Shown: in pieces, positions 1 to 32,944 of the stretch
Layout: each line of letters begins with the position of its first letter
Numbering within the stretch: the stretch's first letter is position 1
Assembly: GCA_012522535.1 (NCBI GenBank)
Contig: JAAYKF010000080.1
Coordinates: 1-32,944, forward strand
Reading direction: 5' to 3'
Length of the DNA stretch: 32,944 nt
From: Bacteroidales bacterium
GTDB taxonomy: Bacteria > Bacteroidota > Bacteroidia > Bacteroidales > WCHB1-69
The notes under the pieces: generated by a model
Database searches by the model: none
What the model saw: the letters and a program-made list of their open reading frames with translations, nothing else
What the model was told of the DNA's origin: nothing
Translations under genes and position numbers: made by a program

Positions 1-763
1 TAAACTTATCCGAGTTTTCAAAATACTCAATAGATTGTCTTTTGTGCGGAGCATGATTTAGCATGGCAATACCCATAAAATAGTTTACATTGGGGTCGTT
101 GGGATACTCTTTTGCCATCTCTTTAAACTTTAATAAACCTTCAAAATGGTCTTTTTCCATAGCTTCCAACGATTTGCTCAACTTGTTTTTATATGCCAAA
201 TCTTGTTTTGCAACACCCATGGTTTTTCGCTTTTCTCTAATTTCGCTCTCATCTTCTTTGCTGTATAACAAACTGGGATTTTGACAAAACTCTATCTTCT
301 TTTCGGCATCTTTCACATATCTTTTTTCGGCTTTGTACGACTTAGACTTCTCTATATACTCCTCATATAGCGACTTAGCTATATCATAATTCCCCAAATA
401 GTGATTGGATAATGCATTGAAATATATTGCCTCTACTGGTGCCGATTTTTCGGATGGAATATTGACATACTTTTCTGAAAGGTTTTTAGATGATTTGGCA
501 AAGTGGTCCAAAGCATGACTCTTGTCAAACATTAAATAGAACTTACACAAGCCGGCATAAAACTCCAGATTCATATTGTCGGGCTCGGTGTTGCGAAGTG
601 CATTAATTATGTATAATGCATCTTTGTAATTCTCTTCAAATACTAATTTCATAGCATTTTTAAACTGAGTATCAAACTCTGGATTTTCATCTTTTGAGCT
701 TGATAATGAATAGGCTCCTAAGGTGAATACACTCAATATAAAAAGCAAAAATATCTTTTTCAT
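1..763 (-). CDS. TPR-repeat exported protein, partial (C-terminus beyond the left edge)
   Basis: An open frame starts at ATG 763-761 and runs off the window after 254 codons, so the C-terminus is missing. The protein begins MKKIFLLFILSVFTLGAYS, a short charged end followed by a hydrophobic stretch, which fits a Sec signal peptide. There is no lipobox cysteine. The visible part looks like tetratricopeptide helical pairs: a unit at about residues 30-60 (DALYIINALRNTEPDN then LEFYAGLCKFYL), another near 108-130 (YFNALSNHYLGNYDIAKSLYEEY) and another near 225-250 (VNYFMGIAMLNHAPHKRQSIEYF). In Bacteroidota, N-terminal TPR blocks of this kind often precede beta-propeller and OmpA-like domains in large envelope proteins, but that part cannot be seen here. 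It probably acts in the periplasm or at the outer membrane as a binding scaffold. The gene has its own promoter-like box and lies downstream of the WbqC gene on the same strand. Confidence 0.8.
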   Translation of the reverse strand, partial: MKKIFLLFILSVFTLGAYSLSSSKDENPEFDTQFKNAMKLVFEENYKDALYIINALRNTEPDNMNLEFYAGLCKFYLMFDKSHALDHFAKSSKNLSEKYVNIPSEKSAPVEAIYFNALSNHYLGNYDIAKSLYEEYIEKSKSYKAEKRYVKDAEKKIEFCQNPSLLYSKEDESEIREKRKTMGVAKQDLAYKNKLSKSLEAMEKDHFEGLLKFKEMAKEYPNDPNVNYFMGIAMLNHAPHKRQSIEYFENSDKF

Positions 764-783
764 AATTCTTATAATTTAAAAGG

Positions 784-791
784 CAAAAATA
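784..791 (-). promoter_or_regulatory. Bacteroidota -7 promoter box for the TPR gene
   Basis: On the minus strand these bases read TATTTTTG, matching the phylum's TAnnTTTG -7 element, about 20 bases before the ATG at 763. No good TTTG -33 element is seen at the expected distance, so this is a partial match in very AT-rich sequence. Confidence 0.4.
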
Positions 792-848
792 ATAAATTTT
801 TTAATACACATTTTATTCATTTAAGTATTTTGCTAACAAAAGTTAGAT

Positions 849-1514
849 TTAACTTTTAAAGCTGAACAAACCTAACAGAGAAGAGTCGAAATTGTTTTCA
901 TATATACAATTTATAACAGTTCCAGATTGTGGTCCTGCGTTGAAAATCAAGTCTAAAACACTCAAATTTGGTACAAAACCAATCTTATCTTCAAACACTT
1001 GACTGTATTTTTCATATGTCTCAATTATTTGAAATGAATTATATGAATTTTTCTTTGACAATAATATTCTTAAGTCTGAGCTTTCCGGTTCTTGTTCAAA
1101 CTTATTATTAAAATCCATACTAGTAGAGATATTAAGAAGCTTAAAAAAGGTCTTCAAAGCATGGAAATTATATTCAATCAACGATTCTGTTTGAAACATT
1201 ATAATATCTTCAACAATATCATAATAATAGTCGTAGAAGGCTGAAGATTTATAAACCGATTTTAATGTTTTCAGATGATGTTTTTTGAAACTTGTATCTA
1301 AAATTTTAATCTCTTTTGTTTTGGTATTATTCCCATTGGGCTTGCTCACAGGCACTATCAGCGGCTGAACACCCTGCGATGTAGCCACATAGCATCTGTT
1401 TCTCAACGTCTGTTTGGGATATGTCTCCTCTTGCTCTATTAATATTTGATCTGCTGCTTTGCAACAAACCAAATATTCCATTGAAGGCATATATGCTGTG
1501 GGGAAAACTTTCAT
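849..1514 (-). CDS. WbqC-family protein
   Basis: A 221-residue protein of the WbqC-like family. The family's N-terminal signature is visible: FPTAYMPSMEYL near residues 4-15, then a CKA segment, an acidic QEETY stretch, KQTLRNRC, and VQPLIVPVSKP near 50-60. Members are found in polysaccharide and O-antigen gene sets and as isolated genes across Bacteroidota; the reaction is not well established, so I assign only the family. I chose ATG 1514-1512 over the adjacent TTG at 1517-1515. Either leaves almost no gap after the secA stop at 1518, so the gene is probably co-transcribed with secA and translationally coupled to it. No signal peptide or membrane segment is visible, so a cytoplasmic location is likely. 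Confidence 0.82.
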   Translation of the reverse strand: MKVFPTAYMPSMEYLVCCKAADQILIEQEETYPKQTLRNRCYVATSQGVQPLIVPVSKPNGNNTKTKEIKILDTSFKKHHLKTLKSVYKSSAFYDYYYDIVEDIIMFQTESLIEYNFHALKTFFKLLNISTSMDFNNKFEQEPESSDLRILLSKKNSYNSFQIIETYEKYSQVFEDKIGFVPNLSVLDLIFNAGPQSGTVINCIYENNFDSSLLGLFSFKS

Positions 1515-1517
1515 CAA

Positions 1518-4500
1518 CTAAGATGCACCGTGGCAATGCTTATATTTTTTTCCACTACCGCACGGACATAATTCATTTCGTCCAACTTTTTTCTCCACCT
1601 TAACTGGTTGAGTGTTTCTTTCTCCAGCTGTTCTACTGCCAACCAAGTCTTCTCTACTGGTTTGAGTTCTATCCACATCAGAACGCGGCAGATGACCCTC
1701 TTGAACCTTTGTTTCATCCTCTATGGGCAATTTCCCTTTGGTTAAAAATGAAACAATATCTTTATTTATTTTATATATGATTGATTTGAAGAGTTCGAAT
1801 GATTCTAATTTATAAACCAAAAGTGGGTCTTTTTGCTCATACGATGCCGTCTGCACAGCCTGTTTCAGCTCGTCCATTTCTCTCAGATGGTCTTTCCATT
1901 CTTCGTCGATAACAGCCAAGTTCACTCCTTTTTCGATGGCTACTGCCACCTCTTTACCCTCGCTTTCATAACATTTTTTCAGAGAGGCAATTATATTCAA
2001 AGTTTTCTTTCCGTCGGATACTGGCAAGGCTACATTTTCAAATCTATTACCCTCTCTTGTGTATATGGAGTCGATAATAGGCTTTGCTCTTTCAGTTGTA
2101 GTTTGAATTTTATTCATGTAATTTTGGAAAGCTAGCTCATTCAATCTTTCGGCTAACATTTCGGGATTTCCTTGTGAAAATTCTTGCTCATCAAATGGAA
2201 CTTCGCAAGCAAAAACAGAAATTACTTCCATTTTAAAGCCTTCGAAATCGCGTCTTTCTTGATATTCATATACAAGTTGCGACGACAAATCATAGAACAT
2301 ATTTGCAATATCGATGGACAATTTATCTCCATAAAGAGCATTTTTACGTCTATTGTAAATTGTTTCACGTTGCTTATTCATAACATCGTCGTACTCAAGC
2401 AATCTCTTACGAATTCCAAAGTTGTTTTCTTCAACTTTTTTCTGAGCTCTTTCAATGGATTTAGTAATCATTGGGTGCTGAATAACTTCGCCCTCTTGCA
2501 AGCCCATTCTGTCCATTACCTTTGCAATTCTGTCGGAGCCAAATAGTCGCATCAAGTCATCTTCTAACGAAATATAAAACTGCGAAGAACCAGGGTCTCC
2601 CTGACGACCAGCACGTCCACGAAGCTGCCTGTCAACACGTCTGGAATCGTGGCGCTCGGTGCCTATAATAGCCAAACCACCATTCTCTTTAACCCCTTTG
2701 CCCAGCTTAATGTCAGTACCACGACCAGCCATATTGGTAGATATTGTAACTGTTCCAGCTTGACCTGCTTGTGCTACAATGTCTGCCTCTCTTTGGTGTA
2801 ATTTAGCATTAAGAACATTATGAGGTACTTTTCTGAGTGTTAGCATTTTGCTCAATAGCTCTGACGTTTCAACAGAGGTTGTACCTACTAAAACCGGACG
2901 ACCTTCGGAGTTTAGTTTTTTGATTTCATCAATAACAGCATTATATTTTTCACGCTTGGTTTTGTAAACCAAGTCTTCCATATCTTTTCTTTGAATGGGT
3001 CTATTTGTGGGAATAACAACCACATCCAACTTGTAGATGTCCCAAAACTCGCCAGCTTCGGTTTCGGCAGTACCAGTCATACCCGCTAACTTGTTGTACA
3101 TTCTAAAATAGTTTTGAAGTGTTACAGTGGCGTATGTTTGAGTAGCAGCTTCAACCTTAACTCTCTCCTTGGCTTCAATGGCCTGATGTAGCCCATCTGA
3201 GTACCTTCTGCCCTCCATAATACGTCCTGTTTGCTCGTCAACAATCTTAATTTTGTTGTCCATTATGACATATTCCACATTTTTCTCAAAAAGTGTGTAA
3301 GCCTTCATCAACTGGTGTATGGTGTGCAATCTTTCCGACGCTACTGCAAAATTTCTATAAATCTCGGACTTAGCTTCAATTTTTTCTTTTTCAGAAAGAT
3401 TTTGTTTTTCCAATTCGGCCATTTCCGAGCCCACATCAGGCATAATAAACATTTTGGCCTCTTCGGCACTATTTGAAACAAGGTCGATACCTTTGTCGGT
3501 AATATCAATTGTGTTTAATTTTTCTTCGATAACAAAATAAAGCTCATCATCGATTATGTGCATATGTTTGTTTTGCTCTGCCATGTAGAAACCTTCGGTT
3601 TTTAGCAACAACTGCTTCATACCGGTTTCACTTAAAAATTTAATCAGAGCTTTATTTTTTGGCAAACCACGGTGTGCACGCAATAACAATTTTGCACCTT
3701 CTTTATATTCTTCGCTATCTTCTGGATGACTCAAAAGAGTTTTTGCATCGGCCAATATTTTTGTCACCAAATTTCTTTGGGCATTGTATAAACGTTCAAC
3801 AACTGGTTTATATCTATCAAACTCTTGCTGATCGCCTTTTGGTGTTGGTCCTGAAATAATAAGTGGCGTACGAGCATCGTCAATTAAAACAGAGTCAACC
3901 TCGTCCACAATGGCAAAATTGTGCGGGCGTTGTACTAACTCAGTTATATTTTTCGACATATTATCTCTCAAATAATCGAAACCAAACTCATTATTAGTAC
4001 CAAAGGTAATATCAGCCAAATATGCATTTCTTCTCTCATCGGTGTGGGGTTGATGTTTATCAATACAATCTACCGATAATCCATGGAATTCATACAAAGG
4101 TCCCATCCACTCGGCGTCACGACGGGCCAAATAATCGTTCACTGTAACCACATGAACACCTTTTCCGGTAAGTGCATTCAAATATACTGGCAGTGTCGCC
4201 ACAAGGGTTTTCCCCTCTCCCGTAGCCATTTCAGCAATTTTACCTTGGTGCAATACTATTCCACCAATAAGTTGCACATCATAATGACACATATCCCACT
4301 TCAGCAAGTTTCCACCAGCCGTCCACTCACTATTCCATCTGGCTTTGTCGCCTATAATATTTACTGAATCGCGCGTTGCAGCAATATCCTTATCAAAGTC
4401 TGTGGCGGTGACTTCCACAAATTCACCATTTTTAAATCTGTCTGCGGTTTCGCGAAGAACTGCAAAGGCTTCGGGAAGAATTTCATTTAAAACCTCCTGC

Positions 4501-4799
4501 GATTTCTTATAACTTGTCTTTTCTAAATTTTCAAGCTCTGTATATAAATTTCCTTTTTCACTTATATCTAACTCATATTCAGTATCTAAACGATGTTTGA
4601 TATGTGCTATTTGCATCTCTTCTTCTTCTACTTTCAGCCTAATTTTTTCTTTAAACTCAAAGGTTTTATTTCGTAGCTCATCGTTGCTAAGTTTTTGATA
4701 TGGCTCTCTCAGAGCTAAACATTTTTGCAGAATGGGATTAATTTCTTTTATATCTCTTTCCGACTTAGTTCTAAAAAATTTCTTGAAAATATTCAACAT
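1518..4799 (-). CDS. secA: Preprotein translocase ATPase SecA
   Basis: SecA is the motor that uses ATP to push unfolded preproteins through SecYEG. The 1093-residue protein has every expected element: Walker A MATGEGKT (191-198), Walker B-type DEVD (299-302), [12 protein letters not shown] (574-585), [14 protein letters not shown] (687-700) and the [15 protein letters not shown] arginine-finger region (725-739). The C-terminal zinc site is C1078-x-C1080-x8-C1089-H1090, which in other bacteria binds SecB or phospholipid. It is longer than E. coli SecA (about 900 residues). The extra length includes an N-terminal charged insertion near 50-100, as in other Bacteroidota SecAs, and more sequence in the preprotein cross-linking domain. 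The start MLNIFKKFF is the normal family N-terminus. secA is followed 3 bases later by the WbqC gene. Its upstream neighbour ends in its own terminator, so secA is probably transcribed from a promoter just ahead of it. Confidence 0.98.
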
Positions 4800-4823
4800 T
4801 TTTGCTTATAGTTTATTTTGGAA

Positions 4824-4831
4824 CAAAATTA
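4824..4831 (-). promoter_or_regulatory. -7 promoter box for secA
   Basis: The minus strand reads TAATTTTG here, matching TAnnTTTG, 25 bases before the secA ATG. It lies between the upstream terminator and secA, where a promoter is needed. No clear -33 element is seen. Confidence 0.45.
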
Positions 4832-4866
4832 GTGATAAATTGGCAACAATTTGCTATTTATAGACA

Positions 4867-4890
4867 CAAAAAAAGGGCAAAAGCCCTTTA
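4867..4890 (-). terminator. Rho-independent terminator after the DUF2795 gene
   Basis: On the minus strand a 7-bp stem AAAGGGC/GCCCTTT with loop TTTT is followed by a run of T. It begins 22 bases after the stop of the DUF2795 gene and ends that transcript before secA. Confidence 0.85.
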
Positions 4891-4911
4891 ATGTGTTAAA
4901 TAATCTTAGTA

Positions 4912-5133
4912 CTAATACTCATCTTCGTGGAAGAAAAAATCTTCTTTAGTTGGATAATCTTGCCAAATATCTTCAATACTATCATAAACCTCTCCCTCAT
5001 CTTCTATTTCTTGCAAGTTCTCAACTACTTCGGCTGGCAATCCTGTACGAACAGCATAGTCGATAAGCTCCTCTTTTGTCGCTGGCCAAGGTGCATCTTC
5101 TAATCTTGAAGCTAATTCTAAAGTCCAATACAT
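4912..5133 (-). CDS. DUF2795 family small acidic protein
   Basis: A 73-residue protein with the DUF2795 pattern: MYWTLELASRLEDAPWP, a segment resembling the family's 'P..KEEL..YA' helix (residues 19-31), then GLPAEVVENLQEIEDEGEVYDSIEDIWQDYP. The C-terminal half is strongly acidic. Proteins of this size and sequence are common in Bacteroidota, and no biochemical role is known to me. It has no signal peptide or membrane helix, so it is probably cytoplasmic. It sits as a single-gene unit: a promoter-like element lies 30-60 bases upstream and a hairpin terminator follows. Confidence 0.8.
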   Translation of the reverse strand: MYWTLELASRLEDAPWPATKEELIDYAVRTGLPAEVVENLQEIEDEGEVYDSIEDIWQDYPTKEDFFFHEDEY

Positions 5134-5163
5134 ATTTAATATCTTTTAATTTTTTTTGGAATG

Positions 5164-5195
5164 CAAAAGTAATAAAACTTTTTCTATTTGTCAAG
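5164..5195 (-). promoter_or_regulatory. Promoter of the DUF2795 gene
   Basis: The minus strand has TACTTTTG at 5171-5164 as the -7 box and CTTG at 5195-5192 as a -33-like element, 20 bases apart, upstream of the ATG at 5133. The spacing fits the Bacteroidota promoter form. Confidence 0.6.
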
Positions 5196-5221
5196 CCCTT
5201 ATTTGCTAAAAATATGTAAAA

Positions 5222-5782
5222 TCACACTTTCCAAATCTCATCTTTGCACTCAGACTCGCTACAGAGCCACCTTGAGAGTAGGAAAAAATAGTCGGAAAGC
5301 CTATTTAAATATTTCAACACCTCATCTGGAACTGCTTCCAAGGAGTTTAATCTCAACACCTCTCTCTCGGCACGCCTAGACACAGTTCTACATACATGAG
5401 CATAGGACGATTCTAAGTTTCCTCCAGGGAGAATGAAATTTGTTAAAGCTGGCAAATTGTCATCATATCTGTCTATGGCTTTCTCTAAAAACTCAATATC
5501 TGAATTTGAAATTTGAGGCATTTTTTTCTTTAATTCAGTTTTTTGGTCATACGCAACCAAAGATTCTAATCTAAAAATCACTTCAATAATTGTGCTGAGC
5601 TCCGCTTTAATATCCTCGTTTTTTAGCTGGTTTTTCAGAACTGCTATGAAAGCATTTAGCTCATCTAAAGTTCCATAAGCTTCAACTCTTTGATGATATT
5701 TTGGAACACGAGTTCTGCCTATCAGAGACGTTTCGCCCTTGTCACCAGTTTTTGAATATATTTTAAATTTATTTTCACTCAT
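5222..5782 (-). CDS. PduO-type ATP:cob(I)alamin adenosyltransferase
   Basis: This enzyme transfers the adenosyl group of ATP to cob(I)alamin, making adenosylcobalamin for enzymes such as methylmalonyl-CoA mutase. The 186-residue length and motifs match the PduO/MMAB family rather than CobA/BtuR. The N-terminal ATP-binding segment YSKTGDKGETSLIGRTRVPK is at residues 9-28 and VEAYGTLDELNAF at 33-45. The catalytic helix is CRTVSRRAER (131-140), and YLNRLSDYFFLLSRW is at 158-172. The protein is soluble and all alpha-helical by family. It is on the same strand as the methyltransferase upstream but separated by 124 bases with a promoter-like box, so it may be an independent unit. No B12-dependent enzyme or cobalamin riboswitch is visible in the window. 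Confidence 0.92.
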   Translation of the reverse strand: MSENKFKIYSKTGDKGETSLIGRTRVPKYHQRVEAYGTLDELNAFIAVLKNQLKNEDIKAELSTIIEVIFRLESLVAYDQKTELKKKMPQISNSDIEFLEKAIDRYDDNLPALTNFILPGGNLESSYAHVCRTVSRRAEREVLRLNSLEAVPDEVLKYLNRLSDYFFLLSRWLCSESECKDEIWKV

Positions 5783-5805
5783 ATTAAATTGATTTTTTCA
5801 ACTTA

Positions 5806-5813
5806 CAAAACTA
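5806..5813 (-). promoter_or_regulatory. -7 promoter box for the cobalamin adenosyltransferase gene
   Basis: The minus strand reads TAGTTTTG, matching TAnnTTTG, 24 bases before the ATG at 5782. A TTTG at 5831-5828 is only 14 bases away, closer than the usual spacing. Confidence 0.4.
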
Positions 5814-5906
5814 TGCTTTTATTCTCACAAATTTGTATAACGTCTGGAAGTTGCGTTTTGTTTCTTCAAAAACAATTTTGAACCTGCCATTTTAATGACC
5901 GAAATA

Positions 5907-6704
5907 TCACAAGAATAGCTTTCTGTATTTAAAATTTTGCTTGCTAAAACTTGTAGATGTAAATAATATACCCATTTGCCACATCTCAATGGAGAGCGTA
6001 AAGCACTCATCTTCTATTATTTTCCGCCAAGCCTTATTCATATCCTTCGACCAGTGAATATCATCCAAAATTAGAATTGAATTTTCGCTCATCAAGCCTT
6101 TGACAAATTCAGTATATTTCACCACAGCATCATAGGTGTGATTGGCATCTATCACCACCATATCTACCTTTTCTGAAAAATAATCTTTTTGTTTTACAAC
6201 ATCGTCAATATTGGCATTTATGGCAACAATATTTTCGGCATTCATCTTTTTAAAAGCATTTTGGGCATAAAGGTAAATATTTTCCGAGCCCTCAATGGTG
6301 TATATTTTTGCAACAGAATCAGCTCTACTCATTGCCATTGTGCTCACGCCAAAAGAGCTACCAAATTCAATTATTTTTTCTACACCTAAGTAATTTATTA
6401 TATTGTAGAAAAACCTTAGTTCTGCCTTACTCTTGAGCGAATTTTGAGCATGCTTTGAAATATTGGTTTTATATATCTTTTGCTTTTGACCACCACTACC
6501 AAGATCTTCAACTTCTATCAAAGACTTGTCTGACAAAACTTCTTTACGATAGTTTAAAACATCGTCAAGATGAGTTGGTTTTTTCTTATTTGAAATTACA
6601 TCTTTAATAAAGTTGTACAAAAATGGCGAGTGAGCCGAGTGGACGGTTTTGGAAGCAAAAAACCATTTAACAAAAAGCCCTATTCTCTCTATTTTTCTTT
6701 TCAA
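5907..6704 (-). CDS. Class I SAM-dependent methyltransferase
   Basis: A 265-residue methyltransferase with a Rossmann core. The SAM-binding motif I is IIEFGSSFGVST (111-122); an acidic strand end lies at YTIEGSENI (135-143), VVIDANHTYD at 183-192 and LILDDIHWS at 211-219. The DANH and DDIHW pattern resembles the Methyltransf_24/O-methyltransferase group. The N-terminal segment with VHSAHSPFLYNFIKD (21-35) is typical of a Bacteroidota subfamily of unknown substrate. No ATG is available near the N-terminus. The frame opens after the response regulator's own stop at 6711-6713, and the first usable start is TTG at 6704-6702. This places it 6 bases after the regulator gene, so it is very likely co-transcribed with the two-component pair. 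It has no signal peptide. The substrate is unknown. Confidence 0.85.
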   Translation of the reverse strand: MKRKIERIGLFVKWFFASKTVHSAHSPFLYNFIKDVISNKKKPTHLDDVLNYRKEVLSDKSLIEVEDLGSGGQKQKIYKTNISKHAQNSLKSKAELRFFYNIINYLGVEKIIEFGSSFGVSTMAMSRADSVAKIYTIEGSENIYLYAQNAFKKMNAENIVAINANIDDVVKQKDYFSEKVDMVVIDANHTYDAVVKYTEFVKGLMSENSILILDDIHWSKDMNKAWRKIIEDECFTLSIEMWQMGILFTSTSFSKQNFKYRKLFL

Positions 6705-6710
6705 AGAAAA

Positions 6711-7406
6711 TTATTTTGCATCCACAAGTTTAAATCCAATACCATGAACGTTCATTAGAACAATATTTGGATCGTCTTTTAGATATTTTCTCAATTTGGT
6801 GATATAAACATCCATACTTCTGGCGTTAAAATAGCTATCGTCATTCCAAATTTTCTTCAAAGCCATTGATCTATCAAGGATGTCATTTTTCTTTTCACAA
6901 AGGAGTCTGAGCAGTTCTGCCTCTTTTGAGGTTAGTTTTTGCTCTCTATCCTCGAAGCTTAGAATTTGGCGTGTGTAGTCGTAAGTATATTTCCCTACTG
7001 TGAAAAAAGTTTGCTGTTGCTCACCTATCAATGCGGGGTCTGTGCGACGTAGCACTGCTTTTATTCTCACCAAAAGCTCATCCATGCTAAAAGGCTTGGT
7101 GATATAATCGTCGGCTCCAATATCAAAACCTTCCAAAACATCTTGCTGCATATTTTTGGCAGTTAAGAATAGAATTGGAATTTTATCATTTTGTGTTTTA
7201 ATTTCTTTTGCCAGTGTAAATCCATCTTTAACAGGCATCATCACATCCAACAGACATAAGTCGTAATGGTTTATCATAAAACTTCTCATGGCCAATTCGC
7301 CATTTTGAAACAAATCCACTTCAAAGCCTTTAACTTCAAGATATGATGTTAGAACTTTCCCTAAATTGGAATCATCTTCTGCTAATAATACTCTAATTTT
7401 CTCCAT
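6711..7406 (-). CDS. OmpR-family response regulator (RprY-like)
   Basis: A 231-residue DNA-binding response regulator. The receiver domain (1-120) has acidic E10, D11 and D12, phospho-acceptor D54 in CLLDVMMP, T82 in LFLTAKN and K104 in ITKPFS. The winged-helix domain (about 135-231) has KLTSKEAELLRLLCEKKNDILDR and ends RSMDVYITKLRKYLKDDPNIVLMNVHGIGFKLV, the recognition helix and wing of the OmpR/PhoB group. It closely resembles RprY of Bacteroides in layout and in motifs such as KDGFTLA and GADDYITKPFSM. It starts 1 base after the kinase stop, so the two are translated as a coupled pair. Its targets cannot be read from this window. Confidence 0.95.
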   Translation of the reverse strand: MEKIRVLLAEDDSNLGKVLTSYLEVKGFEVDLFQNGELAMRSFMINHYDLCLLDVMMPVKDGFTLAKEIKTQNDKIPILFLTAKNMQQDVLEGFDIGADDYITKPFSMDELLVRIKAVLRRTDPALIGEQQQTFFTVGKYTYDYTRQILSFEDREQKLTSKEAELLRLLCEKKNDILDRSMALKKIWNDDSYFNARSMDVYITKLRKYLKDDPNIVLMNVHGIGFKLVDAK

Positions 7407-7407
7407 A

Positions 7408-8922
7408 TTACATCTCTATTTTAGGTAAAAATACAATAAAATTACTTCCCTTTCTCATTTCACTCTCTACATTAACGGTACCTTTATGCATAAATATTAC
7501 TGTTTTAACATAGTTTAACCCTAAACCAAAGCCTCTAACATTGTGAATATTGCCTGTGGGAACTCTATAGAGCTTATCAAAAATTTTGCTCAAATTGGCT
7601 TTGCTGATTCCAATACCATTATCCTGAATCGAAATTTGAATTCCATTATTGAGGATTTTGGTACTGATGGTAATTTTTAAATCGTCGGGTGTATATTTGA
7701 TGGCATTGTCAACAATATTGAAAAGGGCATTGGAAATATGAAATTTATCTGCAATTATTAGAGATACATTTTCATCATAGACTCTTTCTACACTTCCATT
7801 TTTAGATTTTATGGCAAGCTTTAGCCTTTCAACTATGTCATCGAGGATTTCGTGTACATCTAAAATCTCTTTTTTGAACTTGAGTTCGCCTTTGTCCAAT
7901 ATTGCTGTTTGTAGAATTTTTTCTGCCATTATACCCAAGCGTTGGTTTTCGACAGATATTATGTCGATATAGTTGTTGGCAAGTTCGGGCGTATTTTTTA
8001 TATCATCATCATTCAATGCTTCGCACGCAAGAGCTATTGTGGATATGGGAGTTTTAAATTCATGGGTCATATTATTTACGAAATCGTTTTTCATATCTGA
8101 CAATTTTCTCTGTTTTATGATGGTCATAATGGTATAAGAAAACACGAACATGATAGTGAGAATCAAAAACATAGATACTGTCAGCATAATCCACAATTGC
8201 TTCATAATGAATTTAGTTTCATCGGGGAAGAAAAGCAACAAAAAGTAAGGTTCAGAAAAAACATCACTGGGGAATAGTTTATATGCAACACTTTTTCCTA
8301 AAAGTTCATCATGATATTTTCCAGTTTTTTCATACACAATTTCTTGTGAGATGGGAGAAAAAACGCCAAACTCATACTTTGTATTTATTCCAAATTGTTT
8401 AAACTCGTCATTTAACAACGAATCCACTAAAGATTTTTCTGCTCTTTCAGAAATTGGCAAAACAGCTCTAGGTTTAAAAAGCTTTTGAGTAATATCGCCA
8501 AAAGAAAACATATCGTCAAAATCTATAAAAGGTTCGTAGGATATGTTTTCTGGTGGAATTACTTCAAAATCAGCACTATCTTGTCCATCTTCAATGTTAC
8601 TATATTCATATGAAAATTCATATTGCAATGTAGAATCATTGCCCGCAACTTTATATTCAACTCCATTCTCTCCTTTGTTTCTTAGAATTGAATCCAACTG
8701 AGGTTTGGGGAATTTGACAGGATTAAAAGCATCAGAATTTCTTGCCAAATCGATTCTTTCCAACTTAAAAATTACGTTTATGATGGCATTATTTACATTG
8801 TCATTAAAATTGGATTCACGAACTTTTATGGCACTTTTAACCCATAGCACTTGAAAGCCAACCAATGCAACAAGCACCACTGCCATGGTAAAAACTATAA
8901 CTCTGATTCGCGTTTTACTCAT
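7408..8922 (-). CDS. Sensor histidine kinase (RprX-like), partner of the adjacent regulator
   Basis: A 504-residue inner-membrane kinase. TM1 is at about residues 8-28 and TM2 at about 243-269, enclosing a periplasmic domain of about 210 residues (30-240) that I do not recognise and that probably senses the signal. There is no obvious HAMP domain. The cytoplasmic core follows TM2 directly: H-box FVNNMTHEFKTP with phospho-acceptor H287, N-box FNIVDNAIKYTPDD (401-414), G1 box DNGIGIS (434-440) and G2 box GFGLGL (464-469). This is a HisKA plus HATPase arrangement. The gene lies 63 bases after gpsA and 1 base before the regulator, so a gpsA-kinase-regulator-methyltransferase transcript is plausible. 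No promoter of the TAnnTTTG form is visible in the 63-base gap. Confidence 0.95.
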   Translation of the reverse strand: MSKTRIRVIVFTMAVVLVALVGFQVLWVKSAIKVRESNFNDNVNNAIINVIFKLERIDLARNSDAFNPVKFPKPQLDSILRNKGENGVEYKVAGNDSTLQYEFSYEYSNIEDGQDSADFEVIPPENISYEPFIDFDDMFSFGDITQKLFKPRAVLPISERAEKSLVDSLLNDEFKQFGINTKYEFGVFSPISQEIVYEKTGKYHDELLGKSVAYKLFPSDVFSEPYFLLLFFPDETKFIMKQLWIMLTVSMFLILTIMFVFSYTIMTIIKQRKLSDMKNDFVNNMTHEFKTPISTIALACEALNDDDIKNTPELANNYIDIISVENQRLGIMAEKILQTAILDKGELKFKKEILDVHEILDDIVERLKLAIKSKNGSVERVYDENVSLIIADKFHISNALFNIVDNAIKYTPDDLKITISTKILNNGIQISIQDNGIGISKANLSKIFDKLYRVPTGNIHNVRGFGLGLNYVKTVIFMHKGTVNVESEMRKGSNFIVFLPKIEM

Positions 8923-8985
8923 TTTTTCTTGTTTCTTTGACAGAAAGACACCAATTCAACACAAAAATCAACTAATTGTTGTGTA

Positions 8986-9981
8986 TTACCTTAACATATT
9001 TATCAATTTTTGCATCTCAGTTTGAGCATCTTTCCCATTATATAAAATATTGTATATGGTATCAATTATGGGTGTTTTAGCATCGTACTCTTTATTAATT
9101 TCATAAACACATTTCACAGCATTATAGCCTTCGGCAACCATATTCATCTCATCGAAAACCTGTTCGATGGTTTTTCCTTGCCCCACTAGCGTACCAAATT
9201 TAGTATTTCTACTATACTGCGAATAAGATGTAACTAACAAATCGCCCAAATATGCCGAATGGTGAAAAATTCTCTCAATGGGGTGCAGTTGTCTAATAAA
9301 AACCCTCATTTCCATGGTGCAATTGGCAATATATGAAGCAAAGAGATTGTCTCCATAACCCAATCCTTTAAGGATTCCACCACCTACGGCATAAATATTT
9401 TTCAATACACCTGCATATTCAATTCCGTACAAATCGCGTGAAGAGACAATTTTCACAAAATGACATCTAAACATGTTTGCAATAAGTTCTCCTAGTTTTT
9501 TATTTCGTGCAGCAGCAGTCAAAAAGGTTAAGCCACCAAGGGCAATTTCCTCGGCATGCGAAGGTCCAGAAATAACCCCAATGGACCAAGAGGTCATTTT
9601 AAATTCAGTTTTAAAATAGTTTGCTACAATTTGATTGGTCTCGGGAATAATACCCTTTACCGCCGAAATTATCTTCTTGCCTTTGAGCATTTTGGGTGTA
9701 ATTTCGGAAAATGATGAGTGAATATAACTTGATGGAATTACCAATAACAAAACATCAGAAATATTTATCACAGATTTTATATCGGTATATACATTAATTA
9801 AATCAGTATCAAATATCACATTTTGGAGGTATCGTGGATTGATTCCAGTATCTTTGAGTTCTTTTGCAACATTCTCTTCTCTGACCCACCAATTGACGGG
9901 TATTCCATTGGTTTGCAACACCTTAACAAGGGCTGTTGCCCAACTACCGCTTCCTAAAACTCCAACTCTTTCCTTTATCAT
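8986..9981 (-). CDS. gpsA: NAD(P)H-dependent glycerol-3-phosphate dehydrogenase GpsA
   Basis: GpsA reduces dihydroxyacetone phosphate to sn-glycerol 3-phosphate, the backbone of phospholipids, in the cytoplasm. The 331-residue protein begins with the Rossmann nucleotide site VGVLGSGSWATAL (6-18). It carries the family motif GPSHAEEIA (139-147) and the catalytic lysine K194 in GVLKNIYAVGGG. It also has YLGDLLVT (244-251) and RNTKFG (258-263), which bind substrate phosphate. The start at ATG 9981 places the GxGxxA motif at the usual distance. It follows the S37 peptidase gene by only 10 bases, so the two are probably co-transcribed. Confidence 0.97.
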   Translation of the reverse strand: MIKERVGVLGSGSWATALVKVLQTNGIPVNWWVREENVAKELKDTGINPRYLQNVIFDTDLINVYTDIKSVINISDVLLLVIPSSYIHSSFSEITPKMLKGKKIISAVKGIIPETNQIVANYFKTEFKMTSWSIGVISGPSHAEEIALGGLTFLTAAARNKKLGELIANMFRCHFVKIVSSRDLYGIEYAGVLKNIYAVGGGILKGLGYGDNLFASYIANCTMEMRVFIRQLHPIERIFHHSAYLGDLLVTSYSQYSRNTKFGTLVGQGKTIEQVFDEMNMVAEGYNAVKCVYEINKEYDAKTPIIDTIYNILYNGKDAQTEMQKLINMLR

Positions 9982-9991
9982 TTTTCAAAAA

Positions 9992-11368
9992 TTAATCTTT
10001 CACTTCAATGGCTGTGAAAAGCTTTATGGCATCCTTAAAAGATTTTTTCTGCTCCACAGATAGGTTTTTATAATTGGCTCCATGTGCTATACCTTCAGCC
10101 TCAAAAAACAGACAATTGCTATTTACTGGAGGCTCCCAAGCTGCATATCGCCACGGGTCGATGCTTCCGTGAATTTGAATAATATTTTCTGTAGCAGAAT
10201 TTAACTTCTCCAAAATCTCAATATGAGTATTGGGGTCATACTTAATCTCCAAATTCATATCAGCCATTATCCTATTACCATAATCATTTTGCGAAAGCTT
10301 AAATTTCGAAAACTTTTTTGCCATCTCATTAAAGGAATAATAGCCAGTTTCGCTATATGCCTGATAATAGTATGTTGCTGAAGAGGTGCTTCGGTCATCG
10401 ACAAATGTTGTAGGCGTAACAATCATAAACAGATGATTTACAAGCTGTTCCATTTTTGATTTTTTATTGGGGATACGATTAGGACTCATTCCCCACTGCC
10501 AAAACGAATAAGCATATTCAAAAACAGTATATTCAACCACAGCCTCTATGGGCATAATAAATTTCACTTTGTGTTTTTCTTTAAAGTTCTCAAGATATTT
10601 AATGGCTTCTGTTTTATCTTTTAAAATTCTTTTCTGAAAATCTTCAACAGCTTTACGTTCTTTTTTATGGGAATTATTTAACACAAATTCGATGGGACGT
10701 GGGTCTTCTTGAGCTATGGTGATAGGGGCAACATATGCCACTACTGCATCTACATCGTTGGGATACAAAGCTTTATGATAAATTGCAGTAGATCCACCTT
10801 TGCTTGTTCCTGTAGAAATCCATTTATTAGTATAGAGTTCTCTTAAAGTTTGCGCAATTTGGTGATGATCGGCAGCAGCTTGCTTAATATTCAAAAACTT
10901 CCATGCCAGCTCCTCGGGAATAGATTTTCCATAAAACCTATGCTCTACAACTATTAAATTGGCATCAAGCAAATCACACAATTCATGCTTATATCTTGAA
11001 GACTCAGCGTATGATGCATCATAGCCTTCGGTAACAAATATAACAGGCTTATCAAAAGATTTATGAAACAAAAAAACTCTTTGAAAAAACTCTCCCATAG
11101 CAGTTTCACCATCCGATGAAGATTGAAAATGATTTATGGGTTGAGGAATCATCATTTCGAACTTAAGACTAAATGATTTCCCAACTTCTTTTTCATCTAT
11201 TGTGGCTCTTTTAAGGTGCTGAGAAAGTGCACTCTTGACACTTTGAGCATCAACAACAGAACTTAAACTATTGGCATGAACAGCACTTTGCGGAGCAATA
11301 AATAGTACTGAAACAACAAACAAGACAAATAAAATGCCTGCACGAAATGTATTTTCAAAAAGTCTCAT
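9992..11368 (-). CDS. Secreted S37-family serine aminopeptidase
   Basis: A 458-residue exported peptidase of the S37 (PS-10) type, the alpha/beta-hydrolase family that includes Streptomyces tripeptidyl aminopeptidase. The N-terminus MRLFENTFRAGILFVLFVVS followed by a hydrophobic run ending SAVHA (28-32) is a signal peptide. The nucleophile is S189 in the GTSKGGS elbow (187-193). A likely acid is the aspartate in IHGSIDPWRYAAW, and a likely base is the histidine in AEGIAHGANY near the C-terminus. The FVTEGYDASY and LIVVEHRFYGKS segments (111-148) are family landmarks. It should release short peptides in the periplasm or outside the cell. It leads the minus-strand run that continues into gpsA. 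Similar Bacteroidota proteins are sometimes labelled S28, but the overall pattern fits S37 better. Confidence 0.88.
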   Translation of the reverse strand: MRLFENTFRAGILFVLFVVSVLFIAPQSAVHANSLSSVVDAQSVKSALSQHLKRATIDEKEVGKSFSLKFEMMIPQPINHFQSSSDGETAMGEFFQRVFLFHKSFDKPVIFVTEGYDASYAESSRYKHELCDLLDANLIVVEHRFYGKSIPEELAWKFLNIKQAAADHHQIAQTLRELYTNKWISTGTSKGGSTAIYHKALYPNDVDAVVAYVAPITIAQEDPRPIEFVLNNSHKKERKAVEDFQKRILKDKTEAIKYLENFKEKHKVKFIMPIEAVVEYTVFEYAYSFWQWGMSPNRIPNKKSKMEQLVNHLFMIVTPTTFVDDRSTSSATYYYQAYSETGYYSFNEMAKKFSKFKLSQNDYGNRIMADMNLEIKYDPNTHIEILEKLNSATENIIQIHGSIDPWRYAAWEPPVNSNCLFFEAEGIAHGANYKNLSVEQKKSFKDAIKLFTAIEVKD

Positions 11369-11396
11369 AATACGGCGTTATATGAATATTGTAATG

Positions 11397-11404
11397 CAAA
11401 AATA
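11397..11404 (-). promoter_or_regulatory. -7 promoter box for the S37 peptidase-gpsA transcript
   Basis: The minus strand reads TATTTTTG, matching TAnnTTTG, 28 bases upstream of the peptidase ATG. No good -33 element is seen at the usual spacing. Confidence 0.45.
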
Positions 11405-11623
11405 TTAGAAATAAATGAAAAAACTGAAATAAACTTAATTTTTATATGAACAAAATTAGTCAAAATTGAGCTATATATATTAATAATGTATAAAATTACG
11501 ATATTAGGTTTATAATTTTATGTTTAGCACATTGAATTGAAGATAATACCGATTGGAAAAACATTTAGCTAATCAAATAAATCTTGAATTTTTCAATAAA
11601 AACTGAATATTTTATATAAGCAC

Positions 11624-11655
11624 TTGTTTTATTCAAAAAAATAGTTGTATATTTG
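11624..11655 (+). promoter_or_regulatory. Promoter of rplS
   Basis: TATATTTG at 11648-11655 is a perfect -7 box, and TTG at 11624-11626 sits 21 bases upstream as the -33 element. The rplS ATG follows 49 bases after the -7 box. Confidence 0.75.
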
Positions 11656-11704
11656 CAGTCTTATTTTAAAAATAGTATTCTAAAACATTATAAAGCATTG
11701 ATTC

Positions 11705-12061
11705 ATGAGCAAGACGGACATTATTAGACTAGTTGAGGAACAATTTGTACAAACGAAAGATTTCCCAGATTTTAGTGCCGGTGACACTATTACCGTTTTC
11801 AATAAAATAGTTGAAGGTTCAAAAGAGCGTATCCAACAATTTCAAGGAGTAGTTATTCAAAGATCAGGAACAGGTACAACTGAGACTTTCACTGTTAGAA
11901 AAATTTCTGGCGGTGTTGGTGTTGAGCGTATTTTCCCTATTTCTTCTCCTTTTATTGAAAAAATTGAAGTTAACAGACGTGGTGTTGTACGTAGAGCAAG
12001 AATTTTCTACTTGAGAAACCTAACTGGTAAAAAAGCTCGTATTAAAGAGAAAAGATTTTAA
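11705..12061 (+). CDS. rplS: 50S ribosomal protein L19 (bL19)
   Basis: A 118-residue protein with the full L19 pattern: [29 protein letters not shown] near residues 23-51, [26 protein letters not shown] at 53-78, and the basic tail [16 protein letters not shown]19 sits at the interface of the large and small subunits. The length is normal for the family. It is transcribed alone from a clear promoter and ends at a strong terminator. In many bacteria rplS is in an operon with rpsP, rimM and trmD; here none of these is adjacent. Confidence 0.98.
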
Positions 12062-12081
12062 TCTTAAAAATAATTTTCCTA

Positions 12082-12112
12082 AAGCCACACAATATAAGTG
12101 TGGCTTTTTTGT
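12082..12112 (+). terminator. Rho-independent terminator of rplS
   Basis: A 9-bp stem AAGCCACAC/GTGTGGCTT with a 7-base loop (12091-12097) is followed by a T run. It lies 20 bases after the rplS stop. A minus-strand frame crossing it is not a gene. Confidence 0.92.
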
Positions 12113-12136
12113 TTATTAGAAATAAAGTTGAGTAAT

Positions 12137-12709
12137 ATGAAAAGTGTAATATTTATTATTTTAAGCATAGCATCGCTTTTGGCAACAAACAATAGTGATG
12201 AATATAAATATAAAGAGCAAGAGATAAAGGCTTTTAATAGAATAAATGAATTGAGAGCCAATCCACATCTTATAAAAACTGAATTGGGAATAAACGACCA
12301 TAGGTTGAAAAAACAAGCTCCACTAATTTGGGACGAAACATTGGCAAAAGCTGCGAGACAAAAAGCACAAGATATGGCCACAAACAACTACTTTAGCCAT
12401 ACAGATTTGCAAGGTCGGGGGATGAATATTGTAATTTATGAAGCTGGCTATCATCTTCCAAGTTATTACATTAATAATAAAGCTGCCAACTATTGCGAAT
12501 CAATTTCGGGGGGTATATCTGATGGTGCTAAAATTATCGATTTTTTAATAATAGACAAGGGTGTAGAACCTCCCGGACATAGAAATCACCTAATGGGATT
12601 GGAGTCGTATGCCGAAGCCAAAATGTGCGGAATTGGAATTGCCTACAACCCCAATAGCACATATAAGTATTATGCGTCTATTATAGTTGTACCAAAATTT
12701 CAGAACTAA
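12137..12709 (+). CDS. CAP-domain (SCP-like) secreted protein
   Basis: A 190-residue protein of the CAP superfamily (CRISP, antigen 5, PR-1). I chose ATG 12137 because it gives the signal peptide MKSVIFIILSIASLLATNNS; an upstream GTG at 12098 would lie inside the rplS terminator hairpin. The CAP signatures are PLIWDETLAKAARQKAQDMA (62-81), NNYFSHTDLQGR with H88 (83-94), E121 near the position of the family's GEN glutamate, and GHRNHLMG with H148 (147-154), followed by CGIGIAYN (164-171). The H-E-H set typical of the CAP cavity therefore looks largely intact. Function varies across bacterial members, so none is assigned. A large insertion lies between H88 and H148. No promoter of the usual form is visible in the short upstream gap. 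Confidence 0.88.
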   Translation: MKSVIFIILSIASLLATNNSDEYKYKEQEIKAFNRINELRANPHLIKTELGINDHRLKKQAPLIWDETLAKAARQKAQDMATNNYFSHTDLQGRGMNIVIYEAGYHLPSYYINNKAANYCESISGGISDGAKIIDFLIIDKGVEPPGHRNHLMGLESYAEAKMCGIGIAYNPNSTYKYYASIIVVPKFQN

Positions 12710-12737
12710 ATTGGTATAAATTCCAATCAAATTTCAG

Positions 12738-12752
12738 AAAAAAAAAAAAAAA
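12738..12752 (+). repeat. Homopolymer run of 15 A
   Basis: Fifteen consecutive A residues lie between the CAP gene stop and the DPP IV promoter, ending 39 bases before the -7 box. A run of this length is prone to slippage in replication and in sequencing. It could also act as a bent A-tract upstream of the promoter. Confidence 0.9.
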
Positions 12753-12791
12753 TTAGATTCTGTTTTAAAGGGATATTTGTGCAATAAAAAT

Positions 12792-12799
12792 TATCTTTG
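12792..12799 (+). promoter_or_regulatory. -7 promoter box for the DPP IV gene
   Basis: TATCTTTG matches TAnnTTTG and lies 21 bases before the ATG at 12821. The -33 position (about 12768-12771) is not a good TTTG match; the A15 tract lies just upstream. Confidence 0.6.
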
Positions 12800-12820
12800 C
12801 AACAAATAAAATAAAACAGA

Positions 12821-15004
12821 ATGAAAAGAACAAACCTATTACTCTCGATTTTAATTTTACTTTTTTTAAGCGGAAATATTTATTCGCAAAGCAAAAAAAA
12901 TGTAAGCATTGAAGACATTTGGTTAAACTATCGTTTTTATCCCGACATGGCTCGTGGCACGACACCACTCAACGACGACCAACATTATGCGATGCTAGAC
13001 AACGGCATGTTTATTGAAAAATATGAATATAAAAGTGGTAAAAATGTTGGTACAATATTGTGTAGCAGCGAAGCTATAAATCCAGAAACAGGAAAATCTA
13101 TTGGCAAATTTGATAACTTTCAATTTAGCAACGATGAGTCGAAAATATTGATAGCCACAGATGAAAACGCCATCTATCGCCGCTCGGCACTTGCCACATA
13201 TTGGGTTTACGACATTGCAAAAAAAGAGTGCCAAGCACTTTTTGATGACAAACAAGTTCAATTAGCATACTTTTCGCCAGATGATAAATATGTATCATTT
13301 GTTTTTGAAAACAATTTGTACATCAAAGAATTGGCAAGTAAAAACATTACTCAAATCACCCACGATGGACTGGATAGACATATTATAAATGGAACAACCG
13401 ACTGGGTTTACGAAGAAGAATTGAGCATAACCAAGGCTTATGAGTGGTCGTCGGACTCGAAAAAAATTGCTTTTATGCGTTTTGACGAAAGCGAAGTTAA
13501 GGAATTTAACATGCTTATGTGGGACGAACTCTATCCCAGTGAACATCGCTTTAAATATCCCAAAGCTGGCGAAGACAACTCCAAAGTTGACGTTTTAGTT
13601 TACGACTTACAGAGCAAAAAAACAGAAACTTTGGAAACTGGTTCAGAAAACGACCAATATATTCCAAGAATATACTGGGTTCCTGAATCGCAAAACCTAA
13701 TTATCATGATAATGAACAGAGTTCAAAATCATTATGAACTTGTGGAGTATAATATGCTAAATGGTAGTAAAAGAGCTGTTTATAGCGAGAGCAACGAAAG
13801 ATGGTTAGATGTTCCAGAGATATTTTTCTCCAACAAAGGCGAATATATTGTTTTGGATTCGGAAAAAAGCAAATTCAAACATTTACACTTAATTGATTTG
13901 AAAAGTGGAGAAGAGAAACAACTCACTTCTGGAGACTGGGATATTGATGAAGTTGTTAGTTACGACGATACCAAGGGTGTGGTCTATTTCACCGCCTATA
14001 TGGATAATGCCTTAGAAACAGTGTTGGCTAGCGTAAACTACAAAGGCAACATAAAAAGATTGTCAAGCAAAAAAGGAACAAACAGTGCTATTTTTAGCAA
14101 AAAACACTCCTACTACTTCCTAACACATTCAGACTCTAAAACACCACCTACTACTAAGTTAATGAACTCTAAAAACAAAGAGATCAGAACTATTATTGAC
14201 AATAATAGACTTAAAAAGAGTATTGAAGAGTATGATATTTCCCACAAGGAATTTTTTAGCTTCAAAACTTCCGAAGATGTAGAGTTGAACGCATGGATGA
14301 TAAAGCCACAAAATTTTGACAAAAACAAAAAACACCCAGTATTGATGTATGTTTATGGCGGTCCTGGCTCAAAACAGGTTGAAAACAGATGGGATTATTT
14401 CGATTTTTTCTGGTATCAGGTATTGGCTAGTAAGGGGTATATTGTTGTGTGCATTGATAATAGAGGTACTGGCGGTCGTGGCGAAGATTTCAAAAAGGTG
14501 GTATATAAAGAGTTGGGTAAATATGAGACCATAGACCAAATTGAAGGGGCAAAATATTTAGCTAGCCTGCCATATGTTGATGAAAGCAGAATTGGCATTT
14601 GGGGCTGGAGTTATGGCGGATACATGTCAACACTATGTATAACCAAAGGTGCAGACGAATTTAAGACAGCCATTGCTGTTGCACCAGTTACTACTTGGAG
14701 ATATTACGACAATATTTACACCGAAAGATATATGCGTCGTCCGCAAGAAAATGCCCAAGGCTATGATGACAATTCACCTATAAACCACGTGAAAAAACTC
14801 AAGGGCAACTATTTAATTGTACACGGTTCGGCCGACGACAATGTTCACTATCAAAACGCTATGATGCTTATCAATTCACTTGTGAATGCCAACAAGCAAT
14901 TTGAGATGTTTATTTATCCCAATAGAAATCACAGCATTGTGGGCGGATACACTCGCAACCATCTATTTGAGATGCTAACCGATTACATTGAGAGGAAATT
15001 GTAG
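12821..15004 (+). CDS. Dipeptidyl peptidase IV (S9B prolyl dipeptidyl peptidase)
   Basis: A 727-residue exported serine peptidase that cuts X-Pro dipeptides from peptide N-termini. MKRTNLLLSILILLFLSGNI followed by YSQ is a signal peptide. The N-terminal beta-propeller (about 40-460) carries the DWVYEEEL motif (194-201), whose glutamates hold the substrate amino group. The C-terminal alpha/beta-hydrolase domain has the nucleophile S597 in GWSYGG, D672 in HGSADDNVHYQ and H704 in NRNHSIVGG, so the triad is complete. VLMYVYGGPGSKQV and CIDNRGTGGRGEDF are the oxyanion and loop segments of the family. The length matches bacterial DPP IV. With the S37 aminopeptidase nearby it suggests growth on peptides, an inference from content only. 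Confidence 0.96.
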   Translation: MKRTNLLLSILILLFLSGNIYSQSKKNVSIEDIWLNYRFYPDMARGTTPLNDDQHYAMLDNGMFIEKYEYKSGKNVGTILCSSEAINPETGKSIGKFDNFQFSNDESKILIATDENAIYRRSALATYWVYDIAKKECQALFDDKQVQLAYFSPDDKYVSFVFENNLYIKELASKNITQITHDGLDRHIINGTTDWVYEEELSITKAYEWSSDSKKIAFMRFDESEVKEFNMLMWDELYPSEHRFKYPKAGEDNSKVDVLVYDLQSKKTETLETGSENDQYIPRIYWVPESQNLIIMIMNRVQNHYELVEYNMLNGSKRAVYSESNERWLDVPEIFFSNKGEYIVLDSEKSKFKHLHLIDLKSGEEKQLTSGDWDIDEVVSYDDTKGVVYFTAYMDNALETVLASVNYKGNIKRLSSKKGTNSAIFSKKHSYYFLTHSDSKTPPTTKLMNSKNKEIRTIIDNNRLKKSIEEYDISHKEFFSFKTSEDVELNAWMIKPQNFDKNKKHPVLMYVYGGPGSKQVENRWDYFDFFWYQVLASKGYIVVCIDNRGTGGRGEDFKKVVYKELGKYETIDQIEGAKYLASLPYVDESRIGIWGWSYGGYMSTLCITKGADEFKTAIAVAPVTTWRYYDNIYTERYMRRPQENAQGYDDNSPINHVKKLKGNYLIVHGSADDNVHYQNAMMLINSLVNANKQFEMFIYPNRNHSIVGGYTRNHLFEMLTDYIERKL

Positions 15005-15010
15005 CTATAT

Positions 15011-15042
15011 TTTGCAATTATGAATTATTATATGTAATTTTG
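15011..15042 (+). promoter_or_regulatory. Promoter of rpsU
   Basis: TTTG at 15011-15014 is a full -33 element and TAATTTTG at 15035-15042 a full -7 element, 20 bases apart. The rpsU ATG is 55 bases downstream. This is one of the best promoter matches in the window. Confidence 0.8.
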
Positions 15043-15085
15043 CACCCTCTAAAAATAAAATAATATTATTAATTAAAGAAAGAAA

Positions 15086-15090
15086 GAGGT
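15086..15090 (+). promoter_or_regulatory. Shine-Dalgarno-like GAGGT ahead of rpsU
   Basis: GAGGT can pair with the ACCUC of the 16S rRNA 3' end and sits 7 bases before the rpsU ATG. Most starts in this window have no such element. In Flavobacterium, bS21 helps hide the anti-SD, and a retained SD on rpsU lets bS21-poor ribosomes raise bS21 synthesis; this site fits that scheme by inference. Confidence 0.55.
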
Positions 15091-15097
15091 ATTTTTT

Positions 15098-15289
15098 ATG
15101 ATTATCGTTCCCGTAAAAGAAGGCGAAAACATTGACAGAGCTTTAAAGAGACTTAAAAGAAAATTTGAAAGAACAGGCGTAGTTAGAGAATTGCGCGACC
15201 GTCAAAAGTTTACAAAACCTTCAGTAAAAAAGAGGGAGCAGCGTTTGAAAGCTATCTATATTGAGAAGACTTATTCAAACAACGATTAA
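15098..15289 (+). CDS. rpsU: 30S ribosomal protein S21 (bS21)
   Basis: A 63-residue basic protein: MIIVPVKEGENIDRALKRLK at 1-20, KFERTGVVRELRDRQKFTKP at 22-41, then KKREQRLKA. These are the standard bS21 landmarks at the normal length. bS21 binds the 30S platform beside the 16S 3' end. In Bacteroidota this protein, with bS18 and bS6, has been shown to sequester the anti-Shine-Dalgarno. The gene has a strong promoter, an SD-like GAGGT 7 bases before the ATG, and a hairpin just after it that separates it from the recombinase gene. Confidence 0.97.
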   Translation: MIIVPVKEGENIDRALKRLKRKFERTGVVRELRDRQKFTKPSVKKREQRLKAIYIEKTYSNND

Positions 15290-15307
15290 TCTTTTTTAGA
15301 GTTTTAC

Positions 15308-15361
15308 TTGCAAACCGTAAGTTGTTTTTGTATATTTACAAACCAATTTACGGTTTTTTTT
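15308..15361 (+). terminator. rpsU terminator with an embedded promoter-like element for xerC
   Basis: AAACCGTAA (15312-15320) pairs with TTACGGTTT (15348-15356), with a small inner TTTGTA/TACAAA stem in the loop, followed by T residues up to 15361. The T run ends exactly at the next gene's ATG. Inside the loop, TATATTTA (15331-15338) is one base off a -7 box, and TTG at 15308-15310 lies 20 bases upstream. Transcription from it would start near 15345 and omit the left arm. The terminator is well supported; the promoter is tentative. Confidence 0.7.
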
Positions 15362-16249
15362 ATGCATATAAACGAATATTCAAACTATTTAAGCTCCGAA
15401 AGACGATACTCGCCACACACGGTAAAGTCATACCTGTCTGATTTATCTCAATTTACAGAATATATGCTAGAGCAATATGAGATAAATAGTTTTAGCGAAA
15501 TAGAATCGGTGCATATAAGGTCGTGGATTTCTTATCTTATTTCTCAGAAACAAAGCAATACCAGTGTTAACAGAAAAATTTCCACTTTAAGGAGCTATTA
15601 TAGATTTCTTTTGAAGCAGAGAAAACTTGAAAAGAATCCCATGGATTTAATTTCGTCGCCCAAGGCAAAAAAACGATTACCAGTTTATGTTGAAGAGAGC
15701 AAAATTGAAGATTTGTTGCACGAAGACAACTTTGATGACGGTTTTGAGGGAGTACGTGATAGGTTAATTATAGAACTGTTTTATAGGACTGGAATTCGAC
15801 TATCGGAGTTGGAAAATCTAAAAGATGAAAACATTGATTTGGGTTTGATGCAGATAAAAGTGCTTGGAAAAAGGAATAAAGAGCGACTTATACCCATCAG
15901 TAATAACATTAAAAAATTAGTTATACAATATTATAATATAAGAGACGAAGTTTTTCCAGATTTAAAACAAAACAAATTTTCGTTCGTTACATATAAAGGA
16001 GATAAAATTTACTCAAAAATGATATACAGAATTGTTCGTAGGGAGATTGGCAGAGTTAGCACTGCAAACAAAAGGAGTCCACATGTTTTGCGACACAGTT
16101 TTGCCACTCATATGCTCAACAATGGTGCCGATATAAATGCCATTAAGGAACTTTTGGGTCATTCAAACTTATCTGCCACCGAAATTTACACACACAATAC
16201 TATAAGTAAGTTAAAAAACATATATAAACAAGCCCATCCACGGGCATAA
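15362..16249 (+). CDS. xerC: XerC-type tyrosine recombinase
   Basis: A 295-residue site-specific recombinase of the XerC/XerD type, which resolves chromosome dimers at dif. The SAM-like core-binding domain (1-90) contains SSERRYSPHTVKSYLSDLSQ (11-30). The catalytic domain has R146 in YRTGIRLSEL, K170 in LGKRNKE, H241 and R244 in HVLRHSFATHML, H267 in LLGHSNL and nucleophile Y276 in ATEIYTH, so all active-site residues are present. I chose ATG 15362 because it gives the normal family N-terminus; an earlier in-frame TTG at 15308 lies inside the rpsU terminator. XerC versus XerD cannot be settled from sequence alone. The gene is not next to integration features, so a housekeeping role is more likely than a mobile-element integrase. 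hpf follows after 13 bases. Confidence 0.9.
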   Translation: MHINEYSNYLSSERRYSPHTVKSYLSDLSQFTEYMLEQYEINSFSEIESVHIRSWISYLISQKQSNTSVNRKISTLRSYYRFLLKQRKLEKNPMDLISSPKAKKRLPVYVEESKIEDLLHEDNFDDGFEGVRDRLIIELFYRTGIRLSELENLKDENIDLGLMQIKVLGKRNKERLIPISNNIKKLVIQYYNIRDEVFPDLKQNKFSFVTYKGDKIYSKMIYRIVRREIGRVSTANKRSPHVLRHSFATHMLNNGADINAIKELLGHSNLSATEIYTHNTISKLKNIYKQAHPRA

Positions 16250-16250
16250 A

Positions 16251-16258
16251 AAGGAGGT
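16251..16258 (+). promoter_or_regulatory. Consensus Shine-Dalgarno AAGGAGGT ahead of hpf
   Basis: AAGGAGGT is a full complement of the canonical 16S anti-SD. AGGAGG ends 5 bases before the hpf ATG, the ideal distance. It is the only complete SD I found at any start in the window, in a phylum where such sites are rare. Confidence 0.85.
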
Positions 16259-16262
16259 CAAT

Positions 16263-16568
16263 ATGAATGTGAATAACAAAATTACATCTGTCCATTTCAA
16301 AACTGATATCAAGTTGGAGGAGTTTATAAATGAGAAACTCAGTAAGCTAAACAAGAAATACGACAACATTATTGGTTATGAAACTGTATTGAAATTGGAG
16401 AACACCGACAAGCCTGAGAATAAAACTGTAGATATTCGAGTAATTATTCGTGGCAATGATCTTTTTGCGTCAAAAACCGAAAAGAGCTTTGAAGAAGCCA
16501 CAGATAAGGCTTTAGACGCTTTAAAAAAGCAATTAACCAAGCATAAAGATAAAATAAAGCAGAAATAA
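16263..16568 (+). CDS. hpf: Ribosome hibernation-promoting factor, short form (HPF/RaiA family)
   Basis: A 101-residue protein of the HPF/YfiA family, which binds the decoding centre of idle 30S subunits and promotes 100S dimers or protects resting ribosomes. Visible marks are the N-terminal strand ITSVHFKTDIKLEEFINEKL (8-27), LNKKYDNII, VDIRVIIRGNDLFASK (55-70) and the closing helix SFEEATDKALDALKKQLTKHK (74-94). The C-terminus is basic. It lacks the extra dimerisation domain of long HPF. It lies 13 bases after the recombinase stop, probably on the same transcript, and has a consensus Shine-Dalgarno sequence, which its neighbours lack. It is followed by a promoter/terminator overlap that opens the tRNA operon. 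Confidence 0.92.
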   Translation: MNVNNKITSVHFKTDIKLEEFINEKLSKLNKKYDNIIGYETVLKLENTDKPENKTVDIRVIIRGNDLFASKTEKSFEEATDKALDALKKQLTKHKDKIKQK

Positions 16569-16599
16569 TGAAAAAAAGTTGATTTTTTTTCAAAAAAAG

Positions 16600-16630
16600 T
16601 TTGCTATTAAAAATATTATTCCTAAATTTG
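16600..16630 (+). promoter_or_regulatory. Promoter of the tRNA-tuf operon
   Basis: TTTG at 16600-16603 and TAAATTTG at 16623-16630 are both full matches, 19 bases apart. Transcription should start near 16636, ahead of the first tRNA at 16681. Confidence 0.82.
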
Positions 16631-16660
16631 CAGTCCCGTTCAGGAGGGACTGCGTTTTTT
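16630..16660 (+). terminator. Terminator of the xerC-hpf transcript overlapping the tRNA promoter
   Basis: A perfect 8-bp stem GCAGTCCC/GGGACTGC (16630-16637 with 16646-16653) with an 8-base loop is followed by GTTTTTT. The left arm begins at the last base of the -7 box. Transcripts from upstream would form the hairpin, whereas a transcript starting near 16636 would lack most of the left arm. Confidence 0.8.
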
Positions 16661-16680
16661 GAAAGAATATAACTTTAATT

Positions 16681-16757
16681 GCCGATGTAGCTCAGTTGGC
16701 CAGAGCAGCTGATTTGTAATCAGCCGGTCGGGGGTTCGAATCCCTCCATCGGCTCCA
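16681..16757 (+). tRNA. tRNA-Thr (anticodon TGT)
   Basis: A complete cloverleaf: acceptor GCCGATG/CATCGGC, D arm GCTCAGTTGGCCAGAGC, anticodon stem-loop CTGATTTGTAATCAG with anticodon TGT, and T arm GGGGGTTCGAATCCCTC. The body ends at 16754 with discriminator T, and CCA follows at 16755-16757. It is the first of four clustered tRNAs and matches the position of E. coli thrU. Confidence 0.96.
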
Positions 16758-16763
16758 ATTAAG

Positions 16764-16845
16764 GGGGAGGTACCAAAGCGGTCAAATGGGGCAGACTGTA
16801 AATCTGTTGGCGAAGCCTTCGGAGGTTCGAATCCTCCTCTCCCCA
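16764..16845 (+). tRNA. tRNA-Tyr (anticodon GTA)
   Basis: Acceptor GGGGAGG pairs with TCTCCCC, with discriminator A. The anticodon stem-loop CAGACTGTAAATCTG gives anticodon GTA. A long variable arm (CGAAGCCTTCG region) marks a class II tRNA, as expected for bacterial tRNA-Tyr. CCA is not encoded. The position matches E. coli tyrU. Confidence 0.96.
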
Positions 16846-16855
16846 CTTTTTTTAT

Positions 16856-16928
16856 GCGGAAGTAGCTCATTTGGTAGAGCGACAGCCTTCCAAGCTGTAG
16901 GTAGCGGGTTCGAGACCCGTCTTCCGCT
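16856..16928 (+). tRNA. tRNA-Gly (anticodon TCC)
   Basis: Acceptor GCGGAAG pairs with CTTCCGC, with discriminator T. The anticodon stem-loop ACAGCCTTCCAAGCTGT gives anticodon TCC. The T arm is GCGGGTTCGAGACCCGT. The position matches E. coli glyT. Confidence 0.96.
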
Positions 16929-16943
16929 CTTTAAAAAAAGAGT

Positions 16944-17015
16944 GCCGTTGTAGCTCAGTGGTAGAGCGCTTCCTTGGTAAGGAAGAGGTCACGAGTTCAA
17001 CTCTCGTCAATGGCT
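16944..17015 (+). tRNA. tRNA-Thr (anticodon GGT)
   Basis: Acceptor GCCGTTG pairs with CAATGGC (one G-T pair), with discriminator T. The anticodon stem-loop CTTCCTTGGTAAGGAAG gives anticodon GGT. The position directly before tuf matches E. coli thrT-tufB. Confidence 0.95.
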
Positions 17016-17084
17016 CTAAGTTTTTTATATAAAGCAATTAAAAACAAACAAAAAATAAAAATCACTTTTAATTGATAATTTGAT

Positions 17085-18272
17085 ATGGCAAAAGAAAAAT
17101 TTGATCGTTCCAAACCACACGTTAATATTGGTACTATTGGACACATTGACCACGGTAAAACAACATTAACAACTGCTATTACAGCTGTATTAGCTGCTGC
17201 TGGTTTTACAGAAGCAAGATCATTCGATTCGATCGACAATGCTCCTGAAGAGAAAGAGCGTGGTATTACTATTAATACATCACACGTTGAGTACGAAACT
17301 GAAAATCGTCACTATGCACACGTTGACTGTCCTGGTCACGCTGACTACATTAAAAACATGGTTACTGGTGCTGCCCAAATGGACGGTGCTATTCTTGTTG
17401 TAGCTGCTACTGATGGACCCATGCCACAAACTCGTGAGCATATCCTATTGGCACACCAAGTAGGTGTTCCTCGTATGGTTGTTTTCATGAACAAAGTTGA
17501 CATGGTTGACGATGAAGAGCTACTAGAACTAGTTGAGATGGAAATTCGTGAATTGTTAAGTTTTTACGGTTTTGACGGTGACAACACTCCTGTTATTCGC
17601 GGTTCAGCTCTAGGTGGACTTAATGGTGATCCAAAATGGTCGCAAACAGTATTAGACCTAATGGCTGCTGTTGACGATTATATTCCACTTCCACAACGTG
17701 ACGTTGACAAGGATTTCTTAATGCCTGTTGAAGACGTATTCTCTATTACTGGACGTGGTACAGTTGCTACTGGTAAAATTGAAACTGGTACAATTAACAC
17801 AAGTGACCCTGTAGACATTATTGGTATGGGTGCAGAAAAACTTAAATCAGTTGTTACTGGTGTTGAGATGTTCCGCAAGATACTAGACTACGGTGAAGCT
17901 GGTGATAACGTAGGTTTGTTACTACGTGGTATTGACAAAGACGAAATCCGTCGTGGTATGGTAATAGCCAAGCCTGGTTCAATCAGACCTCACAAACAAT
18001 TTAAAGCTGAAGTTTATATTCTTAAGAAAGAAGAAGGTGGACGTCATACGCCCTTCCAAAACAGATACCGTCCTCAGTTCTACTTTAGAACAACTGACGT
18101 AACTGGTGAAGTTATGCTTCCAGAAGGTGTTGAAATGGTAATGCCTGGTGATAACTTAACTATTACTGTAAACTTGATAAATGAAGTAGCTATTAACCAA
18201 GGTCTTCGTTTCGCTATCCGCGAAGGTGGACGTACAGTTGGAGCTGGTCAAGTAACAGAGATTATGGAATAA
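17085..18272 (+). CDS. tuf: Translation elongation factor Tu
   Basis: EF-Tu carries aminoacyl-tRNA to the ribosome as a GTP complex. The 395-residue protein has the GTPase motifs GHIDHGKT (19-26), RGITINT with the switch threonine (59-65), DCPGH (81-85) and NKVD (136-139), then the two beta-barrel domains ending in [14 protein letters not shown]. The length is normal. The P-loop reads GHIDHGKT where many EF-Tus have GHVDHGKT, a conservative change. The gene follows four tRNAs with no visible promoter in the 69-base gap, so it is probably read from the tRNA promoter. A hairpin just after it may limit read-through into tRNA-Trp and secE. Confidence 0.99.
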
Positions 18273-18288
18273 TAAACTCTAGAAATAT

Positions 18289-18321
18289 AAAAGCAAGGGA
18301 TTATTTTATTCCTTGCTTTTT
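18289..18321 (+). terminator. Hairpin between tuf and tRNA-Trp (terminator or attenuator)
   Basis: A 10-bp stem AAAAGCAAGG/CCTTGCTTTT with a 12-base loop ends in five T residues. It starts 17 bases after the tuf stop and ends 2 bases before tRNA-Trp. No separate promoter fits in between, so downstream genes need read-through, and the hairpin is likely to be only partly efficient. Confidence 0.75.
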
Positions 18322-18323
18322 CT

Positions 18324-18396
18324 ACGGGTGTAGCTCAATTGGTAGAGTAGTGGTCTCCAAAACCATTGGTTGTGAGTTCGAGTCTTACCACCCGTG
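18324..18396 (+). tRNA. tRNA-Trp (anticodon CCA)
   Basis: Acceptor ACGGGTG pairs with CACCCGT, with discriminator G. The anticodon stem-loop GTGGTCTCCAAAACCAT gives anticodon CCA. The T arm is GTGAGTTCGAGTCTTAC, which contains one weak pair. It lies between tuf and secE, a place where tRNA-Trp is found in many bacteria although not in E. coli. Confidence 0.95.
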
Positions 18397-18414
18397 CTGT
18401 TTTAAAAGAATAAA

Positions 18415-18603
18415 ATGAAAAAAATAATAAAGTACTTTAAAGAAAGTTATAACGAGCTTATACATAAAGTATCTTGGCCTACTTGGGGCGAGTTACAAAA
18501 TAGTGCCATCGTTGTGTCCATTGCTTCCCTAATCATTGCAGTAGTAGTGCTTTTGATGGATCAGGTGCTAACATTAGTATTATCACAACTTTATAGTTTA
18601 TAA
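18415..18603 (+). CDS. secE: Preprotein translocase subunit SecE
   Basis: A 62-residue single-span SecE. The amphipathic helix FKESYNELIHKVSWPTWGEL (8-27) contains the conserved KVSWP motif, followed by one membrane helix (about 30-58). SecE clamps SecY in the translocon. It has the short form usual outside the enterobacteria. It lies 18 bases after tRNA-Trp and 48 before nusG, the standard order. Confidence 0.96.
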   Translation: MKKIIKYFKESYNELIHKVSWPTWGELQNSAIVVSIASLIIAVVVLLMDQVLTLVLSQLYSL

Positions 18604-18651
18604 TACAAATTCGTTCAAGTAGTTATGATAAATCTTTGATATATTTTTTAA

Positions 18652-19209
18652 ATGAGTGGAATTGAAAAAAAGTGGTATGTCGTAAGGACAATCACAGGTA
18701 AAGAGAACAAAGTAAAACAATACATTGAGAGTGAAATATCTCGTCTCGACCTAGCTAATACCATAACTAGTGTGCTAATCCCTACAGAAAAGGTATATCA
18801 GATTCGCAAAGGAAAGAAGGTTAGCAAAGAGCGTAATTTTTTTCCGGGTTATGTATTAATTGAGGCAGATATGACTGGTCAGGTTATACATACAATCCAG
18901 AATGTGCCAGATGTAATTGGTTTTTTGGGTTCGGGAAGAGGCAGTGCTAAGGTTCCAGAACCATTGCGAGAAAGCGAAGTAAATCGCATCCTTGGGAAAG
19001 TGGATGAACTTACTGAAATGACGGAGGAGATGACAACGCCCTTTATCATAGGTGAATCAGTAACAGTAATTGACGGACCTTTCAACAGTTTTAGTGGAAT
19101 AATTGAGGAGATTAACGATGAGAAGAAAAAGCTCAAAGTTATGGTTAAGATTTTCGGTCGTAAAACTCCACTTGAACTAAGCTTTATGCAAGTTGAAAAA
19201 GAATCATAA
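18652..19209 (+). CDS. nusG: Transcription termination/antitermination factor NusG
   Basis: A 185-residue NusG. The NGN domain (about 7-115) has [20 protein letters not shown] at 6-25, the [14 protein letters not shown] segment at 61-74, and [11 protein letters not shown] at 85-95. The KOW motif follows a flexible acidic linker: [21 protein letters not shown] (134-154). NusG binds the RNA polymerase clamp helices and links transcription to ribosomes or Rho. It sits 38 bases before rplK, the conserved order. Confidence 0.98.
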
Positions 19210-19247
19210 CAGGGTCAAATAATAATAACAAATAAATGTAAAACAAA

Positions 19248-19688
19248 ATGGCAAAGGAAGTAGCAGGATTAATTAAACTACAGATTAAAGGTGGTGCTGC
19301 CAATCCATCCCCACCCGTAGGACCCGCATTGGGTGCTAAAGGGGTAAATATCATGGAGTTTTGCAAACAGTTTAATGCACGTACACAAGACCAAGCTGGA
19401 AAAGTGATACCTGTAATTATTACTGTTTACAAAGACAAATCATTTGATTTTATCTTAAAAACTCCACCAGTAGCTGTTCAGTTATTGGAGGTAGCGAAAA
19501 TCCAAAAAGGCTCATCCGAACCCAACAGGGCAAAAGTAGCATCTGTTACTTGGACACAAGTGAAAGAGATTGCAGAAGCAAAAATGCCTGACTTAAACTG
19601 TTTCACAGTAGAATCAGCAATGTCTATGGTTGCAGGAACTGCCCGTAGCATGGGGATTACAATCAAAGGTAAAAAACCTGAGAACTAA
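19248..19688 (+). CDS. rplK: 50S ribosomal protein L11 (uL11)
   Basis: A 146-residue L11. The N-terminal domain has [20 protein letters not shown] (8-27) and [17 protein letters not shown]. The C-terminal rRNA-binding domain ends with [18 protein letters not shown]11 forms the base of the GTPase stalk and takes part in factor binding and RelA sensing. It starts the rplKA pair, with rplA following after 23 bases. In other bacteria L1 represses this pair at a leader site; I could not identify that site here. Confidence 0.98.
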
Positions 19689-19711
19689 AAATTAAAATTA
19701 AAAACAGAAAA

Positions 19712-20410
19712 ATGGCTAAATTAACAAAAAAGCGTAAAGAAGCTTTACAAAAATTTGACAAGGATACTGTTTATTCCCTAGCTGAAGCTATTAGTGTTGT
19801 GAAGAATATATCAAATACTAAATTTGATTCTTCGTTTGACTTAGATATTCGTTTGGGCGTTGACCCTCGAAAAGCTAATCAAATGGTACGTGGTATTGTA
19901 ACACTACCACATGGCACAGGAAAAACAGTTAAAGTATTAGCACTTTGTACTCCTGACAAAGAAGAGGAAGCTAAAAATGCAGGTGCTGATTACTATGGTT
20001 TAGATGAATATATTGAAAAAATAAAAGGTGGCTGGACTGATATTGATGTTATCATCACAATGCCAAGTGTAATGCCCAAAATTGGTGCTTTAGGTAGAGT
20101 ACTCGGACCAAGAGGACTTATGCCAAACCCAAAAGCAGGTACAGTTACAATGGATATTGGTAAAGCAGTAGAAGATGTTAAAGCCGGTAAAATCGACTTT
20201 AAAGTTGACAGATATGGTATTGTTCATGCCTCAATTGGTAAAGTATCATTTGACGACAACAAACTTCTAGATAATGCACAAGAATTGATACAAACAATTA
20301 TCAAACTTAAGCCAACTTCTGCAAGAGGAACATACATTAAAAGTATTTATGCTTCCAGCTCTATGAGTCCAAGTGTACAAATAGAACCTAAATCAGTTAC
20401 TACAAATTAA
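19712..20410 (+). CDS. rplA: 50S ribosomal protein L1 (uL1)
   Basis: A 232-residue L1 with the usual features: [20 protein letters not shown] (38-57), [18 protein letters not shown] near 59-76, and [20 protein letters not shown] at 121-140. L1 binds 23S rRNA at the E-site stalk and usually represses rplKA translation. The length and start are normal. rplJ follows after 15 bases. Confidence 0.98.
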
Positions 20411-20425
20411 TAAAGGGTCAAAAAG

Positions 20426-20947
20426 ATGAAAAAAGAATTTAAGAACGAAATTGTAGATGCAATTGCACAAGACCTGAAAGATTACAAACATATATATGTA
20501 ACTGATGTTTTCGGACTTGATGTTGAAAAAACAAATGCTCTGCGCAGACAATGTTTCCGTAGAAACATTAAATTGAGAGTTGTTAAAAACACTCTTCTAA
20601 AACGTGCAATGGAGCAGTTGGACATCGATTATTCGGAATTATACCCAGCATTAAAAGGTAGTACTTCAATAATGCTAACCAACGATAATAATGCACCCGC
20701 AAAACTTATAAAAGAGTTTCGTGGAAGGAATAAAATACCTAACATAAAAGGTGCATTTATCGAAGAGTCAACATATATTGGAGAAGACTTAGTTGAAGAA
20801 TTGGTGAAACTTAAATCACGCGAAGAGCTTATTGGCGAAATCGTTGGTTTACTACAATCACCAATCAAAAACGTTATATCTGGGCTACAGTCTTCAGGTG
20901 GACAAAAAATTGCAGGCATCGTAAAAACATTGTCTGAAAAAGAATAA
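20426..20947 (+). CDS. rplJ: 50S ribosomal protein L10 (uL10)
   Basis: A 173-residue L10. The rRNA-binding N-terminal part has KHIYVTDVFGLDVEKTNALR near 21-40 and KLRVVKNTLLKRAM near 50-63, and the C-terminal helix that carries L7/L12 dimers is at about 135-173. The length is normal. It lies 15 bases after rplA and 40 before rplL. A weak AGGGT lies upstream of the ATG but is not a convincing Shine-Dalgarno sequence. Confidence 0.97.
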   Translation: MKKEFKNEIVDAIAQDLKDYKHIYVTDVFGLDVEKTNALRRQCFRRNIKLRVVKNTLLKRAMEQLDIDYSELYPALKGSTSIMLTNDNNAPAKLIKEFRGRNKIPNIKGAFIEESTYIGEDLVEELVKLKSREELIGEIVGLLQSPIKNVISGLQSSGGQKIAGIVKTLSEKE

Positions 20948-20987
20948 ATTAAATAAAACAAGTAAAAACACTTAAAACAAAATAAAA

Positions 20988-21365
20988 ATGGCAGATATTA
21001 AAGCATTAGCGGAACAATTGGTTAATCTGACAGTTAAAGAAGTAAACGAGTTAGCAGAAATTCTTAAAGAAGAGTATGGTATCGAACCTGCAGCTGCTGC
21101 TGTAGCTATTGCAGCTGGTCCTGTAGCTGGCGCAACCGAAGAAGTTGAAGAAAAAACATCTTTTGATGTTATTCTGAAAGCTGCTGGAGCATCTAAACTT
21201 GCAGTAGTTAAATTAGTAAAAGACCTTATAAGCATTGGTCTTAAAGAATCAAAAGAGCTTGTTGATGCTGCACCAAAAGCTTTAAAAGAAGGTGTTAGTA
21301 AAGATGAAGCCGAAGCACTGAAAAAAGCTCTTGAAGAAGCAGGTGCTGAAGTTGAAATTCAATAA
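20988..21365 (+). CDS. rplL: 50S ribosomal protein L7/L12 (bL12)
   Basis: A 125-residue L7/L12. It shows the N-terminal dimerisation segment (1-35), an Ala-rich hinge ([19 protein letters not shown], about 32-50) and the C-terminal factor-binding domain, with [20 protein letters not shown] near 56-75 and [20 protein letters not shown] near 84-103. It is present in several copies in the ribosomal stalk. A strong hairpin after the gene separates it from rpoB, which fits the need for far more L7/L12 than RNA polymerase. Confidence 0.98.
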
Positions 21366-21386
21366 GAAATTTCATACAACAAACTG

Positions 21387-21420
21387 ATACAGGTTTCCTC
21401 GAAATGAGGAACCTGTATTT
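21387..21420 (+). terminator. Hairpin between rplL and rpoB (likely attenuator)
   Basis: ATACAGGTT and CCTC (21387-21400, one bulged T) pair with GAGG and AACCTGTAT (21406-21418): 13 pairs around the loop GAAAT, followed by only TTT before CG. The weak T tract suggests partial termination or a processing site, comparable in place to the rplL-rpoB attenuator known in E. coli. Confidence 0.75.
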
Positions 21421-21473
21421 CGTGGTTTATACACAAATCGTTCATCTAACTTACAAATTTAAAATTTAAAGCC

Positions 21474-24400
21474 TTGGCAAATACATTAAACAGCACAGAA
21501 AAAAGATATAGTTTTGCACAGTCAAAACATACTGAATTACCTGACTTTTTGGAAATTCAGCTTAAATCTTTTCAAGAATTTTTTCAGTTAGATACTACTA
21601 CCGAAAATAGAGAAAAAGAAGGGCTATATAAGGTGTTTTCGGAAAACTTCCCAATAACTGATGCCCGAAACAACTTTGTGTTGGAATTTATTGACTACTT
21701 TGTTGACCCTCCCAGATACAGCATCACAGAATGTTTAGAAAGAGGATTGTCATACCAAGTACCACTTAAAGCAAAGTTGAAACTATATTGTACAGACGAA
21801 GAACACGAAGACTTCGAAACAATTGTTCAAGACGTTTATCTTGGAAATATTCCATATATGACACCCCAAGGGTCATTCATAATTAATGGAGCAGAAAGAG
21901 TGATAGTGTCGCAACTACACAGATCGCCTGGCGTTTTCTTCGGCTCCACCTACCACGCCAACGGTTCGCAGCTATTCTCAGCTAGAATTATTCCTTTCAA
22001 AGGATCGTGGATAGAATTTACGACAGACATCAGAAACGTGATGTATGCCTACATAGATAGGAAAAAGAAATTGCCTGTTACTACACTACTTAGAGCTATC
22101 GGATACGAAACCGATAAAGATATTCTTCACATATTTGATATGGCAAAAGAAATTAAAGTTACTAAAGCCAATATGAAAAAATATATAGGAGAAAAACTTG
22201 CTGCTAGAGTTGTTAGAACATGGCTTGAAGACTTTGTTGACGAAGAAACAGGTGAAGTTGTTTCAATTGAACGTACCGAAGTACTCGTTGAACGTGAATC
22301 GCTTATTGAAGAAGAACATATAGACCTTTTTATAGAAGCTGGTATTAAAACAGTATTAATACACAAAGAAGATAGCGGAAAAGCCGACTACTCTGTTATT
22401 TTTAATACCCTACAAAAAGACCCCACAAACTCAGAAAAACAAGCAATAGAATATATTTACTTCCAACTTAGAAATACTGCACCACCAGATGAAGAAACTG
22501 CTCGTGGAGTATTGGAAAATCTATTCTTCTCTGATAGAAGATACGACCTTGGAAATGTTGGAAGATACAAAATAAATAAAAAACTTAAATTAGATGTTCC
22601 CATCGATACTAAGATATTGACTAACGTTGATATTGTATCCATTATCAAACATCTAATTGAACTTATAAACTCCAAAACTGAAGTTGACGACATTGACCAC
22701 TTGAGCAATCGTAGAGTGAGAACTGTTGGAGAACAACTATACACACAATTTGGTGTAGGATTGGCAAGAATGGCTCGCACAATTCGCGAAAGAATGAATG
22801 TGCGTGATAATGAAGTGTTTACACCCACAGACCTAATCAATGCCAAAACATTATCCTCAGTAATAAACTCATTCTTTGGAACAAACCAACTTTCGCAATT
22901 TATGGACCAAACAAATCCATTGTCGGAAGTTACACACAAAAGAAGAATTTCAGCATTAGGACCAGGCGGACTTTCTCGCGAAAGAGCTGGCTTCGAAGTG
23001 CGAGACGTTCACTATACTCACTATGGACGACTTTGTACCATCGAAACACCCGAAGGACCAAATATTGGACTTATTTCTTCGCTTTGCGTTTTTGCAAAAA
23101 TCAATAATCTTGGATTTATTGAAACTCCATATTATAAGGTCGAAAAAGGAATTGTTGATAGAAGTAAGAAGGTTTATTTGAGTGCCGAAGAGGAAGAAAA
23201 TAAAACCATCACCCAATCGAGTACACCCACCGACGATGCAGGTAAATTTACTGTAAGCAAAATTAAAGCACGTCAATTGGCCGACTACCCCATAGTTGAG
23301 CCAAAAGAAATTGACATGATTGACGTTGCTTCAAACCAAATTGCATCCATAGCTGCCTCGCTTATTCCTTTCCTTGAACACGACGACGCCAACCGTGCAT
23401 TGATGGGCTCGAATATGATGAGACAAGCTGTGCCACTTATGAACCCCGAAAGCCCAATAGTTGGAACAGGAATAGAAGGAAAAGTTGCAGAAGATTCTAG
23501 AGTTTTAATCAACTCAGAAACCAACGGAACTGTGGTGTATGTTGACGCAAATACCATAAAAGTAAAATCGGAAAGAGACGAATTAGAAACACTAATTAGC
23601 TTTGACGAAGAGATAAAAACATATACTCTTACAAAATTCCATCGTACTAATCAAAACTCTTGCGTTAACCTTCGCCCCATAGTTAGAAAAGGTGATGTGG
23701 TTAAAAAAGGACAAATTCTTTGTGAAGGCTATGCCACCGAAAATGGCGAACTGGCACTGGGACGTAACCTTATGGTGGCATTTATGCCCTGGAAAGGCTA
23801 CAACTTTGAGGACGCTATCGTAATTTCGGAAAGAATTGCTAAGGAAGATATATATACATCTATTCATATCCAAGAATTTACATTAGAAGTTAGAGATACA
23901 AAACGTGGAATTGAAGAACTAACTAACGATATACCCAATGTTAGTGCCGAAGCAACCAAAGATTTGGACGAAAATGGACTTATCAGAATTGGTGCCGAAG
24001 TTAATGAAGGCGATATCTTAATTGGTAAAATTACACCAAAAGGTGAATCATACCCAACACCTGAAGAAAAACTTCTAAGGGCTATTTTTGGCGATAAAGC
24101 TGGCGATGTGAAAGATGCATCACTAAAAGCACCCCCCTCGATGAAAGGTGTTGTTATCGACAAAAAATTATTCTCTCGCAATGTGAAAGAGACCCGTCCA
24201 AAGGCTAAAACACAAGAGATTGCTAAAGAGATAGAAGAGAAATTTGCTGTTGAATTTAATCAACTTAAAGACTTACTAATTAAAAAACTATATACACTAT
24301 TAGAAGGTAAAACAGCATATAATGTTACATCAATTTTTAAAGATGTTGTAATTCCAAAAGGTAGTAAGTTTACTCAAAAACAACTTGCCACACTTGATTA

Positions 24401-25283
24401 CAACAACATTAATCCACTTCACTGGACTAATGATGATGAAATTAATGCAAACATTAATACTCTACTAAATAATTATAGTATTAAGTACAAAGAGATTCAA
24501 GGCAGACTTCAACGCGATAAATTTGCTGAAGCCATTGGCGATGAACTTCCAGCAGGAATTGTGCAAATGGCAAAAGTTTATGTGGCTCAAAAGCGTAAAC
24601 TTAAGATTGGTGACAAAATGGCTGGACGACACGGTAACAAAGGTATTGTTGCTAAGATAGTTCGCGAAGAAGATATGCCATTCCTTGAAGATGGTACACC
24701 AGTAGATATAGTTCTGAATCCTCTTGGAGTTCCTTCACGAATGAACCTCGGGCAGATATACGAAACAGTATTAGGCTGGGCCGGAAAAGAACTAGGAATG
24801 AAGTTTAACACCCCAATTTTTGATAGTGCAAACATCACTCAAATTAATGAACTGATGAAAAAAGCTGGACTACCAGAAAATGGAAAAGTTACACTTTATG
24901 ACGGTGGAACTGGCGAAAAATTCGACCAAGATGTTACAGTTGGATACATATACATGATGAAACTTCACCACATGGTGGACGACAAAATGCACGCACGTTC
25001 AACTGGACCATACTCACTCATTACCCAACAGCCACTGGGAGGTAAAGCCCAATTTGGTGGACAACGTTTTGGAGAGATGGAAGTGTGGGCACTGGAAGCA
25101 TTCGGTGCATCGAATATTCTACAAGAAATCCTAACAGTGAAATCAGACGACGTAATTGGACGTGCAAAAGCATACGAAGCCATAGTTAAAGGCGACACTA
25201 TGCCAACACCAGGAATACCTGAATCGTTCAACGTGCTTGTGAATGAGCTTAAAGGATTATGCCTAAATATTACATTTGAATAA
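21474..25283 (+). CDS. rpoB: RNA polymerase beta subunit
   Basis: A 1269-residue RpoB, the normal Bacteroidota form. The start is TTG at 21474: the frame opens after a TAA at 21447, no in-frame ATG occurs near the N-terminus, and the resulting N-terminus [19 protein letters not shown] aligns with Bacteroides RpoB just ahead of the conserved [15 protein letters not shown]. The rifampicin pocket is wild type: Q475, D478, H488, R491, S493 and L495 correspond to E. coli Q513, D516, H526, R529, S531 and L533. Further landmarks are [36 protein letters not shown] and the C-terminal [20 protein letters not shown]. Hairpins flank the gene on both sides. It is transcribed with rplL through an attenuator. 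Confidence 0.99.
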
Positions 25284-25289
25284 AAAAAG

Positions 25290-25320
25290 AGTGAGCATAT
25301 AAAAGGCTTATATGCTCACT
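25290..25320 (+). other. 13-bp perfect hairpin between rpoB and rpoC
   Basis: AGTGAGCATATAA (25290-25302) pairs exactly with TTATATGCTCACT (25308-25320) around a 5-base loop. It is followed by TATTTATT rather than a T run, so it is a weak terminator at best. It may be an RNase III or processing site, or may stabilise the rpoB mRNA end. It fills much of the 71-base gap between the genes. Confidence 0.75.
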
Positions 25321-25354
25321 TATTTATTAATCTGTTTCCAATAAATACATACAT

Positions 25355-28300
25355 ATGGCTTTTAGAAAAGACCAATCAATCAAAAAATATTTTACACAAA
25401 TAACAATTAGTTTGTCCTCCCCCGATTCTATATTAGAACAGTCGAAGGGCGAAGTGATTAAACCCGAAACTATAAACTATCGCTCATACAAACCAGAAAG
25501 CAATGGATTGTTCTGTGAAAGAATTTTCGGACCTATCAAAGACTGGGAATGTCATTGCGGTAAGTACAAAAGAATTAGATATAAGGGAATTGTGTGCGAT
25601 AGATGTGGAGTTGAAGTTACAGAAAGAAAAGTGCGTCGCGAAAGAATGGGACACATACACCTCGTTGTACCAGTGGCACATATTTGGTTCTTCAAATCGC
25701 TTCCAAACAAAATTGCAGCACTGCTGGGAGTAAACTCAAAAGCAATAGACGCAATTGTATATTACGAAAAATATGTTGTAATACAAGCTGGGATAGCAGA
25801 AGATGTTCAACGACTTGACCTACTTACAGAAGAAGAATACTTCAAAATATTAGACTCGCTACCCAAAGAGAACCAAATGTTAGACGACTCCGACCCTAAT
25901 AAATTTATAGCTAAGATGGGAGCAGCTGATGCACTACAAACTCTACTTAGCCAAATTGACTTGGACAAAGAATCGTTCGAGCTGAGACTGAAAGCTAAAA
26001 ACGAAACTTCGCAACAAAGAAAACAAGATATCCTGAAAAGATTGAAAGTGTTTGAAGCGTTCAGAGAAGCCAACAAAAATATAGAAAATAGACCCGAATG
26101 GATGATAGTGAGCGTCGTGCCTGTTATACCACCAGATCTAAGACCATTGGTTCCACTTGATGGAGGTAGATTCGCAACTTCCGACCTTAACGACTTATAT
26201 AGAAGAGTGATTATTAGAAATAATCGTCTGAAAAGACTTATCGAAATTAAAGCTCCTGACGTAATTATGCGTAACGAAAAACGTATGTTGCAAGAAGCCG
26301 TTGACTCACTTTTTGATAACTCAAGAAAAGCTAGCTCAGTGAAAACTGAATCTAACAGACCACTTAAATCACTATCTGATAGCTTGAAAGGGAAACAAGG
26401 ACGCTTCCGTCAAAACCTTTTGGGTAAACGTGTTGACTACTCAGGACGTTCGGTAATTGTGGTTGGACCAGAACTTAAACTTAATGAATGTGGTATTCCT
26501 AAAGAAATGGCTTCCGAACTATTTAAACCATTCATTATCAGAAAATTACTAGAAAGAGGAATAGTTAAAACTGTAAAATCTGCAAAGAAAATTGTAGAAC
26601 GTAAAGACCCGATAGTGTGGGATATCCTCGAAAATATACTTAAAGGACACCCTGTTTTGCTTAACCGTGCTCCTACCCTACACAGATTAGGTATTCAGGC
26701 ATTCCAACCAAAACTAGTGGAAGGTAAAGCAATACAACTACACCCTCTCACCTGTACAGCTTTTAATGCCGACTTCGACGGTGACCAAATGGCAGTACAC
26801 GTACCTCTTGGAAATGCAGCAATTCTGGAAGCACAGCTGCTAATGCTTGCCTCACACAATATACTTAACCCCGCCAATGGATCACCCATCACTGTGCCTT
26901 CACAAGACATGGTGCTTGGATTATATTATATAACCAAAGGACTTGAAAGCACAACCGAAAACCCACAAAAAGGCGAAAACAAAAAATTCTACTCACCCGA
27001 AGAGGTAATTATTGCATACAACGAAAAAGCAATAGGACTTCATACATACATACAATGTAGGATTTTCAACAAAAAAACTAGCTCATACGAAATGTTAAAA
27101 ACAACTGTTGGTAGAGTTATATTCAACCAAATAGTGCCAGAAGAGTATGGGTTTATAAACGAACTACTAACTAAGAAAACTCTTAGAGACATTATTAATA
27201 GCGTACTAAGAGAAGCCGGAACGGCACGTACTGCACAATTCTTAGACGATATTAAAGATATGGGATACAATATGGCATTCAAAGGTGGACTATCGTTTAG
27301 CCTCGGACATATCATAATTCCAGAAGAAAAACTTACACTTATAGATGAAGCCAATGCTGAAGTTGACGAAGTTACAACAAACTACAACATGGGGTTCATT
27401 ACCAACAACGAACGCTACAACCAAATTATCGACATCTGGACACACACAAACGCCAAACTTAGTAGAGTGGTACTAGACAAAATATCGAAAGATATGCGCG
27501 GATTCAACCCTGTGTACATGATGCTAGACTCTGGTGCACGTGGTTCTAGAGAACAAATTAGACAGCTCTCAGGTATGAGAGGTCTGATGGCAAAACCCAT
27601 GAAAACTCGAGCCTCGGGTGGAGAAATTATTGAAAACCCAATTTTGGCTAACTTCAAAGAGGGACTATCGGTACTTGAATACTTTATTTCTACACACGGT
27701 GCCCGTAAAGGTCTTGCAGATACCGCTCTGAAAACTGCCGATGCTGGATACCTAACTCGTAGATTAGTGGACGTTGCTCAAGACGTGATTATCAACGAAG
27801 AAGATTGTGGAACACTACGTGGACTCACCATTGGAGCATTGATGAAAAACGAAGACGTTGTTGAAACACTATATGACAGAATCTTAGGACGCGTTACCCT
27901 ACACGACGTTTACCACCCACAAACTGGTGAACTTATCATAAAAGCTGGTGAAGAACTTACAGAGGAAATTTCTCAAATAATAGACGACTCACCCATCGAG
28001 CAAATCGAAATACGCTCCGTTCTAACTTGCGAATCTAAAACCGGTGTTTGTGCCAAATGTTACGGACGTAACCTTGCAACAAACAAAATGGTTCAAAAAG
28101 GAGAAGCAGTTGGTGTGGTAGCAGCACAGTCAATTGGAGAACCCGGTACACAGCTTACACTGCGTACATTCCACGTGGGAGGTGTTGCAAGTAACATCGG
28201 AGAACAAGCATCTATCGATGCCAAATACGATGGTATAGTGCAAATTGATGAACTAAGATCTGTTAAAGCTAAAGAGAAAGATAGCAACACATCATACGAA

Positions 28301-29635
28301 GTTGTTATTGGGCGATCGGCAGAAATGAGAATTATAGATGCAAAAACAAGAATTCCTTTGGCATCAGCTCATATACCATACGGAGCTCACCTATATATTA
28401 AAAATGGTGACGCCGTGAAAAAAGGAACTAAAATTGCCGATTGGGATCCATTTAATGCAGTGATAATTTCTGAAGTTAGCGGTAAACTTGGTTTCAACGA
28501 CATAGTTGAAGGCGTTACATACAGACTGGAAACCGACGAACAAACAGGATATCACGATAAAGTTATCATCGAAAGCAGACAAAAAAGTAGAAACCCATCT
28601 ATCAAGATACTTAGCAAAGACGGTGAAGAAATCAGAACATACGACATACCCGTTAACGCACACATCTTATTAGACGAAGGTGATAAAATCGAAAAAGGAG
28701 AAATCCTTGCTAAAATACCAAGAGCATTCGGAAAATCTGGCGACATTACAGGTGGACTACCAAGAGTTACAGAATTGTTCGAAGCCAGAAACCCATCAGA
28801 CCCTGCCGTTGTTGCAGAAATTGACGGAATAGTATCATTTACCAAAAAACTAAAAAGAGGTAATCGTGAAATAAAAATTACCTCCAAAATTGGTGAACAA
28901 AAAACATACTTAGTTTCTACTTCTAAACAAATTTTAGCACAAGAAAACGACTTCGTTAAAGCTGGTACACTACTTTCAGAAGGAGCTATATCGCCTGCAG
29001 ACATTTTGGCTATTAAAGGACCTATGAAAGTGCAAGAATATATAGTGAACGAAATTCAAGAAGTGTATAGACTGCAAGGAGTGAAGATTAATGATAAACA
29101 CTTTGAAGTAATTGTTAGACAAATGATGAAAAAAGTGGAAATCGAAGACCCGGGCGATACAAAATTCTTAGAAGGAGAACTTATCAATAGAATCGAATTC
29201 CAAGAAGTAAACGACAAAATGTTTGATAAGAAATTTATTGACGATGCCGGAGACTCCGAAAACTACAAAGCTGGACAAATTATTAGTGCTCGTAAACTAA
29301 GAGATGAAAACTCATTCCTAAAACGTAACGACAAAAAAACAATAGAAGCAAGCGACGCAAAACCTGCCACAGCAAGACAAATATTGCAAGGTATCACTAG
29401 AGCTTCTCTACAAACCGATAGTTTCATCTCTGCAGCTTCGTTCCAGGAAACAACTAAAGTTCTTACTGATGCTGCTGTTAACGCAAAAATTGACGAACTA
29501 AAAGGTCTAAAAGAAAATGTTATTGTTGGACACCTAATTCCTGCTGGAACAGGACTTAGAGAATACCAAGAACTTATTGTTGGTTCTAAAGAAGAACATA
29601 TGACACTACAAGCTTCAAAAAAAGAAAATTACTAA
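25355..29635 (+). CDS. rpoC: RNA polymerase beta' subunit
   Basis: A 1426-residue RpoC. The N-terminal zinc site is C66, C68, C81 and C84 (CHCG...CDRCG). The catalytic magnesium loop NADFDGD is at 471-477, with D473, D475 and D477. The second zinc site includes C892, C899 and C902 ([11 protein letters not shown]). The bridge and trigger region contains [20 protein letters not shown]-like sequence and [16 protein letters not shown]. The C-terminal part carries [20 protein letters not shown]. The length is typical of the phylum. The DUF3467 gene follows after 11 bases and the operon then ends at a terminator. Confidence 0.99.
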
Positions 29636-29646
29636 AAATAATCGAA

Positions 29647-29964
29647 ATGAATAAAGATAAAGAGAACAAAAACAATATTAATATCAGTCTGAGCGAAGAA
29701 GTTGCAGAAGGGATATACTCAAACTTAGCTATAATTACACACTCAAATGCAGAATTTATAGTTGACTTTGTAAACCTAATGCCAGGACTACCAAAAGGAA
29801 ACGTAAAATCGCGCATTATACTAACACCACTGCACGCCAAAAGACTGCTAAAAGCTTTATCAGAAAATATCCAAAAATTCGAAGCATCACACGGAACAAT
29901 TAAAGAAAGCGAAGGCTTTGAGGGATTTCCCATAAATATTGGAACACCAAAAGCCGAAGCTTAG
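29647..29964 (+). CDS. DUF3467 family protein, co-transcribed with rpoC
   Basis: A 105-residue protein of the DUF3467 family. The core NINISLSEEVAEGIYSNLAI (10-29), HSNAEFIVDFVNLMPGLPKG (32-51) and RIILTPLHAKRLLKALSENI (56-75) is well conserved in Bacteroidota; the acidic tail varies. It has no signal peptide or membrane helix. It starts 11 bases after the rpoC stop and ends 6 bases before the terminator stem, so it is the last gene of the rpoBC transcript. The location suggests a link with transcription, but no function is known to me. Confidence 0.88.
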   Translation: MNKDKENKNNINISLSEEVAEGIYSNLAIITHSNAEFIVDFVNLMPGLPKGNVKSRIILTPLHAKRLLKALSENIQKFEASHGTIKESEGFEGFPINIGTPKAEA

Positions 29965-29970
29965 AGAAAT

Positions 29971-30010
29971 AAAAAAGAGCTATTTCTTAATAAGAAGTAG
30001 CTCTTTTTTT
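29971..30010 (+). terminator. Terminator of the rpoBC-DUF3467 operon
   Basis: A long stem, AAAGAGCTA plus TTCTT with one mismatch pairing with AAGAA and TAGCTCTTT (about 29972-29988 with 29993-30009), ends in a run of T. It is the strongest terminator in the right half of the window. Confidence 0.93.
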
Positions 30011-30029
30011 AATCAATATAAAAAGCCGT

Positions 30030-30952
30030 ATGACCGAAAACCTTGTAGCTATAGTTATTATAAATTATAACTCATCAAAATATACCATTGAGTGCCTTAA
30101 ATCAATAAAAGATGTTGTTGATCCAAATTTCAATTATAGCATAATAATTATTGACAACAACTCTAAAACTGATGATTACAAAGAACTTAAAACTTTCGTA
30201 AAAGCACAACAAGATATAAAACTTGTAAGAAGCAAAGTTAATTTAGGTTTTTCTGGGGCAAACATGCTTGCTGTACAACATACTAACTCTGAATATGTTT
30301 TTTTCTTGAACAATGACACTATCCTTCTTAATGACTGTATTTCTATTTTGTACAACTTTATGAAATCAAACAAAGATGTAGGAGTATGTACGGGACAAAT
30401 GTTTAATACAGACTTATCTTTTCACCATAGCTTTAATTATTTTCAACACTATCAATACGACTTTTAGGTTCGGGATTAATGAGGTCTTTTAAACCAGAAA
30501 AATATCCAAACAAAAAAAAGGAATATGCTGAGCCTCTTAGGGTTGACTATGTAACTGGTGCAGCTATGTTTATAGATTATTCGAAATTTGCTGAAATAGG
30601 AGGATTTGATACTAACTACTTTTTATATTGCGAAGAAGAAGATATTGCAATGCTAATGAAACAAAACAACTACGACATATATCTTGTTCCAGAAGCAAAA
30701 TTCGTGCATCACATGGGAAAAAGCACAACACGAAACCTAGATATTGAAAAAGAAAATTATATTTCCAGGCTATATTTTCATAAAAAACATTCAAACACCC
30801 TTGCTTATAGCTTACACAAGTTTTTATATTTTCTAAAGAATATCAAAAAGTTCTATAAAGATATTAACTTTATTAAACTTTCTTTTTTTATCATTTTTGG
30901 TGCCAAAATGAAATATTCTATGAAACATAAGCAAAAACTGAGTATTGATTGA
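30030..30952 (+). pseudogene. Family 2 glycosyltransferase broken by one frameshift
   Basis: Two frames make one GT2 enzyme. The first (30030-30467, 145 residues) has the nucleotide-sugar half: VAIVIINYNSSKYTIECLKS (6-25), IIIIDNNSKTDD, SKVNLGFSGANMLA and FFLNNDTILL, where NND takes the place of the DxD metal site. It stops at TAG 30465. The second (frame open from 30437, first ATG 30479, to 30952) has YVTGAAMFIDYSKFAEIGGFD, FLYCEEEDIAMLMKQ and VHHMGKSTTR, the acceptor half. The frames overlap at 30437-30466 and are joined by a -1 shift. Restoring one T in the TTTT run at 30440-30443 would give a continuous protein of about 307 residues. No canonical slippery heptamer is seen. No clear promoter precedes it; it starts 20 bases after the rpoC operon terminator. 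The substrate is unknown. Confidence 0.85.
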
Positions 30953-30956
30953 AAAA

Positions 30957-30988
30957 GAAAAAAAGGAGCTATTAAAGCTCCTTTTTTT
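30957..30988. terminator. Bidirectional terminator between the glycosyltransferase and lipoprotein genes
   Basis: GGAGCT/AGCTCC flanked by A and T runs forms a stem that works on either strand: T run 30982-30988 on plus, A run 30952-30964 read as T on minus. It lies directly after the plus-strand glycosyltransferase and 14 bases after the minus-strand lipoprotein stop. Confidence 0.88.
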
Positions 30989-31001
30989 ATCTGTTAAAGA
31001 A

Positions 31002-31331
31002 CTATCTATTCAGACCTTCTCGAATTCCTTTACGAACTGCTTCTTTTCCTTCTTCTTCAATTACGTCTTTAATAGTTTCTTGTTTTTTTGGAGTAGCTTT
31101 TGGAGCCGAGCTAGTTTTTGCAGCTTCTTCAGCAGCTAGTCTCTCAGCTTCTTCTTGCTCTGCTAAAAGAGCAGCTTCAGCCTCTTCAGCTTCTATACGA
31201 GCAGCCTCTTCAGCAGCCTCGATAGAGTCTTGTTTTGCTTTTTCTGCAGCTTCTTGTTCTGCTTTACTTGGTCCACATGCAACAACTGCAAACATTGCTA
31301 CACCCATTAATCCGAATAATACTTTTTTCAT
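31002..31331 (-). CDS. Small Ala/Glu-rich lipoprotein with coiled coil
   Basis: A 109-residue protein. MKKVLFGLMGVAMFAVVACG is a lipoprotein signal with C19 as the acylated cysteine (lipobox VVAC). Residues 22-72 are almost entirely A, E, K, Q and R with heptad-like spacing, a likely long charged helix or coiled coil. A short Pro/Thr/Ser linker (72-84) and a basic amphipathic tail, IKDVIEEEGKEAVRKGIREGLNR (87-109), follow. I do not recognise a family. The low-complexity middle makes similarity searches unreliable. By composition it could be a periplasmic spacer or cell-wall tether such as Lpp-like proteins, but this is inference only. It has its own promoter and shares a bidirectional terminator with the glycosyltransferase. 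Confidence 0.82.
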   Translation of the reverse strand: MKKVLFGLMGVAMFAVVACGPSKAEQEAAEKAKQDSIEAAEEAARIEAEEAEAALLAEQEEAERLAAEEAAKTSSAPKATPKKQETIKDVIEEEGKEAVRKGIREGLNR

Positions 31332-31375
31332 CTTAAGTTGTTTTAATTGTTTTTATTTAAAGTTTATTTCCTTTG

Positions 31376-31409
31376 CAAAAATAAGAATAAGATTTGTATT
31401 TACAACAAA
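31376..31409 (-). promoter_or_regulatory. Promoter of the small lipoprotein gene
   Basis: The minus strand reads TATTTTTG at 31383-31376 (-7 box), with TTTG at 31409-31406, 22 bases upstream, slightly wider than usual. The ATG at 31331 follows after 44 bases. Confidence 0.6.
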
Positions 31410-31681
31410 ATATCTATTAAAAAGTTTAAAATAAAATATAATTCATGTACATTACTAGATAAATGAAGCTGTTAGACATGATAAAGAAGCTTTTAAACTC
31501 ACTTTTTTGCTAAACAATTATTACTTTTTATTGACTTAAATAATTATTTATACCCTAAAATAATTAGAAATTTTCAAATTTTAATTTGGAATAAGTACTA
31601 CCTAAAGCGAAAAAATATAATAAAAAGCAAACAAAACATAAAAAAATGTGTTAGAGTGTCTGGTATATGGATAATATATTA

Positions 31682-31689
31682 TATATTTG
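31682..31689 (+). promoter_or_regulatory. -7 promoter box of the first DUF5011 lipoprotein gene
   Basis: TATATTTG is a full -7 match, 46 bases before the ATG at 31736. The -33 position (about 31658-31661) has TGTC, a poor match. Confidence 0.6.
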
Positions 31690-31735
31690 CAAAATCAAAA
31701 CTAAGAAACAATTTAAAAATTAAATTAATTAAACT

Positions 31736-32428
31736 ATGAAAAAGAACATTTTTAGCATTGCAGCAATATTACTTGCAACAGTAGTAATATTCTCATCATG
31801 TGGTAAAGAAGACCTTAATGATCCTGTTGTTACTCTTATAGGCGACGCAGTTATGGAAATTGATTTAGGTGATACTTGGGACGATCCAGGTGCAACTGCT
31901 ACTGACGAAGAAGATGGAAAAATAACATCTAAAATAGTTGTTGTTGGTGAAGTTAATACTGACAAAGTTGATGCTTATAAAATCGTTTACAAAGTAACTG
32001 ACAAAGCTGGAAACGAAGGTAGTGCAACTAGAACAGTTAATGTTAAAGCTGGAAAATTAGTTCACAACTATGTTGCTGAAATATTTGACGGTGAAACTAA
32101 CGATTCTTATGGTGATTACGACATTACACCAGTAGCTTCTGTTGAATATAACAAAATCGTTTTCAAAGGATTTGCTGGACTTGGCGAAACTGTAAAATTT
32201 GACGCTAGAGTTGAAGGATACAACATCACTCTTGAAGACAAAGAAATTGCTGGACAAGCTAATGGACAAAACGTTTGGGTTAGATTCCAAAACATCAATG
32301 GTGCATACGAAAAAGCAGGTAACAACTACGTTATCACTGGCTTTGAATATGAAGAAGTATGGAGTGCAGACGCTAACTTTACTGATACAGAAACATACAC
32401 AACTAAAGAAGTATGGACTCTACAATAG
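31736..32428 (+). CDS. Lipoprotein with DUF5011-type Ig-like domain
   Basis: A 230-residue exported lipoprotein. The signal MKKNIFSIAAILLATVVIFS leads to lipobox FSSC with C22. A DUF5011-like Ig fold follows at about 29-103: PVVTLIGDAVMEIDLGDTWD, DPGATATDEEDGKI, then YKIVYKVTDKAGNEGSATRT, the standard pattern of this surface domain. The C-terminal 125 residues are beta-rich and acidic, including YNKIVFKGFAGLGETVKFDA, and match no family I know. It probably sits at the outer membrane. It is a single-gene unit with its own promoter and strong terminator. The gene immediately downstream is a paralogue with the same two-part layout. Confidence 0.88.
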   Translation: MKKNIFSIAAILLATVVIFSSCGKEDLNDPVVTLIGDAVMEIDLGDTWDDPGATATDEEDGKITSKIVVVGEVNTDKVDAYKIVYKVTDKAGNEGSATRTVNVKAGKLVHNYVAEIFDGETNDSYGDYDITPVASVEYNKIVFKGFAGLGETVKFDARVEGYNITLEDKEIAGQANGQNVWVRFQNINGAYEKAGNNYVITGFEYEEVWSADANFTDTETYTTKEVWTLQ

Positions 32429-32443
32429 TCTTTAAATAAAACT

Positions 32444-32480
32444 AAAAAAAAGCTGTCATTTTTTTGACAGCTTTTTTTTT
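32444..32480 (+). terminator. Terminator of the first DUF5011 lipoprotein gene
   Basis: AGCTGTCA (32451-32458) pairs with TGACAGCT (32465-32472) around a T6 loop, extended by A/T pairs on each side and ending in T residues. It begins 16 bases after the stop. Confidence 0.92.
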
Positions 32481-32494
32481 ATGGAAAAATAAAC

Positions 32495-32502
32495 TACATT
32501 TG
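32495..32502 (+). promoter_or_regulatory. -7 promoter box of the second DUF5011 lipoprotein gene
   Basis: TACATTTG matches TAnnTTTG and lies 17 bases before the ATG at 32520, just after the preceding terminator. No TTTG is seen at the -33 position, which falls in the terminator's T run. Confidence 0.5.
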
Positions 32503-32519
32503 TGAAAAAATTAATCCAT

Positions 32520-32944
32520 ATGACCAAAACACAAATCAAACTATCTATTATCGGCATTATAGCCGTTCTTGCACTTTCGTGCAACAGAGACAACACAGCC
32601 CCTGAAATTAGCCTAATAGGCGAAAGCTCGCACTATCTTAGCCTTGGAGAAAAATATGTAGAACAAGGTGCCACCGCCTACGACGAAAATGATGGCGACC
32701 TTAGCTCCAAAATTGAAATCTCAGGAAGCGTAAACGAAAATCTTATAGACGAATACCCCATATATTATACCGTGAAAGATAAGGCTAAAAACACTGCATC
32801 TATATCCAGAAAGGTATATGTTACAGCAAAAAAACTTGAATCGCACTACAACGTTAGTAGAGACGACGAAACATTTGTAACTGAAGTTATAGCCACATCA
32901 AGCTACAACAGATTGGCATATAAAAACTTTGGAAACTTTGGCAA
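32520..32944 (+). CDS. Second DUF5011 lipoprotein, partial (C-terminus beyond the right edge)
   Basis: An open frame from ATG 32520 gives 141 residues and runs off the window. MTKTQIKLSIIGIIAVLALS followed by C21 is a lipoprotein signal. Residues 27-103 repeat the Ig-like domain of the upstream gene: PEISLIGESSHYLSLGEKYV, EQGATAYDENDGDLSSKI, then YPIYYTVKDKAKNTASISRK. After it, KKLESHY and SSYNRLAYKNFGNFG correspond to the upstream protein's GKLVHNY and VEYNKIVFKGFAGLG, so the two are homologous over both domains and not only in the Ig fold. The sequences have diverged widely, which argues for an old duplication. It has its own promoter-like box. Confidence 0.85.
   Translation, partial: MTKTQIKLSIIGIIAVLALSCNRDNTAPEISLIGESSHYLSLGEKYVEQGATAYDENDGDLSSKIEISGSVNENLIDEYPIYYTVKDKAKNTASISRKVYVTAKKLESHYNVSRDDETFVTEVIATSSYNRLAYKNFGNFG

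Follow-up and report, generated by a model that had tools for sequence, protein, structure and literature searches.

A conserved, start-anchored Shine-Dalgarno sequence at the hibernation factor gene hpf of Bacteroidales and its possible reading by ribosomes with an exposed 16S tail

We found that hpf, which encodes a ribosome hibernation factor, carries a canonical Shine-Dalgarno (SD) sequence that is anchored to the start codon and conserved over most of the Bacteroidales-type loci examined, in a bacterial group whose ribosomes mostly ignore the classic SD signal. The best explanation overall, to which we assign a probability of about 0.5, is that hpf is read by small subunits whose 16S rRNA tail is exposed. 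The conservation of the site suggests that HPF synthesis may hinge on the accessibility of the matching 16S tail. The features of the window (the whole stretch of 32,944 nt that was analyzed) are collected in Table 1.

Table 1. Features around rpsU and hpf in the window
Feature	Coordinates	Strand	Description	Remarks
hpf	16263..16568	+	Short HPF/YfiA-family hibernation factor, 101 aa	PF02482, TIGR00741
hpf SD	16251..16258	+	AAGGAGGT, canonical core, 4 nt before ATG	Conserved in relatives
rpsU	15098..15289	+	bS21, 63 aa, Tyr54 present	PF01165 and TIGR00030 above cut-off
rpsU promoter-like -7 element	15035..15043	+	TAATTTTGC, which we take to be a Bacteroidota -7 element (TAnnTTTG type)	
rpsU extended SD	15081..15093	+	AGAAAGAGGTATT, AGAAAG plus AGGTATT, one bulge	Pairs with AAUACCU(C)CUUUCU
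xerC	15362..16249	+	XerC/D-type tyrosine recombinase	PF00589, PF02899; TIGR02224 E 1.7e-94, yet below the equivalog cut-off (searched without the first residue)
Terminator-like hairpin and T run	15312..15361	+	Between rpsU and xerC	Fold -19.9 kcal/mol, z -5.9

The hpf product scored 67.1 bits against PF02482 (cut-off 23.7) and 48.9 bits against TIGR00741 (cut-off 40.9) and was the sole PF02482 match of its genome. It resembles known HPF/YfiA hibernation factors as a short protein over the family cut-offs, and nothing in it is unusual. A second PF02482 match, possibly an HPF paralogue, occurred in 23 of 119 genomes of the class. As the sequence-only reading had claimed, the consensus SD ends four bases ahead of the ATG, with a gap of 5 between AGGAGG and ATG; the AGGAGG core, the spacing (about 5-9) and the occurrence above chance make it a canonical SD. 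We scored 28 starts of the window against the same-family 16S tail AAUACCUCCUUUCU; three of these were uncertain TTG starts, and xerC (ATG 15362) and an ORF given as 12134 were entered slightly off the true start base. Strong pairing was found only at rpsU (-13.2 kcal/mol) and at hpf (-13.3 kcal/mol, of the core kind, computed with ViennaRNA and not with the program of the published scan discussed below). The 26 other starts reached at best -4.9 kcal/mol (gpsA and rplJ), in agreement with the earlier statement that no other gene here has a comparable site. The two genes are also close neighbors with a recombinase gene between them, as had been noted, in the order rpsU, Xer-type recombinase, hpf, four tRNA genes and tuf. 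An Rfam scan of the window returned five tRNAs and no RNA leader at the gathering threshold. Structural masking of the hpf SD was considered and rejected, as the fold of positions 16200-16300 was no better than that of shuffled sequences (z -0.9). Bare AGGAGG occurred five times in the window, compared with 6.8 expected; in the absence of enrichment, the case for the hpf SD rests on its position and conservation.

Pairing energies were computed with ViennaRNA duplexfold using one 14-nt tail for all genomes, and own tails were used only for genomes with a read 16S tail. A start, taken as the ATG nearest the model start, was counted as SD-bearing at -8.5 kcal/mol, a threshold picked after the bimodal spread of energies had been seen; at the border, one hpf (-8.2, G194) was counted negative and one rpsU (-8.5, G212) positive. 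'Bacteroidales-type' is a label of this analysis. Eighty named loci were found through bS21 and comprise by title 64 Bacteroidales, 2 Marinilabiliales, 11 Bacteroidota only, 2 'Sphingobacteriia' and 1 'Ruminococcus'; 55 of these hold hpf, and the 25 without hpf in the stretch examined stand outside the hpf counts. The record titled Ruminococcus flavefaciens (L073) is a metagenome-assembled genome whose rpsU is 82% identical to the query, and it is probably misnamed or a mixed bin.

An hpf SD was present in 89 of 106 Bacteroidales-type loci with a distinct xerC, and thus absent from 17, and in 78 of 94 when the set was restricted to loci of certain order. Counted by start, 68 of 83 carried the SD compared with 0 of 83 mock windows, and 66 of 81 unique upstream sequences did so after removal of duplicates (totals of 83, 101, 47 and 74 in this study include a few duplicate loci, whereas those of 81, 98 and 106 include none). 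As controls in the same loci, an SD was found at 0 of 47 tuf starts and 1 of 74 xerC starts. The actual 16S tail paired with hpf better in mean energy than 300 of 300 shuffled tails. Genomes picked for a read 16S tail showed the hpf SD in 22 of 25 cases, and among 31 genomes (own and relatives) hpf was matched in 28 and missing from three. At the family level, 15 of 18 loci, the own included, reached -8.5 kcal/mol at hpf. The sequence-only reading had regarded absence of the hpf SD from close relatives as evidence against itself; the site is kept in these 15 of 18. A chance purine run or relic would suit the AGGAGG count of the window, but the conservation, the mock controls and the 15 of 18 same-family loci leave it a negligible probability. 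In the class outside the order (118 other genomes, 114 with hpf), the hpf SD was found in 31 of 114 (3 of them same-order) compared with 3 of 114 mock windows; because some Flavobacteriales are reported to carry an alternative anti-SD (PMC8710568) and a single standard tail was applied, members of that order may be wrongly scored as SD-less in this count.

The position of the site follows the hpf start. The GGAG-to-ATG spacing was 5-10 nt with a standard deviation of 1.3 (67 of 68 SD loci hold GGAG), and the distance from the xerC stop to GGAG in the same loci had a standard deviation of 19 and extended up to 95. Four loci with xerC-hpf gaps of 76-106 nt (L093, L099, L100 and L112) keep the SD by the ATG, as do the five in which xerC-hpf is turned against rpsU (these four and L098; gaps of 33-106 nt). 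These observations bear on the possibility that hpf translation is coupled to that of xerC by termination and reinitiation, as would be suggested by the 61 of 68 SD loci with at most 30 nt between the xerC stop and the hpf start, counting overlaps. However, SD-less loci share such short gaps (1-29 nt), and at gaps of 76-106 nt the SD keeps its distance to the ATG rather than to the stop. Since the SD position tracks the hpf ATG, we rejected reinitiation at the xerC stop as the main cause and consider the coupling very improbable.

The chief rival to reading by tail-exposed subunits is that the SD lets hpf outproduce xerC from one transcript through ordinary initiation and without any bS21 signal; inner operon genes such as rplE, rplF and rpsR would then be alike. 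In its favor, hpf followed xerC in 83 of 83 loci, and the motif TAnnTTTGC was lacking within 130 nt at 80 of 81 hpf upstream regions (1/81 hpf starts with the motif, compared with 71/99 rpsU starts, in the Bacteroidales-type set). Moreover, for nine of the 11 SD genes of the genome with long flanks, hpf included, a same-strand ORF of at least 80 codons ends no more than about 30 nt from the start. Against it, within the spc operon the majority of inner genes lack an SD, and a strong SD gave no reporter gain in wild-type Flavobacterium johnsoniae in the published experiments (PMC9976891). We judge this rival to be somewhat unlikely.

As regards the transcript layout, the strong hairpin between rpsU and xerC indicates that these genes probably belong to separate transcripts. 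It was not reported by a stricter terminator scan, which allows loops of 3-8 only; in a lax search with no shuffle control, a perfect stem of at least 6 with a T run was found in 54 of 98 regions. The inner stem-loop of the hairpin holds TATATTTAC, which is close to the Bacteroidota -7 motif, so that a promoter of xerC-hpf may sit within the rpsU terminator.

A genome-wide search for AGGAGGN(3-10)ATG gave 62 matches, compared with 48 for the reversed control. Judged by ORF length, upstream in-frame stop and Pfam, 20 of the 62 were accepted as true gene starts (for the second half of the matches, the judgment used 80 nt of upstream sequence and excluded frames that stayed open there; L392 was excluded as probably internal). 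About 1.2 would be expected by chance, an estimate that takes the 48 control matches, a total of 2,100 genes by assumption, and 82,134 ATGs extrapolated from a sample of 193 kb. About 1% of the genes of the own genome carry an SD. The accepted genes include hpf, rplE and rplF; genes encoding NuoE/HoxE-like, NuoF-like, RnfE, NqrB-like, CydB-like and ODP-family proteins and a 2-oxoacid oxidoreductase beta subunit; and genes for an ATPase-domain protein, Hsp20, a BatA/VWA protein, a HemN-like radical SAM protein, MgtE, a DUF5320 protein, a GDSL lipase and a family-28 glycosyltransferase (read as MurG). Two more (L388 and L418) have no Pfam match and signal-peptide-like starts. An electron-transfer or redox look is shared by seven of the 20 (L015, L016, L027, L396, L398, L410 and L417).

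Across the spc operon of 28 genomes with an rplE match, an SD was found at rplE in 27 of 27 and at rplF in 22 of 27, and the seven other genes showed it in 0-3 of 19-28. SDs at rplE, rplF and rpsR had already been reported in certain Bacteroidia (PMC9976891); hpf resembles these in pairing strength and in core pairing, but its product is not a structural ribosomal protein. The bS18 gene rpsR was rejected as a constant SD partner, with 13 of 28 scored starts and none in the own genome; within the family, an SD is found more regularly at hpf (15/18) than at rpsR (8/19).

Control of translation through the pocket formed by bS21, bS18 and bS6 requires an intact 16S tail and a suitable bS21. CCTCC was kept in 32 of 32 order-level 16S tails (31 of 50 genomes with a 16S match, plus the same-family G033), and a 16S search of the own genome, a 2.45 Mb draft of 194 contigs, gave no match; the expected CCUCC at the 16S 3' end is thus seen in relatives. 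The tails of the order were mostly AAUACCUCC or AACACCUCC, with one AAAACCUCC and one ACCACCUCC. The outermost AA and CU of the tail were paired in at most 6 of 66 SD-bearing hpf leaders. Tyr54 of bS21, which the published Y54A mutant links to contact with the tail (PMC9976891), was present in 100 of 101 Bacteroidales-type loci, including that of the window, and one locus has Phe.

The rpsU site is of another kind. Its SD had been described as partial, and GAGGT does lie at 15086-15090, seven bases before the ATG; the site is nevertheless longer, with nearly the whole 16S tail paired. AGAAAG plus AGGTATT is the reverse complement of the tail less one G, so that one 16S C is bulged, and the duplexfold energy was -13.2 to -13.8, varying with the stretch given. 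Among unique rpsU leaders, 57 of 98 paired at -8.5 kcal/mol or better, 32 of 98 held the exact AGAAAGAGGT and none of 98 held GGAGG. The tail bases were each paired in 36-57 of the 57 strong leaders, except the ninth (C), paired in only 20. All 300 shuffled tails were worse in mean than the real tail. Strong pairing thus holds for a majority of the Bacteroidales-type leaders; over the class an rpsU SD was found in only 24 of 115 genomes, compared with 0 of 115 mock windows. Strong rpsU sites were almost confined to tail type AAUACCUCC: they were present in 9 of 13 genomes with AAUACC tails, and genomes with AACACC tails had an rpsU SD in 1 of 13 and an hpf SD in 10 of 11. The possibility that rpsU and the tail covary base by base was considered, and the evidence was not decisive (9/13 vs 1/13 with a strong site), and the tail type probably goes with the presence of the rpsU site by descent.

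In F. johnsoniae, ribosomes lacking bS21 have been reported to prefer rpsU mRNA, giving bS21 autoregulation (McNutt et al. 2023, PMC9976891). According to that publication, no Bacteroidales passed its rpsU criteria in a scan by register. As its Methods are worded, such a scan would probably skip a bulge, which may be how the rpsU site was missed; the main text nowhere uses the word 'bulge', and the bulged site seems to lie outside the published criterion of extended pairing (below -13 kcal/mol, 9-13 bp).

These findings can be set beside the F. johnsoniae system as published. The likeness is an SD before the start in an SD-poor Bacteroidia genome, with the CCUCC tail and bS21 Tyr54 conserved. 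The SD there is extended, however, whereas the hpf of the window has a core SD and its target is a hibernation factor, and the rpsU site of the window is extended with a bulge. When AGGAGGU was placed on a tuf reporter in F. johnsoniae, GFP rose more than 2-fold in the bS21 mutant deltaC and by 70% both in Y54A and in depletion without IPTG, and a weak AGGA gave virtually no gain when bS21 was mutated or depleted (PMC9976891). By analogy with these reporters, bS21-poor ribosomes could plausibly translate hpf. The authors hold an extended SD to be necessary for stimulation by bS21-depleted ribosomes, and the shorter hpf SD accordingly counts against such reading. The exposed-tail explanation is also weakened by the 17 of 106 loci without an hpf SD and by its presence in only 31 of 114 class genomes outside the order. 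The term 'hpf' does not appear in the main text of PMC9976891, and among the titles and abstract openings returned by searches of an open-access collection we found no report of an hpf SD.

Our proposal is that hpf would be translated with SD-anti-SD help by those 30S subunits in which the bS21/bS18/bS6 pocket does not hold the 16S tail. It would join a small 'exposed-tail' set, comprising rplE, rplF and often rpsR, together with rpsU via its extended bulged site. When tail-exposed subunits accumulate, for example in bS21 shortage, HPF synthesis would rise relative to that of SD-less genes. Shortage of bS21 is the best documented route in the published work, and other ways of freeing the tail might serve, including shortage of bS18 or bS6, intermediates of subunit assembly, or a pocket that is looser in Bacteroidales. 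Our confidence differs among the parts of this proposal. That translation of hpf depends on the SD is likely; that translation by tail-exposed subunits is the reason for the SD has roughly even odds; and that bS21 is the physiological trigger is a tentative suggestion on the doubtful side. The step most reliant on inference is that bS21 occupancy is the variable that actually changes in the cell.

The sequence-only reading had gone further and proposed a paired switch, in which bS21-poor ribosomes would jointly induce bS21 and HPF via matching SDs and so tie subunit composition to ribosome storage. Its foundation stood in part: the hpf SD is anchored and conserved, both sites exist in the window and pair about equally well, and in 77 of 114 class genomes the genes share a strand and are no more than 4 kb apart (in 30 others they fall on separate draft contigs). 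Before tree correction, the two SDs were associated in Bacteroidales-type loci, both in those with both starts scored (n = 74; 41/18/5/10, P = 0.016) and in a larger set (51/31/5/12). However, they were independent over the class (7/24/17/64, odds ratio 1.1, P = 1), and the AACACC-tail genomes described above keep the hpf SD and mostly lack that of rpsU. A strong rpsU site is lacking in 13 of the 22 hpf-SD genomes whose tails were read. In a quickly built tree of the 106 loci, the hpf SD changed 12 times and the rpsU SD 6 times, and in supported independent pairs differing in the hpf SD the rpsU SD was the same in 5.3 of 6 on average, a comparison that detected no coupling but has little power. 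The sites also differ in kind, as GGAGG is absent from all rpsU leaders, a hairpin separates the genes, and the genome has about 20 SD genes, of which hpf is one. The class-wide independence and the hairpin indicate that, although rpsU and hpf are neighbors, the paired switch is not a general rule; a matched bS21-HPF pair is thus partly supported but does not hold as a rule, and we regard joint induction as decidedly unlikely. In one reduced 0.5 Mb genome of the class (G064; L336 and L386), the rpsU and hpf matches are separated by only 57 nt, which leaves no room for xerC between them, and scoring with the standard tail gave no SD at either start.

Preference of composition-altered ribosomes for one mRNA has been shown in this class for a single gene, rpsU of F. 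johnsoniae, in the published work (PMC9976891). The bulged rpsU site, if functional, would take bS21 autoregulation into an order excluded by the published criteria. In the broadest form of the exposed-tail reading, which we consider unlikely as a whole, the exposed 16S tail would itself be the cellular signal, and subunits without bS21, or whose pocket stands open, would translate bS21, often bS18, uL5, uL6 and HPF, with incomplete ribosomes thereby turning on repair as well as storage. Should hpf respond as well, the storage of ribosomes would come under the control of their composition.
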